Positions 1 through 64,000 of a stretch of DNA of 64,000 nucleotides are shown here, one piece after another. A program made the translations under genes and the position numbers. The stretch lies in NCBI RefSeq assembly GCF_004799645.1, contig NZ_CP031305.1, positions 248,001-312,000 on the forward strand. Reading direction: 5' to 3'. Every line of letters starts with the position of its first letter. Position 1 is the stretch's first letter. This DNA comes from Natronorubrum bangense. Its GTDB lineage: Archaea > Halobacteriota > Halobacteria > Halobacteriales > Natrialbaceae. The notes below the pieces were generated by a model. It saw only the letters and a program-made list of their open reading frames with translations, was not told the origin of the DNA and searched no databases.

Positions 1-1
1 G

Positions 2-1759
2 GCGATACCGCTCGTACTCGCGGGCGTCTTGCTCGTCGGATTCTTGTGGCCCGCAACGCGGGCGATGCCAATCGCCTGGGTCGTCGCGGTCCTGGTCGGC
101 TTTTTCATCTGGGGGATGCCGGTTGACTGGATCGCCGCGGCGTCGATCGTCGGTGTCATGACGGCCATCCAGATTCTCTGGATCGTCTTCGGCGCATTGT
201 TACTCCTGTACACGCTGATGCAGGCCGGCGCGTTCGATCGCATCAACGAAGGGTTCGCGAAGATCAGCAACGACCGGCGCGTGCAGGTGATCCTGCTCGG
301 CTTCTTCTTGGCGACGTTCATCGAGGGGGCAGCCGGGTTCGGGACGCCCGCCGCCGTCGTCGCCCCGCTGTTGCTCGCACTCGGATTCCCAGCGCTTGCG
401 GCGGTGATCGCGGCGCTGATCGGACACATCATCGCCGTCACCTACGGCGCAGTCGGGACGCCGATCATCATCGGGATCGAGAACCCGCTCGCAACGACGG
501 AATCGACCAATACGGCGATCACCGACGCCGGGTTTACCGTCCAGGCGTACTCGGTCGAAGTCGCGGTCTGGGCAGCGACCTACCACGCCCTCGTCGGATT
601 CGTCATGCCGCTGTTCGCCGTCGGGATGGTCGTCTACTTCTTCGGCGATCAGGACGAGCGTAGCCTCCAGCCGGCGTGGGACGTCGCGCCGCTGGCGCTG
701 TTCTCGGGGATCGCGTTCGTGGTCCCCTACTGGCTGTCGGCACAGATCAGTGCTGAGTTCCCCGCCCTGATGGGTGCGATGGTCGGCGGTGCAATCGTCG
801 TCGGCGCGCTCAAAGCGGGCTACTTCGTCCCCGACGAGGAGTGGGACTTTCCGGACCGGGAGGAGTGGCCGGCCCACTGGGTTGGCACGATCGAACCCGG
901 ACAGGCAAGCGCTCCGGGCGTCGAGCAGGGGGCCGATGACGGTGCGACGACCGCCGATGGCGGGCTCGTCGCCAGTCAGATGTCGCTGTTTCGCGCCTGG
1001 ACACCGTACATTCTGCTGGTCGTCTTGCTCGTCGTCACGCGAGTCGTCGATCCGCTTCCAGCGTTCTTGCAGGGAGAGGCCGTTGAGGTCGCCGGAACCA
1101 CGATCACGGCCCACCAACTGCTGTTCACCACGACGTGGGAAGGGATCTTTGGAACCGGTCTCGACGGTGGCATCGACTGGGTGTACGTCCCCGGCTTCTG
1201 GCTGGTTCTCTGTGCACTGATCGCGATCCCGCTGTACGGAATGTCCGGCACACAGGTGAAAGCCGCCTGGGCTGAAGCGGGTGAGAAGCTCGTCGCACCG
1301 TTCATCGCGCTGGTGTTCGTCATCGCAATGGTGCAGGTGATGCTCCAGTCCGGTGCACACGCCGAGGGCGTCGAAAGCATGATCTTCGTCCTCGCACAGG
1401 CGACTGCAAACGCCGTCGGACCCGCCTATCCGTTCGTCGCCGCGCTCATCGGCGCGCTCGGCGCCGCGATGGCCGGCTCGAACACGGTGTCGAATATCAC
1501 CTTCGGCGGGTTCCAGTTCGAGGCCGCCTCGCAGCTCGAGCTGCCGACCCAGCTCATCGTCGGCGCACAGGCCGTCGGCGGCGCGATCGGGAACCTCGTC
1601 GCGATCCACAACGTGGTTGCCGCGCTCGCGACCGTCGGCCTCGTCGGCCAGGAGGGACGTGTGATGCGGTTGAACCTGATCCCGCTCGTCTACTACGCAG
1701 TCGGGGTCGGAATCGTCGCAATGGTGTTCAGCTACGTCCTCTTCCCGGGTCTCTTCTAG
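2..1759 (+). CDS. lctP: L-lactate permease (LctP family), paralogue 1, 5' end outside window
   Basis: Integral membrane secondary transporter that imports lactate or glycolate with protons. The reading frame is open from the first bases of the window and already matches internal permease sequence there (ALPLLVVGVLLVG-type stretch in the two paralogues downstream), so the true start lies upstream; the TTG at 29 is not a credible start. Many hydrophobic segments are visible, with the family-typical [18 protein letters not shown] stretch and, near the C-terminus, GSNTVSNITFGGFQ and AIGNLVAIHNVVAA. A hydrophilic cytoplasmic loop lies around the [14 protein letters not shown] segment. It is the first of three tandem paralogues that end at a D-lactate dehydrogenase-like gene. 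A T7 run follows the stop codon. Confidence 0.93.
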   Translation, partial: AIPLVLAGVLLVGFLWPATRAMPIAWVVAVLVGFFIWGMPVDWIAAASIVGVMTAIQILWIVFGALLLLYTLMQAGAFDRINEGFAKISNDRRVQVILLGFFLATFIEGAAGFGTPAAVVAPLLLALGFPALAAVIAALIGHIIAVTYGAVGTPIIIGIENPLATTESTNTAITDAGFTVQAYSVEVAVWAATYHALVGFVMPLFAVGMVVYFFGDQDERSLQPAWDVAPLALFSGIAFVVPYWLSAQISAEFPALMGAMVGGAIVVGALKAGYFVPDEEWDFPDREEWPAHWVGTIEPGQASAPGVEQGADDGATTADGGLVASQMSLFRAWTPYILLVVLLVVTRVVDPLPAFLQGEAVEVAGTTITAHQLLFTTTWEGIFGTGLDGGIDWVYVPGFWLVLCALIAIPLYGMSGTQVKAAWAEAGEKLVAPFIALVFVIAMVQVMLQSGAHAEGVESMIFVLAQATANAVGPAYPFVAALIGALGAAMAGSNTVSNITFGGFQFEAASQLELPTQLIVGAQAVGGAIGNLVAIHNVVAALATVGLVGQEGRVMRLNLIPLVYYAVGVGIVAMVFSYVLFPGLF

Positions 1760-1778
1760 GGCCCGGTTTCGAACGGTC

Positions 1779-1785
1779 TTTTTTT
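1779..1785 (+). terminator. Oligo-T terminator after permease 1
   Basis: A run of seven T follows the stop codon of the first permease by about 20 bases and comes after a GC-rich stretch. Archaeal RNA polymerase terminates at such oligo-T tracts. The next gene is on the other strand, so a stop here makes sense. Confidence 0.5.
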
Positions 1786-1946
1786 GACTGAACAGCTGCC
1801 GCAGGAACCCTGAGACTGTTTTTGCTCGAGCGTGAATCCGAGCGAGAGCTGTCGCGTCACGGCACCGAACGCCAACCGGATTCAGCCCCGGACCACGAGT
1901 AGCGAGTCGAGAACGGACGGAAGCCAGCGCCGGTGTAACAGCGTTC

Positions 1947-2564
1947 TCAGCCGAGCGTTGGCGTGAACCGATCGTCCCCGAGGAAGTTCCAGATGTGACC
2001 TCGCTCTTCGGGCGGGTCGACGGCAGGCAACTCCTTGAGCGCGGGTTGAATCGCGTTCCACCACCCTTCCGCCGTCTCGAACTCGGCTGGGTGGTCGGGA
2101 TAGACGTGTTCGAGGAACTCCGACTTGGTCGCGCTCGGGTGATCGACGATGTACTCGTAGGCTGCCCGTAACGCGTCGCGGCGCGCCTCGAGCGACTGCC
2201 CGGTTCCTGGGAGGTCGGCAGTGCGGATCGCCGTCTCGATGGCGGCGGACGACTCGTCACCCTTGGTTCGTTCTCCCGCCGGCGACGCCACCTCGGGCTG
2301 TCCTCGTTCCGGTGGCGTCTCGATCGGAATCCACCACACCCGTCCTCGAGCACCCACCTTGCGCGTCTCGAGGGTCCCGCGATCGACGAGCTCATTCAGT
2401 TTGTTGTGGGCGGTTCGGCGGGAACACTCGAGCGCGTCCATGACGTCGTCAGCAGTCAGCGGCCGACCGTAATCTGACCGATCCTCGAAGACAGTGAGGG
2501 CGGCCTCCGGGGGGATTCGATCGGTGTACTGCCCGTGTTCGTTCCGTTCTCGATCAGCACCCAT
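1947..2564 (-). CDS. Winged-helix DNA-binding protein, probable transcription regulator
   Basis: 205 residues, acidic. Residues about 25-75 form a helix-turn-helix/winged-helix module: an initial PPEAALTVF segment, then YGRPLTADDVMDAL, and a recognition-helix-like CSRRTAHNKLNELVDRGTL followed by a wing (KVGARGRVWWIP). This arrangement is common in haloarchaeal regulators. The C-terminal half (about 120-205) holds a conserved-looking alpha-helical domain with FLEHVYPDHPAEFETAEGWW and is of unknown role. It sits on the minus strand between lactate permeases 1 and 2 and is divergent from permease 2, so control of the lactate genes is a reasonable inference but not shown. No sensor domain was recognised. 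Confidence 0.8.
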   Translation of the reverse strand: MGADRERNEHGQYTDRIPPEAALTVFEDRSDYGRPLTADDVMDALECSRRTAHNKLNELVDRGTLETRKVGARGRVWWIPIETPPERGQPEVASPAGERTKGDESSAAIETAIRTADLPGTGQSLEARRDALRAAYEYIVDHPSATKSEFLEHVYPDHPAEFETAEGWWNAIQPALKELPAVDPPEERGHIWNFLGDDRFTPTLG

Positions 2565-2684
2565 ACGCGCTACCAGTGCAGTCGACTGTAAATGCTTTTG
2601 CCCCGCGAGCCGAGTCGGAACTGGAAATGATACCGAATTCGGTCGGATACCCGCGTGAGGAGTACACGTTTGTGGTCTCAGTTT

Positions 2685-2765
2685 ATATCATCGTGCGATA
2701 TCCGTGGGGGGTTCCGATCCGACAACTATAACTGGTACATGTACACAGATATCATACGACATGAT
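2685..2765 (+). promoter_or_regulatory. Candidate operator/promoter region of permease 2
   Basis: The region between the divergent regulator and permease 2 has three short inverted repeats: ATATC/GATAT (2685-2689 and 2697-2701), a perfect palindrome GTACATGTAC (2735-2744), and ATCAT-ACGAC-ATGAT (2751-2765). TATA-like stretches (TTTATATC near 2682 and CTATAAC near 2727) lie beside them. If the second is used, the message has a leader of roughly 80 bases, unusual for this mostly leaderless genome. Function as operators is inferred. Confidence 0.4.
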
Positions 2766-2834
2766 GCCAGGGGAACGCCAGCGGCGGGGCGCTGTAGGAG
2801 TCGTCTGTGAGACCGGTGTGACGAATTGACGAGT

Positions 2835-4613
2835 ATGGTATCGGAACTAGACGTACTGTTCGCCGCCCTCCCCCTGCTCGTCGTCGGCGTCTTGCTCGTT
2901 GGATTGCTGTGGCCGGCGACACGGGCGATGCCGATCGCGTGGCTCGCTGCCATCGGCGTCGCCGCCGTTGTCTGGAACATGCCGCCAGCGTGGCTCGCCG
3001 CGGCGACGATCGAAGGAATCCTCACCGCGATACAGATCCTGTGGATCGTCTTCGGTGCCCTCGTGCTCTTGTATACGATGATGCTAGCGGGGGCGTTCGA
3101 TGCCCTCAACCGGAGCTTCGCGACGGTCAGCGAGGACCGCCGCATCCAAGTGGTTCTGGTCGCCTTTTTCCTCGCGACGTTCCTCGAGGGCGTCGCCGGC
3201 TTCGGGACGCCGGCAGCCGTCGTCGCGCCGCTGTTGCTGGGACTCGGCTTCCCGGCGCTTGCGGCAGTGATCGCAGCGCTGATCGGCCACATCATCGCCG
3301 TCACCTACGGCGCGGTTGGGACGCCGATCATCGTCGGCATCCGGGAACCGATGGATAGCGTCTTCCGGATCAGAACGGCGCTCGAAAGCGAGGGGGTGAC
3401 TGCAGCGGAGTTCTCGGTCAACGTCGCAGCGTGGGCGGCGACCTACCATCTGCTCGTTGGCGTCTTGATGCCGTTCATCGCGGTCGCGATGGTCGTCTAC
3501 TTCTTTGGCGAGCGCCGATCGATCAGGCCCGCACTCGAGGTCGCGCCGCTGTGTCTGTTCGCAGGCGTCGCGTTCGGCGTTCCGTACTGGTTTTCGGCCT
3601 GGTATGTCACGCCGGAGTTTCCGAGTCTGATCGGATCGATGGTCGGCGCGACGGTCGTCGTCGGCGCGCTGCGGGCGGGCTACTTCGTTCCCGACGAGGA
3701 CTGGGAGTTTCCCGACCAGTCCGAGTGGCCCGACCACTGGCTGGGCGACATCCAGCCCGGCGACCGCGGATCGGTGTTGTCCAGCGAGCCACGGATGTCT
3801 CTCGTTCGTGCGTGGACGCCGTACCTCCTGTTGCTCGTATTGCTCGTCGTCACTCGGCTGGTGGAACCGCTCCCGGCACTGTTACAGGGAGAGACGGTGA
3901 CGATCCTCGGCCGAGAGCTGTCGTTGACGCTCTGGTCGATCAGTACCGGCGTGGGCCAGTTTACGATCGGCCTCGTCTCCCTCGAGTGGGCCGAGATATT
4001 CGGGACGAGAATCGGCAACGAGATCGACTTCGGCTACGTCCCCGGCATGTGGCTGCTGGGCAGCGCGCTCGCGGCGATGGTGCTGTTCGATATGGAACGA
4101 TCGGACGCGACAACCGCCTGCCTCGAGGCCGCCAGAAAGCTCGTGACGCCGCTGATCGCGCTGGTGTTCGTCCTTGCAATGGCACAGGTCATGCTCCAGT
4201 CGGCCGCCCATCCGGATGCACCGCCCCAGAGCATGATCGTCGTCCTCGCGATGGCAACCGCGACCGTCTTCGGGCCCGCCTACCCGTTCGTCGCCGCGCT
4301 CATCGGCGCGCTCGGGGCCACACTCGTGGGATCGAACACCGTCAGCAACATCACGTTCGGCCCGCTGCAGTTCATCGCTGCGGAGAACCTCGGCATCTCG
4401 CGGGAACTCACCGTCGGCTCACAAGCTGTCGGCGGCGCGATCGGGAACCTCGTTGCGATCCACAACGTCGTCGCTGCGCTCGCAACGGTCGGCCTCGTCG
4501 GCCAAGAGGGGCGCGTGATCCGGGTGAATCTCGTTCCGCTCGTATACTACACCGTCTTTGTGGGCGTCTGGACCGTACTCTTCGTCTACGTCCTCTTCCC
4601 AGATGTCTTCTGA
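2835..4613 (+). CDS. lctP: L-lactate permease (LctP family), paralogue 2
   Basis: 592-residue polytopic membrane protein of the lactate/glycolate:H+ symporter family. The ATG at 2835 (MVSELDVLF) is preferred over an in-frame TTG nine bases earlier. It shares with its neighbours the [18 protein letters not shown] segment, the cytoplasmic SEWPDHWLGDIQPG loop, the GSNTVSNITFGPLQF helix and the C-terminal [22 protein letters not shown] stretch in part. The whole family length is present (about 550-600 residues). The loop between the two halves is shorter in acidic residues than in paralogue 1, and an extra segment occurs near LSLTLWSISTGVGQFT. No other gene lies between it and permease 3, but a separate promoter is likely. 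Confidence 0.95.
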   Translation: MVSELDVLFAALPLLVVGVLLVGLLWPATRAMPIAWLAAIGVAAVVWNMPPAWLAAATIEGILTAIQILWIVFGALVLLYTMMLAGAFDALNRSFATVSEDRRIQVVLVAFFLATFLEGVAGFGTPAAVVAPLLLGLGFPALAAVIAALIGHIIAVTYGAVGTPIIVGIREPMDSVFRIRTALESEGVTAAEFSVNVAAWAATYHLLVGVLMPFIAVAMVVYFFGERRSIRPALEVAPLCLFAGVAFGVPYWFSAWYVTPEFPSLIGSMVGATVVVGALRAGYFVPDEDWEFPDQSEWPDHWLGDIQPGDRGSVLSSEPRMSLVRAWTPYLLLLVLLVVTRLVEPLPALLQGETVTILGRELSLTLWSISTGVGQFTIGLVSLEWAEIFGTRIGNEIDFGYVPGMWLLGSALAAMVLFDMERSDATTACLEAARKLVTPLIALVFVLAMAQVMLQSAAHPDAPPQSMIVVLAMATATVFGPAYPFVAALIGALGATLVGSNTVSNITFGPLQFIAAENLGISRELTVGSQAVGGAIGNLVAIHNVVAALATVGLVGQEGRVIRVNLVPLVYYTVFVGVWTVLFVYVLFPDVF

Positions 4614-4853
4614 CCTGTGGCTTCGACGTTTCCGCGCTTGTCTCCGAACGAACACTAAATCGACCATCCCTGGATGTATGGCCAGCAATCATCCCATATA
4701 TTCATTATATATGCAACAATCATGGGAGTGCTCGACAATTCCGATAAATATACATGGTGATCCCCTCGAGACTCGACCGATGCGGCCATCTCACATTCGA
4801 TGGGACGACGAGAGAACAATTCAGTGGATTGAATCTTCTGGAACGGGTCCGCT
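4614..4853 (+). promoter_or_regulatory. Promoter/leader region of permease 3
   Basis: About 240 bases without a gene. It has an AT-rich patch (around 4700-4760) with TATA-like sequences, the best being GATAAATATAC near 4742. An inverted pair TCCCAT ... ATGGGA flanks the CATTATATATGCAAC patch. As for permease 2, the TATA-like element lies about 100 bases before the start codon, so a leader of some 80 bases is possible. Regulation is inferred only. Confidence 0.4.
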
Positions 4854-6611
4854 ATGACCGGTCTGATCGAAGTCGGAGCGGCACTGGCACCGCTCGTTAT
4901 CGTCGCTGTGTTGCTGGTCGGCCTGTTGTGGCCCGCCGCACGGTCGATGCCAGTCGCGTGGCTCGTCGCTGCGATCGTCGGGTTCGTGATCTGGGATATG
5001 CCGTTCGAGTGGATCGTTGCGGCGAGTATCCGTGGCGGCATGGCGGCGATCGAGATCCTCTGGATCGTCTTCGGCGCGCTCGTATTGTTGTATACACTGA
5101 TGCGATCGGGAGCGGTCGACCGAATCAACGACGGGTTCGCCTCGATCAGTGAGGATCGCCGCGTGCAGGTCGTCCTGCTCGCCTTCTTCCTCGCGACGTT
5201 CATCGAGGGAGTCGCTGGCTTCGGGACGCCGGCGGCAGTCGTCGCGCCGCTGTTGCTCGCGCTGGGGTTCCCGGCGCTGGCTGCGGTCGTCGCGGCGCTG
5301 GTCGGACACGCAGTTGCGACAGTGTTCGGCGCGGTCGGCACGCCGGTCATCGTCGGCTTCGAGGCACCACTCGGGAGCGTCGAGGATGTAATCGCCACCG
5401 GCGGGATGTCGGTCGGCGAATTTGCCGCGTCGGCCGGCGGCTGGGCGGCGCTGTTCAACGGCATTCTCGGCGTCTTGATGCCGATGTTCGCCGTCGGAAT
5501 GGTCGTCTACTTCTTTGGCGACACCGAGGAGCGATCGCTCGCCCCGCTGTGGGACGTCGCGCCGCTGTGTCTGTTCGCCGGCGTCGCCTTCGCCGTCCCC
5601 TACTGGGCGTCGGCGTGGTTCATCGGCCCGGAACTCCCCTCGCTCATCGGCGCGATGGTCGGCGGCGCAATCGTCGTCGGCGCGCTCAAAGCGGGCTACT
5701 TCGAACCGGACTCCACCTGGGAGTTCCCTCCACAAGACGAGTGGCCCGACCACTGGGTCGGGACCATCGAGCCGGGAAGCGACGAGACGGACACGGCGAC
5801 GGCCGATACGCAGTCGATGTCGCTGCTGCGTGCGTGGTCGCCGTACCTGATTCTCGTCGTGTTGCTGATCGGGACCCGCGTGGTCGAACCCGCCGCGGAC
5901 TTCCTGCAGGGAGAGGTGGCCGAACTCTTCGGAACGACCGTCCAGACCAACCTCGTCTTCCTCGAGTGGAATTCGATTTTCGGAACCGAAATCAGCGGGG
6001 CGATCGACTGGGCCTACGTTCCCGGCACCTGGCTCATCATCAGCGCGCTGATCGCCATCCCGCTGTTCGGGATGGATCTCGAGGAGGCCGCTGGTGCGTG
6101 GCGCGAGGCCGGGAGCAAAATCGTCTCGCCGCTGGTCGCGCTCGTGTTCGTCATCGCGATGGTCGAAATCATGCTCGAGACCGACGCCCACTTCGAGGAC
6201 GGAGCCGCCGCCGGCGTCCCCGACGGGAGCATGATCGTCGTCCTGGCGGATGCAACCGCAGCAGTGATCGGGCCCGCCTATCCGATGTTCGCACCGGCCG
6301 TTGGCGCGCTCGGTGCGTTCATCGCTGGCTCGATCACGGTCAGTAACATCACCTTCAGTGCGTTCCAGTTCGAAGTCGCCCAGAGCCTCGGACTGCCAAC
6401 CCAGCTGATGCTCGGCGCACAGTCTATCGGCGCGGCGATCGGGAACGTGATCGCGATTCACAACGTCATCGCCGCCCTCGCGACGGTCGGACTGGTCGGC
6501 AAGACCGGCCGAATCGTTCGACTCAACCTTATCCCCGTCGCATACTATCTGTTCGTGGGCGGTCTCCTGACGACGATTGCCGCCTACGTCGTCTTCCCGA
6601 CGGTGTTCTAA
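4854..6611 (+). CDS. lctP: L-lactate permease (LctP family), paralogue 3
   Basis: 585-residue membrane transporter, full length for the family, starting at ATG ([14 protein letters not shown]). The diagnostic [18 protein letters not shown] helix is present, as are the [13 protein letters not shown] loop and the C-terminal [14 protein letters not shown] segment. It departs from its paralogues at family-conserved spots: [13 protein letters not shown] replaces GSNTVSNITFG, and [16 protein letters not shown] replaces GHIIAVTYGAVGTPII. It also carries its own insert, [15 protein letters not shown]. These changes suggest a different substrate preference. The dehydrogenase gene follows after 86 bases on the same strand. 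Confidence 0.94.
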
Positions 6612-6697
6612 CCGTCGCTGGCAGTATAAGCATCGACTCCCAATACCCATCTCACGAAGCGTTCGACTGACGCTAACGGACGCCTGAGACAACACCA

Positions 6698-9600
6698 ATG
6701 ACGATAACACCACCAAACCGACTCGACCCAGCGGACGATCCCGAAGCGAACTACAACTACCAGAGCGACGACATCGAACGGCCCGACCTGCTCGCAGACC
6801 TCGAGGCCCGCGTCGATGGCGACGTTCGCTTCGATAGCTACTCGAGACAGCTGTATGCGACCGACGCGAGCATTTACGAGGTGACACCGATCGGCGTTGT
6901 CTTCCCGACGTCGACCGACGATGTTGCGAGTGTCGTCTCCTACTGTGCCGACAACGAAATTCCGGTCCTCCCCCGCGGTGGCGGGACAAGTCTCGCCGGC
7001 CAGACGGTCAACGAAGCCGTCGTCCTCGATTTCACGACGTACATGGACGACGTCGTCGACATCGATCCCGACGCCCGGCGCGCAACTGCACAGACGGGGA
7101 TCTATCTCGGTTCGTTCAACGAGGCGCTCGCGCCCCACGAACTGAAGTTCGCCCCTGACCCGGCGTGGGGCGACAAGAGCGCACTCGGCGGCGCGATCGG
7201 CAACAACACGACGGGTGCTCACTCCCTGCAGTACGGCAAGACCGACGCCTACGTCGAGGAAGTCGAAGTCGTGCTCGCCGATGGAACCGTCACCACCTTC
7301 GGCGAGGTCGACCTCGAGGACGTCCCGGAACTCGCAGACGGTGACGACCTCGAGTCGGCGATCTACGCCGAAGTCGCCCGAATTCTCGAGGAGCAGGGCG
7401 ATCTCATCGACGACGTCTACCCCGACCTGAAACGGAACGTCTCGGGCTACAATCTCGACTGGCTCGTCGAAGACGCCTACGGCGGCGAACGCGGCATCGG
7501 CGAACCCGACTCCGAAGGTGGGACGATCAACCTCGCGAAACTGCTCTGTGGCAGCGAGGGAACGCTTGCGATCGTCACCGAGGCGACCGTCTCGCTCGAG
7601 ACGATCCCCGAGGAAAAGAGCATGGCGTTGCTTGCCTACGACAGCGTCCTCGAAGCGATGGACGACGTCGAACCCATCGTCGAACACGATCCGGCCGCCG
7701 TCGAAGTGCTCGACGACGTGATGATCGACCTCGCACGAGACACTCCCGAATTCGCGCCCGTCACCGAGATGCTTCCGGACGGGACGGCCGCGGTCTTGAT
7801 CGTCGAGTTCTACGCTGACGACGTCGACGACGGCAAACGGAAGGTCGCGAACCTGCTCGCGGATCGCTGTCCGAGCGTCGAGTCGGAGGGCGAGGCCGAC
7901 GACGAGGACGAGCGAACGATCACCGGTGCGGACACGCTGGCGTTCGACGCCATTGAGGCCTACGACGCCGACAGTCGGGCGAAGATCTGGAAGCTGCGCA
8001 AATCCGGCCTCCCGATCTTGCTCTCGCGGACGACCGACGAGAAACACGTCGCCTTCATCGAAGACACCGGCATCCCGCCGGCAAACCTTCGGGCGTTCGT
8101 CGCCGACTTCCAGGAGGTCCTCGAGGACCACGACACCTACGCCAGCTTCTACGCCCACGCCGGTCCGGGCGTCCTCCACATCCGCCCGCTGGTGAACACG
8201 AAGACCGACGCGGGTCTCGAGGACATGGAGTCGATCACCGACGCCGTGACCGACCTCGTCGTCAAGTACGACGGCTCCGTCTCGGGCGAACACGGCGACG
8301 GCCGCGCTCGCACCCAGTGGAACCGCAAACTGTACGGGGAGGCGGTCTGGGAGACGTTCCAGGAGCTCAAAACGGCGTTCGACCCCGACTGGCTGCTCAA
8401 TCCGGGGCAGGTCGTCTACCGCGACGACGACCCGACCGATATGACCAAAAACCACCGGTTCGGCCCCGACTACGAGTTCAACGCCGGCTTCGAGCCAGCA
8501 CTCGAGTGGGACAACGACCAGGGCTTTCAGGGGATGACCGAACTCTGTCACGGCTGTGGCGGCTGTCGCGGCGAGCAGTCCACGACCGGCGGCGTGATGT
8601 GTCCGACCTTCCGGGCCGAAGACGAGGAGATCCTCTCGACGCGTGGTCGGGCGAACATGCTCCGACAGGCGATGAGCGGCGAACTCGAGCCAGACGAACA
8701 GTTCGACGACGAGTTCGTCGAGGAGGTGCTCGACCTCTGTATCGGCTGTAAGGGCTGTAAACACGACTGTCCGAGCGGGGTCGATATGGCCAAGCTGAAA
8801 GCCGAACTCACCTACGAACATCACAAGCGAAACGGCGTCTCGCTTCGCGATCAGTTCTTCACGAACTTCGAGACCCTCGCAAAGCTCGGTTCTGCGACGG
8901 CCCCCGTCTCGAACTGGATGGCGAAGCTGCCCGGCAGCGGCGTCCTCACCGAGAAGTTGCTTGGGATCTCCCGCGAGCGCGACCTGCCGACGTTCCAGCG
9001 CAACACGTTTGCAAAACGCGTCGCGGACCACCGACCCGCCGTGCCCGCTCGCGAGGCCGACCGCCGCGTCGTCCTCGTTCCCGACATCTACACCAACCAC
9101 GAGTATCCCGAGGCCGGAGAAGCCGCCCTCGCGGTGCTCGAGGCCGCAGGCGTCCACGTCGAGATTGCTGACCCACGCGATGTCGGTCGGCCAGCGTACT
9201 CGAAGGGGCTGCTCGGTCAGGCCGCTGAGGACGCGACCGACACCGTCCACGAACTCCTGCCGTACGTCGAGGACGGGTACGACGTCGTCCTGATCGAGCC
9301 CTCCGACGCCGTCATGGTCCAGTCGGATTATCTCGACCTGTTCGACCATCCGGAGGTCGAGGCGGTCGCCACGAACACCTACGGCGTCTGTGAGTACATC
9401 GATCAGTTCGATCTCGACGCCGACATCGAGTTCGCGGCCCCCGACGAACACCTCGCCTACCACGGCCACTGCCATCAGAAGGCCCACGCGAAAGACCACC
9501 ACGCCGTCGGCGTTCTTCGACGGGCCGGCTACGCGGTCGATCCGCTCGATTCGACGTGCTGTGGAATGGCCGGCTCCTTTGGCTACGAGGTCGAACACTA

Positions 9601-9778
9601 CTCGATGAGTAAGGCCATCGGTGAGGTCCTCTACGAACAGGTCGACGACAGCACGGCCGAGCGCGTCGTCGCTCCCGGCGCATCCTGTCGGACCCAACTC
9701 GAGGACCGTCCCGGTGCGACCGAGAAGCCGCCGACGCCGATCGAGGTCGTCGCCGCGGCACTCGCCGGGCGACGGTAG
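6698..9778 (+). CDS. FAD-linked and Fe-S D-2-hydroxyacid dehydrogenase (D-lactate dehydrogenase-like)
   Basis: 1026 residues that fuse two modules. The N-terminal half is an FAD_binding_4/VAO-type oxidase (PRGGGTSLAGQ for FAD binding near residues 93-105; GSFGYN-type and SGEHGDGRARTQW motifs later). The C-terminal half is a GlpC/GlcF-like part with two cysteine clusters (CHGCGGC...CP near 616; CIGCKGCKHDCP near 679) and a CCG domain (HCHQKAH near 924, CCGMAGSFGYE near 950) for electron transfer. This is the architecture of YdiJ-like D-2-hydroxyglutarate dehydrogenase and of Dld-type D-lactate dehydrogenase. The three lactate permeases upstream favour lactate (or glycolate) as substrate, with electrons passed to the membrane quinone pool. 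Exact substrate is inference. Confidence 0.88.
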   Translation: MTITPPNRLDPADDPEANYNYQSDDIERPDLLADLEARVDGDVRFDSYSRQLYATDASIYEVTPIGVVFPTSTDDVASVVSYCADNEIPVLPRGGGTSLAGQTVNEAVVLDFTTYMDDVVDIDPDARRATAQTGIYLGSFNEALAPHELKFAPDPAWGDKSALGGAIGNNTTGAHSLQYGKTDAYVEEVEVVLADGTVTTFGEVDLEDVPELADGDDLESAIYAEVARILEEQGDLIDDVYPDLKRNVSGYNLDWLVEDAYGGERGIGEPDSEGGTINLAKLLCGSEGTLAIVTEATVSLETIPEEKSMALLAYDSVLEAMDDVEPIVEHDPAAVEVLDDVMIDLARDTPEFAPVTEMLPDGTAAVLIVEFYADDVDDGKRKVANLLADRCPSVESEGEADDEDERTITGADTLAFDAIEAYDADSRAKIWKLRKSGLPILLSRTTDEKHVAFIEDTGIPPANLRAFVADFQEVLEDHDTYASFYAHAGPGVLHIRPLVNTKTDAGLEDMESITDAVTDLVVKYDGSVSGEHGDGRARTQWNRKLYGEAVWETFQELKTAFDPDWLLNPGQVVYRDDDPTDMTKNHRFGPDYEFNAGFEPALEWDNDQGFQGMTELCHGCGGCRGEQSTTGGVMCPTFRAEDEEILSTRGRANMLRQAMSGELEPDEQFDDEFVEEVLDLCIGCKGCKHDCPSGVDMAKLKAELTYEHHKRNGVSLRDQFFTNFETLAKLGSATAPVSNWMAKLPGSGVLTEKLLGISRERDLPTFQRNTFAKRVADHRPAVPAREADRRVVLVPDIYTNHEYPEAGEAALAVLEAAGVHVEIADPRDVGRPAYSKGLLGQAAEDATDTVHELLPYVEDGYDVVLIEPSDAVMVQSDYLDLFDHPEVEAVATNTYGVCEYIDQFDLDADIEFAAPDEHLAYHGHCHQKAHAKDHHAVGVLRRAGYAVDPLDSTCCGMAGSFGYEVEHYSMSKAIGEVLYEQVDDSTAERVVAPGASCRTQLEDRPGATEKPPTPIEVVAAALAGRR

Positions 9779-9856
9779 TCGGAACCAGCGCCGGGGCGAG
9801 TTTCGTCGCCGGTTCTTCCCGAGTTTTTATTTAGTTGACTGGTCTGGTCTGTATGT

Positions 9857-10534
9857 ATGTCTTCACGCCGTCTTTCAGCCCAGGAACTCCTCGGCGGGTT
9901 CATCGTACTGCTCGGCCTCCTCCTGTTACTCGACACCACTGGCGTGTACGATACGACACAGCTCCTCCAGTTCGTCCCGTCACTGTTCGTGATTGCCGGT
10001 CTCTACGCGCTCGTCTCGAGCCGCCTCCGGAACGTCACCGGCCCGCTGGTCGTCATCGTCGTCGCTGGCGGCTGGCAACTCGCCACGCTGGGTGTCGTCG
10101 AATGGCGTGACTTCGAAGCGCTCTGGCCCCTGCTTATCGTCTTACTCGGCCTGTCCGTGATCCTCGGTCAGTACCGGGCACGGGCATACGAGGTCAGCGA
10201 TGCGTTCGTGACGGCGGTCGGGCTGTTCGGTGGTGCTGACCGGCGCGTGACGACCGATGGGTTCGTCGGCGGCGAGCTGACGGCCGTATTCGGCGGCGTC
10301 GATCTCGACCTTCGTGATGCAACCGTCTCCGATCGACCGGCTCGAGTCAACGCAACGGCCGTGTTCGGCGGCGTCGACGTCCGCGTTCCGACTGACTGGA
10401 ACGTCCAGGTCGACGTCCTCCCGATCTTTGGCGGTGCAGAGGACGAGCGGCCACGCCGGGCCGAAGAACACGATTCGGTCGATCTCGTCGTCACCGGGTT
10501 CGCTGCGTTCGGTGGCATCACCGTCGTCGATTGA
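9857..10534 (+). CDS. LiaF-like membrane protein with FGG-repeat C-terminal domain
   Basis: 225 residues. The N-terminal half has about four hydrophobic helices (GGFIVLLGLLLLLD; LLQFVPSLFVIAGLYALV; GPLVVIVVAGGWQLATLG; LLIVLLGLSVILGQY). The C-terminal half is a soluble beta-rich domain in which FGG recurs five times (FGGADRR, FGGVDLD, FGGVDVR, FGGAEDE, FGGITVV). That pattern is the mark of the LiaF/VraT-type C-terminal domain, a cell-envelope stress sensor or regulator in bacteria; its role in haloarchaea is not known. A TATA-like TTTTTATTTAG lies about 30 bases before the ATG, so the transcript is probably nearly leaderless. gatB follows after 67 bases. Confidence 0.75.
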   Translation: MSSRRLSAQELLGGFIVLLGLLLLLDTTGVYDTTQLLQFVPSLFVIAGLYALVSSRLRNVTGPLVVIVVAGGWQLATLGVVEWRDFEALWPLLIVLLGLSVILGQYRARAYEVSDAFVTAVGLFGGADRRVTTDGFVGGELTAVFGGVDLDLRDATVSDRPARVNATAVFGGVDVRVPTDWNVQVDVLPIFGGAEDERPRRAEEHDSVDLVVTGFAAFGGITVVD

Positions 10535-10601
10535 GACTGACGGACAGCCCCTCGAGTCCGTCCCGTTACGTTTTACCCGGCCCGGCCCGAATCGTGGCGC
10601 A

Positions 10602-12098
10602 ATGACTGCCCAGACCGTCCAGCAGGGCGACCTCGTGACCGTCATCGGCCTCGAGGTCCACGTTCAGCTGGAGACCGACACGAAGATCTTCTGTGGGTGT
10701 TCGACCGACCAGACCGACGAACCGAACGAGAACGTCTGTCCGGTCTGTCTCGGCCTGCCGGGGGCGTTGCCGGTGCTCAACGAGGCCGCCGTCGAAGCCG
10801 CCGTCAAGATCGGCAAGGCGATCGACGCCGACATCCCCGAAGAGACCCGCTTCCACCGGAAAAACTACTACTACCCCGACCTGCCCAAGAACTTCCAAAT
10901 CACCCAGTACGACGAGCCGATCTGTCAGGACGGCGACCTCGAGATCAGCGTCGAGGGCCAGCGCCGAACCGTCACGATCGAGCGCGCCCACTTAGAGGAG
11001 GACCCGGGCAGCCTCCAGCACGTCGGCGGCGGTGGCGGCATCGATTCGGCCGACTACACGCTCGTCGACTACAACCGCGCGGGCACGCCACTGATGGAGA
11101 TCGTCACGGCACCCGACTTCCGCAGTCCGGGCGAAGTCCGGGCCTTCTTGGCCGAACTCGAGGAAGTGCTCGAGTATCTCGGCGTGTTCGACGCCGAGCG
11201 CGACGGCAGCCTGCGGATCGACGCCAACCTCTCGATTATCCCCGAAGACGAGATCGAAAGCGACGACGTCACCGAGATCAGCGACGAGGCACTCGCCGCG
11301 GCGAACCGAACCGAAGTGAAGAACATCTCGAGTCACAAGGGCGCAGAGAAGGCCTTGGCCTACGAGGAGACCCGACAGAAGAACGCGATCCAGCGTGGAC
11401 GCGCGGTCGAACAAGAGACCCGCCACTGGGACGAGTCTCGGGGGATCACGGTCTCGATGCGCTCGAAAGAAGAGGAGAAAGACTACCGCTACTTCGAGGA
11501 GGCCGACCTGCCGCCGCTTCGCGTCTCGGGCTGGAAAGACGAAATTTCGATTCCTGAACTCCCGACGGCACGTCGCGAGCGATTCCAAGAGGAGTATGGG
11601 CTGAGTGAGGAAGCCGCCTCGAAGCTCACCTCGACGAAACAGGTCGCGGACTTCTACGAGGACGTCGCCGGCGAGTTCGATCCCGATCTGGCGGCGACGT
11701 GGGTTGCAGACAACCTGCTGGGCGAACTCAACTACCGCGATATGGAAATTACGGATCTCGAGGGCCGACTCGAGGACGTCATGCGACTCGTCGAACTCGT
11801 TGCTGACGACGAGATTACGGCGAAAAACGCCCACGAGACCGTGCTGCGATCGATGCTCGACGACGGGGATGCTCCCGACGAGATCGTCGACAGAGAGGGA
11901 CTGGGCAAAACCGGCGAGGATGAGGTCCAGCAAGCGGTCGTTGAGGCGATCGACGAAAACCCCGACGCCGTCGACGACTACGAATCGGGCGACGATGGTG
12001 CGATCAACTTCCTTGTCGGGCAGGTCATGCAAAAGACCGGCGGCAGCGCCGACCCCGGCGACGTCAACCAGCTGTTGCGAGCCGAACTCGAGGCGTAA
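10602..12098 (+). CDS. gatB: Asp-tRNA(Asn)/Glu-tRNA(Gln) amidotransferase subunit B
   Basis: 498 residues, the usual GatB length. With GatA and GatC it amidates Glu-tRNA(Gln) and/or Asp-tRNA(Asn) in the cytoplasm. GatB is the kinase-like subunit that binds tRNA. Visible are the N-terminal GLEVHVQL motif, four zinc-site cysteines (C31, C33, C46, C49), the HRKNYYYPDLPKNFQITQ stretch, the HLEEDPG and DYNRAGTPLMEIV motifs, and the C-terminal YqeY-like domain (VGQVMQKTGGSADPGDVNQLL). The ATG at 10602 is chosen because the reading frame upstream has no family similarity. A T6 run lies about 30 bases after the stop. Confidence 0.96.
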   Translation: MTAQTVQQGDLVTVIGLEVHVQLETDTKIFCGCSTDQTDEPNENVCPVCLGLPGALPVLNEAAVEAAVKIGKAIDADIPEETRFHRKNYYYPDLPKNFQITQYDEPICQDGDLEISVEGQRRTVTIERAHLEEDPGSLQHVGGGGGIDSADYTLVDYNRAGTPLMEIVTAPDFRSPGEVRAFLAELEEVLEYLGVFDAERDGSLRIDANLSIIPEDEIESDDVTEISDEALAAANRTEVKNISSHKGAEKALAYEETRQKNAIQRGRAVEQETRHWDESRGITVSMRSKEEEKDYRYFEEADLPPLRVSGWKDEISIPELPTARRERFQEEYGLSEEAASKLTSTKQVADFYEDVAGEFDPDLAATWVADNLLGELNYRDMEITDLEGRLEDVMRLVELVADDEITAKNAHETVLRSMLDDGDAPDEIVDREGLGKTGEDEVQQAVVEAIDENPDAVDDYESGDDGAINFLVGQVMQKTGGSADPGDVNQLLRAELEA

Positions 12099-12128
12099 CC
12101 GAGTCGCCGCACAGCGGGTCTCTCACCG

Positions 12129-12134
12129 TTTTTT
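12129..12134 (+). terminator. Oligo-T terminator after gatB
   Basis: Six consecutive T lie some 30 bases after the gatB stop codon. The downstream gene is convergent, so termination here would separate the two units. Confidence 0.4.
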
Positions 12135-12176
12135 GAGCTGGCCGACCGGCTACGACGGCGAGCCGGTCTCCGGCTA

Positions 12177-12632
12177 TCACTCACTCGAGAGTCCGCCCTG
12201 AAACGCGGCCACACCCTCGCGGAACGTCTCGGGGATAGGCGTCGGGGTTTCGGTCTCGCGGTCGACGGCAACATGGGTGACGGTGCCGTCGGCGAGACAC
12301 TCACCATCCGCTGCGCGCACTGCCCGATACTCCGAGGTGAAACTCGCGGTGCCGATATCGACGACGCGAACTTCGTTGATGATAACGTCGCCGAACTCGG
12401 CCGCATTGCGGTAGTTCAGTTCCGTGTTTGCGACGTGGACCTGCCAGCCGTTCTCGTGCATCCGATCGTAGCCGTAATCGATCTCCCGAAAGAGCTGCGA
12501 GATCGCCTCGTCCTGAAACGTAAAGTACTCGCCATAGAAGACGATCCCTTGCTGGTCGGTTTCGGCGAATCGAACACGGTTTTCGAAGACGGGTTGGAAC
12601 TCGGGCTGTCCGGTGTTGTCAGTGGCACCCAT
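12177..12632 (-). CDS. Acyl-CoA thioesterase, hotdog fold (4HBT type)
   Basis: 151 residues, typical for the 4-hydroxybenzoyl-CoA thioesterase/YbgC group, which hydrolyses acyl-CoA thioesters in the cytoplasm. The N-terminal RVRFAETDQQGIVFYGEYFTF segment holds the catalytic-type Asp (ETD) and the VFYGEY helix of the hotdog fold; strands follow through VHVANTELNY and VDIGTASFTSEYRAV. The ATG giving MGATDNTG is chosen over a longer frame whose N-terminus is not family-like. It faces gatB across a convergent junction. The native substrate cannot be read from sequence. Confidence 0.85.
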   Translation of the reverse strand: MGATDNTGQPEFQPVFENRVRFAETDQQGIVFYGEYFTFQDEAISQLFREIDYGYDRMHENGWQVHVANTELNYRNAAEFGDVIINEVRVVDIGTASFTSEYRAVRAADGECLADGTVTHVAVDRETETPTPIPETFREGVAAFQGGLSSE

Positions 12633-12764
12633 ACGACGTACCGCCGCTGCGATCGTTAAAGCCGTACCGGCCACGGCAACCAGTCGGACGTGTCTCGAGT
12701 TGGGTTTTTGTGACGCTGTCAATGCCGGCCACAACGCTACCTATCGTCATCACGACACTGTTGT

Positions 12765-12899
12765 ATGGTCAGAGTCTCGACAATTGTGATCCTTGCCGGT
12801 ATCGTACTGCTGTTCATTCCAATCCCACCAGTTGCGACGATCCTTGGGATTCTCGTGATTCTTCTCGGGGTCGCACTCAGACTGCTCGCGGGTCTCTGA
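12765..12899 (+). CDS. 44-residue hydrophobic mini-protein, probably membrane-inserted
   Basis: A short gene (M-V-R-V-S-T then two hydrophobic stretches, VILAGIVLLFIPIPPVATI and GILVILLGVALRLLAGL) that would make a helical hairpin turned at the PIPP motif. Similar very small two-helix proteins are widespread in haloarchaea, mostly of unknown role. The codon choice (GC-rich third positions) and the clean start and stop support coding, but the size makes the call uncertain. It lies alone between the divergent thioesterase and the FAD protein. Confidence 0.55.
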   Translation: MVRVSTIVILAGIVLLFIPIPPVATILGILVILLGVALRLLAGL

Positions 12900-12998
12900 C
12901 AGCCCATCGTTCGGTGGCTCGAGGTTGGCACCTGAGTCGGAAACCGCCAGCCACCGTTTGGCCCTACGCCTTTGTGCGTTCCTGTCTATCGTTCGAGC

Positions 12999-14291
12999 AT
13001 GCAGTCGACTCCACAGGTCGTCGTTGTCGGTGGTGGGCTCGCCGGGCTGGTTGCGACACGCCGGCTTGCCGACCACGGTGTTGATGTAGCGTTGCTCGAA
13101 CGTCGTGACACCGTCGGCGGTCGTGTTCGAACACACGACCAGAACGGGTATCGGTTCGATCGCGGATTCCAGGTTCTGTTTCCGACGTATCCGGCCGTTC
13201 AGCGTGAGCTGGACCTCGAAGCCCTGGAGCTACGTCGGTTCACGTCGGGGGCGACCATCATCGGCACTGACCACCGGACAGTGCTCGCAGATCCACGCCA
13301 GAAGCCGAGTACACTCCCCGCGACGCTGACGAACGACGACGTAACAATGGGCGATCGACTCCGCGTCGCCCGGCTCTGGTTGGAACTCCGCCGAGTCGAT
13401 CCGGACCAGTTTTTCGACGGCAAACATGAGGCAGACGAGTCGATCGAACGCTATCTTCGCAAACGCGGCTTCTCCGACCGCTTTATCGAGCGCTTTTTCG
13501 CACCGTTCTACGGCGGGATCACCCTCGATCGGTCGCTGTCGACCTCGAGTCGCGTCTTCGAGTACACGTTCGCCACCCTCGCCGACGGCGGGGCTGCAGT
13601 CCCGGCCGCGGGGATGGGTGCGATTCCAGCCCAGCTTGCAGGTCACGTCCGAGACGCCGGCGGGCGGCTCGAGACCGGAGTCGAGGTCGAAGCCGTCTCG
13701 AGTGCGGACCAGTCCGCGACAGTGACGACAGCCGATGGGGAGACAGTCGAGGCCGACGCGGTCGTCGTCGCGACCGATCCGCCGGCCGCTCGTGAGCTTA
13801 CCGGCCTCGAGTCGATACCAACCGACGCGCGGGCCTGCGTGACCCAGTACTACGCGTTGCCAGCGGAAGCGGACCTCGAGACTGGGAAACGACTGCTGCT
13901 CAACGCAGTCGATGACGACGCGCCGAACCACATCGTCCCCCACAGCGCGGTCGCCCCGGAGCACGCTCCTGATGGCACGACGCTGATCAGCGCGACCTAT
14001 CTCGGCGAGCCCGACCACAGCGAGTCGGAGCTGGCCGAACGGACGCAGCTGGCGCTCGAGACGTGGTATCCCGACCAGCGGTTCGACGCGCTCGAGACGC
14101 TTCGGACCGACCGGATCGAGTTCGCTCAGTTCGACCAGCCACCGGGGGTTCATAACGGACTCCCCGACACGCGAGATCCACCGGGAACCGTCTATCTCGC
14201 CGGCGACTACACCCGCTGGTCGTCGATTCAGGGTGCGATGCGAAGCGGCCAGGACGCAGCGCAGGCAGTGCTCGAGGATTACTCGCTGTAG
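12999..14291 (+). CDS. FAD-dependent oxidoreductase, amine oxidase/protoporphyrinogen oxidase-like
   Basis: 430 residues starting at [13 protein letters not shown]. The Rossmann motif [20 protein letters not shown] (FAD ADP-binding) opens the protein, followed by [30 protein letters not shown], the second FAD signature typical of flavin amine oxidases and phytoene desaturase-like enzymes. The C-terminal [27 protein letters not shown] is the FAD-contact end motif. The family includes carotenoid desaturases and protoporphyrinogen oxidases, and the true substrate is not evident here. An ATG nine codons upstream in the frame is less likely, because the Rossmann strand normally begins within a few residues of the start. 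Confidence 0.85.
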
Positions 14292-14441
14292 CGTCCTGTG
14301 TTGATCCGGCGCCGGTCGACCGGTCGTCTCGAGAGCCGCACGAATTCGCGTATCAGTGGGCCCTCGCTCCGGACGCAACGCCGTGTGATCGACGGCGAAT
14401 CCGAATAAACGACTATGATCGCTGGCCTGGTAGCCTACCTC

Positions 14442-14921
14442 ATGTGCCCTGTGAACAAGGACGAACTCGAGTGGACAGCGCTCGAACACGGTGCGATGCA
14501 CGTTCGGCGAAAGCAGTTGAGTGAGCAGACAGACGGTGACCAACTGGGCTGTAGCCTCTATGAACTCCCGGCTGAACACGAATCGTGGCCATACCATTAC
14601 CACACCGCAAACCAAGAGGCGATGTACGTGCTCGCGGGCACGGGAACGCTTCGGCTGGCTGATGAAACCTATCCACTCACCGAGGGCGACTACGTCTCTT
14701 TTCCAGCCAACGAAACGGGTGGCCACAAGGTGATCAACGACTCGGAAACGCCGCTTCGATATCTCATGGTCTCGACGATGAACGAGCCGGACGTGACAGT
14801 GTACCCCGATTCGGAGAAACTGGGTGTGTTCGTCGGCACACCGCCTGGCGGCCGAGATGAACGGTCACTCCACGGCTATTATCCCATCGACGACGACGTC
14901 GATTACTGGGATGGAGAGTAG
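14442..14921 (+). CDS. Cupin-domain protein
   Basis: 159 residues. Single cupin barrel: the first motif is WPYHYHTANQEAMYVLAGTGTLRL (His-x-His and Glu as metal ligands), the second is GDYVSFPANETGGHKVINDSETPLRYLMVST with a third His. The start at 14442 (MCPVNKDELEW) fits a TATA-like AATAAAC about 37-40 bases upstream, whereas the ATG at 14415 would lie too close to it. Members bind a divalent metal and may be isomerases, oxygenases or sugar-binding proteins. Nothing nearby defines the substrate. Confidence 0.8.
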   Translation: MCPVNKDELEWTALEHGAMHVRRKQLSEQTDGDQLGCSLYELPAEHESWPYHYHTANQEAMYVLAGTGTLRLADETYPLTEGDYVSFPANETGGHKVINDSETPLRYLMVSTMNEPDVTVYPDSEKLGVFVGTPPGGRDERSLHGYYPIDDDVDYWDGE

Positions 14922-14955
14922 GACGCTCGTTCCGGTGTCGCTGCCAGTACGGCCA

Positions 14956-15666
14956 CTACAGCAGCCGCCGACACGCTCCCAGCGGCGGAAACCACAGCAG
15001 TTCCTCGCTCGAGTCATCCCAGACGCCCGGGTGAAACGCATCTGCGTCGGTGACCAGCGGTGACTGGAACGCTCGAGCACGCATTTCGTTGACCGTCGCG
15101 CCCCCAGCAAGCGTCGTGAACGCTGGGCAGACGATCACGTCCGCTCCCTCGTAGACGGTCGGCCCGTAGAGAAAGCAGGGCCGTTTGCGTCCGTCGACGG
15201 ACAGTGCGGGATGGTCGTGGCCGATGACGTACCGCGTCGCGTCCGTCTTGGGTCGTTCGTGGCCATGACAGACCACCGTCTCGTCATCCGCGAGCCGGTA
15301 CTCGCCGACCATGGTCCCATCGAACACCGTCTCGAGCATCGTGTCGTGGTTCCCTGGTGTGACGACAAGCGAGGCATCGGCCGCGTCGACTGTGTCCTCG
15401 AGCGCCGCCAGATCGCGTTCGACACCGCATGGCACGCCATCGAAGGCGTGTAGCACGTCGCCGGCGACGACGACCGTCTCCGGGTCGGTTCGGGTGAGCA
15501 GGGACTCGAGTCGATCGCGAATCGCTTTGGCGTCGTCGATCGGTGCGTCAACGCTCGAGGCAGCCCCGCGGCCGAGGTGGACGTCGGCAATGACGAGCGT
15601 GTCGGCTGCAGGCACGAAGAGTGCGCGTTCGATCGGCGAAAACGGGAGGTCGACGCGAGGAGGCAC
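14956..15666 (-). CDS. Calcineurin-like metallophosphoesterase
   Basis: 236 residues with all motifs of the fold in order: DVHLGRG (D28, H30), AGDVLH (D70), PGNHD (N106, H107), CHGHE (H134, H136) and GHDHP (H150, H152). The two-metal site should hydrolyse a phosphoester, perhaps of nucleic acid; many relatives sit next to DNA repair helicases, but here the neighbour is archaeosortase. Its ATG is two bases past the stop codon of archaeosortase on the same strand, so the two are probably cotranscribed and translationally coupled. A functional link is unproven. Confidence 0.88.
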   Translation of the reverse strand: MPPRVDLPFSPIERALFVPAADTLVIADVHLGRGAASSVDAPIDDAKAIRDRLESLLTRTDPETVVVAGDVLHAFDGVPCGVERDLAALEDTVDAADASLVVTPGNHDTMLETVFDGTMVGEYRLADDETVVCHGHERPKTDATRYVIGHDHPALSVDGRKRPCFLYGPTVYEGADVIVCPAFTTLAGGATVNEMRARAFQSPLVTDADAFHPGVWDDSSEELLWFPPLGACRRLL

Positions 15667-15668
15667 AG

Positions 15669-16685
15669 TTAGTTGTCGTGACCGGAACCACCGTCAGCGC
15701 GCACGCGATCCTTGCCGAGAGCGTCGAAGAGGTCGTATTCGTTGCCAGTGAGAATAAAGAGGACCTCCTCGAGCGGCTCGAGCACTTCGGGAAGGATCTT
15801 GACGACGAGGTAGGTGATCCCGACCAGTGCGACGATCGATAGCGACTGAGCGATGTAGTTGTGGGCGACGAGAAAGGAGACACGACTCTCTTCGGCACCC
15901 ATGTAAGTAGTCATAATGGAGACGAGCCACTCCTGTTGGAACCAGCCCCACGGGGAGGCCAGGCCGATGAAGACGTTCCGGAAGAGGTTGAGCAGCCAGA
16001 TGATGCCGATTGCGGCGGCGAAGGCAGTCGCCTTCCGTCTGAGCGGCGCTTTCACGGCAGCGATCAGGCCACCGAAGATGGCCATGCTCCCGATACCAGT
16101 ACAAGCAAGGATGATGTAGGTCGTTCGTCCAGTGACGGTCTCGTCGGGGTCGAAGTCGAACCGACTCTCGTAGCCGTTTGCCCCCTCATTGATGCCCGGA
16201 CTGTGACCGAGCAGTTCCATCCCATAGTGGGTCTGGACTGCCGTGGTTTCGATCAGCCACGCTCGGAAGACCGGGATCGTTTCGGCTGGCAAGTAGATCA
16301 GCCCCATAAACGCGATCGCTTTCGTGAGGAGAAACAGCGAGTCACGCCCGCCCCAGAGGAGATAGCCGGCGTACGCACACAGCGGCAGCGCAACGAGCGC
16401 CAGCACCGTCTGCAACGGGCTCTGCATCTCGTAGTAGTAGTATGGCACCATCGTCAGCCAGAACCCACCGAAAGTGATCCAGGCACCTGTCGCGAGATAC
16501 CGTGCCGGCTCGAAAGCCCCCTGCCAGCGGAGAACTAACGCCACGAAAAACGCAGCGATAGAGACCCATGCTAACACGTCTGTTAGTTGAATGGAACTAA
16601 AAATCGCCGGCGTCAGTGCGGTCGTGCCTGCACGCTCGAGGCCGACGACCGACACCGTGTCGGTCCCAGCAGGTAGGGACGGCAT
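15669..16685 (-). CDS. artA: Archaeosortase A
   Basis: 338-residue multi-pass membrane protease/transpeptidase-like enzyme that processes PGF-CTERM proteins such as the S-layer glycoprotein, anchoring them to lipid. Several transmembrane helices are evident. The catalytic Cys sits in ILACTGIGS (C195) and the Arg in NLFRNVFIG (R236); their 41-residue spacing equals that of Cys173 and Arg214 in Haloferax volcanii ArtA. The third active-site position falls near H275 (FLVAHNYIAQ). The N-terminal 30 residues are poorly hydrophobic and the real start may lie a little further in. No PGF-CTERM substrate was noticed in this window. Confidence 0.93.
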   Translation of the reverse strand: MPSLPAGTDTVSVVGLERAGTTALTPAIFSSIQLTDVLAWVSIAAFFVALVLRWQGAFEPARYLATGAWITFGGFWLTMVPYYYYEMQSPLQTVLALVALPLCAYAGYLLWGGRDSLFLLTKAIAFMGLIYLPAETIPVFRAWLIETTAVQTHYGMELLGHSPGINEGANGYESRFDFDPDETVTGRTTYIILACTGIGSMAIFGGLIAAVKAPLRRKATAFAAAIGIIWLLNLFRNVFIGLASPWGWFQQEWLVSIMTTYMGAEESRVSFLVAHNYIAQSLSIVALVGITYLVVKILPEVLEPLEEVLFILTGNEYDLFDALGKDRVRADGGSGHDN

Positions 16686-16861
16686 ATTCGTGAAAGACTG
16701 AAGGACGCGTTCGCTATCAACTTGACGCCTTGCGTTCCAGCCGGCGATTCCCGCACTCGAGAGTGCGCTGGCACCGCCGAGCCACCACAGACGCGTCGAA
16801 AAGCCGGAACAGCTGTCGCCGACCGCGTACCTTTTTGCCTCGGTCGGGAAAGAGTAGACGT

Positions 16862-17641
16862 ATGGTCGACGTCCTCGATAACAAGCGGACCGCGACGCGA
16901 TTTCGGATTCTCGTCCAGATCGCCGAGCGCCAGCCCGCCGTCAGTCAGGGAGAGATCGCCGAGGAAGTCGGCGTAACGAGTCAGGCCGTCAGCGAGTACA
17001 TCCGCGAACTCGTCGATGACGGCCTCGTCGAGAAAGAAGGCCGCTCGCGGTATCGCGTCACGAACGAAGGCGTCGACTGGCTCTTCCGGACCGCCGACGA
17101 CGTCCGCCGGTTTGCCGACCACATCACCGGAGACATTCTGGGTGCGATGAGCGAGGCCGCCTACATCGCAACCGACGACATCGAAGAAGGCGACACCGTC
17201 ACGCTCTCGGTGAAAAACGGCTTACTCCACGCAAGTCCCGGTAGTGAGGGGCCAGCGACTGGTGTTGCAACGACCGACGCCGAGGCTGGGACCGACGTCG
17301 GCGTCACGAGCTTCGAGGGCGTCATGGATCTCGAGCCCGGCTCCGTTACCGTCCTTCAGATACCTGCCGTTCGGACTGGTGGCAGTCGAGCAGCCGACTC
17401 AGAGCTCGTCGCCGAACAGTGTGCCGATGCCGATCTGGTCGTCGCGGCGGGTGTCGAAGCCGTCGTCGCCTGTCGACAGGATGGGGCTGAGCCAACCGTA
17501 ACACTCGCCGCCGGTGAGGTTGCTGCCGAGGGTGCCAAACGAGGGCTGGATGTGACCGCAGTTGCGACGACCAACGAGGTCGGCCGCGTCACCGATACGC
17601 TCCGCGATGCCGACGTTTCGTACGAAGTCCTCGAAGGATAG
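16862..17641 (+). CDS. Winged-helix regulator with C-terminal sensor-like domain
   Basis: 259 residues. The N-terminal MarR/TrmB-like winged helix is clear: TRFRILVQIAERQPAVSQGEIAEEVGVTSQAVSEYIRELVDDGLVEKEGRSRYRVT with a typical wing. The following 160 residues are a separate alpha/beta region (ADLVVAAGVEAVVACRQDG and AAEGAKRGLDVTAVATT) of unknown ligand, with the look of a conserved haloarchaeal protein. The ATG at 16862 follows a TTTTTGCC promoter-like stretch; the longer upstream frame is Arg-rich and unlike the family. It is divergent from artA across about 180 bases, so shared regulation is possible. Confidence 0.82.
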   Translation: MVDVLDNKRTATRFRILVQIAERQPAVSQGEIAEEVGVTSQAVSEYIRELVDDGLVEKEGRSRYRVTNEGVDWLFRTADDVRRFADHITGDILGAMSEAAYIATDDIEEGDTVTLSVKNGLLHASPGSEGPATGVATTDAEAGTDVGVTSFEGVMDLEPGSVTVLQIPAVRTGGSRAADSELVAEQCADADLVVAAGVEAVVACRQDGAEPTVTLAAGEVAAEGAKRGLDVTAVATTNEVGRVTDTLRDADVSYEVLEG

Positions 17642-17698
17642 CGTGAAAGGTCGAAACACGGAGACTCGAGTTGTCGTCGGACTGGTTTGCAACGCCCG

Positions 17699-18598
17699 TT
17701 ACCGACGATCGTAGACGTGGACCGCTCGATCGTGTCGGACCGACAGCCCGTTCGGATTTCGTTGACTCGAGCGATCGGTGTAGCGAGCGGAGAGCCCATC
17801 TCGCAGTCCACGTGCGGCGTTCGAGACGACATCGGTCCCGTCCGACACCCAGCCCGTCGGCGTCTCCTCCCCGGTGAGAACACCGCGAACTCCCGCCGAC
17901 CCGTCACGAAGGGCGCTGCCGATCGTCCGCCCGAGGACGGTCGGTCGAGGGCCGTAGTTTTTCGCGAGTCGATAGGACAGTGATCGATACGCTGTCCCCC
18001 AGTTGCGATCCGTCTGGCCACCATCAGTGCCGACTTCGCGTCGAGCAGCCATCTCTGCGTCCCAGTCAGTATCGAAGCCGAGCCCGGCCACACGGTGGGC
18101 ACAGTCCCGTTCGCCGCCGTCTTCGAGATACTCGTCGAACCCATCTAAGGCCTCGAGGACGGTCCGGTCGAACGCGACGTTGTCGCCGTCGAAATGAACC
18201 ACGCGACGGCCGGCGACGGTCCGCGGCGTCCGAGGATCGTGGTCCCGCTGTTTACCAGTCACGGGGCCAGTGACGACGTCGGTGCCGGTTGCGATCGAGC
18301 GTTCGATGGCGTCGTACCAGCTGTGTTCGATCGCACACTCGCCACCGAGGAAGGCGATCACATCGCCCTCGGCAGCCCGGAGACCAGCGTTTCGCGAGAC
18401 GCTCGGGTTCCGTTCGGAGATTTCAACGAGCACATCGACGTCGGTGCGTTCACGGACGACGCCGGTCGTGCCGTCCGAAGACGGGCCGTTGACGACGATG
18501 AGTTCTGTCGACGGTGGCGTTCGCTCCGCGAGCGCGTCGAGAGACGAGAGTAACTGCTCTCGGTCGTTGAGCGTCGAGACGACTACCGAGAGCTCCAT
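17699..18598 (-). CDS. Family 2 glycosyltransferase
   Basis: 299 residues. A GT-A domain starts at once: LSVVVSTLNDREQLLSSLDAL, then TELIVVNGPSSDGT and PSVSRNAGLRAAEGDVIAFLGGE (the NxG...G.....FL pattern that places the nucleotide sugar). An acceptor-side segment, FDEYLEDGGERDCAHRVAGLGFD, plays the part of the ED motif. It lacks membrane helices and would act on the cytoplasmic face, possibly in N-glycan or surface polysaccharide assembly; the sugar is unknown. TATA-like TTTTACT lies about 25-30 bases before the ATG, indicating a short or absent leader. It is convergent with the regulator gene. Confidence 0.85.
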   Translation of the reverse strand: MELSVVVSTLNDREQLLSSLDALAERTPPSTELIVVNGPSSDGTTGVVRERTDVDVLVEISERNPSVSRNAGLRAAEGDVIAFLGGECAIEHSWYDAIERSIATGTDVVTGPVTGKQRDHDPRTPRTVAGRRVVHFDGDNVAFDRTVLEALDGFDEYLEDGGERDCAHRVAGLGFDTDWDAEMAARREVGTDGGQTDRNWGTAYRSLSYRLAKNYGPRPTVLGRTIGSALRDGSAGVRGVLTGEETPTGWVSDGTDVVSNAARGLRDGLSARYTDRSSQRNPNGLSVRHDRAVHVYDRR

Positions 18599-18745
18599 AC
18601 TCTCTGGTAGAATCCATCGATAGTAAAATTACGGGGATTCGTCACCGAGAGACGAACGTCTCGGAGTCGACACCAGTAGCCGGGGTGCCGCGATGACAGC
18701 GACACGCGCACCCCCGTTCAGGAGATGGCAGCGGGCTGTCTGCTG

Positions 18746-19453
18746 TCAGCGGACTCGCGTGTTCCAGTAGGACACTGACGCGAGATGGTCGCTGACTGGA
18801 AGCTTGCCGATCGTCTTATCGAGCGTTCGGATCGGCGAGGCGAGTTTGTTCGGGATCGCGCGGTAAAGTCCGTACGGCGCGATGAAATCGTCCTCGACGT
18901 CGATCAACGTCAGGTTCGTCTTGGCAAGCAAGACGCTCACTTCGCTCTTCGAGTAGAGTCTCGACCCCATCGGCAGTGCCCAGTTGTAGATACTGCGGGC
19001 GCTGAACCGATTGAACGTGTCGAAGACGATCTGGTCTCGAGAGACCCGGCGCATCTCCTCGAGGAACGCTTCGGGATCGTCCGCAAGGTGGAAAAACCGC
19101 ATCGCGATGACGGTATCGAAGTGATCGTCCGGGAACGGCAGTCGTCCCGCATCACCACGAAGGAACTCAAGCGTTCCCTCGAGTGTTTTGTTCTGCGCTT
19201 TTGTACGTCCCTGTTGTAACATCGCCGCCGAAATATCGAGTCCTACGACGTCGGCGCCGTGCTCGGCGAGCATCACCGTAAATCGCCCGGTACCACAGGC
19301 GATCTCGAGGATGTTCTGCCCCTCGATAGGCATGATAGCCTCGAGGACAGCCTTTTTCTCCCGGCGGTCGATCAGCTGGCCACCGCGGGAGAACCGCTTA
19401 TCGTCGTATTCCTCGGCGACGTCGTCGGCTTGGTACCACTCCTGTCCTTTCAC
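18746..19453 (-). CDS. Class I SAM-dependent methyltransferase
   Basis: 235 residues. Motif I ILEIACGTGRF (about 48-57) binds S-adenosylmethionine, then ADVVGLDISAAMLQQGR, and motif II/III FPDDHFDTVIAMRFFHLADDPEAFLEEMRRV, as in Methyltransf_11. The N-terminal YDDKRFSRGGQLIDRREKKA segment resembles other haloarchaeal methyltransferases that sit near surface-glycan genes. The neighbouring glycosyltransferase makes a sugar or lipid acceptor plausible, but the substrate is unknown. About 150 bases separate the two genes, so separate promoters are possible. Confidence 0.85.
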   Translation of the reverse strand: MKGQEWYQADDVAEEYDDKRFSRGGQLIDRREKKAVLEAIMPIEGQNILEIACGTGRFTVMLAEHGADVVGLDISAAMLQQGRTKAQNKTLEGTLEFLRGDAGRLPFPDDHFDTVIAMRFFHLADDPEAFLEEMRRVSRDQIVFDTFNRFSARSIYNWALPMGSRLYSKSEVSVLLAKTNLTLIDVEDDFIAPYGLYRAIPNKLASPIRTLDKTIGKLPVSDHLASVSYWNTRVR

Positions 19454-19795
19454 ACTGGGCGAAACTACAGGAGCGGGAGGATAAAACGATACTGGAGTCT
19501 ATCGGCGAGCCGGAGACAGATCGTCCCACCAACGGACGATCTCCCAACAGACTAACATATCTATCGCTGAGGGAGGAGTCGGTTCGGTCCGACAAACCGG
19601 TCTCGCGACGAGATTGTTGACAGTCGACCGGTCTGGGATGGTCGTTTCGAACGTGCCATATATAACTCGAACCCAAAGAGGGAGCCGCAATTCGACAATC
19701 GGTATTAATACTCTATGGGTAGACCTTATACAAACTGGACTGTTCGTATCCACATATAGGGAAGCTTTACCATTGGCGATTCCGGTGACGTAGGT
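19454..19795 (+). promoter_or_regulatory. Intergenic region with promoter of the small HTH gene
   Basis: About 340 bases between divergent genes. Nothing protein-like was seen. Near the 3' end a TATA-like CTTTACC (19764-19770) lies about 26 bases before the ATG of the HTH gene, consistent with leaderless transcription; AT-rich TTAATAC and TTATAC stretches lie just upstream. Confidence 0.45.
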
Positions 19796-20077
19796 ATGAG
19801 TACGACGACAGCTGAGGACCGCGGTGTTGCTGGTGAGGAACCGCTTTCAGAGGACGAATACCGTGACCGCTTGCGTGAGTTACCACCGAGTGCGAAACTC
19901 GTTGCGAAGGTCCTGGAAACCGATTCGCCGCTCTCTCAGGGTCAACTCGCCGAGGAATCGCTGCTGCCGGATCGAACTGTTCGCTACGCTCTCAACCGTC
20001 TCGAGGACGTCGGCCTGATCGGCTCCCGATACAGCTTCCGCGACGCGCGCAAACAGGTCTACTACCTCAACTACTGA
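19796..20077 (+). CDS. Small winged-helix transcription regulator
   Basis: 93 residues, nearly all one MarR/TrmB-type winged helix: PPSAKLVAKVLETDSPLS, QGQLAEESLLPDRTVRYALNRLEDVGLIGS (recognition helix) and a short wing RYSFRDARKQVYYLNY. Such one-domain regulators are highly conserved in haloarchaea and probably bind DNA as dimers. There is no effector domain. The acidic N-terminus carries TTAEDRGVAGEEPLSEDEYRDRLREL. The targets are unknown; it is followed at a distance by the MBL-fold gene on the same strand. Confidence 0.9.
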   Translation: MSTTTAEDRGVAGEEPLSEDEYRDRLRELPPSAKLVAKVLETDSPLSQGQLAEESLLPDRTVRYALNRLEDVGLIGSRYSFRDARKQVYYLNY

Positions 20078-20190
20078 GTCTGTCGACCCCCGGCTTACGC
20101 CGACGGGGTTGGGAGAAACGTGACACCGTCGGACCTGCCAGGACAGCCGTTCTCGTCAGTGATTTGTGCCCACCTGTCGACTGTCGAGCT

Positions 20191-20976
20191 ATGAATGTCA
20201 CCCGGTGTTCGGTCCCGGTCACGACGCGTGCGCCAACTGGGACAACCAACGCCTATCTGCTTGGCTCGGAGCCGGCAATGCTGGTCGATCCGGCGGCACG
20301 AACCGACGACCTCGACCGACTGGTTCGAGCCCACACCGTCGAGCATATTCTCGTCACCCACACCCATCCAGACCACGTGGGTGCTGTCGCCGCCTACGCC
20401 GAGGAAACGAACGCGACTGTCTGGGCTCGAACCGGCCGCACTGACCGCTTCCGGGACGTGGTCGGCTGTGATCCAGACCGAACGTTCATGCCGCGGGCGA
20501 CGATTCCACTCGGTGACGACCACGTCCGACTGCTCGAGACGCCTGGCCACGCCCCCGATCACATGTCGCTGGAGGTTGGGCGTGGCGGTCCGATTCTGTG
20601 TGGCGACTGTGCCGTCCGCGAGGGGAGCGTCGTCGTCGGCGCGCCCGAGGGCGACATGCGGGCGTATGTGACGAGCCTGCGTCGTCTCCGGGCGATCGAC
20701 CCACCGACGCTGTGGCCCGGTCACGGCCCCGCGATCGAGGCGCCCAGAGACACCACAGAGCGACTGCTCGCCCACCGACGACGGCGGGAACAGCGCATCC
20801 TCGAGGCGGTCGAAACCGGTTCGACAACGCTCGACGAGATCCTCGAAACCGCCTACGAGAAAGACCTCACTGGCGTTCGTGACCTCGCGCGAGCGACCGT
20901 CGTTGCCCATCTCGAGAAACTCGCCGTCGAGAGACGACTCGCATGGGACGGGAGCCGTGCGACCGCGAGCGACTGA
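20191..20976 (+). CDS. MBL-fold metallo-hydrolase with C-terminal winged helix (LACTB2-like)
   Basis: 261 residues. The zinc motif THTHPDHVGAV gives the HxHxDH ligands; further His come from TPGHAPDHMSLE (near 120), and GDCAV and the WPGHGP stretch complete the dinuclear site. The C-terminal 60 residues (RREQRILEAVETGSTTLDEIL ... VAHLEKLAVERRLAWDG) form a winged-helix-like domain as in LACTB2 proteins. Substrate is not evident. The start at 20191 (MNVTRCSVPV) is chosen since the frame upstream is not family-like. The cysteine-cluster gene follows within about 30 bases. Confidence 0.87.
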   Translation: MNVTRCSVPVTTRAPTGTTNAYLLGSEPAMLVDPAARTDDLDRLVRAHTVEHILVTHTHPDHVGAVAAYAEETNATVWARTGRTDRFRDVVGCDPDRTFMPRATIPLGDDHVRLLETPGHAPDHMSLEVGRGGPILCGDCAVREGSVVVGAPEGDMRAYVTSLRRLRAIDPPTLWPGHGPAIEAPRDTTERLLAHRRRREQRILEAVETGSTTLDEILETAYEKDLTGVRDLARATVVAHLEKLAVERRLAWDGSRATASD

Positions 20977-21005
20977 CTTTTGCCCGTTGGCGGGTATCTT
21001 CAGGT

Positions 21006-21713
21006 GTGCAATCCCTCGAAGCCGAACTCGACACGGCGCGCCAGCTGTCGATCGACGAACTCGCCGACGCGATCGAATCGATTGGCTTCGAGTGTACCCG
21101 CTGTGGGGCGTGCTGTACGGGCGAGGCCGAGGACGACCATACGGCAACCGTCTTTCCCGACGAGATACGAGACCTCGAGGCGAGTGACACACACGACAGC
21201 GCAGCCGACTGGCGTGACATCGCTCGCCCGATGCCCTACGGCCTCGCCGAGACCGACGACGGCGACCTCGAAGGCGAAACGTTTGAGTGGGCGCTCCAGA
21301 CTGACAGCTGTGGTGACTGTGTGTTTTATGAAGAGACCGACGGCGTCGGCGGCTGTACGGCCCACGACGATCGCCCACTGATCTGTCAAACGTATCCGTT
21401 CAGCGTGGCGCTTGCAGGGACCAGTCAGCCGATGGGCGAGGCCGTCGACAGCGTTGCGCTCCCGGCACAACGGGAAGCCGACGACGAGGAAGGGGTCCTC
21501 CGCGCCCACGAGTGTGAGGGGCTCGGACGGGAGATCTCCCGCGAGGACGCCGAGGAACTCGCCGGGGCGCTCAAAGAACGGGCCGTTCGTGAACTCGAGG
21601 AAGCGATCGCCGTCCGAGATACCTACGCGCCCGCCACGCCGGCTCCCGGCGAGGTTGTCGTCCACGACTCCGAGGGCCCAAAGCGAGTCGATGGGACGCC
21701 ACTCGAGGAGTAA
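21006..21713 (+). CDS. YkgJ-type cysteine-cluster protein (possible Fe-S or zinc protein)
   Basis: About 235 residues from a GTG start (VQSLEAELDTARQ). An N-terminal FECTRCGACC motif, a middle CGDCVFYEETDGVGGC, and HDDRPLICQTYPF later give the conserved Cys set of the YkgJ/CxxCxxCC family, whose metal-binding function is known only in outline. The GTG is preferred because an earlier ATG would overlap the MBL gene and add a segment unlike the family. It lies directly downstream of the MBL-fold gene and is probably cotranscribed. Confidence 0.8.
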   Translation: MQSLEAELDTARQLSIDELADAIESIGFECTRCGACCTGEAEDDHTATVFPDEIRDLEASDTHDSAADWRDIARPMPYGLAETDDGDLEGETFEWALQTDSCGDCVFYEETDGVGGCTAHDDRPLICQTYPFSVALAGTSQPMGEAVDSVALPAQREADDEEGVLRAHECEGLGREISREDAEELAGALKERAVRELEEAIAVRDTYAPATPAPGEVVVHDSEGPKRVDGTPLEE

Positions 21714-21841
21714 GCGGGGCGGGCTGAGAGCGGTGGTGACGGCAGGCCGGCGCACCCGCGACCGCCGATTGACTCTGCGGGAGACAGCGACAGGGTGTGA
21801 CCACCGACAGAGAGTTGCATTACGTCACCGAACTGGTTAGT

Positions 21842-22567
21842 ATGGATACCGACTGGGACGAGATCGATCACGTCACGAAGGTCGATCCGGCGAAACCACT
21901 GCCGGCTGCTCTCGACGCACTCGAGGGAACCGATCTGGTGGTCGTCGGTGGCTCTGACGGCGTCACCGCGGCCAACGCACTCGAGACGATTCGAACCATC
22001 ACGGACGCGCTCCCGACGACACCGGTCTTTCAGGAGCCGTCCAGTCCGACCCACGTCTCCCAGAAAACGGTCGACGCCGTCGATGCAATCGCCGTCCCAG
22101 CGGTCTACAACGGCGACCGCGACCATTTCGTGGGCAAACACGTCGACATGTTCACTGAACTCGGGCGCAACGTGGCGTCGGTGGCCGGCGAGGGGACGAC
22201 CGCGCTCCTCGAAACGCCCATCCTCGGCGAGGGGTACGTGATCCAGCATCTCGAGTCGACGGCCGCAGCCGCGTCAGGCGTCGATGCGGCGTACACACCT
22301 GAACAGGTCGCTGGCGCTGCCCTTGCGACGGAGCTGTTGTACGACTTTCCGATCTTCTATCTCGAGTACGCTGGACGCTACGGCGGCCCAGAAGACGTCG
22401 AAGCCGCCGCTCGCGTGCTCGAGGAGACGACGCTGCTGTACGGCGGTGGGATCGACAGCCGCGAGAAAGCGACCGAGATTCTCGCGGCTGGTGCGGATGC
22501 GATCGTCGTCGGTGACTGTTTTCACGACGATCTCGAGCGGTTTCGAACGACGATTCCGACGGAGTAG
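21842..22567 (+). CDS. Geranylgeranylglyceryl phosphate synthase
   Basis: 241 residues, the usual size. It joins geranylgeranyl diphosphate to sn-glycerol-1-phosphate, making the first ether bond of archaeal membrane lipids. The TIM-barrel landmarks are present: THVTKVDP-type start, VVGGSDGVTAAN, YLEYAGRYGG (phosphate and substrate loop), LYGGGIDSREKA and DAIVVGDCF (phosphate-binding C-terminal loops). The ATG at 21842 (MDTDWDEIDHVTK) is chosen over a start 15 codons upstream. The partner that adds the second chain, a UbiA-family enzyme, is encoded 34 kb further on. Confidence 0.95.
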   Translation: MDTDWDEIDHVTKVDPAKPLPAALDALEGTDLVVVGGSDGVTAANALETIRTITDALPTTPVFQEPSSPTHVSQKTVDAVDAIAVPAVYNGDRDHFVGKHVDMFTELGRNVASVAGEGTTALLETPILGEGYVIQHLESTAAAASGVDAAYTPEQVAGAALATELLYDFPIFYLEYAGRYGGPEDVEAAARVLEETTLLYGGGIDSREKATEILAAGADAIVVGDCFHDDLERFRTTIPTE

Positions 22568-22584
22568 CGAGTCGTTGTGGACGG

Positions 22585-23949
22585 TTAGAGGTAGCCGAAC
22601 AGCGTTCCCACGAGGACGAGCACCCACATCGCGACGCCAGCGAGTAGCATATCGTTGACCGGTGACGTCCGTGTTGCGCGTTTGGCCGCCCCGCCGGCGA
22701 TCAATCCGAGCGCGATCACAACCAGTATCCGCTGGAGCACGACGTCGATCGGGAGCGAATTCAGGTTGACAAAGCCGTAGTCGAGCCAGATCGCCACGGC
22801 AAGCGAACCCGACGCGGCGACCGCAGCATCGAGTCGACTGGTGAGCCCGCGAGCGATCAGGTACGTCGAAATCGGTACCCCGAGGGCGATAAACGGGTAC
22901 AGCAGTGCTGCGATCATGTGGACCGACAGGAATCCGACGTGACGGTCGAGGGCGACACCCATAACCCGAACCCCAAGAATAATCGTAATGATCGTTCCGA
23001 GGAGCACGAGGTGGCCGGCTTCGATCCGGTCAGTAGCGGCTTCGATGCGTGTTCGATCGGTCTCGGTGAGCTGTGCATCGAGTTTCGATTTCGCTGGCTC
23101 GAGCAACCCGTCACGACGGGTGGCAAGGCCAACCGTGAGCAGGACGGTCGCACTCATGAGGTTGACTTTCGTTGCCCAGCCGTCGGCATCGGAGGGGCCG
23201 CTGTTTCCGAGATTGATCCGGGCCACGTCTTCGCGTTCGTCGACTGCAGGAATCGACATCAAGTCCTTCTCGAGGCGATACTGGGCCTTTTCGACGCCGT
23301 CAACGCGGTGTCGAAGGGTGAACCAATCGAAATGCTCCGAGTGGGTCTGCATCACGACCCACTGATCGTCCTGGTTCGGACCCTCGTACATCCGGATGTG
23401 ATACCGGTAGCCGTAGTACTCACCGTCCTCCAGTTGAAGGGTTTCGGTCGTCCAGTAGGCGTCGTCACCGGTTCCTGGGTCGAAGTAGGCAAGCCGGGTC
23501 GCACCGTCGGCTTTCGACCACGGCACTTCGGTGGGTGAAATGAGCTGTTCCGAATCACCGTTTTCGGAGGCGAGATCTCCACCGACGGTTTCGTTGTCTT
23601 CGTGACTTCCGTTGGCCACCGAATCGACGAGTTCTGCAGCATCGAAATGGTCGTGATCTGTCTCCTCCCAGTCTTCGTCACCGTGGTCTTTCAGTTGCTG
23701 GACGATCGTCTCGGTATCGCCCCGAACGACGACGTTCAGCGGACTCCGCTTCTCGTGGGCCTCACGAGCATTGAGATACGGCCAGAATCCACTCTCGCTG
23801 CCATCCGGAGTGACGATCTCCGGATCCGACGCGTCGTCTTCTTCCGGTGCAATGTCGGCCGTTGATGGCGAAAACAGGAGCGATGGGCCACCGATGAAGA
23901 GCAACGCGATAGTGACGAGTACCGCTGCGACAACGATTGAGCGACGCAT
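22585..23949 (-). CDS. Membrane protein of unknown function
   Basis: 454 residues. A first hydrophobic helix (residues 6-28, VVAAVLVTIALLFIGGPSLLF) is followed by an acidic extracytoplasmic-looking domain of about 230 residues with GRYWTTETLQLEDGEYYGYRYHIRM-like strand patterns, then about five to six hydrophobic helices in the C-terminal 200 residues (VNLMSATVLLTVGL; LVLLGTIITIILGVRVMG; MIAALLYPFIALGVPI; AASGSLAVAIWLDYGF; RILVVIALGLIAGGA; LLAGVAMWVLVLVGTLF). No known enzyme motif was recognised. It ends just past the GGGP synthase gene on the opposite strand. Confidence 0.72.
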   Translation of the reverse strand: MRRSIVVAAVLVTIALLFIGGPSLLFSPSTADIAPEEDDASDPEIVTPDGSESGFWPYLNAREAHEKRSPLNVVVRGDTETIVQQLKDHGDEDWEETDHDHFDAAELVDSVANGSHEDNETVGGDLASENGDSEQLISPTEVPWSKADGATRLAYFDPGTGDDAYWTTETLQLEDGEYYGYRYHIRMYEGPNQDDQWVVMQTHSEHFDWFTLRHRVDGVEKAQYRLEKDLMSIPAVDEREDVARINLGNSGPSDADGWATKVNLMSATVLLTVGLATRRDGLLEPAKSKLDAQLTETDRTRIEAATDRIEAGHLVLLGTIITIILGVRVMGVALDRHVGFLSVHMIAALLYPFIALGVPISTYLIARGLTSRLDAAVAASGSLAVAIWLDYGFVNLNSLPIDVVLQRILVVIALGLIAGGAAKRATRTSPVNDMLLAGVAMWVLVLVGTLFGYL

Positions 23950-24131
23950 TCGTCAAACGCACTCTTTCGATAGTATATAGTTCTGCTGTCGGGACAGTGT
24001 CCCTGTGAGAACGGTCTGACGTATTCAGAGCGTCGCGTACGGCCCGCACAGCGAGTGCTGTGTGACAGACTGGTGTGAGGCGTGGGGTTGGTGGCTGTAA
24101 CACCAGCCAACTGCCTCAAAACGGTCGTTCC

Positions 24132-24536
24132 TCAGAACGTCTCTTCGATGATTTCGCCGACAGCGAAGTTCGATTTGACTTCGGTGACTTTGACCTTGAC
24201 GCGCTCGCCGACGTCAGCACCCGGAACGATGATGACGTAGCCACGTTCGACGCGGGCGATACCGTCGCCTTGCTTGCCGATGTCTTCGATCTCGACGTAG
24301 CGTGTTTCGCCGACGTCGACCGGTGGCTGTGGCTCTGACGGCGCGCTCTGTGGCTGTGCCGTCGGCGTTTCGGTATCAGTTGCCTCGTCACGGGAGATGA
24401 GTGCGACGCGGTAGACGTCCTCCGGGTCGATATCCCCAGTTTCGACTTCTTGACGTGGTACTTCGATGACGTATCGGTCCTCCTCTGCCGAGACCTCCGT
24501 ACTGAACAGACACAGGAGTTTTTCAGATATTTCCAC
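24132..24536 (-). CDS. TRAM-domain protein
   Basis: 134 residues. The C-terminal half is a TRAM domain (VDVGETRYVEIEDIGKQGDGIARVERGYVIIVPGADVGERVKVKV in outline), a small OB-like RNA-binding fold found alone in many archaeal proteins and in tRNA methyltransferases. The N-terminal half (MEISEKLLCLFSTEVSAEE...EVETGDIDPEDVYRVALIS) resembles haloarchaeal TRAM proteins that carry an extra short domain. It is a candidate RNA chaperone; the exact role is unknown. No nearby partner is suggested. Confidence 0.9.
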   Translation of the reverse strand: MEISEKLLCLFSTEVSAEEDRYVIEVPRQEVETGDIDPEDVYRVALISRDEATDTETPTAQPQSAPSEPQPPVDVGETRYVEIEDIGKQGDGIARVERGYVIIVPGADVGERVKVKVTEVKSNFAVGEIIEETF

Positions 24537-24657
24537 AGGTAGACCCTCAGTCTCACCTCTGACGGGCCTCCATAATAGAACTACCGACTGGAAACCGTTA
24601 TTTTCACAGCACCTTCCTTAGTATTTACTCGAGCAGGCCAGTTCTGCCGCAGTTGGG

Positions 24658-26385
24658 TCAGTCTGCGTGCTCGAGCGATCGCGTCGTCATGAACTGGGCA
24701 AGGTCGAACTCGGTCTCGAGGTCGGCATCACCGACGGAGTCGTAGGGACGGTTGATGACGAGATCGCCTGCGGTCCGGTCGCCGATACCGGGGATCGCGG
24801 TGAGTTCATCCATCGAGGCGTCGTTGAGATCGAGCGGATACGGAACGCCGGTGACGGATCGATAGCCGTGGTCGACGACGGCGACGTCGATCGTCTGCCC
24901 GAGGTCGCGTTCGCCCGGCACCCCGACCAACAGCGGATAGGTGCCGAGTTGGCGGCCGAACGTCGTCCCGTCCTGATGGTACTCGAGGTGGACGTCCGGA
25001 AGCACGGTTCCCGGCGGCGCGACACGTTTAAGCATCGGCTTGTCGATCTCCTCGCGGACCTGCTGTTTGTAGCGTTTGAACAGCTTCTTGTGCTCGTTGG
25101 CGATCTCGGCACCTGTATCGGACATGTCGGTGCCGTCGAACGCCATCACCTGTCGGATATTGATACGGCGGAGCATGTACCCCTCGTCGTAGACTCGTTG
25201 AAGGAACTCGAGGTTGCGCTCGTAGGTCTCCTCGCGTTCGCCCTTGAGGCCGTGGAGGAGGTTGATGCCGGGAAGCAACTTGGGGAGTCGCCGTGGCGCG
25301 TCATCGCCGACGGTGGGCGCCTCGGCCGGATCCTCTCCGGGTCGCCAGCCCCCCTCCTCGTTGACGATTTTGACCGCCTCGAAACACTCCTCGGCGCTAA
25401 CGTTCAGGTTGTTCTCTTCCTGGACGATGGGGTCAGCCGACTCGAGGCCGAATGCAGCCGTATCGCCGGGCGTGTTGTACTCGGCGATAATTCGAATCCC
25501 CTCCCGGCTCTTTTCCGGCCAGTTGACAACCGTGATCGGGTTCATATTGTCCAGATGCAACGTCTCGAGGTCGGGTGCGACCTCGCGGATGCCACTGTAG
25601 AGTTGGCGGAGTGCGTCGGGGTTTGGTGCCTCGCCGTCGCCGCCGTAGGCGAGGATGTCAGCCTGCCGGCCGATTCGGAAGTGTTTCACGTCGTGATTGG
25701 AGAGCGCATCGACTTCGCCGACGACCGACGGCGGCGGCCGGAACGAGGGGTTGCCATAGAGGGGTTCCGTGCAGAACGAACAGCGATACGCACAGCCACG
25801 GGAGGTCTCGAGTTCGGCGATCAGATGATCGGGGTGGTTGGGGTGTTGGTCGACAATGAAGGCGCCGCCCTGTGCCCACCGTGTGACTTCCTCGACGTCA
25901 CGCATCCGATTCGAGAAGCCCTCGAGGCCGTTCTCGACGAGGTCGTAGACGGCAGCCTCGACGTCGCCTTTGGCGACGAAATCGAAGTCCAGGTCCTGGC
26001 GTTCGGTCTCGGTCGCGCCAGCGTTTTCGTCGCCGACACCGAACTTGACGGGGCCACCCATCAGGCTCGTGCCGGTGGCGGTCCAGGCGAGCTTTCGCAC
26101 TTCGTCGGGTTCGGCTGGCGTGCCGCCGACGTACTTGCCGGGAACGGTCATTCCGCCGAGATAGATCAGCAGGTCGGCCTCGTCGACGTCGCGCCACTGA
26201 TCGGGCTGGTCTCGAAGCCGGTCGATTGTGTGGTATGTGATTTGTTCGCGTGGGACGCCCGCATCGACGAGCGCGCCGGCCGTATACCGCGGGTACGTCG
26301 AGATGTACGGCGGCACCCCGAAGTGGGCGGGCTCGTCGACGTAGCCGTCGACGATCGTCACCGACAGCGTCTCGGGGGCAGTCAT
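24658..26385 (-). CDS. Radical SAM protein with C-terminal helix-hairpin-helix
   Basis: 575 residues. The N-terminal region is a B12-binding-like alpha/beta domain (VTIVDGYVDEPAHFGVPPY, LLIYLGGMTVPGKYVGG). The radical SAM core has SRGCAYRCSFCTEP (CxxxCxxC for the 4Fe-4S cluster, near residue 200). The C-terminal end has ASMDELTAIPGIGDRTAGDLVI, a helix-hairpin-helix nucleic-acid-binding motif. This fits an archaeal family predicted to act on RNA or DNA, but the substrate is unknown. The ATG of MTAPETLS is chosen since the 60 residues upstream are Arg-rich and not family-like. Confidence 0.85.
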   Translation of the reverse strand: MTAPETLSVTIVDGYVDEPAHFGVPPYISTYPRYTAGALVDAGVPREQITYHTIDRLRDQPDQWRDVDEADLLIYLGGMTVPGKYVGGTPAEPDEVRKLAWTATGTSLMGGPVKFGVGDENAGATETERQDLDFDFVAKGDVEAAVYDLVENGLEGFSNRMRDVEEVTRWAQGGAFIVDQHPNHPDHLIAELETSRGCAYRCSFCTEPLYGNPSFRPPPSVVGEVDALSNHDVKHFRIGRQADILAYGGDGEAPNPDALRQLYSGIREVAPDLETLHLDNMNPITVVNWPEKSREGIRIIAEYNTPGDTAAFGLESADPIVQEENNLNVSAEECFEAVKIVNEEGGWRPGEDPAEAPTVGDDAPRRLPKLLPGINLLHGLKGEREETYERNLEFLQRVYDEGYMLRRINIRQVMAFDGTDMSDTGAEIANEHKKLFKRYKQQVREEIDKPMLKRVAPPGTVLPDVHLEYHQDGTTFGRQLGTYPLLVGVPGERDLGQTIDVAVVDHGYRSVTGVPYPLDLNDASMDELTAIPGIGDRTAGDLVINRPYDSVGDADLETEFDLAQFMTTRSLEHAD

Positions 26386-26499
26386 AGCTCCCGGTAGCGC
26401 CTCGAGTGATAAAACGGTGACTACACGCTCGAGCGCACGCCATCGTGCTCGAGTCGCCGAAACCCCGACGTTGATGCGTGTCGTTCTCCTACACGGGGT

Positions 26500-26658
26500 A
26501 TGCCACTGACCGAAGAGTTCGTCTGCACTGCCGAGGACTGTGTTCTCGATCTGTTCGAGAACCACTACACGTACGACGTCCCCGACGATCTCGACGTGAC
26601 AGATCTCGCGTGTCCCGTCTGTGGCGGCACCGACTGTCTCGAGAAAGTGTCGCTGTGA
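26500..26658 (+). CDS. Small zinc-ribbon-like protein
   Basis: 52 residues: MPLTEEFVCTAEDCVLDL, then DVTDLACPVCGGTDCLEKVSL. The cysteines (CTAEDC and CPVCGGTDC) can form one zinc site. Tiny acidic zinc proteins like this are a well-known haloarchaeal class with mostly unknown roles. The GC3 pattern and acidic composition support coding. It starts divergently from the radical SAM gene. Confidence 0.75.
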   Translation: MPLTEEFVCTAEDCVLDLFENHYTYDVPDDLDVTDLACPVCGGTDCLEKVSL

Positions 26659-26866
26659 CAGGCGGAGCCAGGGAACGCGAAACCGCCAGCGGAGAGCGGA
26701 GAGGCCACAGGTAATAACTAATGAACAAAGAACGTGTCAGACGTTTCTTTTGTTCTATCAAAAGAGATATGAATGCGGATCGTGTAACATTTTGACAAGC
26801 CATGGCCTCGACGCACCTCCAGGTCCCCTCTGCGGCCCCGCAAGCAGCCAGTACGGGTGACTCCCA

Positions 26867-27316
26867 GTGAGCTTCAGAGATCTCCACAAGTCGGTTGGCG
26901 ACGCCCTCTATCGGAACATTGGTCGTGCCCACAGTCAGGTTCAGAAACACCGATCGTTGCCTGTTGATATTCTGGAAAACGACACGGCGTATCTGGTCAT
27001 CTTCGACGCTCCGGGTGTCGAACCCGACGACGTTCAGGTCAGATATCTCGAGGGCACTGTCAAGATCCGAATCAACAGATTTCGCCAGTTCCGCGACAGC
27101 TACGAGATGCGATTCCCCGGCCGTGGGATGGAACTCGACGGCGAAGCCGAACTCCCCGACGACGCGGTCGTCGATCCGGACGCAGGGAGGGCAACGCTGA
27201 CCGAAACAGGGACGCTGCGGATCGACATTCCAAAAGATTCCGCAGTCGAGAACGGCGAAGCTGAATCGGAGATCGAGGCTGACTCCGAAACCGACGAGTT
27301 GACTGTCGACGAGTGA
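26867..27316 (+). CDS. Hsp20/alpha-crystallin-like small chaperone
   Basis: 149 residues with a GTG start. The middle (VDILENDTAYLVIFDAPGVEPDDVQVRYLEGTVKIRINRFRQF) follows the Hsp20/HSP-like beta-sandwich pattern, including the A-P-G-V-x-x-D strand turn typical of the family; the LRIDIPK near the end is the conserved terminal strand. The final acidic tail (GEAESEIEADSETDE) is typical of haloarchaea. It probably binds partly unfolded proteins. TATA-like ATTTTGAC lies about 75-80 bases upstream, so a leader is possible; the start is otherwise uncertain by a few codons. Confidence 0.8.
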   Translation: MSFRDLHKSVGDALYRNIGRAHSQVQKHRSLPVDILENDTAYLVIFDAPGVEPDDVQVRYLEGTVKIRINRFRQFRDSYEMRFPGRGMELDGEAELPDDAVVDPDAGRATLTETGTLRIDIPKDSAVENGEAESEIEADSETDELTVDE

Positions 27317-27340
27317 ACTCGACTGCTGGCGACGACACAC

Positions 27341-28525
27341 TCAGCGCTCTGTGTCAACTGCCATCCCGTCGATGATCTCGAACGACTCGTCACCATCGAA
27401 TCGGGTCGGATCGAACGCATCGATCCCTTCACCGCCGCACACTTCTGTTGCGAGACGCGCACCGATCGCCGGCGAACGCATGAAGCCGTGTCCCTGAAAC
27501 CCAGTTGCGACGTACAGCCCCGGCTGTAGCTCGCCGACCAGCGGCTCTCGATCCGGTGTCGCCGTACAGAGTCCAGCCCATGCCCGCTCGAGGTCGAGGT
27601 CGACGTCGGGAAGCCGATGGCGAACGCGTTCGAGCAGCCCTGTCGCGAACTCCGGGTTGGCCTCACGGTCGTACGCATCAGGGTCGGCCTCGACGTATTC
27701 GGTCCCGTCGCCGGCGAGCAGTCCCTCAGGATGTGGGCGCAGGTAGAACTCACCGCTCGCATCGTAACACATCGGCTCGTCAATATCGCCCCTCGCGACG
27801 AGCGCCTGTACGCGGTATGGCTTCATCGCGATCGAGATGCCGGCGTCGGCTAGCAGCTGTTTCGTGTGTGCACCGGCCGCCACGACCACTGCGTCGACCG
27901 CGTGTTCGGTGCCGTCCTCGAGCACGACACACGAGGGATCGGTTCGGATCTCGACGGGTGTGTTCGGCTCGAGTGTTGCACCGGCTCCGTTCGCGGCGGC
28001 AGCGAGACAGGCCGTATACGCAGCGGGATCGGTGTAGCCAGCCGCGCCGGCGATCCCGGCGACAGCGACGTCGTCCGTGTACAGCGCTGGGAACCGGTCT
28101 GCGAGCGCGTCGGCATCGACCTCGAGTGCGATGGTGCCGTTGTCCTGCATACGCTCGATCTGGTCGCGAATCGCGTTGGCTCGATCTGGCTCCCCCTCTC
28201 GGGCGAGCCAGACGTAGGGACATTCGACGAACGGAAAGGTGTCGTCGCCCGAGAGATCCCGAAAGCGTTCGATGGCCTCACGACCGATTTCGGCGTCGAG
28301 CGGGCCTGCAAAGGCGTTGTAACAGACGCCCGCGGCTCGACCGCTCGCACCACTTGCAATCGACTCGCGGTCGTACAGCGTTACATCGGCCCCCGAGCGA
28401 GAGAGGTCGTAAGCCGTCGTCGCGCCGATCGCACCCGCGCCGACCACGGCGACCTCGAGGCCGGCGCCGTCCTGGGTGAACGCATCCGCGCCGACGGCGA
28501 GTGCTGGCTCGTCGGAATCAGTCAT
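27341..28525 (-). CDS. FAD-dependent oxidoreductase of the DAO family (DadA/sarcosine oxidase type)
   Basis: 394 residues. The FAD dinucleotide-binding motif EVAVVGAGAIGATTAYDLSR starts near residue 23, after a short N-terminal extension. Further on come SGASGRAAGVCYN, a VDAVVVAAGAHTKQLL FAD-contact stretch, and the C-terminal GLYVATGFQGHGFMRSPAIG. These are marks of D-amino-acid dehydrogenase/glycine oxidase/sarcosine oxidase relatives, which oxidise amines with release of an imine. The substrate is not evident. It lies head to tail with the following minus-strand gene across 165 bases. Confidence 0.88.
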   Translation of the reverse strand: MTDSDEPALAVGADAFTQDGAGLEVAVVGAGAIGATTAYDLSRSGADVTLYDRESIASGASGRAAGVCYNAFAGPLDAEIGREAIERFRDLSGDDTFPFVECPYVWLAREGEPDRANAIRDQIERMQDNGTIALEVDADALADRFPALYTDDVAVAGIAGAAGYTDPAAYTACLAAAANGAGATLEPNTPVEIRTDPSCVVLEDGTEHAVDAVVVAAGAHTKQLLADAGISIAMKPYRVQALVARGDIDEPMCYDASGEFYLRPHPEGLLAGDGTEYVEADPDAYDREANPEFATGLLERVRHRLPDVDLDLERAWAGLCTATPDREPLVGELQPGLYVATGFQGHGFMRSPAIGARLATEVCGGEGIDAFDPTRFDGDESFEIIDGMAVDTER

Positions 28526-28690
28526 CGACGATCACCGGTGGGCACGGTTCGGGCCTGCGATTGGCACTGCTCTCTCACACCGACTGTGGAAGCGACAATC
28601 CTCGTCATGAGCGCTACTGGGTTCGGGGGCCACTTACCTCTGGGTGGTTATTGTCGCCGTTCGAAACGCAGTCACAAACAGCGGTGGTGG

Positions 28691-29470
28691 TTACTCGAGA
28701 AACGGCTCGAGTCCCTGTGCCGGGTAGCCGACAATCGTGGTCGCACCAGCCTCGTGCAACATGTCGGTCTGTTCGCATATCTCGTCTGCATCACCGATGA
28801 GGGCGTAGTCGCGAGCGGCTTTGAGCAGGACCTCTCGAGCACGGCCGGTTGCACTCGCATCGGTCGCGGCGTCCTCGGGGAGCGCTCGAGCGACCGGTCG
28901 TCGTCGCGAAACGTAGTCACCGACAGCATCGAGGACGGTGTCTTCGTCGTCAGTCAAAACCGTCGGGGCGTAGAGGGCAATCTCGCCCTCGAAGCCGACT
29001 GCTCGCAGCGCCTGCAGTTCAGCAGCGGTTCGTCGAGCGAGCAGTTCGTACTGTGTCGCCCCTGTCGCCATCGCGAGTCGCTCGACGCTTTCGGTGCCGA
29101 CCCAGGCGTCTGGGTCGGTCTCGAGGGCTGCATCGAGTCGGGGAGCAATGGAGCGCTCGCGCTCTTCATCGGTGAGATAGGCACCGTGGCCCGCGACGAG
29201 GACGCGGCCGACCGCGTCGGGCAACTCGTCGACCAGCGAGTCGTCACCCAGCGGGTCAAAGCCATCAACCCGGACGGGCGTCGTCAGCAAGACTGCTGTG
29301 TCGTCTGCGAGGGCCGTGAGCGTCTCGTGACTGGGGAGATGATCACGTCCTTCGTAATCGATCGCGATCGTTTCGACCGGAATCGACGCGGCAGCCGAGA
29401 GATCACATTCGGCGGGTTTGAGGGCGATTGCATCCAATCCAGCACGGGCGACGGTACTCGTTGTTAACAT
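28691..29470 (-). CDS. Conserved haloarchaeal protein, possible TIM-barrel fold
   Basis: 259 residues, not recognised by name. Alternating strand/helix character suggests an alpha/beta barrel, with TIAIDYEGRDHLPSHETLT, VLVAGHGAYLTDE and YEL LARRTAAELQALRA-like segments. The C-terminal GDADEICEQTDMLHEAGATTIVGYP has the look of the closing part of luciferase-like, F420-dependent reductases, but the catalytic N-terminal motifs of that family were not seen. I would call it hypothetical. Upstream in the same direction is the noncoding gap before the DUF502 gene. Confidence 0.65.
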   Translation of the reverse strand: MLTTSTVARAGLDAIALKPAECDLSAAASIPVETIAIDYEGRDHLPSHETLTALADDTAVLLTTPVRVDGFDPLGDDSLVDELPDAVGRVLVAGHGAYLTDEERERSIAPRLDAALETDPDAWVGTESVERLAMATGATQYELLARRTAAELQALRAVGFEGEIALYAPTVLTDDEDTVLDAVGDYVSRRRPVARALPEDAATDASATGRAREVLLKAARDYALIGDADEICEQTDMLHEAGATTIVGYPAQGLEPFLE

Positions 29471-29668
29471 CGAAACTCACCTCGCGCGACGACCCGCCCG
29501 ACGATGCCAGTTCTGGCGTCTATCATGGTGTGGGTCGTCTGCGCGACTCTAGCCGTGTTGTGACTGCTGTGTGGAAAAACCTGGCGTTCTCTCGAAGCGG
29601 GTTCGGTCGCGTAAGTTCACAATCTACTCGTAGGAGGCCCGCATGAATCTGGGTGTGAGCGTGGCTTC

Positions 29669-30349
29669 ATGAGCTCGGTGAAAGGTGATTTCGGACGCGG
29701 ACTCATCCTTATCCTCCCGATTCTGGTGACGGTGTTTCTCCTGTATACGCTCTATTCGTTTCTGGCGAGTGTGACGCCGGGGATTATTCTCAATGCCGAC
29801 ACGCTCGAGATCGTTGCTCCCGGCACCAGTGAGTTCGCTCGCGAACGGGTGGCTGGCTTCCTGCGGGTACTCACGTTCGTCGGATTTCTCGCCCTCACGA
29901 TGTACGCCATCGGCCAGGTAACCGAGACGACGACCGGCGAACTTCTCGAAGGCCTTGTCGATTACGCAGCGAATCGTGTCCCCGGCATTCGAGTGATCTA
30001 CAATGCGTCAAAAACCGCTACTGAGACCACATTCGGGTCCGAAGGCACCCTCCAGACGCCGGTCAAACTCGAGACGTGGGATGGGTTTCGGATGACCGCG
30101 TTCAAAACCGGGCGAACGACCCGGGATGGGCGTGTAACGCTGTTTTTGCCGACATCGCCAAACATCACCACAGGGTTCATCCTCGAGGTGTCGCCAGAGG
30201 AGATCACTGAACTGGACGAAACCGTCGAAGAAGCGCTTACACGCGTCGTCAGCGCCGGCTTCGGTGATGCAGACCGCGCGGAGACGGATCTCGAAGATGG
30301 GGTCACTGTCGTCGGAGAACTCCAGACGGATCGCAAGCGCCAGCAGTAG
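29669..30349 (+). CDS. DUF502-family membrane protein
   Basis: 226 residues. Two transmembrane helices open the protein (GLILILPILVTVFLLYTLYSFL; LRVLTFVGFLALTMYAIGQV), followed by a soluble domain with NRVPGIRVIYNASKTATETTF and VTLFLPTSPNITTGFILEVSPEEI, the patterns of DUF502. The function is unknown; proteins of this family occur across archaea, bacteria and plants. The ATG follows a 200-base gap. It ends with the basic tail TDRKRQQ. Confidence 0.88.
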   Translation: MSSVKGDFGRGLILILPILVTVFLLYTLYSFLASVTPGIILNADTLEIVAPGTSEFARERVAGFLRVLTFVGFLALTMYAIGQVTETTTGELLEGLVDYAANRVPGIRVIYNASKTATETTFGSEGTLQTPVKLETWDGFRMTAFKTGRTTRDGRVTLFLPTSPNITTGFILEVSPEEITELDETVEEALTRVVSAGFGDADRAETDLEDGVTVVGELQTDRKRQQ

Positions 30350-30503
30350 GGGCGTCACCATCGCAAGCGGTGGTGGGAAACGACACTCGAGGTATCGCTC
30401 AACGGACTGGTTTGCAGGGAGAGTCGGGACACATTGCGTGTCCACGACAGCCACCACTGTTCGCGTTCAGAACAGCGTATCGGACCTATCCCCACAGTCG
30501 CGA

Positions 30504-31115
30504 CTAATACGAGCGATCGACTTGCTCCGGCGGCTCGAACGATGTCGTCAACTCGAGCAACTGGACGAGGATACGGCCGGTTGCGCCCCAGACGGTGTAG
30601 CCGTCGACGTGGAAGTAGTGGATGATGATGTCGCCGTAGTAGGGGTGGTCACGGCGCTCGTACTCGTAGTTGTCGGGGTCGAGCAACCCTGATAGCGGGA
30701 GGACGACGATCTCTGCGACCTCGGAGTCGTCGCGCTCGTACTCCCGGTCGGGAACGCGGGCGACGAAGGGCGTGACGGCATACTCCGTGATCGTCCGAAT
30801 ATCGTCGAGTTGCCCGATGACCTCGGTTTCGTGGGGCTCGAGGCCGATCTCTTCGTGTGCCTCCCGGAGTGCGGTGTCGAGAATCGTCTCGTCGATCGAC
30901 TCGGTGCCACCGCCGGGGAAACTCATCTGCCCGGGGTGTTCGCCGAGATGGTCTGCCCGCCGGGTAAACAGCAGGTGGTCCTCGCCGTCGCGCTCGATAA
31001 TCGGTGCAAGAACGGCTGCGTCGTACTCTTGATCGTCAATCTCGAGTGGGACGTGTGCCGCGACCGGCTCGAGGGTCATCGTCGTCTGTGGCATGTTGTC
31101 ACACGCGTCTCTCAT
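30504..31115 (-). CDS. NUDIX hydrolase, CoA pyrophosphatase-like
   Basis: About 203 residues. The NUDIX box fits exactly: G-x5-E-x7-REAHEEIGL in GGTESIDETILDTALREAHE. Upstream MSFPGGGT and the downstream VRTITEYAVTPFVARVP fit the CoA-diphosphatase subgroup, which cleaves CoA or related dinucleotides; PRO-rich extension ends in SLPLSGLLDPDN-like segments. Three in-frame ATGs exist (at 31154, 31115 and 31079 on this strand); 31115 (MRDACDNMPQ) is a compromise. The gene upstream ends only a few bases away, so the pair may be cotranscribed. Confidence 0.85.
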   Translation of the reverse strand: MRDACDNMPQTTMTLEPVAAHVPLEIDDQEYDAAVLAPIIERDGEDHLLFTRRADHLGEHPGQMSFPGGGTESIDETILDTALREAHEEIGLEPHETEVIGQLDDIRTITEYAVTPFVARVPDREYERDDSEVAEIVVLPLSGLLDPDNYEYERRDHPYYGDIIIHYFHVDGYTVWGATGRILVQLLELTTSFEPPEQVDRSY

Positions 31116-31158
31116 ACGGTCGGGATTGAGTCGTCGGTCGGGTGCTCGGTCCACGAGG

Positions 31159-31635
31159 TCACGCTATCGCCGCCTCCAGTCTGTTCCGTTCGGCCGTGAG
31201 GTCGATCGGTGCCCACGCCTCGAGGTCGTAGCTGACATCGAGTAAGTGATCGATCCGGTCGTCATCGCCAGCATCGATCGCTGCCTCGAGTTGCTCGACA
31301 AACTGTTTGTGGGCCGTCTCACCGAGTGCATCGCGGTCGGGATCGCGCGGGTCGACATCAAGGATGTGGGGGACGTCCTCTGCATGGGTTGGGACCGATG
31401 GAAACGCCGTCGGACCGGCGACCAACAGCGGCTGGGCGTCCTGGTGTGGTCGCTCGTATCGGACGAGTGCGAACGACTCGAGTGCGTCATCGATTGCCGT
31501 CTCGAGGGCTGACTCATCGACGGACTGGCCATCGGCCCGGAACGCGGCTTCCGAGAGCGCTCGCTCGAGTTCGGGCCGTGTCAAGCCGCCGAAGAGGTCG
31601 ACCACGCCTGCCAGTTCGTCGGCGGTCGCATCCAT
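31159..31635 (-). CDS. Acidic haloarchaeal protein of unknown function
   Basis: 158 residues, strongly acidic, starting MDATADELAGVVDLFGGLTRPELERAL. The N-terminal segment looks helical and ordered; later VRYERPHQDAQPLLVAGPTAFPSVPTHAEDVPHILDV is a repeat-free loop region. No catalytic or metal motif is seen. It has the look of a widespread halobacterial protein of unknown role. An in-frame GTG lies three codons upstream of the ATG used here. It lies between the GT81-like gene and the NUDIX gene, all on the minus strand, and may form an operon with them. Confidence 0.75.
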   Translation of the reverse strand: MDATADELAGVVDLFGGLTRPELERALSEAAFRADGQSVDESALETAIDDALESFALVRYERPHQDAQPLLVAGPTAFPSVPTHAEDVPHILDVDPRDPDRDALGETAHKQFVEQLEAAIDAGDDDRIDHLLDVSYDLEAWAPIDLTAERNRLEAAIA

Positions 31636-31661
31636 ATCCGCCACAACGGGGGGTGGTCAGA

Positions 31662-32822
31662 TTAGTCTTGTGCGCTAGAGTCGAGTTGGTCCGACTCGAG
31701 TCGTTCGTCGTGTCGGTCTGAGACAGGTTCGGTCGCCTCGAGGACGTCAGCTGGTTCGAACGGTGCGTCGATCCAGCGTGGCAGCCGGCGGTCAGGGCCT
31801 GGTGGGGCGATCGAGTCGACGTAGCGATCGAGCTGGTCGCGTTCACCCGATGGATCGTACGTGAGGCCGTTGATCGCTGCGTCGGCGCGGTACTGGTCGA
31901 TCATGCGGTCGCCGGCCGTACGGTAGCGTTCCTGAAGGGTCGTGTAATCGAGGTCGACACCCCGCTCTTCGATGACACGCAGCAGTTCTCCGGCGACCGT
32001 CCGGCTCATTCCCTCGAGGCCGGTCTCGCCGGCGACCGCACGGTGGTCGTGTTCGTGGCGGCCGAGGTCGACCTGTGCGGAGCCGTCGAAGCCGGCGTGA
32101 TCGAAGGCGTCACCGAGTGTCCCGACCTCGAGTCCCCAGGCACGTGGCGCCCGAAGCTGGCGGGTGAGATCCGCGGTGGCAGCGAACTCGCCGGCGAGTG
32201 CATACCGGAACGCGCCGAGGTAGTCGATGATCGGTGCGTCGTAGTCGGCCACGAGCGCACGGATGAGTGGAGCATAGAGCAAGCGGAAGAGCCGCCCGTA
32301 GAGCTGCTCGTCTTCGATGCGCGCGTAGTAGCCCTTTGAGAAGTCGAATCCCATCGAAAGCGGCGCGAGAAGTCGAGTGACGTGTGCTGCCTCGTAACTC
32401 CGGGCGTCGGCGTCGTGGACGACGACATACTCACCGGCCGCAGCGGCGGGCCCGAGAGCGAGCCAGACGTCTCGCCCTTTCCCGAAGCCGTCAGCCAGGC
32501 CGGCGCTGGTGAGAAGTTCCTCGACCGCAGGCGCATTACACCAGAGGACGCGAGTCGGAAGCGCAAACGACTCGAGCCACTCCCGAAACGGGCCGATCTG
32601 GTCGGCATCGGCGCGAACCGGAACGAAGACGCCAGCAGGGTCTGGCTCGAGCGTCTCGAGTTCCGAGAGCACGCGCTCGGCGGCCGGACTCCCGTGTTCG
32701 CGTCCAGCCATCGGAACGACGATCGTTGTCTCGGCGACTGCGTCTGCGGTGGGGACCGCTGGCGGGCCAGCCGTCCCGCTAAAATCGTGGAGCGTCGCGA
32801 TTCGCTCCTGTACGTACTCCAT
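31662..32822 (-). CDS. GT-A glycosyltransferase, glucosyl-3-phosphoglycerate synthase-like
   Basis: 386 residues from MEYVQERIATLHDF. Features of the GT81 family: TIVVPMAGREHGSPAAERVLSEL at the N-terminus, FGKGRDVWLALG, the DxD-like VVHDADARSYEAAHVTRLL that places the nucleotide sugar and metal, and the acceptor-side MGFDFSKGYYARI. That family makes glucosyl-3-phosphoglycerate, precursor of the compatible solute glucosylglycerate. I infer a similar reaction; a mannosyl version is also possible. The C-terminal tail is Asp/Ser-rich. The start at 32822 is 20 codons in from a hydrophobic upstream stretch. Confidence 0.68.
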   Translation of the reverse strand: MEYVQERIATLHDFSGTAGPPAVPTADAVAETTIVVPMAGREHGSPAAERVLSELETLEPDPAGVFVPVRADADQIGPFREWLESFALPTRVLWCNAPAVEELLTSAGLADGFGKGRDVWLALGPAAAAGEYVVVHDADARSYEAAHVTRLLAPLSMGFDFSKGYYARIEDEQLYGRLFRLLYAPLIRALVADYDAPIIDYLGAFRYALAGEFAATADLTRQLRAPRAWGLEVGTLGDAFDHAGFDGSAQVDLGRHEHDHRAVAGETGLEGMSRTVAGELLRVIEERGVDLDYTTLQERYRTAGDRMIDQYRADAAINGLTYDPSGERDQLDRYVDSIAPPGPDRRLPRWIDAPFEPADVLEATEPVSDRHDERLESDQLDSSAQD

Positions 32823-32991
32823 CGGTGGATTGTTCGGCCGAATCGATAAAACGGCCACGACTCCGGCGAGATAGACTGTCACCGACCGCCGCTCGAGCTG
32901 CCGATTGATTGTCGACTGCTGTTGTCTGAATGATAGTACAGTTCAGATAAAGCACCGGTCTTTTTCTCCCCTACGTTCGTAGTAGACGAAC

Positions 32992-33162
32992 ATGAAATCT
33001 GTCCGGAAGGCACTCCGCGAAGGCGACCTCGAGAAAGACACGTACGATCGACTCGTCTGTGCCGAGTGTGGCAAGCCGTTAAAGACCGAGAACGATCCGG
33101 ACCAGATCAAGACCGTCCGTATCTGTCCGGACTGCGATGCGGAGTGGAAAGAGATCCGGTAA
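32992..33162 (+). CDS. HVO_0758-type small zinc finger protein
   Basis: 56 residues: MKSVRKALREGDLEKDTYDR, then LVCAECGKPLKT and CPDCDAEWKEIR. The two CxxC pairs would hold one zinc ion. It matches, from memory, the haloarchaeal HVO_0758 zinc finger family, whose members are short and of unknown role. The sequence is compact with a clear ATG and TAA; a stretch GGTCTTTTTCTCCC lies just upstream, in the promoter region. Confidence 0.85.
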   Translation: MKSVRKALREGDLEKDTYDRLVCAECGKPLKTENDPDQIKTVRICPDCDAEWKEIR

Positions 33163-33305
33163 CGCGTCGTTTTTCAGCGTTGCCGTTCCGGATTCGGTCG
33201 ATAGCGATCGCCCCGTCTCCAGCGACGGCGTTGTGTGCAGTCGAGCCGTGACGAGTCATGTTCGGTTCCGGCGACCGCCAACGAGGTCCAGCGCCGCTGT
33301 CTCCG

Positions 33306-33860
33306 TTATCCCGGCGTCGGCCACACCCGCCCGAGGGCAGTCCAAACCGGCTCGAGTCCGGGGTAGCCGTCACGACGCCAGAGTACGAACGCGATCGCGG
33401 CGAGGACGAACTCCGCGAGGAAAAACGGCTGGCCCAGTGAGTCCTGCAAGAGCGCGAGGATGGTTGGCGGCCCTTGTTCGTACTCCTCGACGGGCACCAC
33501 CGGCCAGAGGAGATGTGTTGCACTCTCGTTTGGCCCCCAAAGTGCCGGCAGCGCATCGACAAGGGCGTGTGAGAGCGCACCGATCGTAAAGGCGATCCCG
33601 TACTCGCCGCGGTCGTAGTGGCTCGAGATAGCGAGGACGGCGACCGAGAGCGGGACGAGGAGGAGCAACGAGTGGGCGAGTGTTCGTCCCGTTGGGATAA
33701 CGCCGAGATACCACGCCAGTGGCTTGTCCACGAGGTCGGGAAACTGGCTCCCGAAGACGAGGAGCAACGCCGGGATGTGTGCTGGCGGCGCGTCGAAGCG
33801 GGCTCGAGTCGCGATCGTATAACAGAGATAGGCGACGGCGACATGTCCGAGTGGCCACAT
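33306..33860 (-). CDS. YdjM-like membrane-bound metal-dependent hydrolase
   Basis: 184 residues from MWPLGHVAVAYLCYT. Several hydrophobic helices hold the conserved polar pairs of the YdjM/DUF457 group: GHVAVAYL, GSQFPDLVDKPLAW (D near the membrane), LAHSLLLLVPL and GALSHALVDALPALWGP. Members are inner-membrane proteins induced by DNA damage in bacteria, but no activity is proven. The next gene on the same strand is a second member of the group and starts about 110 bases upstream, so this is a local pair. Confidence 0.72.
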   Translation of the reverse strand: MWPLGHVAVAYLCYTIATRARFDAPPAHIPALLLVFGSQFPDLVDKPLAWYLGVIPTGRTLAHSLLLLVPLSVAVLAISSHYDRGEYGIAFTIGALSHALVDALPALWGPNESATHLLWPVVPVEEYEQGPPTILALLQDSLGQPFFLAEFVLAAIAFVLWRRDGYPGLEPVWTALGRVWPTPG

Positions 33861-33969
33861 ACGCGTCAAACTGAGTGAGGGCGAATCATAACTGGCGTGG
33901 TTGTCTCGCAGACCACGGCGTCGGTCGGGTCGGTTGAGACACACGCGACAGAAACGACGGGGGACGCCG

Positions 33970-34497
33970 TTAGCCGAGGGCGTGCGTTTCGGACGCGTCG
34001 TCACGGCGGCGTCGAGCGACCGCCCAGACGACCACCGCGACCAGCCCGGAGGCGAGTGCCGGCCAGCGGTCGCTGCTCAAGTAGAGCCCGCCCGCCGGCG
34101 GCCGGTACCCAGTTAACGGCCAGAAGACGGCGTAGGCATCCCCTGTCGGTGTCATGAGCAACACGTCGAGGGCATGGTGGGAGAAGGCTCCGATCGCAAA
34201 CAGCGCGAGCGCCTGTGCTCGATACTCGGGAGCGAGCAGGAGCGAGGCGAGACAGATCACGAGGACGGTCCCACCGAGAGTGTGCAGCGGCGACCACGAG
34301 AACGGCACACCGAGAAGCGCTGTCGCGAGGCCGTCCGGAACGAAGAGTTCGATCTTGACGAAATCAGGCGAGAGCGCGCCGATCATCACGAGCGTGACGT
34401 GTGCCGGTCGAATCCACTCGTATCGAAAGGAGAGCAGCGTCCCGATGATGTACCCAACGAGGACATGTGTGAGGATATCGGCCACGTTACTCACCAC
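33970..34497 (-). CDS. YdjM-like membrane-bound metal-dependent hydrolase, second member
   Basis: 175 residues with a GTG start (MVSNVADILTHVLVG); a second in-frame GTG sits four codons in. Conserved polar positions again lie in helices: DILTHVLVGYIIG, GALSPDFVKIELF, SPLHTLGGTVLVICLA and GAFSHHALDVLLMTPTG. The C-terminal tail is short and charged (RRRRDDASET). It overlaps the stop of the upstream membrane-protein gene by 11 bases, so the two are probably translationally coupled. Metal-dependent hydrolase is a family label, not a demonstrated reaction. Confidence 0.72.
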   Translation of the reverse strand: MVSNVADILTHVLVGYIIGTLLSFRYEWIRPAHVTLVMIGALSPDFVKIELFVPDGLATALLGVPFSWSPLHTLGGTVLVICLASLLLAPEYRAQALALFAIGAFSHHALDVLLMTPTGDAYAVFWPLTGYRPPAGGLYLSSDRWPALASGLVAVVVWAVARRRRDDASETHALG

Positions 34498-35116
34498 TGC
34501 TCGTCCGGACGTGTTGGTCGTGCTGGGTTTCGTCTCGATCGGGTTTGGGGTGTGTCGAGGTGCAGTCGGCGGTTTCCGATGCCTGCTCGGACGGAGCGAC
34601 CGGCTGGCTGTTGTCGTCGTTCCGTCGTCGTGGGACGAACGCGAGTGTTGACCGGTCGAATCGCCACCCGCGGAGGAATCGACCAGCGACCCAGAGCCCG
34701 CCGATCATCGACACGATGTACATGTACGCCGTCTCGGACGGCTGGCGGGTCGTCGTCCGTTCGACGACGAGCGTCGACTCGTCCTCGAGGGTCCCGAAGG
34801 CGGCCACTCGGTCATCGACGTCCAACGGCCCAGCTGCGTTCTGGAGGCCATCGTCCGCGTCCACGAGGGTAAACCGTCCGTGCCCACTCGCTCGCGTCGC
34901 GATCACGACGGGGTCAGTGTCGACGACGAAGCCACCGAGGACGACCTGTTCGCCCACGTACGCCTCGGGTTCCGGAGTCACCTCGGTCTCGTCCGGATAC
35001 TGACTCTCGAGTGGGTCAGCGGCCGTCGCTCCGACCCAGACCAGCGAGCCGACGAGGAGGGCACCGAGGACGAACACGGCGAGAACGCGACCGGACTGTC
35101 CGTACGGTTCCGACAT
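34487..35116 (-). CDS. Membrane protein of unknown function
   Basis: 209 residues. A hydrophobic helix at 10-28 (VLAVFVLGALLVGSLVWVGA), then an extracytoplasmic stretch with OB-like beta character (YVGEQVVLGGFVVDTDPVVIATRA and RFTLVDADDGLQNAAGPLDVDDRVAAFGTL), a second helix (AYMYIVSMIGGLWVAGRFLRGW), and a Ser/Asp-rich cytoplasmic tail. Cells may use the middle domain for binding nucleic acid or a polysaccharide, but that is conjecture. It is the first gene of a short minus-strand run that includes two YdjM-like genes. Confidence 0.65.
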   Translation of the reverse strand: MSEPYGQSGRVLAVFVLGALLVGSLVWVGATAADPLESQYPDETEVTPEPEAYVGEQVVLGGFVVDTDPVVIATRASGHGRFTLVDADDGLQNAAGPLDVDDRVAAFGTLEDESTLVVERTTTRQPSETAYMYIVSMIGGLWVAGRFLRGWRFDRSTLAFVPRRRNDDNSQPVAPSEQASETADCTSTHPKPDRDETQHDQHVRTSSGE

Positions 35117-35175
35117 GCGTAGTCCTCGAGGGAAACGCCGAGTCCGGGCAAATGTCTTCTGTTCTCCGCGCTGTG

Positions 35176-36357
35176 TTATCGGTCCCGATCGACGGTTTCG
35201 CCGGGCCGTGTGGTCGCGCCAGTACTCAGCTTCAGTCCAGGAGTCAGACTCGAGTTGATTCCCGTCTTGACGTCGTCACCGGCAACGATGCCGAACTTTC
35301 GCCGGCCGGTCGAGACGCGGTCGCCTTTCACGGTGAATTTGATGTCCGCATCGTCGTGGCGCAGGTTCGCGACGTTCGTTCCCGCACCGAGGTTGACGTC
35401 TCGGCCGAGCACGCTGTCACCGACATAAGAGAGGTGACTGACCGACGCACCCGGAGAGAGCACACTGTTTTTCACTTCCGCGCTGTGGCCAACTTTCGCG
35501 TCTTCGTCGACGAGCGTCGCCCCGCGAATGTAGGCGTTCGGGCCGACCGTCGCACCCGACCGAATCAGTGCTGGCCCCTCGATAACGACGCCGGCCTTTA
35601 CAGTCGCGCCAGCTTCGACGACCACGTCCCCCTCGAGTGTCGCGTCGTCGCTGACGTCGCCGTCGATCCGGCGCTCGAGGTCGCTTACTTTCCACTCGTT
35701 GGCCTCGAGCAGTTCCCAGGGGCGGCCGACGTCGAGCCAGCGCTCGAGCGTGACGGGGCTGACATCGAACTCGTCGATGACGGTCGCGAGCACGTCGGTA
35801 ATCTCGTGTTCACCGCGCTCGCTCGCGGGGACCTCGAGCCACTGGCGGGCCTCGGCGGGGAAGGCATACGCGCCCGCGTTGGCGAGGTTCGTCGGCGGGT
35901 CGGCTGGCTTCTCGACGATGCCGGAAACTGAGCCGCCGTCGGTACTGAGCACACCGTAGTTGCGCGGATCGTCGACTTCGATTGCACAGACGGCCGGACA
36001 CTGCTCGAACAACTGGTCGATCGCCGCTGGATCGTAGAGGTTGTCGCCGTTCAACACGGCAAAGGGACCCTCGATATGGTCTCGAGCCGCGTTGACGGCG
36101 TCTGCCGTGCCAGCCTGTTCGGTCTGGACAGCGTACGAAACGGGGACGCCACGGTACTCTTCGCCGAAGTAGTCGCGGACGGTGTCGGCCTCGTAGCCGA
36201 TGACGAGGACGACTTCGTTCGCACCGGCGTCGATCGCCGCGTCGATCGTGTGGGCGACAAGCGGCCGGTCTGCGACCGGCAGCATCGGTTTCGGAACTGA
36301 ATCAGAGAGTGGTCGAATACGTGTGCCCTGGCCCGCGGCAAGGACGACTGCTTTCAT
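35176..36357 (-). CDS. glmU: Bifunctional sugar-1-phosphate nucleotidyltransferase/acetyltransferase
   Basis: 393 residues starting MKAVVLAAGQGTRIRPL. The nucleotidyltransferase half has LAAGQGTRIRPLSDSVPKPMLPV, VLNGDNLYDP and VEKPADPPTNLANAG. The C-terminal half (from about 235) is a left-handed beta-helix with hexapeptide repeats, ending with the acetyltransferase-like FGIVAGDDVKTGINSSLTPG segment. This is the archaeal GlmU-like plan that makes UDP-GlcNAc from GlcN-1-phosphate, feeding glycan and lipid-linked sugar synthesis; a different sugar cannot be excluded. The N-terminal ATG at 36357 is chosen over one eight codons upstream. Confidence 0.87.
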   Translation of the reverse strand: MKAVVLAAGQGTRIRPLSDSVPKPMLPVADRPLVAHTIDAAIDAGANEVVLVIGYEADTVRDYFGEEYRGVPVSYAVQTEQAGTADAVNAARDHIEGPFAVLNGDNLYDPAAIDQLFEQCPAVCAIEVDDPRNYGVLSTDGGSVSGIVEKPADPPTNLANAGAYAFPAEARQWLEVPASERGEHEITDVLATVIDEFDVSPVTLERWLDVGRPWELLEANEWKVSDLERRIDGDVSDDATLEGDVVVEAGATVKAGVVIEGPALIRSGATVGPNAYIRGATLVDEDAKVGHSAEVKNSVLSPGASVSHLSYVGDSVLGRDVNLGAGTNVANLRHDDADIKFTVKGDRVSTGRRKFGIVAGDDVKTGINSSLTPGLKLSTGATTRPGETVDRDR

Positions 36358-36578
36358 GTATGGGCCTCTTCCATGAACCATCGGATAAGCGATTCGTTCA
36401 TCACCGCGATTCGGTTGTCACCGACCATGACAGTTCGAAAGTAAAATTCGATCAGGCGCTGATTCACCGTCTCGACCGGCCGTCATACGATCTTCTGTAC
36501 CGATTTGCCGCCGAACACCAGCGGCGGGATCGGTGATCGGCGGTACGTGACTACAGCAGACCGTCTCACTCGAGGCCG

Positions 36579-38114
36579 TCAGTCCTCGTTGGTCGTGATA
36601 TCCGCCGACAGGCCCTGTGCCATCTCGATCTCTTCCGAGTTGTTCATCGTCCACGCCGTTCGTTCCGTGACGGCCTCGATGGCCTCACGCGCACTCGGAT
36701 AGCCGTTGCCGGATTTCTTCACGCCGCCGAACGGGAGCTGTACTTCCGCGCCGATACACGGGAGGTTCGCATACGCCAGTCCGAGGTCAGCCCGGTCGCG
36801 GAAGGCGTTGAGTTGGCGGTAATCCTCCGAGATGATCGCACCCGCAAGTCCGTAGGGCGTGTCGTTGTGGACCTCGAGGGCGCGATCGATGTCGCCGTCG
36901 TACTCGAGTAAGGCGACGTGGGGGCCGAAACACTCCTCGTTCAGACAGCGCAGGTCGGGATCGTAGTCAATCTCGTAGACGAAGGGGCCGACCCAGTGGC
37001 CGTCTTCGTGGCCGTCGGGGATCTCGTCGGCCTCGAGTTCGAACCGGTTGACGAGGATGTCTGCGCCCTCTTCGCGGGCGAGTTCGTTGTGGGTGCGGAT
37101 CTTCGCGACGTGGTCGGCCTCGATCGCCGGTCCCATGAACGTCGACGCCTCGAGCGGGTCGCCGACAGCGATATCCTCGGCGATCTCGACGAAACGCTCT
37201 TTGAACTCGTCGTAGACGTCGGTGTGGACGATCAGGCGCTCGCTCGAGACACAGCGCTGGCCGGTGGTCTTGAAGCTGGACATAACCGCCGAGTGGACGG
37301 CGATGTCCAGATCCGCGTTTTCGGTGACGATGATCCCGTTTTTGCCGCCCATCTCGCAGGCGGCGAGTTTGCCGGGTTCGCCACCGACCTTGCCGGCGAT
37401 TTCGTGGCCGACCTCGGCGGAGCCGGTAAAGAGAACGGTGTCGACGCGTTCGTCGTCAGTGATCGCCGCGCCGGCGTCGCCGTAGCCCTGAACCATGTTG
37501 AAGACACCGTCGGGAATATCGGCGTCTTCGAACATCTCGGCGATGATCTGGCCACACCACGGCGTCTGCTCGGCGGGCTTCCAGACGACAGTGTTGCCCT
37601 CGACGAGCGCGATGGCCATATGCCAGAACGGGATCGCGACTGGGAAGTTCCAGGGTGTGATACAGCCGATTACACCCCGGGGCTTGCGGCGCATGTAGGC
37701 GTCTTTACCCGCGATTTCGGAGGGCACGATGTCACCGTGGGGGTGGCGGGCATTTCCAGCGGCCCACTCGACCATATGCCAGGCCTCGGTGACATCGGCT
37801 TTCCCCTCGGAAATCTCCTTGCCACACTCCTTGCTGACGATCTCGCCCAGTTCCTCGTGGCGATCGCGCAGTTCGTGGTAGATTTCCCAGAGGTACTCCG
37901 CCCGATCGATGTATGACAGCGAACGCCAGTCCTCGAACGCCTCCTGGGCGGCCTCGAGGGCAGCGTCGACGTCGTCTTCGGTTCCACGCTGGAACGTCGA
38001 AAGCGTCTCGCCGGTCGCCGGATTCTCGCTTTCAAACGTCGCAGAGTCGCTCGCATCGGTCCACTCGCCGCCGATATAGTGGCCGGATACTGCTGCTGTC
38101 GTTTGCTGACTCAT
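36579..38114 (-). CDS. Aldehyde dehydrogenase
   Basis: 511 residues, the family length. NAD(P)+-dependent oxidation of an aldehyde to the acid in the cytoplasm. The nucleotide-binding ITPWNFPVAIPFWHMA and LFTGSAEVGHEIAG (Rossmann, near 220-235), the catalytic Glu in ACEMGGKNG (near 253) and the nucleophilic Cys in TGQRCVSSERL (near 288) are all present, as is the late NEECFGPHVALLEYD. The substrate is not evident from sequence; the YIGGEWTDASDS N-terminus is standard. A promoter lies in the short divergent gap before the kinase gene. Confidence 0.93.
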   Translation of the reverse strand: MSQQTTAAVSGHYIGGEWTDASDSATFESENPATGETLSTFQRGTEDDVDAALEAAQEAFEDWRSLSYIDRAEYLWEIYHELRDRHEELGEIVSKECGKEISEGKADVTEAWHMVEWAAGNARHPHGDIVPSEIAGKDAYMRRKPRGVIGCITPWNFPVAIPFWHMAIALVEGNTVVWKPAEQTPWCGQIIAEMFEDADIPDGVFNMVQGYGDAGAAITDDERVDTVLFTGSAEVGHEIAGKVGGEPGKLAACEMGGKNGIIVTENADLDIAVHSAVMSSFKTTGQRCVSSERLIVHTDVYDEFKERFVEIAEDIAVGDPLEASTFMGPAIEADHVAKIRTHNELAREEGADILVNRFELEADEIPDGHEDGHWVGPFVYEIDYDPDLRCLNEECFGPHVALLEYDGDIDRALEVHNDTPYGLAGAIISEDYRQLNAFRDRADLGLAYANLPCIGAEVQLPFGGVKKSGNGYPSAREAIEAVTERTAWTMNNSEEIEMAQGLSADITTNED

Positions 38115-38179
38115 ACCAAACTAGACGACGAGTATCGTGAAAACCCTGCTGGTGGTTTACACGAAACACAACAGGGCGG

Positions 38180-38989
38180 TCACGTCTCCTCGTTGTCGGC
38201 TGCCAGCTCGAGTTCGGTCCGGAGCCCCATCGAATCGAACTCGTGATCGGGTCGCAGCCGGATGAAGTCGAGAAACCGCCGCGCCGAAAGCAGTTCGTCG
38301 GCGGTGTAGACGTCTGCAGCCGCGTCGACGGCGTCAAACGCACCGATTCGTGGCTCGAGAACGGCCAACGCACAGGCGAGATCGTACGCTGTGGTTTCGG
38401 CGACGCGGTCATCGTGGACGCTGGTGGCGTCGATAAAATAAAATTCGTCGTCACACAGCAAGATGTTCTCCGCACGCAGGTCGCCGTGGGCCATCCCGTG
38501 ATCGCGCAACGCTGCCAGCATCTCGAACAGTTCCGTCGCTCGCTCGGCGACGAGCCAGTCGGGAGCGTCATCGAGCGTTCGAAACTCGGGCAGGTACTCG
38601 AGGACGAGGACACCCAGCCCGTTGACTTCGAAGGCGTCGATCGGCTGTGGTGCGTTGATACCGATCTCGCGCATCTGCTCGGTCGCCTCGTACTCGTGTT
38701 CGACCATCTCGCGTGGCGTGTCGAACCGGCCGAAAAAGCCGCCGGTGCCCGCCGACACCGCACCGACGTTGCGTCCAGTCGTCAACACGTCGTGGACGAG
38801 CGCGTTCTGTCTCGAGACGATCTTGACGAACCACTGCTCGTCGATCACACAGGGCGTCGACAACCAGTTGTCGGCCTCGAGAAACTCGACGCGGATACAC
38901 TCTCGGTTGTAGCGATCCGCCAGCGTCTGCATCACGCGCTCGAGGCGGTCCCACTCGACGGTTCCTCGTGCGAGCCGGCGGATATCCAT
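38180..38989 (-). CDS. RIO/Bud32-like protein kinase
   Basis: 269 residues. Kinase landmarks are present though weak in the N-lobe: WFVKIVSRQN (ATP Lys), YEATEQMREIG, the catalytic loop DHGMAHGDLRAENILL (HGDLxxEN, as in Bud32/RIO-like kinases) and the metal-binding FYFIDATSVHDD. The N-terminal domain is long and carries LEADNWLSTPCVIDEQ. These small kinases phosphorylate ribosomal or tRNA-modifying partners; the target here is unknown. The ATG is clear; it is read away from the ALDH gene. Confidence 0.75.
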   Translation of the reverse strand: MDIRRLARGTVEWDRLERVMQTLADRYNRECIRVEFLEADNWLSTPCVIDEQWFVKIVSRQNALVHDVLTTGRNVGAVSAGTGGFFGRFDTPREMVEHEYEATEQMREIGINAPQPIDAFEVNGLGVLVLEYLPEFRTLDDAPDWLVAERATELFEMLAALRDHGMAHGDLRAENILLCDDEFYFIDATSVHDDRVAETTAYDLACALAVLEPRIGAFDAVDAAADVYTADELLSARRFLDFIRLRPDHEFDSMGLRTELELAADNEET

Positions 38990-39183
38990 ACGTCGGATGT
39001 GAGTGCCTGGGGGTTAAATGCGTCCCGAACTGTCGCCATCGAAACGTGTCGGTCGGTGGATCAATCGATACCTGGCTGAACGCTGCGAGACAGTACGCCA
39101 ATCCCGACAACCACTCTCACGGATTGTGGCTGGGATCCAGAGCAGTATTGTTATCAGCAATGCAACTGAATAGTCGCCCAGTT

Positions 39184-40374
39184 ATGGACGCGATCGACGA
39201 CTTGAGTGACGCACTCGAGACGACGCGAAATCTCTTGACACCGGTCCGGCTCGGGATCTGGGTCAAACTCGCAATCGTCGTCTTCTTCGTGAGCTCACTC
39301 GGCATGGGTGGGCCGACGGTGCCCGGTGGAGACATCACGACGTTCGCCGACGAGCCGGGAATCGACGGAACCGAGGAGTTCGAATCGGAGTTCGGAGAGG
39401 AGTTCCCAGTTGAGGAGTTCATACTGGGGCTGCTCGTCATCGGCGCCATTGCGCTGGTGCTTTGGCTGCTTTACTCGGTTATCAGCGCGGTCATGGAGTT
39501 CGTCTTTATCGAGTCGTTACGCTCGAGTGAGGTCCATATCCGACGGTATTTTTCGGCAAACATCGGCAACGGGCTCCGGCTGCTCGTCTTTCAGCTGGGG
39601 GTGATACTCGTCACTGGTGCCTTGGCGAGTGCACCCGCGGCGCTCGTCTTTGTGCTGGGTGATTTCGGTGACCTCTCGGTCGGGCTGATCGGGCTGTACG
39701 CGCTGTACGGACTCGGGCTGTTTCTCATCTACTCGGTGATCCAGCGTTTTACCAGCGTGTTCGTCGTCCCGGTTATGCTTCAGGAAGACCGCGGTGTGCT
39801 CAGCGCCTGGAGTCGGTTCTGGTCGACGTTTACGGCCAACTGGACGGAGTACGTGGTCTATCTCGTGTTAGTCTGGATCCTCTCGATCGCGATTGCGATC
39901 GCCGCCTGGTTTGTCATCGCGTTCGGTGTGCTGGCACTGCTGATCCCGTTTGTGATCGTCATCGTCCTGTTGGTCTTCCTCGGAGAGATCGGTGTGTTAC
40001 TGGCGATCCCCGTCGGCCTGCTGGCAGTTGTGTGCATCCTACTGTTCATCTCGCTCGTCTGGACGCCGATTGAGACCTACTTCCAGTACTACGCGCTGTT
40101 GTTGTTAGGCGATACGAACGCCGACCTCGATCTGATCCCGGAGCAGCGAGCCGCAGTGCGATCCGACGGCGGTGCCCTGACTGACCGAGACGATGACTGG
40201 AACGGCGACGACGGAGATGGGCGAGAGAACCGCGACCAATCTCGGAACGACGGCTGGTCGACAGACGACAGTGCCTCACGGAACGACGACCCGGACGACG
40301 AGTACGACCCATGGGATACCGACTCGAGTTCGTGGGACGACGACACCGACCGCGACGATAATCGGGGCTGGTAG
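39184..40374 (+). CDS. Multi-pass membrane protein of the haloarchaeal DUF7544-like group
   Basis: 396 residues from MDAIDDLSDALETTRNLLTP. Several hydrophobic helices alternate with acidic loops: IWVKLAIVVFFVSSLGMG; FILGLLVIGAIALVLWLLYSV; LLVFQLGVILVTGALASAP; LIGLYALYGLGLFLIYSV; YVVYLVLVWILSIAIAIAAW; LIPFVIVIVLLVFLGEI; VGLLAVVCILLFISLVW. A long, strongly acidic C-terminal tail (about 60 residues, rich in Asp, Asn and Ser) is typical of haloarchaea. No enzyme motif was seen; the family number is from memory and uncertain. Confidence 0.72.
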   Translation: MDAIDDLSDALETTRNLLTPVRLGIWVKLAIVVFFVSSLGMGGPTVPGGDITTFADEPGIDGTEEFESEFGEEFPVEEFILGLLVIGAIALVLWLLYSVISAVMEFVFIESLRSSEVHIRRYFSANIGNGLRLLVFQLGVILVTGALASAPAALVFVLGDFGDLSVGLIGLYALYGLGLFLIYSVIQRFTSVFVVPVMLQEDRGVLSAWSRFWSTFTANWTEYVVYLVLVWILSIAIAIAAWFVIAFGVLALLIPFVIVIVLLVFLGEIGVLLAIPVGLLAVVCILLFISLVWTPIETYFQYYALLLLGDTNADLDLIPEQRAAVRSDGGALTDRDDDWNGDDGDGRENRDQSRNDGWSTDDSASRNDDPDDEYDPWDTDSSSWDDDTDRDDNRGW

Positions 40375-40530
40375 CGACCGAACCAGTGTCATTGGGCCAG
40401 TATTTTTCAGACAGCTACCGTGTCGCCCACTGACTCGAGCGTACGACCGACCGCTCAGGGTGACACGATAGCCATCGATCACGACCGAGTTTGGCGGTGT
40501 GCTTATTCCGCTCGTTGGTGACAGTGCGGT

Positions 40531-41682
40531 ATGGACACGGCGCTTCCCGACGAACACCGTATGATTCGGGAGACAGTCCGGGATTTCTGTGACACCGAAA
40601 TCGAGCCGATCGCCCAGGCGATCGAAGACGAGCATCGGTTTCCAGCCGAGATCTTCGACCAGCTCGCCGAGCTGGATATAATGGGCGTTCCCATCGACGA
40701 GGCGTACGGCGGCCTCGGCGGTGATACGCTCATGTACGCACTCGTCGCCGAAGAGCTCGGTCGAGTCTCGGGGTCGATCGGGCTCTCCTACGTCGCGCAT
40801 ACGTCGCTGGGATCGAAACCGCTCGAGCTGTTCGGTACCGAAAGCCAGAAAGAACGCTGGCTGCGCCCGCTTGCGGAAGGCGAGACGCTCGGCGGCTGGG
40901 CGCTGACCGAACCGGACAGCGGCTCCGATGCGTCGGATATGGACACGACGGCGACGAAAGACGGCGATGAGTGGGTGCTGAACGGCACCAAGCAGTTCAT
41001 TACGAACGCCTCGGAAGCAGGCTCGATACTCGTCAAGGCCGTCACCGACCCTGACGCCGGCTACGGCGGGATCTCGACGTTTATTGTCGACCCCCGAACG
41101 GACGACGGGTTCGAGGTCACGACGATCTGGGAGAAACTGGGGCTGAACGCCTCGCCAACCTGTGAGATTCGCCTCGAGAACGTTCGACTTCCCGAAGATC
41201 GCCTCTTGGGCGAGGAAGGCGACGGCTGGAGCCAGACGAAACAGACGCTCGATGGTGGTCGGATCTCGATTGCCGCGCTTTCGACCGGCCTTGCACAGGG
41301 GGCCTACGAGCACGCGAAGGCATACAGTATGGAGCGCGAGCAGTTCGGACAGCCGATTTCGACGTTCGATGCCATCCGAAACAAAATCGTCGACATGCAT
41401 CGCAAAACCGAGCGCGCACGGCTGCTCACACACCGTGCTGCTCATACGTACGACAACGGTGAGCCCGTTACCCGCGAGTCCGCACTCGCGAAACTCGACG
41501 CCAGCGAGGCTGCTCGCGAGGTCGCTGAAGACGCCGTGCAAGTGCTTGGCGGCTACGGCTACACCACCGACTTCGCACCCCAGCGGTTCTATCGGGATGC
41601 CAAGCTGATGGAGATTGGTGAAGGAACCAGCGAGATCCAACAGCTCGTGATTAGCCGGGAGCTCGGCCTCTCCCCGAATTAA
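40531..41682 (+). CDS. Acyl-CoA dehydrogenase
   Basis: 383 residues, standard length. FAD enzyme that desaturates acyl-CoA and passes electrons to electron-transfer flavoprotein. Motifs: GGWALTEPDSGSDASDM (FAD/acyl binding, signature 1), NGTKQFITNASEAG, LDGGRISIAALSTGLAQGAYEHA, and the C-terminal VLGGYGYTTDFAPQRFYRDAKLMEIGEGTSEIQQLVI that carries the catalytic Glu region (the GEGTSEIQ signature 2). Chain-length choice is not readable. A small membrane-protein gene starts six bases after the stop. Confidence 0.94.
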   Translation: MDTALPDEHRMIRETVRDFCDTEIEPIAQAIEDEHRFPAEIFDQLAELDIMGVPIDEAYGGLGGDTLMYALVAEELGRVSGSIGLSYVAHTSLGSKPLELFGTESQKERWLRPLAEGETLGGWALTEPDSGSDASDMDTTATKDGDEWVLNGTKQFITNASEAGSILVKAVTDPDAGYGGISTFIVDPRTDDGFEVTTIWEKLGLNASPTCEIRLENVRLPEDRLLGEEGDGWSQTKQTLDGGRISIAALSTGLAQGAYEHAKAYSMEREQFGQPISTFDAIRNKIVDMHRKTERARLLTHRAAHTYDNGEPVTRESALAKLDASEAAREVAEDAVQVLGGYGYTTDFAPQRFYRDAKLMEIGEGTSEIQQLVISRELGLSPN

Positions 41683-41687
41683 ATCGT

Positions 41688-41906
41688 ATGCTCGTACTCG
41701 TCGCCGGCCTCGCACTCGTCGGCTTCGGTGTCGCCGGACTCCGGTATGCACCGGCCATCGTCACAGCCCAGCATCGACAGGGGATGGCACCGCTCGAGGG
41801 TGACGAAATCGACGAAACAGATCGGATTCGAGCCACGAAGTGGGTCGGAGCCGTCTTCGTCATCGGTGGGCTTGCCCTCCTTGGCTACGGCATAGGGGTC
41901 GTCTGA
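41688..41906 (+). CDS. Small two-helix membrane protein
   Basis: 72 residues: a helix MLVLVAGLALVGFGVAGLRYAPAI, a polar loop (QGMAPLEGDEIDETDRIRATKW) and a helix VGAVFVIGGLALLGYGIGVV. It starts six bases after the acyl-CoA dehydrogenase stop, so the two are likely one transcript. It has no known motif and may be a membrane subunit or a stray neighbour. Confidence 0.7.
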   Translation: MLVLVAGLALVGFGVAGLRYAPAIVTAQHRQGMAPLEGDEIDETDRIRATKWVGAVFVIGGLALLGYGIGVV

Positions 41907-41936
41907 GTCGAGTACCGATGGCGTCTGCAGCGTCAG

Positions 41937-42758
41937 CTACTCGAGTGTCCCCAGGAGGCCATCGTCGTCGTCGCTGTCGTTGGTCTCATCACCGTCATCC
42001 TCATCGTCACCGTCTGTCTCGCCATCCTCGTCAGCATCCTCATCGCCACCGTCTGTCTCGCCATCCTCGTCAGCATCCTCATCGCCACCGTCGTCGCTCG
42101 ATGCAGTGTCGTCCAGCTCGATGTCCGTCGTGACGCCCTCCATCAGTTCGAGAATGTTCGACTGTTCCACGCTGCGAACTTGCTGGGGATAGACACCGAT
42201 GGTCACGAGCAGGTCGTCGCCTGCTTCGACGGCCTCGCTGACGTGGAGATCGACCTCGAGGGAGTGACCGTCGAACGTCGCATCGGCGCTGAACCGCGAC
42301 CGGGTCGTTGTCTGCTCGAGGATCGTGATATCTGCGGTCTCCTCGTTCGTGATGTCGCTGATATCGTCGTAGTTGTCCTCGACGAGTGCAACGAGTTCTT
42401 CGGCATCCATCTCTTCGACGGGATTGAAGTTCCGGCCTGCGGCCCCGATCTGTGGCGTCGTCAACACCATGAAAACAGCACCGCGCTGGCGACCGAGTGG
42501 ACCCATGTCGACCGCCTTCTCGTGTTCGGTGAGATAGTTCGTGACGGCAATCGTCTCCGAGGCGGCTCCGACACCGACGTCTTCTTCGACAGTAAGCGGC
42601 TCGACATCGGTCTGGTCGTACCCCGTCTCCGACCGAACGCTCGCATCAACGCCGGCCGGCGACGACTCGTGGACGTCCATACCGAGGGTACCCAGACAGC
42701 CCGCAAGCGCCGTGAGTCCGAGGCCACCAAGGCCACCGAGCACTGCTCTTCGATTCAT
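41937..42758 (-). CDS. DUF6517-like lipoprotein with repetitive acidic tail
   Basis: 273 residues. The N-terminus MNRRAVLGGLGGLGLTALAGCLG is a twin-arginine-type signal with a lipobox (LAGC), so the protein is predicted to be exported and lipid-anchored at its Cys. The middle (GVGAASETIAVTNYLTEHEKAVDMGPLGRQRGAVFMVLTTP and EVDLHVSEAVEAGDDLLVTIGVYP) matches the DUF6517 family of haloarchaeal secreted proteins. The C-terminal 50 residues are acidic, with the unit GGDEDADEDGETD given twice; the DNA shows a perfect 39-base tandem repeat. Function unknown. Confidence 0.82.
   Translation of the reverse strand: MNRRAVLGGLGGLGLTALAGCLGTLGMDVHESSPAGVDASVRSETGYDQTDVEPLTVEEDVGVGAASETIAVTNYLTEHEKAVDMGPLGRQRGAVFMVLTTPQIGAAGRNFNPVEEMDAEELVALVEDNYDDISDITNEETADITILEQTTTRSRFSADATFDGHSLEVDLHVSEAVEAGDDLLVTIGVYPQQVRSVEQSNILELMEGVTTDIELDDTASSDDGGDEDADEDGETDGGDEDADEDGETDGDDEDDGDETNDSDDDDGLLGTLE
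42008..42085 (-). repeat. 39-base tandem repeat in the lipoprotein gene
   Basis: Two identical adjacent 39-base units (42008-42046 and 42047-42085) encode the repeated acidic 13-residue segment in the C-terminal tail of the lipoprotein. The next bases diverge after CACCGTC. Slippage can change the copy number without a frameshift, since 39 is a multiple of three. Confidence 0.95.
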
Positions 42759-42863
42759 TTTCGATTGAATCTCTCTTGAGTTCGTAAATGGTTGTTGCTT
42801 CTCTAAGAGAGTGTTCGGCGACGATCCATCACTTCGCTGTCGTCTTCGAACGATGTCGAGGGG

Positions 42864-43367
42864 TTAGCGTCGGAAAAGACCAAGAATTCCCGACCCGACT
42901 GACGGCCCGGGATGGCGATCTGTCCGTCGGCGATGTACTCGAGTCAGATGCAACACCGTCACGTACCCAACAGCGCCAAGCACGATGGCGACGACGGCGT
43001 TTCCAAGGAGGAGTTGCTGAACCCCAACCCATGCAAACTCGGTCGTCGTTGCATCCCGTGAGCGAACCGAGTTCGACCCCAGTAAAAATGCGCCGATCTG
43101 AAAACTCGCGAGGTAGACCGCTGGCTTGACAAACGGGTTGAGGACGATGACGGAGGCGAAAATCGCTGGCTTGCTGATCCACGACCACAGCGAGATGAAG
43201 ACGAAAAACAGGCCGACACCGACGCCACCGGTTGGCAGTGCGGTGACGAAAATGCCAATAGCGAAGCTCGCAGCGATCTGCCGTGGCGTCCGTTCCTCAC
43301 GAAACGCAGCGAGGAGTTTCCGGCGAACCCGGTCGCGATACCGAGCGAGACGTTCCCCTACAGTCAC
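42864..43367 (-). CDS. DUF2062-family membrane protein
   Basis: 167 residues from GTG (VTVGERLARYRDRVRRK). The pattern EERTPRQIAASFAIGIFVTALPTGGVG, WSWISKPAIFASVIVLNPFVKPAVYL and the later small helix GNAVVAIVLGAVGYVTVL match DUF2062, a family of small membrane proteins of unknown function, in bacteria sometimes fused to glycosyltransferases. The more distal ATG upstream adds residues not seen in the family. It lies between the lipoprotein gene and the first glutamate dehydrogenase on the same strand. Confidence 0.83.
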   Translation of the reverse strand: MTVGERLARYRDRVRRKLLAAFREERTPRQIAASFAIGIFVTALPTGGVGVGLFFVFISLWSWISKPAIFASVIVLNPFVKPAVYLASFQIGAFLLGSNSVRSRDATTTEFAWVGVQQLLLGNAVVAIVLGAVGYVTVLHLTRVHRRRTDRHPGPSVGSGILGLFRR

Positions 43368-43484
43368 TCTATCCGTGGGTTGCCAGCAACCGGCAAAAGG
43401 ATATCGAGTTCGTAGATGAATAGTTACGCAACGAGTGTTTTGCCGTCTCAAGCGAGGCGCTGTCAGCGACGTCTCACCAACGAG

Positions 43485-44741
43485 TCAGGGGAACGAGCCG
43501 GCTTCCTCGAAGGCATTGGCGACGCGACCGATCGCAACCACATACGCCGCGGTCCGTGGGTTGTCGAGATCGTGTGCCTCGAGCGTCTCGACGAGGGCGT
43601 CGAAGGCGTTGACGATGAGTTCCTCGAGTTCCGCGTTGACTCGCTCTTCGGTCCAGTGGAACCGCTGGCGGTTCTGAACCCACTCGAAGTAGCTCACCGT
43701 CACCCCACCAGCGTTGGCGAGGATGTCCGGAATCACGAAGACGTCTTTGTCCTCGAGGATGGCGTCGGCTTCGGGGGTCAGTGGCCCGTTTGCAGCCTCG
43801 GAGATAACGTCTGCCGTGACTTCCTCGGCGAGGTCGGCATCGATCGCGTTCTCGAGGGCAGCGGGAATCAGCAGGTCGACATCCATCGTCAGAATGTCCT
43901 CGTTCGTCACTTCCGTTTCACACTCCTCGTAGCCGACGATGCTACCGGTCTCGTTTTTGTGGTCTTTGGCCGCAACCGGGTCAAACCCGTCCGGATTGTA
44001 GATCCCGCCACTCGAGTCACTGGCTGCGACGACAGTCGCCCCCATCTCGTCGATCAGTTTGGCGGCGATCCAGCCGGCGTTGCCGTAGCCCTGCACAGCG
44101 ACGGTTGCGCCCTCGAGATCCTTGCCGAGATAGTCGAAGGCTTCGCGGGCAGCGATCACTGTCGAGCGGCCGGTTGCCTCGACGCGGCCTTCACTGCCAC
44201 CGCTGGCGATGTTTTTACCCGTGATGACACCTGGCTCGGTGGTGTTTTCGAGTGTTTCATACGTGTCTTTGATCCAGTTCATCTCCCGCTGGCCCGTGTT
44301 CACGTCGGGTGCGGGAATGTCGCGGTCCACGCCGATCATCGGGCGCAGTTCCTTCGCGAAGGCACGAGTGACGCGCTCGAGTTCGGCCTCGGAGTACTCA
44401 TCAGGATCGATGATGATTCCGCCTTTGCCGCCACCGTAGGGGATGCCGACGGTCGCACACTTGTAGACCATCCAGCCCGACAGCGCCTTCACTTCGTCAC
44501 GGGAGACCTGTGGGTGGTAGCGAATGCCGCCCTTGTACGGTCCGCGATCGCCGTTGAACTGCGAGCGGAACGCCTTGAATCGCTCGAGGTTGCCGTCGTC
44601 ACGCTCGATCGTGAGGTTCGTCTCGAGAACTCGCTCCGGATGTTTGAGCCGCTCGATCACGTCGTCGCCGACGTCGAGATGAACAGCTGCCTCGTCGATC
44701 TGAGACTGGAGACTTTCAAACGGGTTTGCTTCGCCAGACAT
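43485..44741 (-). CDS. gdh: Glutamate dehydrogenase (GluDH/LeuDH/PheDH family), copy 1
   Basis: 418 residues. It interconverts glutamate and 2-oxoglutarate plus ammonia with NAD(P)H. Seen: [11 protein letters not shown] and [11 protein letters not shown] (substrate-site Lys region), the second-domain nucleotide fold [17 protein letters not shown] (about 220-235) and [16 protein letters not shown] near the end. It is a paralogue of the copy at 48.1-49.4 kb. A TATA-like element lies 24-33 bases before the ATG, so the transcript is nearly leaderless; three TATTCA hexamers spaced 16 and 14 bases lie further upstream. Confidence 0.94.
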
Positions 44742-44764
44742 TGAGTATGCCTTCCAAGGAAACC

Positions 44765-44820
44765 AAAATAAACGTGACGAATGCTATTCATAGTGCATAA
44801 TATTCAATATAAGGTATTCA
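44765..44820 (-). promoter_or_regulatory. gdh copy 1 promoter with direct repeats
   Basis: On the minus strand CGTTTATTTT (44765-44774) is 24-33 bases before the start codon and fits an archaeal TATA box. Upstream, the plus strand shows TATTCA at 44785, 44801 and 44815, i.e. spacings of 16 and 14 bases, in an AT-rich patch. The hexamers could be a regulator site; that is inference. Confidence 0.4.
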
Positions 44821-44887
44821 GAGGCAATTATATTTTTCCAAACTGTCGACGTCGATTCGGGTGGGAACACGGTGTTAATCGCTGGTC

Positions 44888-45763
44888 TCAGTGATCACTC
44901 TCAGGCCACGTCTCGGCTGCAACGGCCCGCGAGCGGATTCGTTCAGCCTGTGCGATCAACGGCGCATCGATCATCTCGCCATCGACTTCGAAGACGCCTC
45001 GACCCTCGGCATCCGCAGTCCGCTTGGCCTCGAGAACCTTTTGGGCCCACTCGAGGTCGTCTGCCGACGGTGTAAACGCCGCATTGATCGGGTCGACCTG
45101 CGCGGGATGGATCGCCAGTTTGCCGTCGTAGCCGAGCTGGACCGAAAACGCAGTATCCTCACGCAGTTGTGCTTCGTCGCCGAAATCAGTGACGAGGGTG
45201 TCGATAGCCCCACACTCGTGTGCAGCGGCAGCGAGGACGATACGTTCGCGCGCGTAGAGGACCTCCGTTCCCTCATCTGTACGGGTCGCACCGAGATCCG
45301 CCGAAAGATCCTCTGCACCGAAAACGAGCGCATCAGTCGCCTGAACGGCCGCGATCTCCGGTGCAGCGAGGACGCCCGCAGCGCTCTCGATTAGCGCAAA
45401 CACGGGAAGTGAGACGTCATAACCCGCGAGTTCGTCCACGAGTCCCCGGACGTCTCCCGGCGAGTCGACTTTCGGCAACATCACGCTATCGAGCCGAACG
45501 TCGCCATCGACATCCTGCAACAGTGCCTCGAGGTCGGCCGCCACAGCCGACTCGGTCGCGTTGACGCGGACACAGACCTCACAGTCCGGATCGAACGCCG
45601 GATCAGCGAGAACTGTTCGAACAGTCTCACGTGCATCGGCTTTCTGTCCGGGCGCAACTGCATCCTCGAGATCGAAAACGATCACATCCGCCCCTGCAGT
45701 GGGCGACTTGCGCATCATCTCCGGACGATCCCCTGGCGTGAACAGAATGCTTCTCCGTCCCAT
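44888..45763 (-). CDS. citE: CitE-like lyase (HpcH/HpaI aldolase family)
   Basis: 291 residues. The family cleaves or joins acyl-CoA and oxo-acids (citryl-CoA, L-malyl-CoA/beta-methylmalyl-CoA). Seen are RRSILFTPGDRPEMMRK at the N-terminus, FDLEDAVAPGQKADARE (metal-binding Glu/Asp), VCVRVNATES, MLPKVDSPGDVRGLV and VFALIESAAGVLAAPEIA, the family order. In haloarchaea relatives work in the methylaspartate or propionyl-CoA pathways; which applies here is unproven. It sits beside the origin elements, whose boxes flank its promoter. TATA-like TATATAGTAA precedes the start by about 20 bases. Confidence 0.85.
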   Translation of the reverse strand: MGRRSILFTPGDRPEMMRKSPTAGADVIVFDLEDAVAPGQKADARETVRTVLADPAFDPDCEVCVRVNATESAVAADLEALLQDVDGDVRLDSVMLPKVDSPGDVRGLVDELAGYDVSLPVFALIESAAGVLAAPEIAAVQATDALVFGAEDLSADLGATRTDEGTEVLYARERIVLAAAAHECGAIDTLVTDFGDEAQLREDTAFSVQLGYDGKLAIHPAQVDPINAAFTPSADDLEWAQKVLEAKRTADAEGRGVFEVDGEMIDAPLIAQAERIRSRAVAAETWPESDH

Positions 45764-45884
45764 ACATCATGTCTGTGAGCCATTACTATATACTGTTGGA
45801 CGGACCACGTGACCGAGTTTCGAGACGGACGCCGCCGTCGCCATGTCGACGACTCAAACTGGTTAGAACGGAGGTGTAGACGGG

Positions 45885-45904
45885 ACCCCTCGTTCAGAGT
45901 GAAA
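45885..45904 (+). other. Origin recognition box-like element 1
   Basis: acccctcgttcagagtgaaa in direct orientation. It is one of five similar 20-base cores around the orc1/cdc6 gene. It lies close to the citE promoter and lacks the extended C/G run seen in boxes 3 to 5. Confidence 0.8.
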
Positions 45905-46000
45905 AATGGTTCGGTCTACGTTGGCCAACAGAAGCGACCAGCTGGGCAACGTCGAGTCGGTCGTGTAGTCTGACTCGAGTCAGAACGCTGGAACGGAGAG

Positions 46001-46020
46001 ACCCGTCGTTCAGAGTGAAA
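46001..46020 (+). other. Origin recognition box-like element 2
   Basis: acccgtcgttcagagtgaaa, one base different in the core from element 1 and in the same orientation, 116 bases downstream. Low-divergence copies of this sort are typical of Orc1/Cdc6 binding sites. Confidence 0.8.
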
Positions 46021-46124
46021 TCGGATCACGGGTCCGCCTTTCGGTTACAGAGCAGAGCGGTGGCATGGACACCGCAGGGTAAGCCTCGAGGTACTCGCCC
46101 TGCCCAGTCTGTCGAATAGCGCAA

Positions 46125-46151
46125 GACCCCCACCCCCTATTCAGAGTGAAA
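46125..46151 (+). other. Origin recognition box 3 with extended C-run
   Basis: The core ends tattcagagtgaaa and is preceded by gacccccacccc, which on the other strand is the G-string known from haloarchaeal origin recognition boxes. It borders the left side of the AT-rich candidate unwinding element. Confidence 0.85.
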
Positions 46152-46195
46152 ACGGAGTACACGTGGGTTGGGGGGCGGCGAACCGTATGCGGAGA

Positions 46196-46325
46196 TGATA
46201 TTTACTACAGATTGGTTGTGAAAATAAGAGTGGCTGTAGATAAGGGATGAAATTGCCTTTATCGTAAGATATAATCGTACTATACTAGCTAGGTAGGTAG
46301 TTCTAGAAAGAGAATGAATGAGCTA
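46196..46325 (+). other. AT-rich candidate DNA unwinding element
   Basis: About 130 bases of clearly AT-rich sequence (TTTACTACAG, TTTATCGTAAGATATAATCG, CTAGCTAGG) in a GC-rich genome. It lies between origin boxes 3 and 4, which face it in opposite orientation, the arrangement of archaeal origins next to orc1/cdc6. Melting position is inferred from composition only. Confidence 0.75.
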
Positions 46326-46502
46326 GCGATCCAACAAGCAAAACGTGGCGTCGTAGTCAGTGACTCGTCCGAAGTGGGCTGTTTTCACTGCTTCCCGCTC
46401 TATCGTCTCATACGACGACGTTAGCTCATCATCCGACACTGCTCTGGACCATCACCTTCCACCACGATCTTCTTTTGACCCTCCCCCCACCGTCGTTCGC
46501 AC

Positions 46503-46532
46503 TTTCACTCTGAATGAGGGGTGTGGGGGTCC
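46503..46532 (-). other. Origin recognition box 4 with G-string, inverted
   Basis: The plus strand shows tttcactctgaatgaggg then gtgtgggggtcc; its complement carries the cattcagagtgaaa core and the C/G run. Inverted relative to boxes 1-3, so it and box 3 face each other across the AT-rich patch. Confidence 0.85.
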
Positions 46533-46660
46533 GACACGAGCGTTCCACGAAGCGTGCACTACAGTCTGCATCCGGGGACTCTGTAGGGAAATCGAAGACA
46601 GCCGAAACATCACGTCTTAAAACGTCTACCTGATCGTTATCAGTCTGAACTACCTTCCAT

Positions 46661-46670
46661 AGTTTTATTA
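46661..46670 (+). promoter_or_regulatory. Promoter of orc1/cdc6
   Basis: AGTTTTATTA is a good archaeal TATA-like box and lies 24-33 bases before the ATG at 46694. That spacing implies a leaderless message and decides the start: the ATG at 46670 would overlap the box. Confidence 0.55.
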
Positions 46671-46693
46671 TGTATGTCTCGAAGAACGGAGAC

Positions 46694-47977
46694 ATGGCTG
46701 AACAGGCAGGGGACCCGCTTTTCCAATCTCACGATCCGATCTTTGATCGGAAGGAACTCCTCCACGTCGGTCACGTTCCCGACGAAGACCGGATTGTCGG
46801 CCGGGACGACGAGATCCAGTCCGTCGCCGCCGAAGTCGGTGCGATCACGCGAGGCGATCCACCCAACAACGTGATGATCTACGGGAAGACCGGCACTGGA
46901 AAGAGTCTCATCTCTCGACACGTCGCCACTCGAGCACAGACGGCCGCTCGAGACAACGAGATCGACTGTGGCGTGCTTTACGTCGATTGCTCCGAAGCGA
47001 ACACAGAAACGCGCGCGACGCGCCAGCTCGCGTTGAGTCTGAAAGATCAGACTGGCTACCAGGAGAACATTCCGCTACGAGGTGTCGGGACGATGGAGTA
47101 CTACCAGCATATCTGGGGAATCCTCGAGGACTTTTTTGACGCCATTATCGTCATCCTCGATGAGATTGACAAACTGGACAACAGTAATATTCTGATGCAA
47201 CTCTCACGGGCGCGTGAAGCTCAGAAGACGGACGCTTACATCGGCGTGATCGGCATCAGCAACAAGGTCAAATACCGAGAGACGCTCGACGAACGCATCG
47301 ACAGCAGCTTCGGCCACCGAGAGCTGTTCTTCCATCCGTACGATGCCTCACAGCTCCGGGAGATCATGCGAAACCGCGAAGATGCGTTCCAGCCCGAGGT
47401 CTTAGAAGACGGGACGATCGAACTCTGTGCAGCACTCGCTGCAAAAAAGCATGGTGACGCCAGAAAGGCGATCGAGATCCTCAAAGAGGCCGGCGAACTC
47501 GCTCGTCGCACTGGCTCGGAAACTGTCTCAGAGAGCCACATCCAGCAGGCCCAGGAGGTCGCCGAGATCAATCGAATCGAAGAGCTCACCAGCGGGGCGA
47601 CTGTCCACGCAAAACTCGCCCTCTATGCGCTGGCAAGTCGGATCATCACCGGCGACCGCGAGACCCACAAGACACGGGAGATCTACGAGCGATACGTCGG
47701 GATCTGCAACATGGTCACGACCGATCCGATCACTGAAAACGGACTGTATCGGCAGCTCAAAGAGCAGGCCTTCCTCGGCGTTATCGAGTCTGAAAAAACC
47801 GGTGGAGGCCGCTCTCAGGGGAGTTATCTCTTACATCGCCTCGTCACTGACCCGAAACACATTATCAAAGCAGTCCGCCGGGACGACTCACTCGAGGAGC
47901 TTCCGACGTACGACCAACTCACTGAAACCGGACCCGCAACGAACAACCGCGACGTCGATCTCTCCTCGTTTTCCTGA
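46694..47977 (+). CDS. cdc6: Orc1/Cdc6-type replication initiator
   Basis: 427 residues from MAEQAGDPLFQ. AAA+ ATPase that binds origin recognition boxes and helps load MCM helicase. Walker A is GKTGTGKS (64-71), Walker B IVILDEIDKLD (near 152), with sensor regions GISNKVKYRETLDERIDSSF (arginine/sensor 1 area) and the HGDARKAIEILKEAGELA sensor 2 helix. The C-terminal winged helix spans about 310-400 with RITTGDRETHKTREIYERYVGICN-like helices. A TATA-like box 24-33 bases upstream favours this start over an in-frame ATG eight codons earlier. It sits beside origin boxes on both sides. Confidence 0.95.
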   Translation: MAEQAGDPLFQSHDPIFDRKELLHVGHVPDEDRIVGRDDEIQSVAAEVGAITRGDPPNNVMIYGKTGTGKSLISRHVATRAQTAARDNEIDCGVLYVDCSEANTETRATRQLALSLKDQTGYQENIPLRGVGTMEYYQHIWGILEDFFDAIIVILDEIDKLDNSNILMQLSRAREAQKTDAYIGVIGISNKVKYRETLDERIDSSFGHRELFFHPYDASQLREIMRNREDAFQPEVLEDGTIELCAALAAKKHGDARKAIEILKEAGELARRTGSETVSESHIQQAQEVAEINRIEELTSGATVHAKLALYALASRIITGDRETHKTREIYERYVGICNMVTTDPITENGLYRQLKEQAFLGVIESEKTGGGRSQGSYLLHRLVTDPKHIIKAVRRDDSLEELPTYDQLTETGPATNNRDVDLSSFS

Positions 47978-48031
47978 CCCGCCGACTGGGAGCGGGCACG
48001 CCTCTTGGACGTCGGATGACTCGTGGTGTCG

Positions 48032-48060
48032 TTTCAGTCTGAACGAGGGGTGTGGGCGTC
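48032..48060 (-). other. Origin recognition box 5 with G-string
   Basis: Plus-strand tttcagtctgaacgaggg then gtgtgggcgtc. It is inverted like box 4, sits 55 bases after the orc1 stop codon and just before the end of gdh copy 2. One core base differs (cagtct against cactct). Confidence 0.8.
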
Positions 48061-48096
48061 GTTTGCTACACCGAGATCAAACTGCTCGTTTCGCGA

Positions 48097-49371
48097 CTAT
48101 GGCCAGAGCCCACGCACGTCGTGTGCATCGGCGATCCGTGACAGCGCCACGATGTACGTCGCATCGCGCCAGGTGACGTCGCGAGCGTCGTACTCCTCGC
48201 GGATGGCGTTCCACGCCTGGAGCATCTCGTCTTCGAGTTCCTCATGAACACGCTCGAGGCTCCATTTGCGACGGTTGATGTCCTGGAGCCACTCGAAGTA
48301 GCTCACCGTTACTCCACCGGCGTTGGCGATGATGTCGGGAATGACTGGGATTTCTCGTTCTTCGAAGATCTGGTCGGCCGTCGAAGTCGTTGGTCCGTTT
48401 GCGCCTTCGACGATCAGGTTCGCACTGACATCGCGTGCGTTCTCGGCGGTTAGGACGTTGCCGATCGCGGCCGGAATAAGGACGTCGACGTCGAGCTCGA
48501 GTAGTTCGTCGTTCGACAGCGTTTCGGGGGCGTCGTAACCCGAGACCATGCCTGGGGTTTCGTCGTGGTCTTCGACGTCGGTCGTGTCGAGGCCGTCGGG
48601 ATCATAGATCGCGCCATCAATATCGGAGACGGCAACGATCGAGGCCCCGAGATTATCGAGATAGCGGGCCGCGTTGGCACCGACGCTCCCGAACCCTTGG
48701 ACGGCGACAGTGGTGTCTTCCATGTCCCAGTCGTAGTACTCGATCGCCTCTCGAGCGACGATGCCGACGCTCCGACCGGGTGCTCGCTCTCGGCCGTAGG
48801 AGCCGCCGACGACTGGCGGCTTGCCAGTGACGACACCGGGCTCGGTCTCGCCCTGTTGCATCGAGTAGGCGTCCATGAACCACGCCATCTCCTGGGGACC
48901 GGTCCCCATGTCCGGCGCGGGAATGTCTTTCATCGGGCCGATCACGGGGCGGAGTTCCTCCGCAAGCCGGCGGGTGAGCCGCTCGGTTTCGTCCTTGCTG
49001 AGCTCTTTCGGATCAACGACGACACCACCTTTCGCACCACCGAATGGAAGGTCCATCACAGCGCACTTCCAAGTCATCCACATCGAGAGACCGACACACT
49101 CCTCTTCGGTTACGCCAGGATGGTAGCGCAGGCCGCCTTTGTACGGCCCACGGACGCTGTCGTGGTGGGCGCGATATCCCGTAAACATCTCACGGCTTCC
49201 GTCATCGCGCTCGAGTGGGATCGTCACGCGGTAGACGCTCGTCGGATGTCGCAGTCGCTCGACGATTCCCTCGTCGACGTCGAGATGGGCAGCTGCGCGC
49301 TCGAGTTGGCGACGGGCTGTTTCAACGGCACTCTCCGGTTCCGGCTCCGATGTGGGCTCAGTTGTTGTCAT
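48097..49371 (-). CDS. gdh: Glutamate dehydrogenase (GluDH family), copy 2
   Basis: 424 residues, same family as copy 1 at 43.5 kb. Motifs: [32 protein letters not shown] (active-site Lys area), [17 protein letters not shown] (Rossmann) and [18 protein letters not shown]. The cofactor loop and the N-terminus differ from copy 1, so one may favour NAD+ and the other NADP+; this cannot be decided here. The reading direction is opposite to orc1, and its end lies within 40 bases of origin box 5. Start [14 protein letters not shown] agrees with the other haloarchaeal copies. Confidence 0.93.
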
Positions 49372-49678
49372 AGTATTGCCGTAGAGATTCCGCCCGAAGC
49401 GAGGGTCACGGTAGCCCTCTGTTGACAGCCGTTTTGAACGCGACGACTGTCTCGGGTACTGGGAAGCTGTTTTCCCGCGGCAGAGATAATGTTTGCTACT
49501 TCACTCGAGTTCGTGCAATATTTGCACACCACACTCTCTCGGCATGGTATTATGCAACAATTTCGAGTTGGCACCGCGCGACAAAGGGAGATGTCGAACG
49601 TTCGAACCGAGGCTCATCCTTGGCGACCTCCCGCGAGCGAGCAGTATGCTTTTGCCGTCGCTGTGTGACCTCGAGCGT
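49372..49678 (+). promoter_or_regulatory. Intergenic region between gdh copy 2 and the PH-domain gene
   Basis: About 300 bases with no gene seen. It contains a perfect inverted repeat, TGCAA-TAT-TTGCA (49514-49526), and a second half-site (TGCAA near 49554). The pair could be an operator for either divergent gene; this is inference. Confidence 0.4.
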
Positions 49679-50356
49679 ATGAGTGGACTGGAAACCGACG
49701 GCGACCTCGAATGGCTGTCCCTGGATGCCGACGAGTCGGTCCGCTGGGCCGGCGGGCCGGATCTGCGGACGGTTGCACCGACGGCGTTGTTACTCGCGTT
49801 GCCTGTGCTTGCACTCGCAGTCGTCCCGTTCAATACGGTTGCCGGACTGGCACTCGTCGCAGTGCTCGGAGCGGTGACGGTTCCGATCGTCGGCTGGGCT
49901 GTCCTCTGGATTCGGAGCACGGACTACGTCGTGACCACATCCGGTCTGTACGAGAAACGCGGCGTGTTCTCGCGGGATGTCAAGCGGATCGACTTCGAGA
50001 AGGTCCAGAACACCTCCTACAGCCAGAGTGCACTCGGTACGCGTTTTGGCTATGGGCACGTCGAAATCAGCTCCGCCGGCGGTGCGGGTGTCGAAATGCG
50101 GTTTCGATCCGTTCCGGAGCCACGAGCGGTCCAGCAGCTGATCAGCAGTCACGTCTCCCGCGGGCAGGCCACTGACCGCTCTAAGACGGCCAACGCAACC
50201 GATGCGGTCCTCGAGGAGATCCTCGTCGAGTTGCGAGCAATCCGGACGGCACTCGAGGACGGCGCTGGCGATGCGGAGTCCGTCGAGACGCGCTCGAGCA
50301 CACAGTCGGACGACAGCGTCCCTCTCGAACACGAGTCGGCTGACAGCAATTCGTGA
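49679..50356 (+). CDS. PH-domain membrane protein (YdbT/bPH2-like)
   Basis: 225 residues from MSGLETDGDLEWLSL. After a short acidic N-terminus come two hydrophobic helices (TVAPTALLLALPVLALAVVPF; LVAVLGAVTVPIVGWAVLWI) and then the bacterial PH domain: STDYVVTTSGLYEKRGVFSRDVKRIDFEKVQNTSYSQS in part, with RFGYGHVEISSAG. This is the bPH2/DUF304 pattern, cytoplasmic face, function unknown. The C-terminal tail is acidic. An in-frame ATG exists 12 codons upstream. Confidence 0.83.
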   Translation: MSGLETDGDLEWLSLDADESVRWAGGPDLRTVAPTALLLALPVLALAVVPFNTVAGLALVAVLGAVTVPIVGWAVLWIRSTDYVVTTSGLYEKRGVFSRDVKRIDFEKVQNTSYSQSALGTRFGYGHVEISSAGGAGVEMRFRSVPEPRAVQQLISSHVSRGQATDRSKTANATDAVLEEILVELRAIRTALEDGAGDAESVETRSSTQSDDSVPLEHESADSNS

Positions 50357-50457
50357 GCAGTGGTGGCACGTATCAAGCCGACTCTCTCTAAAGGAGTAGG
50401 GCTGAGCGAGACTGGGACCGACCGATCCAGAAACGCAGGCTCTGGGTATTCGTCCGA

Positions 50458-50808
50458 TCAGATCGCCGTCGAGATCATATAGACGTTGATACAGACGGCC
50501 GCTGTCCAGGGGAGCGCAAGCCCTGCGGGAACGATCGGTCGGTAGGCTGGAGGGAGCATCGGCCGACAGATCAGTCCGATAGCGACTGCGATGCCTTTGA
50601 GAGCGAGCATGCCAGCCAGCCCGTAGCCTTCGATTGCACTCCTGGCGACCGGGTTCGATTCGGCCAGTCCGAGGTGTAAACCGACGAACGTCGTCACGAT
50701 GTCACCGACCAGCGATAGCGCGACGAGGACCCACAGAAGTCGCTCGAGGACGGCTGGAGAGAGGTCACGAAGCAGTTCGGTGTGGAGAGAGGCCCCGCTG
50801 AAACTCAT
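50458..50808 (-). CDS. DUF5658-like small membrane protein
   Basis: 116 residues with about four helices: LLWVLVALSLVGDIVTTFVGLHLGL, the ESNPVARSA loop, YGLAGMLALKGIAVAIGLIC, and the C-terminal AVCINVYMISTAI. The D-I-V-T-T-F and E-S-N-P pair is the mark of DUF5658. Function unknown. Just upstream of its start is an unusually structured intergenic region. Confidence 0.75.
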   Translation of the reverse strand: MSFSGASLHTELLRDLSPAVLERLLWVLVALSLVGDIVTTFVGLHLGLAESNPVARSAIEGYGLAGMLALKGIAVAIGLICRPMLPPAYRPIVPAGLALPWTAAVCINVYMISTAI

Positions 50809-51361
50809 ACACTCCCCGCCGGAGTCGAACCGGTCGTTACGTAACCGTCGGGAGTGGTGTCCGCAGGTGACGGTTCCACCACTCGCGGTATTGTTATGTC
50901 AGGCGTAGCGTCTCACCACCTCTCGTAACACGTTGGTAACCACCGTGGAATGGTCCTCGAAGGGGCGTGACTGATCCGGCTGAAAACGACGGCCTCGAGA
51001 GCGTCAGTATCTGATTGCGATCGGTAGTGGGTGGTAAACCGGGTGCGAACAGCTGAGTAACGGGGATGGCCTCGACCGGCCCCAATCGAGGCTGTGGCCA
51101 TAACGGCTGTCGGGACAGGGTTAGCCGACCGGCGGGTTGTAACGACCTGTTCGTAAAACCTGACACTCCCCATCACTGTTGATTACCACCTGCCGCTTAG
51201 CGGATTCGTATCTTCCACGTAATATATAACGCGTGGCACCTGCAGGCACAATGGCTTTGCTCGATTTCGTCTTCGTATCCGACAGCTATAGACGCTCCCG
51301 TGTCCGTGGTCCGTCGCTGGACGATACGGGTGAATACACCGTTATAAATCACTCTCGCGGT
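50809..51361. other. Gene-free region with strong potential RNA folds
   Basis: 550 bases without a convincing protein. Between 50843 and 50884 four segments interleave as A1 (50843-50849), B1 (50852-50859), A2 (50869-50875), B2 (50877-50884), each pairing perfectly: a pseudoknot layout. A hairpin spans 51066-51101 (ATGG-CCTCGA ... TCGAGG-CCAT) and CGGCT/AGCCG lies at 51104-51127. The nine-base string ACACTCCCC recurs near 50812 and 51164. The part after 51180 carries the protease promoter (TAATATATAAC near 51219). It may be a noncoding RNA or regulatory leader; strand and role are unknown. Confidence 0.5.
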
Positions 51362-52534
51362 ATGGAAGACACACACACCGAGTATCTCGTTTCCCGGCTC
51401 GCGACGATTCGTGACCGGCTCGAGGCGGGCATGGACCGTCGCGAATTCCTTCGGACCCTCGTTACTGGCGGCTACGCGCTTGGTGTTGCCCAGTTTCTCG
51501 GCGTCGACGATTTCCTTGCAGCTGATGACGGCGAGGTTCCAATCGTTACCGCACTCGTCAGGTCCGACCCCGACGACCCGTGGTCACTCGAGGAGCGGAC
51601 GCGGTACGTCCCCACGTCGTGGTATGCATCTGTTACGAAGGCCTTCGAACTGAACGACCTGCTGGCGCGAACAGCATTTACCGGCTATCTCGGGAGTGCA
51701 GTCGTTCCCGGATCGTACGATCGTGGGACTGCATCCGTCTCTGTCGGTATCTCGAGCGGTCTCGATTCGTTCCGAGACACGTTCGATGGACTGGTCGACG
51801 ACGTCTCACTCGATATCGAGACGATCGTCGATATCGACGGCATCGAAGACGGACACGAGGGCTTCGAGCCGCGGTTTATCGACTCGGCCTCGAGTGGGGA
51901 TATTCCAAGCGGCATCGCCTGTGAAACACCGGGGAGCATTGCGACGCTCGGCCCTGTTCTGTACGATCCGGACACCCGACAGGAGTTTTTCGTGACGGCC
52001 GAACACGCGTTCGAGGACGGAGCCGATCCGGACAGTGATCGACTCTCACTGCCGGTCGATGGAGCCGACACTGTCGAACTGGGAGCCGTCGAGCGCGCTC
52101 ATCCGGTCGAGGATATCGTCGCTGTTACTCCCGGAAACCAATTCAGACCCTCGAACACGATCGACACACCCTCACCGGCTCGCGTCCGTGGTCAGCTCAC
52201 CCGACTCGGACTTGCTGATCTCATCGCTCGTGGCGAAGACCTCGAGAAGGTCGGTGCCATGACTGGGCATACGACCGGGACGATTCAGGGTATCGACGCG
52301 GTTACCTGCTTTACCGACGAGTTCTGTCGACGCGGTCAGATTCGCTGGGGTGGGGAAATGGATCTGACTGACGGCGACAGCGGATCGGTGAGCTATCATA
52401 ACGACCCCGAGGGTGCCGACGAGGACGTCCTCGTTGCAGGCTTCAACAATGCCCGTACGTGGTGGCCAGGACAGAGCTACGTCTGGGGAATTGGCGCCTA
52501 CAAACTGACCGAAACCTACGGATATCACTTCTGA
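51362..52534 (+). CDS. Trypsin-like serine protease, Tat-type export
   Basis: About 390 residues. The N-terminal MDRREFLRTLVTGGYALGVAQF (from residue 24) is a twin-arginine-like signal. Downstream the trypsin-fold landmarks appear: FVTAEHAF with the catalytic His (near 215), an Asp candidate in VEDIVAV (near 250) and TDGDSGSVSYH with the nucleophilic Ser (near 340). The two Cys in VTCFTDEFCRRG (near 318-323) may form a disulphide. The start is uncertain: ATGs at 51251, 51362 and 51431 are in frame, and TATA-like boxes exist before the first and second. The protein is probably secreted. Confidence 0.72.
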   Translation: MEDTHTEYLVSRLATIRDRLEAGMDRREFLRTLVTGGYALGVAQFLGVDDFLAADDGEVPIVTALVRSDPDDPWSLEERTRYVPTSWYASVTKAFELNDLLARTAFTGYLGSAVVPGSYDRGTASVSVGISSGLDSFRDTFDGLVDDVSLDIETIVDIDGIEDGHEGFEPRFIDSASSGDIPSGIACETPGSIATLGPVLYDPDTRQEFFVTAEHAFEDGADPDSDRLSLPVDGADTVELGAVERAHPVEDIVAVTPGNQFRPSNTIDTPSPARVRGQLTRLGLADLIARGEDLEKVGAMTGHTTGTIQGIDAVTCFTDEFCRRGQIRWGGEMDLTDGDSGSVSYHNDPEGADEDVLVAGFNNARTWWPGQSYVWGIGAYKLTETYGYHF

Positions 52535-52677
52535 CTCATGGACGACGACCACGATCCGACACACGAAAGCACCACCAACTGCGACCTGAATCAGCGCCGT
52601 CCGTTCCGGCCTGCCAGATACTCGACCGGCACACCAATGTTCGTTCACCGACCACACCGCGGACAACCACCACGCCG

Positions 52678-52926
52678 ATGAGTTCCGATACTGCTGACAG
52701 CCCCGGCCGGGCTGGCGGCACGATAAAATCGGTTGCAAACACCACTGCCCGACTCGCGATCGACCTGCTCGTCATTACCGGCTGGGTCATGCTTCTGACG
52801 CTGTTCTTTCTGCAGAACGCGTGGCCACGGTGGGCGTTTTACGCACTGCTCCTCCTCGGGATCGGTGTCTACGTCACCGTAACCGCAGCATGGCGCACCA
52901 GCGATTCCGACGAACCGACTGCCTAG
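52678..52926 (+). CDS. Small membrane protein with two helices
   Basis: 82 residues from MSSDTADSPGRAGGTIKS. Two hydrophobic helices (LAIDLLVITGWVMLLTLFFLQ; WAFYALLLLGIGVYVTVTAAW) follow a polar N-terminus, with an acidic C-terminal end. No known motif was seen and no partner is evident, though it starts 144 bases after the protease on the same strand. It could be a small haloarchaeal membrane-protein family of unknown role. Confidence 0.65.
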   Translation: MSSDTADSPGRAGGTIKSVANTTARLAIDLLVITGWVMLLTLFFLQNAWPRWAFYALLLLGIGVYVTVTAAWRTSDSDEPTA

Positions 52927-53250
52927 AGTAACAACTGAACCGACTGACACACGCATTGTACTGTCCGCAGTTCTCGCTCGAGAAGAAAACTCGACGACGA
53001 AACGATGTCACCGATGCCGACAGTGCCTGCAGGATCGTCGACGACGCGATTAGGACAGGCAACGACCGCCGGCGTACAAGAGGAAGCCGTCGTCGGCCGT
53101 CTCGTCGACGTGCTTAGGGGTGAGATTGTGATAAGCCGCAAGCAGTGCCCCATCGACGACCGCGCCGACCTGATCAATCATTTCGTCGAGCGCACCCGCG
53201 TACAGGTCGAACTCCGGCGGCCTCGAGGCGGCGATGAACCTCTGTATCGC
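52927..53250. other. Gap after the fructose-bisphosphatase gene, with a start-less open frame
   Basis: About 320 bases. On the minus strand a frame in line with the bisphosphatase stop codon stays open for 66 codons from 53250 to the TAA at 53052-53050. It reads like a haloarchaeal protein (FDLYAGALDEMIDQVGAVVD, then LLAAYHNLTPKHVDETADD) but has no ATG or GTG before codon 24. It may be a small gene with an odd start, a remnant, or a readthrough extension. The rest (52927-53049) shows nothing. Confidence 0.4.
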
Positions 53251-54108
53251 TTACGCGAGTGCGGCCTCGAGGCGGTCGATCAGGCTCGTGTTACCGACGT
53301 GGACCGGCACGCGCTGGTGAAGGTCGGTCGCCTCAACCTCGAGGATCGAGTACTCGCCGTTCGAGGAGCGGCCGCCGGCAGCCTCGATGACGTAGCCGAT
53401 CGGGTTCCCCTCGAACTGCAAGCGGAGTTTTCCGTTTGGGCTGTCCTCGAGGGCAGGGTAGGCAAAGATGCCGCCGTAGGTGAGGACCTGGTTGACGTCG
53501 CCGATCATTGCGCCACCGTAGCGGAGCTTGTGTTGTGGGTTGGACTCGACCTCGCGGACGTACGCCTCGAAGTCATCGGGCCAGTCGGGGACGCGTCCGC
53601 CGAAACCGTAGGTGATCGGATCGTCGGGAAGGGTCACGTCGTGCTCGACGACCGTCCGCTCACCCCCGGTGAGTTCGTACTTCGTGACCGTCTCGTCACG
53701 GGCGTACACCATTGTCGTTATCGGACCGTAGAGCACGTATCCCGCCGCAACGAGGGCAGTTCCCGGGGCGGGGAGTGGCTCGTCATAGATGCCGAACACC
53801 GTCCCCATCGTGTTGTTCGACTTGAGATTCGAGGAGCCATCGAGTGGATCGACGGCCACGGAGAGCCCGTCATCATCACAGTCGATGATCTCCGCGCGCT
53901 CCTCGCTTGCGTACTGGGAAACGCCGTCGATCGACGACAGTCGCTCCGCGAGCAGGTCGTCAGCCCAGACGTCTGCCTCGGCCTGGGTCTCGCCGCTGGG
54001 GTTTTCTTCGTCGGCTTTCCCCCGTCGACCGACCAGTCCCTGTCGGATCTCGGTCGCCGAGCGGCTGATCGTCGCGACGATGTCCTCGACTGGGTCGGAC
54101 ACCGTCAT
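53251..54108 (-). CDS. fbp: Class I fructose-1,6-bisphosphatase
   Basis: 285 residues. It removes the 1-phosphate of fructose 1,6-bisphosphate in gluconeogenesis. The metal/phosphate signature VDPLDGSSN is at 86-94, with ASEERAEI before it (metal-binding Glu), and KLRYGGAMIGDVNQVLTYGG and LQFEGNPIGYVIEAAGG later, as in class I enzymes. Its ATG overlaps the aldolase stop codon by four bases, so the two are a coupled operon. After the stop codon a frame-continuing open stretch is found (see the gap entry). Confidence 0.93.
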   Translation of the reverse strand: MTVSDPVEDIVATISRSATEIRQGLVGRRGKADEENPSGETQAEADVWADDLLAERLSSIDGVSQYASEERAEIIDCDDDGLSVAVDPLDGSSNLKSNNTMGTVFGIYDEPLPAPGTALVAAGYVLYGPITTMVYARDETVTKYELTGGERTVVEHDVTLPDDPITYGFGGRVPDWPDDFEAYVREVESNPQHKLRYGGAMIGDVNQVLTYGGIFAYPALEDSPNGKLRLQFEGNPIGYVIEAAGGRSSNGEYSILEVEATDLHQRVPVHVGNTSLIDRLEAALA

Positions 54109-54893
54109 TCCTCGAGTGCGGCGTCGGCGGTTTCGCCCTCGTAGATGACCTTCTCCAGCGCGTCGAGCAGCTGGGTCGGGTCCTCGCGCTGCCAGACGTT
54201 ACGACCGACGGCGAGTCCGCTCGCACCGGCGTCCATCACGGCCTCGACCGTCGAGAGGAACTCGTAGTCGGAGGTCTTCGAGCCGCCGCTCATGACGACG
54301 TTCATGTCACCGGCAGATTTGACGGCGTGGGCCATCGCCTCCTTGCTGCCGGGGTATTTGACTTTCGCGATATCGGCACCGATCTCGAGGGCGATACGGG
54401 TCGCATAGGAGATGGTGCTCGGCTTGGTGTCGTTTTTCAGCCCCTGTCCGCGTGGGTACGACCACATGACCATCGGGAGGTCGTACTCGCGGCCCTTCTC
54501 TTGGGCGTCGCGGAACTCCTCGTACATCTCGACTTCGTTGTTCGAACCGCTGTAGACGGTAAAGCCGAGCGCGTCGGCACCGAGTTCGGCGGCGTAATCA
54601 ACCGAGCAGTTGACCGGCGAGTCAGGCTCGCCCATCCAGAGGTTCGACGTGCCGTTGAGTTTGAGCAGGAGGTTGACGTCGTCCTCGTAGCTGGGATAAT
54701 AGCCCTCAGCAACCCCTTTCTGGACGGCCATCGCGGTGACGGCGTCGTGCGTCGCCGTCTCGAAGACCGTCGATGGGTCGAGTTTCTCCGGTACTTCCTC
54801 GAAGTCGACCGGACCGTGTTCTAACCCGTGGTCCATCGCGAGAATCAGTGACTTGCCGTCGCGAACGATCGGAGAGTCGTCGATCGGAATCAT
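54105..54893 (-). CDS. Class I fructose-bisphosphate aldolase, archaeal DhnA type
   Basis: 262 residues. TIM-barrel aldolase that works by a Schiff-base Lys, probably in KVKYPGS (177 or 179). Other marks are LILAMDHGLEHGPVDFEEVP at the N-terminus, LLLKLNGTSNLW, SGGSKTSDYEF (phosphate-binding loop) and ASGLAVGRNVWQRED at the end. Archaeal relatives split or form fructose 1,6-bisphosphate, or make ADH for aromatic amino-acid synthesis; the bisphosphatase neighbour favours the glycolytic/gluconeogenic reaction. It overlaps that gene by four bases and lies first in the pair. Confidence 0.9.
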   Translation of the reverse strand: MIPIDDSPIVRDGKSLILAMDHGLEHGPVDFEEVPEKLDPSTVFETATHDAVTAMAVQKGVAEGYYPSYEDDVNLLLKLNGTSNLWMGEPDSPVNCSVDYAAELGADALGFTVYSGSNNEVEMYEEFRDAQEKGREYDLPMVMWSYPRGQGLKNDTKPSTISYATRIALEIGADIAKVKYPGSKEAMAHAVKSAGDMNVVMSGGSKTSDYEFLSTVEAVMDAGASGLAVGRNVWQREDPTQLLDALEKVIYEGETADAALEE

Positions 54894-55082
54894 CTGTTAG
54901 TCGGTCCAACTGGCCGCTATAAATCTTTGATGGTCCGAGTTACCAGAATTACGTACAATAGTAGTAGTAAACACCGTCTCTGACCGGAAACAGGACAGCG
55001 GTTCACAAACTGAGAGACAGGGAGTGGTCTCCTCGAGCCACGGACGAAAAGGCCCATTAGTCTGCCAACACATCACTCATGT

Positions 55083-55418
55083 ATGGGACTTGGCAGCACT
55101 GCAAAGAAAATTCAGGGCCTTTCCGACCGTGCCGAAGCGATGTACAAGCAGGTACAGCAACTCCAGCAACGGATCATTGGACTGGAAGAAGAGATGGACG
55201 ACACCCATGAGACGGTCAAGCGCCTCGATCATCAACTCACCGAACAACGAGCACTCCTGCTTGCGATCGCTGCAGAACAGGGGCTTGACGGTGAGGAAAT
55301 CCTCGCGGAAGCAGCGATCGACGAAGCCGAACTCGAGGACGATGAGACCGACAGCGACGCGACGGAGTCAACCGACACGATCACGGAGGCCGACGCGAGC
55401 GACACACCGGCTAAGTAG
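55083..55418 (+). CDS. DUF5798-like coiled-coil protein
   Basis: 111 residues. MGLGSTAKKIQGLSDRAEAMY starts a long helical stretch; YKQVQQLQQRIIGLEEEMDDTHETVKRLDHQLTEQRALLLAIAAEQG has a heptad-like pattern and would form a coiled coil. The C-terminal 40 residues are acidic and low-complexity. It matches the haloarchaeal DUF5798 group, function unknown. It is read alone, divergent from the aldolase gene. Confidence 0.82.
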   Translation: MGLGSTAKKIQGLSDRAEAMYKQVQQLQQRIIGLEEEMDDTHETVKRLDHQLTEQRALLLAIAAEQGLDGEEILAEAAIDEAELEDDETDSDATESTDTITEADASDTPAK

Positions 55419-55622
55419 CGTTCTCCGCCGTATCTCCCCAGACAGTAACCCAGTATACGCTCCCCTCGGTCCGCCAGCAACCGGCTCCAAACACGGTGGA
55501 CCCACGATGTGGGCGCGCTGTCGTGTCTGTGAACTCGACGAACAGCCGTTATCATCGGTACGCGATACGAACCGGCGTCATGTCTGACTTGGCCGTCTCG
55601 ATGGTCGGCATCGAAACGCCTG

Positions 55623-56255
55623 TCAGGTCGACAGGCCAGCCGTCCGAATCTGTGGCTTGTCGCCATCGTCGGCTTTCTCGAGTTCGAGAGAGGCGTCGAA
55701 CAGCTGTTTGAGCGTGTTCATCGTCTGGGCATCGTGAGACGTCGAGTCGATGACGTAGACACCCATCGCGTCTGCACTCTGGATTCGGCCGGTAAAAACG
55801 TGGAGAAACCGAAAGACGGTCTGGAGATCCGAGTACATGAGCAGCGTCGATACGGAGTAGAGCAACACGCGGTTTTCGGTCACGCCACGCTCCTCGTAAA
55901 AGTCCTGTAAAAACTCCGAGAGATTGATTCCGATTCCCGTCATATCGACCGGTGAGGAGGCGTACTTGACTCGCGGATCGTCGTCGACGGATCCAATACC
56001 GCGCTGTTTAGTAACACAGTCGACGACGCCGAGATCTGGATCAGTGCTTGGACTAATCGAGTCGGCAAACGACTTGAGAACCTTATCGGCACTATCTTTG
56101 GTCGTCACGATGATCGACCCATCACCGCGGTCGGCACCGCTTGCGAGGATATCGAACGCGATCTGTCGCTTCCCCGTTAGCGGCGGACCCGCGATGAGTA
56201 GATTCGTCCCGGGCTCGATTTCGGCGTCCGGTAGGACGTCTGCGAGGTCATACAT
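55623..56255 (-). CDS. RecA-superfamily (KaiC/RAD55-like) ATPase
   Basis: 210 residues. Walker A is AGPPLTGKR (22-30) with GKR in place of GKT/GKS, so nucleotide binding may be altered. DGSIIVTTKDSADKVLKSF follows, then the TGIGINLSEFLQDFY segment, and the VLLYSVSTLLMYSDLQTVFRFLHVFTGRIQSA region that usually holds Walker B; here a clear acidic Walker B is not obvious. Haloarchaea carry many such small RecA-like proteins, thought to act in signalling with no proven partners. Confidence 0.78.
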   Translation of the reverse strand: MYDLADVLPDAEIEPGTNLLIAGPPLTGKRQIAFDILASGADRGDGSIIVTTKDSADKVLKSFADSISPSTDPDLGVVDCVTKQRGIGSVDDDPRVKYASSPVDMTGIGINLSEFLQDFYEERGVTENRVLLYSVSTLLMYSDLQTVFRFLHVFTGRIQSADAMGVYVIDSTSHDAQTMNTLKQLFDASLELEKADDGDKPQIRTAGLST

Positions 56256-56432
56256 ACCAGATACTCACATCCATCCGCAGCCGTACTGGTGTATCACTGT
56301 GTGCGCTGGCTACTTCGGTGTGTGATATGAAAATACCGAATCTAGCTTATATTACTTTTGATTGGACGATTATTGTCAACACTGCTTTCCGATATCGAGG
56401 GCATCCAGGTTCGAAACTGCTCTCGAGTCAGT

Positions 56433-57287
56433 TCACCCTCCCGTTGGGATCGTCACCGCTGCCCGCCCAACAATAAACGCCAGTGCAGCGAGGAACATCC
56501 CGTACTTGAGGTGTGACTGTCCAGCCGTCGGATCGTCGAAACTCTCGACGGCCGCATAGAGCATCACCGCGTCCGCCGGCACCACCACCAGCAGGTACAT
56601 AATTCCGAAATACTCGAGGAGATACGGAATCGGGCTCGCGATCACAGCCACGATGAGCAAGCCGGTCGCGATCTGGAGCGCACGCCGTTCGCCGATTGCG
56701 ATGGGAAGCGTGTTCAACCCCTCCTCGCGGTCGCCAGCGATGTCCTCGACGTCCTTGATAATCTCTCGAGTCAGTGTCGCAATCGCCGAGAGGACGAACA
56801 ACACCACGGCAGGGCCCATGTTGCCCACCGCCGCCGCGCCGAAGAGAAACGTGCTTCCGACGAGGTAGGCGACCAGTGCGTTCCCCAGCCCGGGCAGTCC
56901 TTTGAAGAACTCGGTGTACGCGACCAGCGCAAGCAGATTGATCGTTGCGATGGCGATCGCAGCCGCCGGCAGCGTGATCGCGAGCCCGACAGCGCCACCG
57001 AACAGGACGAGGCTAAAACCGAGCGCACCCCGTGGGCTCACGGCTCCCCGAGGGATCGCTCTCCCTGGTTGGTTGATTCGGTCGATTTCCCGATCGAAGT
57101 AGTCGTTGATCGCGTTTCCGGCCCCAACTGCAAACCCCGTTGCCGCGATCGCCGCTGTCACCGACAGTGGCTCGGCGGCGACACCACCGGCGACGAACGC
57201 GCCGATAAACGTCAACACGCTCGCTGCAACCACGTTTATCGGCCGCGTCAACTCGAGCAGCCCACGAATCGTCTCACCCGCTGTCAT
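56433..57287 (-). CDS. Geranylgeranylglycerol-phosphate geranylgeranyltransferase (UbiA family)
   Basis: 284-residue polytopic membrane enzyme that adds the second geranylgeranyl chain to GGGP, making digeranylgeranylglyceryl phosphate for archaeal lipids. The two Asp-rich prenyl-diphosphate motifs are NDYFDREIDR (61-70) and DVEDIAGDREEG (near 188-199), with RPGRAIPRG-type sequence after the first. Nine-helix-like hydrophobic stretches fill the rest. It acts after the soluble GGGP synthase encoded at 21.8 kb. The N-terminal MTAGETIRGLLELTRPIN is typical. Menaquinone or ubiquinone prenyltransferases of the same family are less likely. Confidence 0.9.
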   Translation of the reverse strand: MTAGETIRGLLELTRPINVVAASVLTFIGAFVAGGVAAEPLSVTAAIAATGFAVGAGNAINDYFDREIDRINQPGRAIPRGAVSPRGALGFSLVLFGGAVGLAITLPAAAIAIATINLLALVAYTEFFKGLPGLGNALVAYLVGSTFLFGAAAVGNMGPAVVLFVLSAIATLTREIIKDVEDIAGDREEGLNTLPIAIGERRALQIATGLLIVAVIASPIPYLLEYFGIMYLLVVVPADAVMLYAAVESFDDPTAGQSHLKYGMFLAALAFIVGRAAVTIPTGG

Positions 57288-57399
57288 GGACGAAACTGCT
57301 CAGTCGGACTGGTTAAACGGTACGATCCGCTCTCAGCGGTCGTCGCTGTCACTCAATTCGATTGCACGCGCGGGGTAAAACAGTGTGATGCCGGCGAGC

Positions 57400-57585
57400 C
57401 TACCGCCACTCCTCGAGATCACACAGCGTCTCGGCGTCGACTGAGAGCCACTTACAGACCCGTTCGTCGCCAGTCGCATCGGCGGGAACGGCAGTCCAGA
57501 CCTCGTTCTCGTCATCAGTGAGCAACTCGAGCGGTGCATCTGCAGACCAACCGTCGTCTGGGATCGGGGCCTCGTTCACCGTCAT
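57400..57585 (-). CDS. Small acidic haloarchaeal protein (DUF7511-like)
   Basis: 61 residues from MTVNEAPIPDDGW. Composition is strongly acidic (SADAPLELLTDDENEVWTAVPADATGD), ending DERVCKWLSVDAETLCDLEEWR. It resembles a short haloarchaeal family recalled as DUF7511, of unknown function; the number is from memory. It lies on the minus strand between the UbiA gene and the tRNA. Confidence 0.65.
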   Translation of the reverse strand: MTVNEAPIPDDGWSADAPLELLTDDENEVWTAVPADATGDERVCKWLSVDAETLCDLEEWR

Positions 57586-57754
57586 TGACAGCTGACTGTT
57601 GCCCACACAGCGTAAATACCCCGTGTGGTAATTTTCACCGATTGAGAAGTAGAATGCTGTCTCGAGCGCTCGAGGAGAGTGTGGTGTGCTGGTCGATGTC
57701 GAAACCGTCCCGAATCGAGTGACTTATACGGGACCGCCGGAAAATAGGTGGTAA

Positions 57755-57829
57755 GGGCGCTTAGCTCAGTCTGGACAGAGTACTTGGCTTCGGACCAAGC
57801 TGTCGTGGGTTCAAATCCTGCAGCGCCCA
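57755..57829 (+). tRNA. tRNA-Arg, anticodon UCG
   Basis: A full cloverleaf fits. The acceptor is GGGCGCT paired with AGCGCCC, followed by A. The anticodon arm is CTTGG-CTTCGGA-CCAAG with anticodon TCG (UCG, reads CGA). The T arm is GTGGG-TTCAAAT-CCTGC, with one mismatch. No intron and no encoded CCA were seen. A lone tRNA near small orphan genes and pilins may mark an insertion site, but no integrase was found. Confidence 0.93.
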
Positions 57830-57994
57830 CTCACAAACGCCTCGATTCTCGACTAATACTACTTTCCCCGTAGAGCGTTCGCTGTCCGTCTTTTCGCCAC
57901 TTTCGTCCGTTTCACAGACGGGGGTGGAATCTGATCCCAACGGGCAACGGGTTGCGTCCCCGTCAGGTCATGCGATTCTCGTCACAAACTCGGG

Positions 57995-58234
57995 GTGGTC
58001 GGCGTGACGTTCTCGCTCCAGTCGTCGACCGCTAACTCGAGTTGCCGTCACTGTGGCGCTCATGTTTCCGACCGATTCAGCCGCGTGTTCGGCGACGATG
58101 ACGATCGCGCCCACCGCTGTTCTGAGTGCGATACCTACGCGCGACTGAGCCGCGGCTCGGCTGCTGGCGTGGACGTCGGGATTCCAGATCCAGAAACGTC
58201 ATCCGGACGTCACGGAGGTGAGGCCGATGCGTGA
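57995..58234 (+). CDS. Small zinc-ribbon protein (DUF7563-like)
   Basis: 79 residues, GTG start, with a second GTG three codons in. SCRHCGAHVSDRFSRVFGDDDDRAHRCSECDTYARL in part has two CxxC pairs that can bind one zinc, as in the haloarchaeal DUF7563 group (from memory). The C-terminal tail is Gly/Pro-rich and disordered. It lies 165 bases after tRNA-Arg and may start a run of two or three small genes. Function unknown. Confidence 0.65.
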   Translation: MVGVTFSLQSSTANSSCRHCGAHVSDRFSRVFGDDDDRAHRCSECDTYARLSRGSAAGVDVGIPDPETSSGRHGGEADA

Positions 58235-58340
58235 GGACTCGTTCGTTCCCGCGAGTCAGCTGTACGACGTTGGGAGTCAAACGCCCATAGCCCATCCGGC
58301 CCATCAAGCGACAGATAACGACGTTCGCAGCAACGAGTAG
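58227..58340 (+). CDS. Tiny open frame overlapping the zinc-ribbon gene (uncertain)
   Basis: 37 codons from ATG, overlapping the preceding stop by eight bases (ATGCGTGA type, as in coupled genes). The peptide (MREDSFVPASQLYDVGSQTP and so on) has no known motif. It is listed because of the overlap pattern; it may be chance. Confidence 0.3.
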   Translation: MREDSFVPASQLYDVGSQTPIAHPAHQATDNDVRSNE

Positions 58341-58370
58341 CTGCCAACGAGCAGGACAGTCTGGGGCGAC

Positions 58371-58547
58371 ATGGCAAACGCCAACCCGAGCGCGGCAGAC
58401 TCGCCGGTACTCAGTTCGTCGTCATCGTCTTCATCCTCGGCAAGCGCGGTGCCGCTCAAGGAGGACTGTTACGTGCATATCCGACACATCGACGAAGGAC
58501 AGTGGTCGCTCAAACTTGTAGATAAACGTGATATACAAATTAAATAA
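58371..58547 (+). CDS. Small protein with poly-Ser tract, unknown function
   Basis: 58 residues: MANANPSAADSPVL, then a Ser-rich tract (LSSSSSSSSSASAVPL), then KEDCYVHIRHIDEGQWSLKLVDKRDIQIK. The C-terminal part looks like a small folded strand pair. The gene ends 22 bases before the pilin block on the other strand. The third-position bias weakens toward its 3' end (TAGATAAACG, AAATTAAATAA). It has no known relative to my eye and may be real. Confidence 0.5.
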   Translation: MANANPSAADSPVLSSSSSSSSSASAVPLKEDCYVHIRHIDEGQWSLKLVDKRDIQIK

Positions 58548-58569
58548 TCATGTGGTAGTTATTGATTCA

Positions 58570-59079
58570 CTAAGGCTCGTGATCGGTGATAATCGTTGAG
58601 GAACCATCCGCTTCCCACGTAACGACTATCTCTTCGATTTCATTAGCAGGATCAATAGTCCCGAAGTCTATACTTTGACCATCAACCGCATCGCCACTAA
58701 CATCAACATTGTCGTTGGACTCATCAATGGCGAACGTAATCCCCTCTCCTGCTGTAATATCGGAACCGTCTCTTTCTAAGTCAGCACTTTCAGAGTCGCC
58801 ATCGACAGTTACACTTACTGACAAGGTGTCTGGATCGATATCATCGCCACTCGTGTGAGAGATGTCAACTACCGTATTGTTATCATTGCTTTCCCAGTCA
58901 TACTGAGCTTGTGGTGCGCTATCATTGAAGTCACCAATATCCAGTACAAATGCTGCGATCACAGCAGCCAGAATGACAGTGATTGCTACCATCAGGATCA
59001 CGCCGATAACCGGCGAAACAGCACGCTCTTGGTCACCTCCAACAAGTTTTGTCGTGTATTGACTAAGATCAAAATTCAT
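58570..59079 (-). CDS. Type IV pilin, tandem member 1
   Basis: 169 residues. A short basic leader ([20 protein letters not shown]) is followed by [29 protein letters not shown], the class III/archaeal pilin hydrophobic stretch with the cut before VSPVI; a prepilin peptidase (PibD) would process it. The rest is acidic and beta-rich, ending [18 protein letters not shown]. Pilins of this type build adhesion filaments and affect biofilm. It lies three bases from its paralogue on the same strand; it is more AT-rich than neighbouring genes. Confidence 0.93.
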
Positions 59080-59082
59080 TGT

Positions 59083-59496
59083 CTAGTTCTCGTGTTCAGC
59101 GAGAATTGTTGAGGAACCGTCCGCTTCCCAGACAACTTGGAAATTACCAGTCTCACTATCGAAATTTATTGTTTCGCCAGCAGACCATGTGATATCTGCG
59201 TTGCCATCAATATCGCCATTGTCATTCACGCTTGGATCAAATTCGACGTTCGATAGTTCGATATCATCACCGCTTGTATGAGTTATCGACATCTCGTCTT
59301 CATCACTATCAACCTCCCAGTCGAACTGCGCGTTCGGCGCATTGCCATCAAGATCACCAATGTCTAGCACGAACGCTGCGATCACAGCTGCGAGAATGAC
59401 AGTGATGGCCACCATCAGAATAACTCCAATAACTGGCGATACAGCTCGCTCGTCTTCGCTTCCGATCAGCTTGCTTCGATATTTCGTGAGATCCAT
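59083..59496 (-). CDS. Type IV pilin, tandem member 2
   Basis: 137 residues from [30 protein letters not shown] in part, with the same signal and transmembrane stretch as member 1. The middle ([22 protein letters not shown]) differs, while the last 20 residues ([17 protein letters not shown]) match again. The true start is the ATG at 59496, not a longer frame with an Arg/Trp-rich N-terminus. Being first in the pair, it is probably transcribed with member 1. Confidence 0.92.
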
Positions 59497-59823
59497 AGTT
59501 GGATTTGCGTTTTCACGCACCCACAACGGTAAGACTCTCGAGTGCCACAGTGGCACCCGACGGCGCTCGAGGGAGCTACAAATCGCCCCTCAGCGGTGCC
59601 GTCTCGTCGTTGCGGTGCTACTTGCAGTCAGCGGAGACTGCATATATATAATTGTCCCAAAGTACAGTGTATTAGTGAAAAGAACGTTTTGAGACACTTT
59701 TAGAACTGATAATTAGGCGGGGTTAGAGACCCTACAGCACCCCCTTGAAGCCACGCAGTCTTGCGATTTCCCGATTATTCAACGATACAATACATGTTTG
59801 AAGCCTCACATCTGAAACCCAGC
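59497..59823 (-). promoter_or_regulatory. Promoter region upstream of the pilin pair
   Basis: 327 gene-free bases. On the minus strand a TATATATA box (59643-59650) lies about 145 bases before the pilin ATG, so the leader is about 120 bases. Beside the box is a perfect inverted repeat, TGCAGTC/GACTGCA (59623-59629 and 59636-59642). In the leader, GTGCCAC-a-GTGGCAC (59542-59556) forms a hairpin. Both are candidate regulatory sites. Confidence 0.5.
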
Positions 59824-60223
59824 ATGGACTGGGACACCCTCGCAGTCGACGAGCGCGACCTCGCGCGCACCGACGACGGCGGGACAGACAGTGATCCGTG
59901 GGCGGCCGCCCTCGACTACCAGGCTGTGCGTCGCTATGCGAGTCAGCATCCGGACAAAGGCCCCTACGCGATCTCGAACGCGCTGGAGTTACCACGTGGG
60001 CGTGTTCGTGGGTGGATCGACGACAGGAAGCCGGATGCCGCCCGCGGGATCGAGGTCGCTCGCGACTACGGCTGGCTGGATGCGACCATGCAAGACCAGC
60101 CGTTTCTCGCACTGAACACGCTCGTCGCGAACGTCTTCTCCGGTGGGTCGATCGCCACCGACACGTTCGTCCCCCTTTGCACTGAACCATCGCGATGCAC
60201 ACCGTATCGCACGACGGCTGTGA
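59824..60223 (+). pseudogene. Broken HTH/homing-endonuclease-like gene
   Basis: It opens MDWDTLAVDERDLARTDDGG, and ISNALELPRGRVRGWIDDRKPDAARG forms an HTH-like module; GWLDATMQDQPFLALNTLVANVFSGGSIATDTFVP continues as expected. Then the frame becomes Cys/Ser/Thr-rich and unlike haloarchaeal protein (LCTEPSRCTPYRTTAVRC). Shifting one frame at the CCCCC run near 60170-60175 restores FALNHRDAHRIARRL, which ends at a TGA. This fits a slip in a homopolymer plus loss of the C-terminal domain; relatives are recalled as about 250-300 residues. Confidence 0.6.
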
Positions 60224-60294
60224 GATGCGTGTGGACATCGGTTCAGTTGTACTGTACACTTAGAACGAGATCAAAAAGCGGTTCGACGCAGCCG

Positions 60295-61008
60295 TCAGCC
60301 GCCGAGATATAGCTGCGACACTTCTTCGTTGTCCAGCAACGCGTCGGCCTGGTCCTCGAATCGGACGGTCCCCTGATCGAGGACGTAGCCGCGATCGGAG
60401 ATGCCCAGCCCCTTCGTAGCGTTCTGTTCGACCATCAAGATCGCCGTGTCCATCGCGTTGACCTCCTGGACGTCTGCGAAGACATCGTCGGCGGTGTTCG
60501 GCGCGAGGCCGGCAGATGGTTCGTCGATCAGGAGCACGTCGGGTTCCATTACGAGCGCGCGGGCAAGCGCAAGCACCTGCCGCTGGCCGCCGGAGAGGTT
60601 CCGAGCCTTCGCTGTCCGCTTTTCGTCCAACAGGGGAAACCGATCGTACAGCGTCTCGAGGACCGGCCCGAGATCGTCGTTACGGGCGACGCCGCCCATC
60701 CGAAGGTTCTCCTCGATGGTGAGCGAGCCGAACACGTTCTGGGTCTGGGGAACGAAGCCGATCCCCTCGCGAACGATATCCTCGGGTGCCATCCCGCCGA
60801 TATCTCGATCATGGTAGGTGACGGCACCCTCCCATGGCGTCAGCATGCCAAAGGCGGTTTTGAGAACGGTCGACTTCCCGGCCCCGTTCGGCCCGATCAG
60901 ACAGACGATTTCGTCCGTATCGAGGTGGAGTGTACAGTCATCGAGCACTTGCACCTCGCCGTAGCCGCTGTCGACGCCGTCGAGTGCAAGGACGTGGTCG
61001 GCGCTCAT
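60295..61008 (-). CDS. livF: Branched-chain amino-acid-type ABC transporter ATPase (LivF)
   Basis: 237 residues. Walker A GPNGAGKST, the LSGGQRQ signature and Walker B VLLIDEPSAGL are present. The NVFGSLTIEENLRMGG and MVEQNATKGLGISDRGYVLDQG patterns belong to LivF proteins. It is the last gene of the minus-strand cluster and overlaps livG by four bases, so the two are translationally coupled. With livG it powers uptake of branched-chain amino acids or a related solute such as urea or an amide; the substrate is set by a binding protein outside the window. Confidence 0.92.
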   Translation of the reverse strand: MSADHVLALDGVDSGYGEVQVLDDCTLHLDTDEIVCLIGPNGAGKSTVLKTAFGMLTPWEGAVTYHDRDIGGMAPEDIVREGIGFVPQTQNVFGSLTIEENLRMGGVARNDDLGPVLETLYDRFPLLDEKRTAKARNLSGGQRQVLALARALVMEPDVLLIDEPSAGLAPNTADDVFADVQEVNAMDTAILMVEQNATKGLGISDRGYVLDQGTVRFEDQADALLDNEEVSQLYLGG

Positions 61009-61853
61009 ACGCCACCACCCCCAAGGTAGGCGTCGATAACCTTGGTATCCGACTGGATCGCGTGGGGTGGCCCTTCGGTGAGCACGCTCCCGCGGTCGAG
61101 GACGACGATCGGATCGGCGAGGTTCATGACGAACTCCATGTCGTGTTCGATAAGCAGGAAGGTCGTTCCCTGCTCGTTGAGCCGCTGGATCTGCTCGGCG
61201 AGTTTGTTCCGGAGCGTCGGGTTGACGCCGGCGACCGGTTCGTCGAGTAATAGGACCTCCGGTTCCGCGAGCATTGCACGGGCCAACTCGACCAGTTTCA
61301 TCTGGCCGCCGGAGATGTCCGTTGCGGGTTGGGTCGCGAGATGGTCGATCTCGAACTCCTCGAGGATCCGTTCGACGTCTGCGAGATTCTGTTGTTCGTG
61401 CTCGCCGACGGTCTTGGGGTCGGTGAACAGTTTCACGAACGACTCGCCGGGCTGGTGTCGCGGGCCGACGAGCATCGCCTCGCGGACGGTCATTCCCTCG
61501 AGTTTGCGGGGCGTCTGGAACGTTCGGATGAGGCCGTGTTCAGCCACCTCGTAGGGCTCGGTGCCGGTGACGTCGGTTCCGTTGACCGTGACAGTGCCGC
61601 CGTCAGGCTCGTAGAAGCCCGAAATGAGGTTGAAGATCGTCGACTTCCCGGCCCCGTTGGGGCCGATGAGGCCGGTGATCGTCCCCCGTTCGACCTCGAA
61701 GGTCGCGTGATCGGTGGCGACGAGTGCGCCGAAGGACTTCTGTAAATTCTCGACTCGGAGCACGACGTCGTCTTTCGCCATGTTGGCGTTCGTCTGGACT
61801 GTGCTCACGTCCATCTCGCTGGTCGTTCCTGGTTCTTCGATCGCGTCACTCAT
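61005..61853 (-). CDS. livG: Branched-chain amino-acid-type ABC transporter ATPase (LivG)
   Basis: 282 residues from MSDAIEEPGTTS. Walker A GPNGAGKST, the DISGGQMKL signature, Walker B VLLLDEPVAGV and the TFLLIEHDMEFVMNLADPIVVLDRG switch are in place, as in LivG, plus the LivG-specific C-terminal GPPHAIQSDTKVIDAYLG. The acidic N-terminus (about 35 residues before the ATPase fold) is a haloarchaeal extension. It overlaps livM by eight bases and livF by four, so the cluster is one operon. Confidence 0.92.
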   Translation of the reverse strand: MSDAIEEPGTTSEMDVSTVQTNANMAKDDVVLRVENLQKSFGALVATDHATFEVERGTITGLIGPNGAGKSTIFNLISGFYEPDGGTVTVNGTDVTGTEPYEVAEHGLIRTFQTPRKLEGMTVREAMLVGPRHQPGESFVKLFTDPKTVGEHEQQNLADVERILEEFEIDHLATQPATDISGGQMKLVELARAMLAEPEVLLLDEPVAGVNPTLRNKLAEQIQRLNEQGTTFLLIEHDMEFVMNLADPIVVLDRGSVLTEGPPHAIQSDTKVIDAYLGGGGV

Positions 61854-63027
61854 TTTTCTCACCTGCTTTCACGTCACGCACACCTCGATCGGGCTGTGAC
61901 GGTGCGCTGCTGTCGACCGCACTCGGCCAGATCAGTTCCCGCTGTGGCGGAAGGATTCCCTGCGGTCGGAACCGCATGACGAGGATGATCAACAGGCCAA
62001 TCGCGAGCAGCCTGAACGGTGCCCCACCGAGGGGAATCCAGCCGATATCGTTGACGAACCGAGAGCCTTCCCGGATGGCCACGACGACGAACCCACCGAG
62101 CAGTGCCCCGCGGTTCGAGCCGCTGCCGCCGAGGATCACGGCGACCCAGACATAAAATGTCGTGATCGGGTCGAGGTCACCCGGGCTGACGAAGAGATTT
62201 AGATGCGCATAGAAGACGCCCGCAAGTGCCATGATGAGGCTCCCGAGGACGAACGACTGCATCTTGTAGGAGTAGGTGTTCTTTCCCAGCGCCTTCGCTA
62301 AGTCCTCGTCGGAACGGATCGTCCGGAGCAGCCGCCCCCACGGCGATCGCTGTGCACGCCGGAGGACGGCGAACGTCCCGCCGAGGAAGACGAGCAACAG
62401 CACGACGTTGAGCAGTTGCTGCCAGAACGTCAGCCCCAGAATGACCGGTGATCCGGGGACGAGTTCGATCTCGATCGCCGGCATCACTTCGGTGAACGTC
62501 CCCAGAACGGGCCACTCCTCGAAGAAGGTCGGGATGCCCCGGAGGCCGGCGCTGCCGTTGGTCCACTGGCGCTCGTTGAGCATGAACAGACGGATGACCT
62601 CCGCCAGTCCGAGCGTCGCGATCGCGAGGTAGTCTGCACGCAGTCGCAGCGTCGGAATGCCGATCGCCACTGCAACCACCGCAGCCAGGGCAAGCCCGAC
62701 GATCAGACCGAACACGGGGTTGTAGCCGCCGCCGATCGGAGAGTTGCTGGCTGTCATCAGGGCCGCGCCGTAGGCACCGAGCCCGAAGAAGGCGGCGACG
62801 CTGAAGTTGATCAGCCCAGTAAACCCCCACTGGGAGTTCAGTCCGAACGAGAGGAGCGCGTACATCCCTGCCAGACCGAACAGGAAGAGGAAGTAGGATG
62901 CGCCGAGCGCGCCGGTGAGCAAGGCTATGACGAGGCCAAACACGATCAGCCCGATCGCTACCGTGACGCCTTGCTCCGTGGTCGTCAGATCGTCCCAGTA
63001 GCCGCGGGGGTCGGTGAGAACCCTCAT
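61846..63027 (-). CDS. livM: Branched-chain amino-acid-type ABC transporter permease (LivM)
   Basis: 393 residues from MRVLTDPRGYWDDLT. Polytopic permease with FGLNSQWGFTGLINFSVAAFFGLGAYGAALM (the LivM entry helix), LRLRADYLAIATLGLAEVIRLF, and the C-terminal AIREGSRFVNDIG and RPQGILPP. The EAA-like cytoplasmic segment lies near RAQRSPWGRLLRTIRSDEDLAKALGKN. The ATG at 63027 is two bases before the livH stop codon, so the genes are coupled. It forms the membrane channel with LivH. Confidence 0.93.
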   Translation of the reverse strand: MRVLTDPRGYWDDLTTTEQGVTVAIGLIVFGLVIALLTGALGASYFLFLFGLAGMYALLSFGLNSQWGFTGLINFSVAAFFGLGAYGAALMTASNSPIGGGYNPVFGLIVGLALAAVVAVAIGIPTLRLRADYLAIATLGLAEVIRLFMLNERQWTNGSAGLRGIPTFFEEWPVLGTFTEVMPAIEIELVPGSPVILGLTFWQQLLNVVLLLVFLGGTFAVLRRAQRSPWGRLLRTIRSDEDLAKALGKNTYSYKMQSFVLGSLIMALAGVFYAHLNLFVSPGDLDPITTFYVWVAVILGGSGSNRGALLGGFVVVAIREGSRFVNDIGWIPLGGAPFRLLAIGLLIILVMRFRPQGILPPQRELIWPSAVDSSAPSQPDRGVRDVKAGEKNE

Positions 63028-63028
63028 T

Positions 63029-63955
63029 TCAGACCCCCTCCCCGCTGATACCGTCGCCGGCGATCCCAGTCGGTCGGACGAGCAAGACGGCAACCATGAT
63101 GAGGAACGCGACGGCGTTTGCGTACTCGATACCGATCGGGATACCCACGTCAGACAGCAGCGGCATCATCTCGACGACCATCCCGATGAGGAACCCACCG
63201 AGCATCGCGCCGTAGATGGAGCCGATCCCGCCGAGGATCACTGCGGCGAAGATAACCAGCAGGACGTTAAATCCCATCCGTGGCTGGAGCTGGTTGAACA
63301 GTCCGAGGAAGGCGCCACCGGCACCCGCCAGCCCCGCACCAATGATCCATGACATGAGCTTGATGCGATACGTTCGAATGCCGCTTGCGCGCGCAAGATC
63401 CGGATTGTCGGCCATCGCTCGCATCTTTCGGCCGAGATCAGTGTGTTGCAAGAGGACGTGAAGTCCCGTCACGAGTATGGTCGCCGAAATGACGATCGCG
63501 ACGTCGTGTTGGGTCAGCCGAATCCCGTAGGGCAACAGCGTCTCGATCGGCTGGACGAATCCGACATCGTATCGGATCGAGTCCGAGCCAAAGCCCATCT
63601 GGATCAGTGCACGGTAGACGAAGGCGACGCCGATCGATGTGATGAGCAGGCCGATCGAGCCGATGTCCAGCGGTTCGTAGACGATTTTTTCGGTAAGTAT
63701 CGCAACGACAGCGGCGACGGCGAGCCCGATCAGGAGTGCAACAAAAAAGCCCATCGGCAGCCCGAGGATGCTGAACCCGACGCCACCGACGACGCCGAAA
63801 CTGACGAGCGTCGTATATGCACCGACGGTCATCGTATCACCGTGTGCGAAGTTCGCGAAGCCGTTGATGCTGTAGATCAGCGATAGCCCGATGCTCCCGA
63901 GGACGATGATGCTACTGTACACCAGTCCGTTGGCAGCGTATTCGATAATAGACAT
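63029..63955 (-). CDS. livH: Branched-chain amino-acid-type ABC transporter permease (LivH)
   Basis: 308 residues. MSIIEYAANGLVYSSIIVLGSIGLSLIYSINGFANFAHGD in part and GAYTTLVSFGVVGG are the LivH start. It goes on with YRALIQMGFGSDSIRYDVGF and ends at AVAFLIMVAVLLVRPTGIAG. It is the first gene of the cluster seen here; the binding protein would be upstream, beyond the window. About 45 bases of its promoter region remain at the window end. Confidence 0.93.
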   Translation of the reverse strand: MSIIEYAANGLVYSSIIVLGSIGLSLIYSINGFANFAHGDTMTVGAYTTLVSFGVVGGVGFSILGLPMGFFVALLIGLAVAAVVAILTEKIVYEPLDIGSIGLLITSIGVAFVYRALIQMGFGSDSIRYDVGFVQPIETLLPYGIRLTQHDVAIVISATILVTGLHVLLQHTDLGRKMRAMADNPDLARASGIRTYRIKLMSWIIGAGLAGAGGAFLGLFNQLQPRMGFNVLLVIFAAVILGGIGSIYGAMLGGFLIGMVVEMMPLLSDVGIPIGIEYANAVAFLIMVAVLLVRPTGIAGDGISGEGV

Positions 63956-64000
63956 TGGTGAGACACCGATTACGATTCTCGGAGTCCGAGCGAGACGTAA

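Follow-up and report, generated by a model that had tools for sequence, protein, structure and literature searches.

Three LctP-family permease paralogues, one with a clade-fixed motif change, in a predicted D- plus L-lactate island of Natronorubrum bangense

Introduction

Why should a single lactate locus carry three permeases? The question is raised by the haloarchaeon Natronorubrum bangense, in which the window that we analyzed (the whole stretch of 64,000 nucleotides, G000:C1:248001-312000) begins with three LctP-family genes in a row, followed by a gene for a fused dehydrogenase. Lactate islands that combine an LctP permease with Dld-II and LldGH are already known, as set out in the sections of PMC4481167 drawn on here, and the present island is ordinary in kind. 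Its unusual part is the occurrence in one slot of three old paralogues. The original prediction was that these copies, the third of which differs in residues that the other two share, divide D-lactate, L-lactate, and glycolate between them. A search of titles and abstract openings in the literature found no description of this array, from which its absence from print does not follow.

Results

The three permease genes (PF02652) are intact and consecutive on the + strand, as open frames and PF02652 matches confirm. Copy 1 (1..1759, +) is cut by the window, in which its frame spans 2..1759 (585 codons, open at the edge); the full frame (L008 11963..13759) encodes 598 aa from a GTG, and its 5' end lies 28 bp (ATG) or 37 bp (GTG) before window base 1. 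Copy 2 (2826..4613, +) encodes 595 aa from a TTG, or 592 aa from an alternative in-frame ATG at 2835, and copy 3 (4854..6611, +), in which GSIT replaces GS(N/D)T, encodes 585 aa. Also as anticipated, a divergent gene for a winged-helix-type regulator (hth; 1947..2564, −; an open frame of 205 aa with helix-turn-helix similarity) sits between copies 1 and 2, and the permeases are followed by a gene for a predicted fused FAD/Fe-S D-2-hydroxyacid dehydrogenase of the Dld-II/GlcDF type (dld; 6698..9778, +; 1026 aa). The copies match PF02652 over nearly the full profile with 337.6, 353.6, and 319.9 bits (Pfam gathering cut-off, 27 bits), and narrowly miss the NCBIfam cut-off of 341.15 for the lctP subfamily model TIGR00795 (328.9, 337.1, and 304.6 bits). 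Scores against the equivalog models were 120.6, 158.4, and 131.4 bits for LldP (NF007740; cut-off 918) and 112.8, 119.9, and 106.2 bits for GlcA (NF007249; cut-off 1121). Glycolate specificity by family model was rejected because no equivalog cut-off was reached. Pairwise identity is 62% between copies 1 and 2, 63% between copies 1 and 3, and 59% between copies 2 and 3.

The genome holds seven PF02652 matches, which correspond to four distinct proteins, the array being present twice. The fourth LctP protein belongs to another clade and is encoded on C2, divergently from a second fused FAD/Fe-S dehydrogenase (L010 6115-11150; C2:504115-509150) that is 50% identical to dld. Nearby are genes that we take, from their translations, to be CitE-like and IclR-type. 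The window itself lies inside a near-exact inverted duplicate of ~369 kb shared by C1 (3.08 Mb) and C2 (828 kb), which on C1 spans 204-369394 and in which the whole array is 100% identical on C1 and C2. No substitutions were found in the parts compared (for C1:1-216000, four stretches totaling 80 kb, with exactness assumed between them), and indels occur only near the linearised C2 ends. This may be a real duplication or an assembly product, and the 12.7% contamination estimate for the genome may reflect it. One edge coincides with a 1.75-kb element (L021 15643-17401; C1:367643-369401) encoding TnpA (139 aa) and a TnpB-like protein (383 aa), with a further copy at C2:372518-374273. Going by its translations, this element is presumably of the IS200/IS605 type.

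What flanks the array on its two sides? The dld product combines FAD_binding_4 (PF01565), FAD-oxidase_C (PF02913), Fer4, and CCG domains in one protein, with a GEHGDG motif visible in the alignment. It thus has the architecture by which the part of PMC4481167 used here recognizes Dld-II (PF01565, PF02913, 4Fe-4S, and CCG, with a GEHGD motif), while its best NCBIfam model is YdiJ, at a score under the cut-off. Judged by its sequence, it probably acts on D-lactate. The original prediction spoke of one D-hydroxyacid dehydrogenase, which is wrong for the locus, since a putative LUD-type L-lactate dehydrogenase pair stands directly upstream. This pair, a 742-aa LUD/Fer4/CCG protein and a 174-aa LUD partner, is encoded divergently from copy 1, just outside the window. 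The larger protein scores 451.2 bits against NF045670 (LldH/LdhH; cut-off 800) and is LldH-like by architecture only, similar to LdhH/LldH of Desulfovibrio. The whole locus is therefore best described as a predicted island for both D- and L-lactate. It resembles the luo operon of Desulfovibrio vulgaris (DVU3025-3033), which likewise has an LctP-type permease, a Dld-II-type enzyme, and LldG/LldH (LUD) in one locus (PMC4481167). However, in the sections of that paper drawn on here the luo operon has one permease, a Dld-II split in two genes, and the fermentative genes por, pta, and ack, and no winged-helix gene between permeases is described there.

The same array was sought in related genomes, and the arrangement recurs. 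PF02652 was found in 59 of the 125 genomes of the family; three such genes stand in a row in seven (G000, G035, G081, G082, G108, G123, and G124) and two in a row in seven others (G009, G015, G053, G055, G067, G110, and G113), while in G073 the second copy is broken. The array is thus not a product of chance, because tandem PF02652 genes recur with a conserved gene order. The order LUD pair, copy 1, hth, copy 2, copy 3, dld is kept in G108, G081, and G082, and the same order without copy 3 is found in seven genomes (L076-L082). In the triple arrays of G035, G123, and G124, the first gene instead resembles a fourth type (cp4-like), and the DNA examined showed no dld downstream of these arrays. 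Elsewhere, a gene of the copy 3 type (L092 and L187) or of the copy 1 type (L136) is the sole permease beside both dehydrogenases. In L188 and L189, the slot is filled by an Nramp-like gene, hth, and copy 3. The hosts are Natronolimnohabitans innermongolicus and Natronorubrum aibiense, and the Nramp-family protein (NF037982, ~250 bits; no Pfam match at 0.001) is encoded between the LUD pair and hth-copy 3 (L188 6666-8402; L189 9761-11524). Neighbors of copy 3-type genes in Halorubrum, Natronocalculus, and Natronococcus (nine proteins), among them an amine oxidase, a luciferase-like monooxygenase, a Gfo/Idh/MocA protein, and a CN hydrolase, give no consistent hint of a substrate.

The slot can also be empty. 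In the congener G106, both dehydrogenases are kept, with a LUD protein 98% identical to that of N. bangense, and the segment from L008 11316 to window position 6558 is absent, its two flanks lying ~60 bp apart. The match restarts inside copy 3, with ~50 bp of that gene remaining, which suggests that the slot was once occupied and then lost its genes, and was not empty from the start. As PF02652 has no match anywhere in the G106 genome, retention of the dehydrogenases does not depend on the permeases.

The three copies are old paralogues and not recent duplicates. In a 58-row tree they fall into separate clades (100/100 for copy 2, 99/92 for copy 1, and 92/85 for copy 3), with copy 3 sister to the rest, and a 121-row tree likewise separates them. 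Members of the copy 3 clade also occur in Halorubrum, Halohasta, Halonotius, and two Rhodothermota metagenome bins. The genes in these bins (L099 and L100, Salinibacteraceae and Rhodothermaceae) may have been exchanged between haloarchaea and bacteria, or their contigs may be misbinned. Between this genome and Natronorubrum thiooxidans, NG86 values of dN/dS are 0.020/0.213 for copy 1, 0.013/0.199 for copy 2, 0.094/0.399 for copy 3, and 0.039/0.351 for dld, ratios of 0.07-0.24 that indicate purifying selection on all copies and on dld. Copy 3 is the loosest of the copies, with a ratio about twice that of its neighbors, which could mean relaxed constraint. In the same comparison (L070), the synonymous distance is ~2-fold higher over copy 3-dld (window 4854-9778) than over LUD-copy 1-copy 2, which suggests recombination within the island, with a breakpoint between copies 2 and 3.

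The quoted residue differences of the third copy are correct in our alignment, and they extend to its whole clade. At position 494, in the GS.T motif, Ile is found in 28 of 28 proteins of the copy 3 clade and Asn in 91 of 91 others, in a sample of 119 permeases of 540-900 aa (identical C-terminal cores merged) that was gathered by a single search across the family and a single pattern-based scan with this array as seed, which over-samples copy 3, and that is without fragments, longer frames, or second copies in genomes outside the sample. Three further copy 3-type genes also have GSIT, two of them being the same loci as earlier rows. Clade labels in this sample are best hits; the trees put some rows with copy 1 as best hit in the cp4-like group, and three rows with copy 3 as best hit (GSNTSSN) fall outside the copy 3 clade. 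At the thresholds used, 12 positions are specific to copy 3, five to copy 2, and three to copy 1. Besides 494, the copy 3 set contains 156 and 158, which immediately precede GAVGTP; 483 and 489, which lie ahead of GSIT; and 539, which follows the AIHN motif. The conserved motifs are the same in copies 1 and 2, where the positions specific to either clade are few and for the most part conservative. The lactate/glycolate:H+ symporters LldP and GlcA of Escherichia coli, which are encoded by one gene per operon (lld and glc), can be aligned over their length with conserved EGAAGFG and GS(D)TxSN motifs, but they are only 27-28% identical to copy 3 and have Asp at the GS(N/D)T position (GSDT versus GSNT/GSIT). 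Copy 3 represents a distinct subfamily with the flagged residues fixed across its clade.

Where do these residues lie? In an AlphaFold2 model of copy 3 (m30badaadcaf5; mean pLDDT 85.5), helices break at 122-125 (GFGT), 160-162 (AVG), 492-493 (GS), and 534 (the start of AIHN). Structure comparison gave Z scores of 21.2 to NaS1, 20.1 to NaDC3, 17.3 to ArsB, and 13.2 to VcINDY; matches were mostly DASS, ArsB, TRAP, and AbgT-type chains with Z scores of 10-21, followed by a drop to 5, and the top matches of a copy 2 model were likewise mostly of these types. The predicted fold of copies 2 and 3 is therefore DASS-like, resembling VcINDY, NaS1, NaDC3, and ArsB. Known substrates of DASS and ArsB proteins are di- and tricarboxylates, sulfate, or arsenite. 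In the model, the flagged residues of copy 3 fall where helices are interrupted, as they are at the substrate- and ion-binding sites of DASS transporters, and the breaks at its conserved motifs resemble DASS hairpin tips and L5ab/L10ab. In VcINDY, SNT motifs at hairpin tips touch the substrate carboxylates and form sodium sites, according to the parts of PMC9098524 and PMC7553777 cited here. By topology, GS(N/I)T would be a hairpin tip of this kind, and copy 3 looks to have lost a conserved polar residue at an apparent substrate or ion site. However, the LctP copies have no detectable sequence similarity to DASS or ArsB proteins. Profile comparison could not place GS(N/I)T on the SNT motif, as profiles of LctP and haloarchaeal DASS proteins gave no alignment (hhalign probability 0.2), so that the equation of the two motifs is drawn solely from the predicted model. 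Among solved structures, no chain matched the LctP profile by sequence.

Gene context separates the copies more clearly than substrate evidence does. The 205-aa hth protein shows helix-turn-helix similarity at residues 32-72, below threshold in Pfam, and reaches no Pfam or NCBIfam cut-off. Its gene adjoins 18 of 19 genes of the copy 2 clade; in the 19th case (G041), the two genes lie on different contigs, each close to an end. The hth family is present in 21 of the 125 genomes: 16 with copy 2 (one broken), two next to copy 3 only, two away from any LctP match, and one as a fragment. Copy 2 and hth therefore travel together, and from this coupling copy 2 is probably controlled by the winged-helix protein. 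The intergenic region between the divergent hth and copy 2 (2565..2825) contains a palindrome, CAGTCGACTG, near the hth start, and TATA-like stretches are found in the gaps before each permease, both read by eye; the palindrome may have a regulatory function.

Discussion

We consider it probable that this is a lactate island in which two flanking dehydrogenases are served by three old paralogous importers, of which copy 2 is privately regulated and copy 3 altered. From the observed gene content, conserved order, clades, and clade-fixed residues, we infer its substrates, ion coupling, and regulation. Lactate would enter via LctP-type transporters with a predicted elevator fold and would be converted to pyruvate by the two flanking enzymes, the LUD-type LldH/LldG pair acting on L-lactate and the fused Dld-II-type protein on D-lactate. 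Copies 1 and 2 probably share a range of small 2-hydroxy-monocarboxylates that they import, with copy 2 probably under the control of its private winged-helix regulator. In copy 3, the predicted substrate/cation site is altered, and this permease probably has a different affinity, a different ion coupling, or a preference for another monocarboxylate.

That the three permeases are equivalent in what they carry, with expression as the only difference between them, is the strongest of the alternatives, although an unlikely one. The interchangeability of permeases in single-permease loci fits this reading, as do the coupling of copy 2 to a regulator gene and the gap with TATA-like stretches before each permease, but the 12 clade-fixed positions of copy 3, several of them beside conserved motifs, exceed what is expected of an equivalent copy.

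The original prediction of three separate substrates fared unevenly. Its premise that copy 3 is distinct stood, upheld by the clade-fixed residues and the helix breaks in the model, and the maintenance together of three distinct clades, the altered motif of copy 3, and the presence of both L- and D-type dehydrogenases would suit a division of labor. However, one permease of the copy 1 or copy 3 type suffices elsewhere beside the same enzymes, which makes the three-way split unlikely as stated. Furthermore, copies 1 and 2 have their motif residues in common, the locus showed no gene specific for glycolate, and the D. vulgaris authors, in the part of their paper cited here, consider both isomers to be carried by characterised lactate permeases (PMC4481167). 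We therefore regard separate carriage of D-lactate, L-lactate, and glycolate as improbable; overlapping lactate-type importers, set apart by regulation in the case of copy 2 and by binding or coupling in that of copy 3, are more likely.

Copy 3 might instead be an exchanger or exporter, for example of lactate and pyruvate, that has lost its cation site, by analogy with DASS exchangers versus cotransporters, which we think very doubtful. That the Asn/Asp of GS(N/D)T is lost where the model predicts a break in the helix would be in keeping with this, and LctP-family proteins can carry pyruvate too, S. aureus LctP and LldP importing it according to the part of PMC12632267 used here. DASS exchangers, as characterized in the cited part of PMC7553777, have occupied cation sites, but no positive surrogate residue was shown for copy 3, which does not align with DASS proteins at the sequence level. 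Moreover, some loci have a copy 3-type gene as their sole permease, which must then import if the locus works. Finally, a recent neutral tandem duplication without function, to which the adjacency and shared orientation of the genes might point, is hardly credible and was rejected, being contradicted by the trees with their separate old clades, by ~60% identity, and by purifying selection.

Returning to the island that we favor, with its altered third importer, what might it mean for the family? First, in haloarchaea the dehydrogenases stay fixed while the permease slot between them gains, loses, and regains genes. Second, the clade-fixed change in copy 3, beside unaltered paralogues, provides a natural test of LctP substrate/ion specificity. 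Going by the predicted model, it is conceivable, though a long shot, that copy 3 founds an LctP subfamily in which Ile removes a cation-site ligand and yields a cation-independent exchanger or a differently coupled carrier. If true, such a carrier would work beside two ordinary symporters in one lactate island.
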